Source of the DNA: Spirochaetaceae bacterium
GTDB taxonomy: Bacteria; Spirochaetota; Spirochaetia; Treponematales; Treponemataceae
Assembly: GCA_017646305.1 (NCBI GenBank)
Contig: JAGCMR010000301.1
Location: forward strand, 1 to 5,261
Length of the DNA: 5,261 nt
Direction: 5' to 3'
Shown here: piece after piece, positions 1 to 5,261 of the stretch
Layout: each line of letters opens with the position of its first letter
Position numbering within the stretch: the stretch's first letter is position 1
The notes under the pieces: generated by a model
Database searches by the model: none
Told to the model about the DNA's origin: nothing
What the model saw: only the letters and a program-made list of their open reading frames with translations
Position numbers and translations under genes: made by a program

Positions 1-275
1 TTGAGCTTGTAGGCCTCATCAATCTTCATGCCCTTACAGGCCTCAGAAAGGATTGAGGTAGAAGCAATGGCACTGGCACAACCATAGGTCTTCCAGCGAA
101 CATCTTCAATAACATCATCCTTAATCCGCAACAAAATCAACATCTGGTCACCACACTTGATGTTACCAACAATTCCACGACCATCACAAGGCCACTGGGC
201 TTCATCCTCCATGAGAACATTTTTAGGGTTCATGAAGTGCTCTTTTACAATATCTGAATACAACCAATCTTGCAT
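1..275 (-). CDS. nifU: NifU/IscU-type Fe-S cluster assembly scaffold, N-terminal part (runs off left edge)
   Basis: Scaffold protein on which sulfide from a cysteine desulfurase and iron are assembled into [2Fe-2S]/[4Fe-4S] clusters before transfer to apoproteins in the cytoplasm. The 91 codons visible start MQDWLYSDIVKEHF and match the NifU_N/IscU fold. The first cluster-ligand motif is KCGDQM (Cys41, Asp43) and the second is TYGCASAIAS (Cys66), which corresponds to the YGCxSAIASS signature. The third ligand cysteine would lie beyond the window, so it is unknown whether this is a short IscU-like protein or a longer NifU. The start is fixed by a strong AGGAG nine bases upstream. The gene lies 21 nt after the stop of the desulfurase gene on the same strand, so it is very probably the third gene of the mnmA-nifS-nifU operon. 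A WPCDGRG segment (Cys30) before the first ligand motif adds a cysteine not found in E. coli IscU. The family call is firm; the symbol nifU versus iscU is a convention. Confidence 0.93.
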   Translation of the reverse strand, partial: MQDWLYSDIVKEHFMNPKNVLMEDEAQWPCDGRGIVGNIKCGDQMLILLRIKDDVIEDVRWKTYGCASAIASTSILSEACKGMKIDEAYKL

Positions 276-284
276 TTTTCTTGT

Positions 285-291
285 CTCCTTT
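285..291 (-). promoter_or_regulatory. Ribosome binding site of the NifU-like gene
   Basis: On the minus strand the sequence reads AAAGGAG, with nine bases to the ATG at 275-273. It is the clearest Shine-Dalgarno sequence in the window and decides the start of the scaffold gene. It sits in the 21-nt gap after the desulfurase stop, so the scaffold gets its own strong initiation signal, whereas the desulfurase depends on overlap with mnmA. Confidence 0.8.
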
Positions 292-296
292 CCTTA

Positions 297-1463
297 TTAT
301 TCTGTATATGATACGGTGGACATTTTCCGCAAGCGCTCAATAACGGGAGGGAAATTCTCCAGCACGAAATTTACTTCTTCTGGGGTATTGTACTTTCCAA
401 AGCTAAAGCGAATGGAACCATGGGCTAGTTCAGGACCAAGACCTGTGGCCATCAACACGTGGGATGGATCAAGGCTGGCAGAGGCACAGGCAGAACCTGT
501 GGAAGCGGCCACACCCAACAAGTCCAAGTACAGGAGGATGGCCTCACCTTCGGCACCAGGGAAGGACACGTTCAAGGTGTTAGGAAGAACCTTTGTTTCG
601 TGGCCGTTGATGCGGATTCCTGGAATAGCCTTCAAAAGCCCATCCTTCAGCTGCTGGCGAAGCTTGCCAGTAAATGCAGCATACTCAGCCAATTCCTTGC
701 CGGCCAATTCAGCAGCATATCCAAAGGCTGCAATGGCAGGACCGTTATAAGTACCAGCTCTCAGTCCATGCTCCTGATGACCACCACGAATCAAAGCTTC
801 GATGGGAGTACGCTCCTTAACATACAAGGCTCCCACACCCTTGGGGCCATAAATCTTGTGGGCAGAAAGGGTGGCATAATCCACACCCCAATCCTTAAAA
901 TCTACGGGAATCTTTCCTGCAGCCTGAACAGCGTCAGTGTGGAACAAGGAGCCTACCTCATGAGCCATGGTACAAAGGCTTTTGATATCCTGAATAGTTC
1001 CAATCTCGTTGTTGGCAGTCATAATAGAAACAAGAAGAGGCTTCTTTTCCAGAGCCTTCTTGTAGCTTTCCATATCTACAATACCAGCATCATCAACAGG
1101 CAAATAAATTACCTCAAAGCCAAACTGACTTTCCAAGCGACGGCTAGCTTCCAGAACACAGGGATGCTCGATAGCAGTGGTAACAATAACCTTGTTGTTC
1201 CGCTTCTTGGATAGCTCCACCATGGTATTAAATACCATATTGTTAGACTCAGAGCCACCAGAAGTAAATACAAGCTCAGAAGCATTGGCATTTACCAAGG
1301 CTCCAATCTGCCGACGAGCCTGTTCTATGGTAGCTGCAACCTCTCGACCTTCCTGGTGCAAGCTTGAACCATTGGCATATTCAGCCAATTCCTTGACATA
1401 AAAATCATAGACCTCCTTGGAAAGAGGGGTTGTAGCATTATAATCAAAATAAATACGATTCAT
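297..1463 (-). CDS. nifS: Cysteine desulfurase, NifS/IscS type (group I)
   Basis: PLP-dependent enzyme that converts L-cysteine to alanine and a protein-bound persulfide, the sulfur source for Fe-S clusters and tRNA thiolation. It is 388 residues, the usual length. Visible hallmarks are the N-terminal YFDYNATTP motif, SGGSESNN near residues 68-75, EHP with His100 (cofactor stacking), HTDAVQ with Asp177, the Schiff-base lysine in SAHK (Lys203), RAGTYN at 235-240, and the mobile-loop catalytic cysteine in STGSAC (Cys326) followed by ASASLDPSHV. The loop form places it in group I (NifS/IscS) rather than SufS. Its ATG overlaps the mnmA stop as ATGA with no strong Shine-Dalgarno, which points to translational coupling. 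The adjacent scaffold gene makes Fe-S assembly its main job, and the MnmA neighbour adds a likely role in s2U34 synthesis. All key residues are present, so it should be active. NifS versus IscS naming cannot be decided from sequence alone. Confidence 0.97.
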   Translation of the reverse strand: MNRIYFDYNATTPLSKEVYDFYVKELAEYANGSSLHQEGREVAATIEQARRQIGALVNANASELVFTSGGSESNNMVFNTMVELSKKRNNKVIVTTAIEHPCVLEASRRLESQFGFEVIYLPVDDAGIVDMESYKKALEKKPLLVSIMTANNEIGTIQDIKSLCTMAHEVGSLFHTDAVQAAGKIPVDFKDWGVDYATLSAHKIYGPKGVGALYVKERTPIEALIRGGHQEHGLRAGTYNGPAIAAFGYAAELAGKELAEYAAFTGKLRQQLKDGLLKAIPGIRINGHETKVLPNTLNVSFPGAEGEAILLYLDLLGVAASTGSACASASLDPSHVLMATGLGPELAHGSIRFSFGKYNTPEEVNFVLENFPPVIERLRKMSTVSYTE

Positions 1464-2632
1464 CTTATTTCTCGGGAAATAATCCCGCCTCCAAAAATAA
1501 TTCCATTTAAATATACTACAGCAGACTGGCCTGGGGCAACTGCCCGCTGTGGTTCATCAAAAATAATCTGATAGGAACCGTCTCCAACAGGGTAAATGGT
1601 GCTGGAGGCGGCGGGAGAGGCAAGGCGAATCTTTACCTGTCCCTTAAAACTTGATTTGGGCTGGTAACCACCTGCCCACACCCAATTTTCGGCCACCAAG
1701 CCAGAACACAGAAGGTCCTGGTCGTCGCACAGTACCACCTGATTCTTTTGGGAATCGATGGAATGAACATAGAGGGGACGATTGGAGCTAACTCCTAATC
1801 CTCGCCGCTGGCCGATGGTATAATGGTGGATGCCACGATGGACACCTAGCTTTTTTCCCGCCAAATTTACAATGTCTCCCGGCTGAGAAATTTGGTCGGA
1901 AAAGATAATATCCAGATAAGTATCTGGAATAAAGTCCTGACTTTCACTGCGGGAGGCTGCTGCCAGGCCTCGCTCTTGGGCCATGGCATATACTTCCTGC
2001 TTGGTGTAGGCAGACAGGGGAAAACGAACCTTTTCCAAGGTAGCAGAAGGAACACGGCACAAGAAATAGGTCTGATCCTTCCGCTTGTCGGTGGCAGCAG
2101 AAATCATAACCGGTCTCACTGATTCCTGGGAATCCACCTCATCTCCGTAGATAAGTCGCAAGTCCTCTGTTGGGCGTACCAAGGTGGCATAGTGACCGGT
2201 ACAAAAATAGTCAAAATCTATCCCCTTTGCTCGAACACCATCTAACAAGGCCCCAAATTTTACATTGGGATTGCAATTTACGCAGGGATTAGGAGTGCGA
2301 CCATTTCTGTATTCCGCCTTGAAATAATCAAGCACATGGTGGTGATAGGCTTCCCGCACATCAATCACGTGATGCTCGATTCCCTGCTGCTGGCAAAAAG
2401 CCTGACATTGGGCTATATCAATAGCTTCATCTGGACCATAGCAAGAACCACGAACCCCTTCTGCAGAAGGAGGTAATGGAAGATCATTGGCCCAGCTGGA
2501 CATGGTAACTCCCACAACAGTACAGCCGTGTTCCTTTAACAATAAGGCTACTAAGGTAGAGTCAACACCACCAGACATTCCCACTGCAACAAGGGAACCT
2601 GGCTCTGGCATAGAAAGTTTTTCCCAATCCAT
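1460..2632 (-). CDS. mnmA: tRNA-specific 2-thiouridylase MnmA, variant lacking the second conserved cysteine
   Basis: Catalyses ATP-dependent 2-thiolation of U34 in the tRNAs for Lys, Glu and Gln. It is 390 residues, slightly longer than usual. The ATP-pyrophosphatase P-loop SGGVDS is at 20-25, GRTPNPCVNCN at 111-121 gives Cys117 and Cys120, then come TGHYA (145-149), DQTYFL (186-191) and YTIGQRRGLG in the tRNA-binding central part, followed by a C-terminal beta-barrel. The usual SQDICFIP motif reads SQDFIP (231-236): the two residues that include the second functional cysteine are missing, with the frame intact. There is an extra CYGPDE motif (Cys64) after the P-loop region. It is first in an operon with the desulfurase that can supply its sulfur. 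Met1 (2632) has only a weak AAGAAG about 13 nt upstream; Met8 (2611) is an alternative start that would also keep the whole P-loop domain. The family is certain, but the sulfur-transfer chemistry may differ from E. coli. Confidence 0.94.
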   Translation of the reverse strand: MDWEKLSMPEPGSLVAVGMSGGVDSTLVALLLKEHGCTVVGVTMSSWANDLPLPPSAEGVRGSCYGPDEAIDIAQCQAFCQQQGIEHHVIDVREAYHHHVLDYFKAEYRNGRTPNPCVNCNPNVKFGALLDGVRAKGIDFDYFCTGHYATLVRPTEDLRLIYGDEVDSQESVRPVMISAATDKRKDQTYFLCRVPSATLEKVRFPLSAYTKQEVYAMAQERGLAAASRSESQDFIPDTYLDIIFSDQISQPGDIVNLAGKKLGVHRGIHHYTIGQRRGLGVSSNRPLYVHSIDSQKNQVVLCDDQDLLCSGLVAENWVWAGGYQPKSSFKGQVKIRLASPAASSTIYPVGDGSYQIIFDEPQRAVAPGQSAVVYLNGIIFGGGIISREIR

Positions 2633-2677
2633 GAATAAAATATACTTCTTTTAAAGATAAAATGGAAGGGGTAAAAC

Positions 2678-2742
2678 ACATTTTTCCTATAGTTTTAGTA
2701 TGAAATAAAACACTTATTGACAAAACCACACCTTTCCCATAG
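2678..2742. repeat. Imperfect direct repeat, two 15-bp copies 50 bp apart, possible operator pair
   Basis: ACATTTTTCCTATAG at 2678-2692 and ACACCTTTCCCATAG at 2728-2742 match at 12 of 15 positions. All three differences are C/T transitions, and AAAAC lies just before each copy (with one extra base in the second). The copies are exactly 50 bp apart, close to five helical turns. The second overlaps the first bases of the -10 of the plus-strand promoter; the first lies between mnmA and its candidate -10. This arrangement is what a regulator binding to the same DNA face twice would need, but an old local duplication or chance is possible. Confidence 0.4.
2695..2723 (-). promoter_or_regulatory. 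Possible promoter of the mnmA-nifS-nifU operon
   Basis: On the minus strand TTGTCA (2723-2718) differs from the -35 consensus at one base and overlaps the plus-strand TTGACA. The -10 is poor: TACTAA (2700-2695) at 17-bp spacing, or CATACT (2702-2697) at 15 bp. If real, the two promoters are back to back and share the -35 bases, so a single bound protein or polymerase could affect both directions. The weak -10 would suit an activator-dependent promoter, but it may also be chance in AT-rich DNA. Confidence 0.28.
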
Positions 2743-2745
2743 AGT
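2717..2745 (+). promoter_or_regulatory. Sigma70-type promoter of the Fe-S/c-di-GMP sensor gene
   Basis: A perfect TTGACA -35 hexamer at 2717-2722 is followed after 17 bp by TAGAGT at 2740-2745. That -10 keeps four of six consensus bases, including the important first T, second A and last T. Transcription would start near 2752, leaving a leader of about 21 nt before the ATG at 2773. The short leader excludes a long riboswitch. The only Shine-Dalgarno-like sequence is GGGGG at 2761-2765, seven bases before the ATG, which suggests modest translation. Confidence 0.65.
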
Positions 2746-2772
2746 GAAAAAAAATCCCTTGGGGGCTATTTA

Positions 2773-5261
2773 ATGCAACAGTTGGAAAAACAAGTTATTT
2801 TCACCAATGAAAAGTGTATTGGATGCAATAGATGTATAGCATCCTGTCCAGTTCCGGGAGCCAATATTGCAGCTCATCAAAACGGACAGCGCTATATATT
2901 GGTGGATAACACCCGTTGTATCCACTGCGGTCATTGTCTGGAAGGGTGTCCTCAGTCAGCACGAGAATACGTTGATGATACCAAACGTTTTTTTGAGGAC
3001 TTACAATCAGGCCAACCCATTTCTGCCATTGTGTCTCCTGTACTGTGGCTCCAATATCCAGAAAAAGCCTCTCAGATTCTTGGTTATCTTCGTTCCCTCG
3101 GAGTGAGGAAATTTTTTGATGCAGCTGCTGGTTCAGATATTGTTACTTGGGCCCATACAAATTACCTCCAAGAGCATACTGGTCCCATGATTTCTTCTAC
3201 CTGTAGTGCCTTGGTAAACTATGTGGAAAAGGTTCAGCCAGAGCTTATTCCAAATCTGGTACCCATTCACACCCCATCTGTTTGTCTTGCAATCTATCTA
3301 AGAAAATATCGTAATATACAAGATCGTCTTGTGTATTTAAGTCCCTGTATTGCAGATTATGATCAAATCACCTCCCCTGAAACTCAGGATGTCATTACCT
3401 ATCACGTTACGATTACAGAATTGATGAAGGCTATTGGAGATCAAGATATTTCAGCTTATTCCAGCCAGCTCAATCTTTTGGGAATCGGACCTAGGGGACG
3501 ATTATATTTTCCTGGTGGTTTAAAAGAAAATCTAGATCATTTTTTGGGCACAGCAGATATGAGAATCCAGCTTACTGGAATCGATTCCCTAGGAGAAGGA
3601 GACGGCTCCTTGATTCATCTGCTTCGGGAAAATAAAGAGAGTATCTTCATCGATTTTCTTGACTGCAAGCATGGCTGTCTTTTAGGAACAGGAACAAAAT
3701 CCCAGGAATGTCATCTAAAGGATATTCTCACAGAATATAAGCTGCAAGCTAGAAAAGCTCCTAGTATGACTCGTGAGGATAACCCCTACAACGGTAGCCT
3801 TTCTGAAAAAAGAAGGCTACAGCTTTTACAAAGAAAATTTGCCAGCCTTTCTGCTCAGGATTTTCAGCGGAAATTCAATTCCCTGCGGATTCCAGAAAAG
3901 AAAGTGACACCAGAAGAGGTGGAGGAGGTTTTCCAAAAGCTTTATAAAACTACAGAGGTAAGCCGTACTATAAATTGTCAGGATTGCGGCTACAAAACCT
4001 GCACCAACATGGCAGAGGCTATTGCACGAGGATATAGCACTATCTACAGCTGTACCCAGTATCAGCAAGGCGTGATGATTAAAATGTCTACCACAGACAT
4101 TATTACAGGAATTCCCAACAAGGCTATGTTATTTAAGGCGGGAGAAAAGTTATTTCAAGACAAAACCTTTGCCAACTATGTGTACGTGCTGCTGGACATC
4201 AACCATTTTGGTTCATTTAACACTCGATTTGGCTATGAAAGGGCTAATAGTATTTTAGTGGACTTTAGTCAGGCAGCCCAGCGATACTTAGAGCCAGAGG
4301 AACAGCTATTCCACGTAGAGGCAGACAAATTTGTGGCCATATTGAACAAGCCTCATCTAAAATACTATATCTTCCTGATTAACAATCTTATGCTTACCAC
4401 CTTAACGGAGGATACAAAGTTTCCCCTAAAGCTTACAGTACGCAGTGGTGCCTACGATCCAGATGGAACAGAGGAAAGCTTTGCCGAAATTGCACGGACA
4501 TTGTTATCTGCTAGTGCCATGAAAAATCAAGGCTTTAACAATGAAACAGTCATTTACAATAAATCCAACGTGGATTCAGCCTTGAGTCCCATGATGTACA
4601 TCCAACAAATTCCCCAGGCCCTGGCTAACAAGGAATTTGAGATTGTGTACCAGCCTAAGGTAGGGGTTCATGACCACAAGCTTAAGGGTGCAGAAGCCCT
4701 TGTCCGTTGGAAAAAAGACGGGAAATTCGTTCCTCCTAGCATCTTTATTCCCATCTGTGAGTCTGCAGGATTAATTCAGCAGCTGGACTTTTACATCTTG
4801 AACCAAGTGTGCAACACCATGGACACGTGGATTCAGCAGGGCTTGGAGCCAGTAAAGGTTTCCGTCAATTTTTCCAAGCAGAACTTTACCATGCCAGACA
4901 TTGGCAAGCGAATTTGCAATATTGTAGACAACTGGCAGATTCCCCACCATCTCATTGAAATTGAGTTTACGGAAACAGCCTATAACGAAGATGAAAAAAT
5001 GCTGGACAAGGCTATTCGTGTGTTGAATGAAAAGGGATTTTCTGCCTCCATCGATGATTTTGGCAGTGGATATTCTTCATTAAGCCTGTTGGAAAATTTG
5101 AAATTCGATGTTTTGAAGCTGGATAAGTCCCTGATTGATACCATTCTCCAAAATCCCCAGTCAAAGATTGTGGTGACAAACATTGTGCGCATGGCAAAGG
5201 AGCTAAACATGGAGCTGGTGGCAGAAGGAGTTGAAACACGAGAAACCCTGCAGGTACTAAA
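2773..5261 (+). CDS. Multi-cluster Fe-S / [FeFe]-hydrogenase-like sensor fused to degenerate GGDEF and EAL (c-di-GMP phosphodiesterase), C-terminus cut by window
   Basis: A single uninterrupted frame of 829 codons runs off the right edge. Domains in order: two ferredoxin motifs, C15-C18-C21-C25P and C49-C52-C55-C59P; an Fe_hyd_lg_C-like domain at about 80-315, with cluster cysteines C144 (SSTCSALVNYVEK), C192 (LSPCIAD), C298 and C302 (DCKHGC); a charged linker at about 320-395; an Fe-S motif C402-x2-C405-x4-C410-x16-C427, like the RnfB-type 4Fe-4S domain; a GGDEF fold at about 440-600 starting TDIITGIPNK, with the signature degraded to EADKF (516-520); and an EAL domain from about 612 with Q627, E641 (GAEALVRW), N699, E731, D761/D762 (DDFGSGYSSL), K782 and E818 (AEGVET). 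Known families imply a cytoplasmic redox or H2-type sensor controlling c-di-GMP hydrolysis; there is no signal peptide or membrane segment. Loss of the proton-relay Cys (T143 instead) and of the conserved Lys (D195 instead) argues against hydrogenase catalysis. The ATG at 2773 is well placed, 14 residues before the first ligand cysteine. The domain calls are firm; the stimulus is inferred. The last part of the EAL domain is not visible. Confidence 0.92.
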   Translation, partial: MQQLEKQVIFTNEKCIGCNRCIASCPVPGANIAAHQNGQRYILVDNTRCIHCGHCLEGCPQSAREYVDDTKRFFEDLQSGQPISAIVSPVLWLQYPEKASQILGYLRSLGVRKFFDAAAGSDIVTWAHTNYLQEHTGPMISSTCSALVNYVEKVQPELIPNLVPIHTPSVCLAIYLRKYRNIQDRLVYLSPCIADYDQITSPETQDVITYHVTITELMKAIGDQDISAYSSQLNLLGIGPRGRLYFPGGLKENLDHFLGTADMRIQLTGIDSLGEGDGSLIHLLRENKESIFIDFLDCKHGCLLGTGTKSQECHLKDILTEYKLQARKAPSMTREDNPYNGSLSEKRRLQLLQRKFASLSAQDFQRKFNSLRIPEKKVTPEEVEEVFQKLYKTTEVSRTINCQDCGYKTCTNMAEAIARGYSTIYSCTQYQQGVMIKMSTTDIITGIPNKAMLFKAGEKLFQDKTFANYVYVLLDINHFGSFNTRFGYERANSILVDFSQAAQRYLEPEEQLFHVEADKFVAILNKPHLKYYIFLINNLMLTTLTEDTKFPLKLTVRSGAYDPDGTEESFAEIARTLLSASAMKNQGFNNETVIYNKSNVDSALSPMMYIQQIPQALANKEFEIVYQPKVGVHDHKLKGAEALVRWKKDGKFVPPSIFIPICESAGLIQQLDFYILNQVCNTMDTWIQQGLEPVKVSVNFSKQNFTMPDIGKRICNIVDNWQIPHHLIEIEFTETAYNEDEKMLDKAIRVLNEKGFSASIDDFGSGYSSLSLLENLKFDVLKLDKSLIDTILQNPQSKIVVTNIVRMAKELNMELVAEGVETRETLQVL

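What the first reader, a model, noticed from the sequence alone, without database searches (positions are those of the whole stretch)
2773..5261. [FeFe]-hydrogenase-like Fe-S sensor fused in one polypeptide to a GGDEF-EAL c-di-GMP module
Seen: one continuous frame carries 2x[4Fe-4S], an H-cluster-like domain, an additional 4Fe-4S motif, GGDEF and EAL. Established: sensory-type [FeFe] hydrogenases (HydS-like) with the same N-terminal order, usually followed by PAS and a kinase or phosphatase output, are known in anaerobes. Inferred: here the output is c-di-GMP turnover with no PAS domain between, so H2, redox potential, O2 or Fe-S status could be read directly into the motile/sessile switch. 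I do not know of a characterised protein with this architecture.
Basis: partly seen in the sequence, partly recalled or inferred. Interest (0 to 1): 0.88.

Follow-up and report, generated by a model that had tools for sequence, protein, structure and literature searches.

The report
Hydrogenase-fold iron-sulfur switch for c-di-GMP
One gene, closest to genes of gut spirochaetes (Treponema), encodes a hydrogenase-shaped, predicted iron-sulfur protein fused to a c-di-GMP phosphodiesterase domain; it likely links redox or iron-sulfur state to the swim-or-stick decision, and in this lineage it has probably lost the site that would bind hydrogen.

Summary
One open frame (2773-5259, running off the window; close relatives 859-863 aa) holds 2x[4Fe-4S], a [FeFe]-hydrogenase H-domain, a Cx2Cx4Cx16C cluster motif, a degenerate GGDEF and an EAL domain. 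It is a conserved family: 71 of 120 listed database hits share it, and 9 of 10 held genomes in the genus of the closest held genome carry it. All 16 cluster cysteines are kept in 71 of 72 proteins, the EAL residues in 72 of 72, an intact GGDEF motif in 0 of 72. The same sensor module is also fused to chemotaxis (MCP) and other outputs.

H2 sensing is weakened for this lineage. The position of CpI K358 (diiron-anchoring lysine, role recalled) is Asp in the window and all 23 close relatives; all 48 listed siblings with other outputs keep Lys. Proton relays of groups A and D are both missing. hydG is found in only 2 of 10 genomes of the genus. Most likely: a c-di-GMP phosphodiesterase gated by iron-sulfur clusters (redox or Fe-S status), probably without [2Fe]H. 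Its divergent neighbours are Fe-S supply genes. Caveat: the same draft genomes keep an intact HydA, so the missing maturases are not understood.

The parts
2773..5259 (+). FeFe-hydrogenase-like / GGDEF-EAL fusion ORF, 829 aa in the window, open at the window end (close relatives 859-863 aa)
2806..2961 (+). N-terminal 2x[4Fe-4S] ferredoxin-like domain, cysteines 15, 18, 21, 25 and 49, 52, 55, 59
   Evidence: Pfam; each Cys in 72 of 72 EAL fusions
3013..3708 (+). [not shown]
3202..3204 (+). L1 cysteine C144, expected ligand of [4Fe-4S]H; the residue before it (C299 of CpI) is Thr
3346..3357 (+). L2 motif: C192 kept; Asp195 stands where CpI has K358
3664..3678 (+). L3 motif CKHGC: C298 and C302, the remaining expected [4Fe-4S]H ligands
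3976..4053 (+). C-terminal motif Cx2Cx4Cx16C (C402, C405, C410, C427), as in HydS groups C and D
   Evidence: PF04060; motif definition PMC8163306 (passages)
4054..4092 (+). predicted helix 428-440 joining the last cluster cysteine directly to the GGDEF domain; no PAS between
   Evidence: AlphaFold2 model, mean pLDDT 86.5
4090..4362 (+). GGDEF domain (Pfam match); motif degenerate, EADKF at 4318-4332
4603..5259 (+). EAL phosphodiesterase domain with E641, N699, E734, D761, D762, K782, E818; cut at the window end
2717..2745 (+). promoter-like site TTGACA-17-TAGAGT; TTGACA in 6 of 6 aligned intergenic regions, TAGAGT in 5 of 6
1460..2632 (-). mnmA, tRNA 2-thiouridine synthase, divergent neighbour
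   Evidence: NCBIfam above cut-off; conserved in 5 of 5 window-type loci
297..1463 (-). nifS-like cysteine desulfurase
   Evidence: Pfam; NCBIfam NifS 468 bits, under its cut-off of 530.75
3..275 (-). nifU-like Fe-S scaffold gene, cut at the window start (NifU_N; the full relative in L004 also has Fer2_BFD)

Best explanation
The gene encodes a hydrogenase-fold protein with the cysteine sets for four [4Fe-4S] clusters fused to a broken GGDEF and an intact EAL domain, and it likely hydrolyses c-di-GMP under control of the state of its predicted clusters, probably without the hydrogen-binding diiron site. Shown from sequence and calls: the domain order, the conserved cysteines, the intact EAL residues, the lost GGDEF motif, and Asp in place of the lysine at CpI K358. 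Inferred: the four motifs bind [4Fe-4S] clusters; an oxidation-state or occupancy change of the clusters reaches the predicted helix 428-440 that follows the last cluster cysteine; this changes the GGDEF-EAL arrangement and so phosphodiesterase activity, as the haem-PAS domain does in DosP. The signal is then redox state, O2/NO damage or Fe-S supply rather than H2, which fits the divergent nifU-nifS-mnmA neighbours. The direction (on or off when clusters are oxidised) cannot be read from sequence.
Against: No biochemistry. Five of five window-type genomes keep a group A HydA with intact TSCCP / PCTAKK / EVMAC motifs, which should need HydEFG; so missing maturases may reflect gaps in draft genomes or unknown maturation. 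One window-type genome (G004) does have hydEFG, and the window's own genome is not held. Across 30 spirochaete loci Lys does not track HydEFG: 5 of 11 with, 5 of 19 without. All 13 minimum changes of the lysine fall in the EAL clade, but that clade holds 40.9 of 53.9 units of branch length (p 0.028). G090 (one contig of 3.43 of about 3.5 Mb), with no hydE, hydF or hydG found, still keeps Lys in two other PF02906 proteins. Most MCP siblings also lack Ser at the S232 position (42 of 48 Ala). Neighbourhood is circumstantial. The role of K358 is recalled; no paper read here names it.
Confidence: 0.55

Rival explanations
1. A true H2 sensor: a complete H-cluster is inserted and H2 binding switches the EAL phosphodiesterase.
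For: All four [4Fe-4S]H cysteines kept; the characterised proteins of nearest layout, TmHydS and TamHydS, can bind a full H-cluster (PMC10055695 introduction, PMC8163306 passages); the genomes carry HydA, and T. brennaborense (G009, Lys at the position) carries hydEFG.
Against: Asp at the K358 position and Val at S232 in the window and its 23 close relatives; C299 and E252 proton relays absent; hydG in 2 of 10 genomes of the genus against the fusion in 9 of 10. PMC10055695 (introduction) says the residues that stabilise [2Fe] are conserved in sensory enzymes; here one of them, as recalled, is not.
Confidence: 0.25
2. A c-di-GMP receptor without hydrolysis (LapD/FimX type): EAL binds c-di-GMP and the protein signals by contact.
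For: Broken GGDEF in 72 of 72; LapD and FimX are among the weaker matches.
Against: Every EAL metal and base residue examined is kept in 72 of 72, and the best sequence match, DosP, is an active phosphodiesterase (PMC4263535 start of abstract).
Confidence: 0.1
3. A partner-dependent sensor: the FeFe-EAL protein is the output of a FIST-domain (NosP-like haem/NO) protein and the H-domain is mainly a scaffold.
For: A FIST gene lies directly upstream on the same strand in 16 of 36 genomes with the fusion; evidence suggests that FIST domains may bind NO or haem, and they occur in proteins that act on EAL proteins (PMC8846402, passages).
Against: No FIST gene beside the fusion in any of the 5 window-type genomes, and none found at all in 4 of 5.
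Confidence: 0.06
4. Assembly or frame artefact joining two genes.
For: The frame is cut by the window end.
Against: The same fusion recurs in 71 of 120 listed hits and in 35 of 215 sampled genomes, including the 3.06-Mb contig of T. brennaborense.
Confidence: 0.01

Closest known systems
Putative sensory [FeFe]-hydrogenases, HydS group C (M2f; TmHydS) and group D (M2e; TamHydS)
   Same: 2x[4Fe-4S], H-domain and Cx2Cx4Cx16C motif in one chain; C299, M353 and M497 replaced; group D also has no PAS (PMC8163306 passages)
   Different: Fused output GGDEF-EAL; Asp at the K358 position; group D relay E252 is Leu; separate on the tree from three ~600-aa paralogues that I labelled group C by motif and size (PAS not tested in them). 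TmHydS and TamHydS themselves were not aligned
HydDB [FeFe] group C2, 'chemotactic (putative)' (PMC5037454, passages)
   Same: The MCP-fused siblings share the sensor module (3697 hits to a sensor query; 117 of the 120 listed carry PF00015) and are probably what C2 describes; the HydDB tool itself was not run
   Different: Output is c-di-GMP hydrolysis, not chemotaxis; 86 of 88 EAL-fusion rows form one clade (SH-aLRT 98)
DosP (EcDOS), haem-PAS O2-sensing phosphodiesterase
   Same: Cofactor-based sensor before GGDEF-EAL; best sequence match of the output half, among the top three fold entries
   Different: Sensor is haem-PAS, not Fe-S/hydrogenase
[NiFe] group 2c, 'diguanylate cyclase-linked (putative)' (PMC5037454, passages)
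   Same: A hydrogenase proposed to feed c-di-GMP signalling
   Different: Unrelated metalloprotein, linked to synthesis rather than hydrolysis, and not shown here to be a fusion
Nar1/IOP1/NARFL (recalled, no call)
   Same: Hydrogenase fold that works with [4Fe-4S] clusters and without the diiron site, in Fe-S biology
   Different: Eukaryotic cytosolic Fe-S assembly factor; no c-di-GMP output

Membership tests
[FeFe]-hydrogenase group A | C299 proton relay, M353, M497, lysine in L2 | tested here: not met
   Window: Thr, Ser, Leu, Asp; TIGR02512 77.8 bits against a cut-off of 405.95
[FeFe]-hydrogenase group B | NCBIfam FeFe_hydrog_B1 cut-off | tested here: not met
   TIGR04105 128.1 bits against 450
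HydS group C (M2f) | PAS domain after the C-terminal cluster | tested here: not met
   No PAS in the Pfam scan; the cluster motif runs into GGDEF. One longer relative, P0057, carries PAS after the EAL domain
HydS groups C and D | C-terminal Cx2Cx4Cx16C cluster motif | tested here: met
   C402, C405, C410, C427 in 72 of 72
HydS group D (M2e) | Ser/Thr at M353 | tested here: met
   Ser190; Ser in 57 and Gly in 15 of 72
HydS group D (M2e) | E252-E289-S249-D265 proton path | tested here: not met
   E252 is Leu, S249 is Pro, E289 is Asp in the window (positions placed by the GG and L3 motifs, TamHydS itself was not aligned); D265 not placed
H2-activating hydrogenase | four cysteines for [4Fe-4S]H | tested here: met
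   C144, C192, C298, C302
H2-activating hydrogenase | lysine that H-bonds the distal cyanide (K358; role recalled) | tested here: not met
   Asp195, as in the 23 close relatives
H2-activating hydrogenase | HydEFG in the genome | tested here: inconclusive
   Window genome not held; all three in 1 of 5 window-type genomes, HydG in 2 of 10 in the genus, yet HydA intact in 5 of 5
EAL c-di-GMP phosphodiesterase | EAL, N, E, DD, K, E catalytic set | tested here: met
   72 of 72
EAL c-di-GMP phosphodiesterase | hydrolysis of c-di-GMP | not testable with these tools
   needs an assay
Diguanylate cyclase | GG[D/E]EF motif | tested here: not met
   EADKF in the window; 0 of 72 intact
HydDB C2 chemotactic | methyl-accepting chemotaxis output | tested here: not met
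   No PF00015 in the window protein

The most novel reading that the evidence does not exclude
A retired hydrogenase: in this Treponema lineage the H-domain has given up the H2-activating diiron site (charge reversal Lys to Asp/Glu, both known proton relays gone, maturases mostly absent) but keeps every [4Fe-4S] ligand. It now serves as a pure iron-sulfur switch on a c-di-GMP phosphodiesterase, placed beside the genes that make iron-sulfur clusters, so that Fe-S or redox status sets the motile/attached state directly.
Probability: 0.45. Interest if true: 0.82.

Novelty: new variant of a known kind. Interest (0 to 1): 0.64.

Why it matters
Signalling by sensory [FeFe]-hydrogenases is unproven; PMC13104023 (passages) closes by calling for their interaction partners to be identified. 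Here input and output sit in one chain with a simple assay (c-di-GMP to pGpG), so cluster state, H2, O2 and NO can be tested directly. The lineage series with Lys, Asp/Glu or other residues offers natural variants to ask when a hydrogenase stops being one. A 2022 census of c-di-GMP sensory inputs does not hold the terms 'hydrogenase', 'iron-sulfur' or 'Fe-S' (PMC8846402, term search of the main text), so an Fe-S receptor would be a new input class relative to that census.

Tried and rejected
HydEFG presence explaining the lysine: rejected as a simple rule (5 of 11 vs 5 of 19). Loss of S232 as a second mark of diiron loss: weak, since most MCP siblings have Ala there (42 of 48); only Val in the window type is distinctive. 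FIST partner as a general rule: fails in the window type. Assigning the family to HydS group D: fails on E252. RNA element: no Rfam match in the window. Paper listings for the architecture gave no description of it: 2 listed; 1; 1; 52 found, 15 listed; HydDB the only listed one with 'cyclic di-GMP'; FIST domain with hydrogenase, 0; 35 found, 15 listed. The unlisted papers of 38 and 77 were not seen. Searches (2 listed; 81 found, 12 listed; 5 listed) did not lead me to a statement on K358 or on HydA without HydEFG. (PF16916) was an ill-chosen completeness control; it rang in 10 of 12 genomes and is not used as evidence.

G009 is called T. brennaborense because its sensor part is identical on the tree to P0029, which NCBI names so, and its contig has the same length, 3,055,580. 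Group A, B and C labels of paralogues rest on motifs and size, not on HydDB. The tree is a quick search with SH-aLRT only and long outgroup branches. The fragment P0024 (also Asp) was dropped from the counts of 72. The tree left out 15 of the 72 EAL hits (14 close to rows kept, and the fragment) and used 26 of the 167 non-EAL hits on hand. Searches listed 120 of 180 and 120 of 3697 hits, and one search scored only the 7995 candidates that share most words. Transmembrane segments were not tested.

Full report
What is there. The window carries one long + strand frame, 2773-5259, 829 codons, open at the window end, divergent from mnmA, a nifS-like desulfurase and a nifU-like scaffold gene on the - strand. 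Pfam reads the frame as 4Fe-4S dicluster, Fe_hyd_lg_C, FeS (PF04060), GGDEF and EAL, each above its cut-off, with no PAS domain. In the protein search 180 proteins passed and 120 were listed; 71 of these hold both PF02906 and PF00563. The 23 closest (73-92% identity, here 'window type') are 859-863 aa long. Where a source names a protein, the near ones are from Treponema and Spirochaetaceae, more distant ones from Lachnospiraceae and Roseburia MAGs as well; the five fetched window-type loci come from MAGs, four of them from ruminant colon or rectum.

Is it a hydrogen sensor? The motifs were placed by alignment with solved hydrogenases. CpI C299 is Thr, M353 Ser, M497 Leu: the positions that are altered in sensory enzymes (PMC8163306 passages and PMC10055695 introduction). 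K358 is Asp195. That position is Lys in 48 of 48 listed siblings with other outputs (MCP, GGDEF alone, kinase) and in 33 of 72 EAL fusions. It is Asp in 24 of 72, namely the window and the 23 window-type proteins, and R, E, Q, A, M or T in the other 15. The sister pair of the Asp clade has Glu. PMC10055695 states that the residues stabilising the diiron site are conserved in sensory enzymes; that K358 is one of them is recalled. The group D proton path also fails: the E252 position is Leu in 52 of 72 and Glu in none, S249 is Pro in the window and 40 of 72 (PMC10407848 passages).

Internal control. The five window-type MAGs hold 19 PF02906 proteins; five are the fusions. All 14 others were read, with group A motifs (588-613 aa), group B-like (491-510 aa), about 600 aa (labelled group C by motif and size) and one of 701 aa, and all 14 keep Lys. 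Thus within these genomes the Asp is specific to the fusion. On the tree 86 of 88 EAL-fusion rows form one clade (SH-aLRT 98); the other two (L034, L036) arise inside the MCP/kinase part. All 13 minimum changes of the lysine lie in the large clade, 0 elsewhere (28 of 28 Lys), but the clade also holds three quarters of the branch length, so the excess is modest (p 0.028).

Maturases. In a sample of 215 genomes of the family, full-length fusions were found in 35 plus one cut by a contig end (the five source genomes are among them). HydE, HydF and HydG were searched in the same 215. Of the five window-type genomes only G004 has them. At that place G002, G003 and G005 join the flanking sequence within about 105-145 bases, and G001 lacks just the hydG-F-E stretch, so these are empty sites rather than contig ends. 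In the genus of G004, 9 of 10 genomes carry the fusion and 2 of 10 carry hydG. Against this, intact HydA is present in 5 of 5 window-type genomes, and of 22 fusion genomes with a PF02906 match of 300 bits or more only 9 have HydG. Either maturases are missing from many draft genomes, or maturation works otherwise. Across 30 loci, Lys does not follow HydEFG (5 of 11 against 5 of 19). The maturase evidence supports but does not prove loss of the diiron site.

Neighbourhood. rluB and gltA lie downstream in 8 of 14 loci, including T. brennaborense, so in this genus the gene is mostly inherited at one place. The divergent nifU-nifS-mnmA group is beside it in 5 of 5 window-type loci and the window, and was not found in the stretches held of the 9 others. 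TTGACA-17-TAGAGT upstream of the fusion is kept (TTGACA 6 of 6, TAGAGT 5 of 6); such a site is expected by chance 0.7 times in the stretch scanned, so its conservation counts more than the match. In 16 of 36 fusion genomes a FIST-domain gene lies directly upstream on the same strand: 11 seen in fetched loci, 5 from coordinates. The window type has none there. FIST domains may bind NO or haem and occur in proteins that act on EAL proteins (PMC8846402 passages). dN/dS between the window and L004, L001 and L005 is 0.059, 0.150 and 0.126 in the H-domain; dS could not be estimated there for L002 and L003 and is 1 or more where it could, so the values are rough.

Reading. The simplest account is a c-di-GMP phosphodiesterase whose hydrogenase-fold sensor carries four [4Fe-4S] clusters and which in this lineage probably lacks the diiron site. 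It would report redox, O2/NO damage or Fe-S supply, as DosP reports O2. The H2 reading remains possible, most of all for Lys-type relatives with hydEFG such as T. brennaborense. The kind (sensory [FeFe]-hydrogenase-like receptor) is known; the fused c-di-GMP output and the charge-reversed, possibly hydrogen-blind branch are the new parts. No listed paper of the searches describes them, with the limits that only part of two listings was shown and most subscription journals are not held.

Noticed in passing
L100:5625-6752, L101:5546-6658, L104:4742-5857 and 13 more genomes: A stand-alone FIST/FIST_C protein gene sits directly upstream, same strand, of the FeFe-EAL gene in 16 of 36 genomes: a candidate NO/haem partner; no paper in the library holds both 'FIST domain' and 'hydrogenase'.
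   Followed up: partly
G001, G002, G003, G005, G028, G043, G056, G075, G080, G097, G180, G186, G214: Genomes with a PF02906 match of 300 bits or more (group A type) but no HydG found: 13 of 22. The five HydA copies read in the window-type genomes have intact motifs.
   Followed up: partly
G090 (L095, L096; contig of 3,431,497 bases): Genome mostly in one contig, with no hydE, hydF or hydG found, that keeps a group B-like 538-aa protein, a 697-aa PF02906 protein and an Asn-type FeFe-EAL with a FIST neighbour.
   Followed up: partly
L094 9933-13702 (G004): hydG-hydF-hydE present in G004 and missing from the corresponding place in G001, G002, G003 and G005; gain in G004 or loss in the others was not settled.
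   Followed up: partly
L034, L036: Two EAL fusions that keep an intact GGDEF motif (YGGDEFLF) and Lys, and group with MCP/kinase fusions: apparently a second origin of the architecture.
   Followed up: no
P0057, P0058, P0060-P0062, P0071: A longer form of the fusion, 1002-1146 aa; P0057 has PAS domains after the EAL domain.
   Followed up: no
L004:10957-11355: Rrf2-family regulator gene (PF02082), third gene downstream of the fusion, with three cysteines spaced somewhat like NsrR (recalled); also matched in L001 and L005, not in L002 or L003.
   Followed up: no
database hits P0073-P0239: The same sensor module fused to methyl-accepting chemotaxis domains is common (3697 hits to a sensor query; 117 of the 120 listed with PF00015), with kinase, GGDEF-only and stand-alone forms also seen.
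   Followed up: partly
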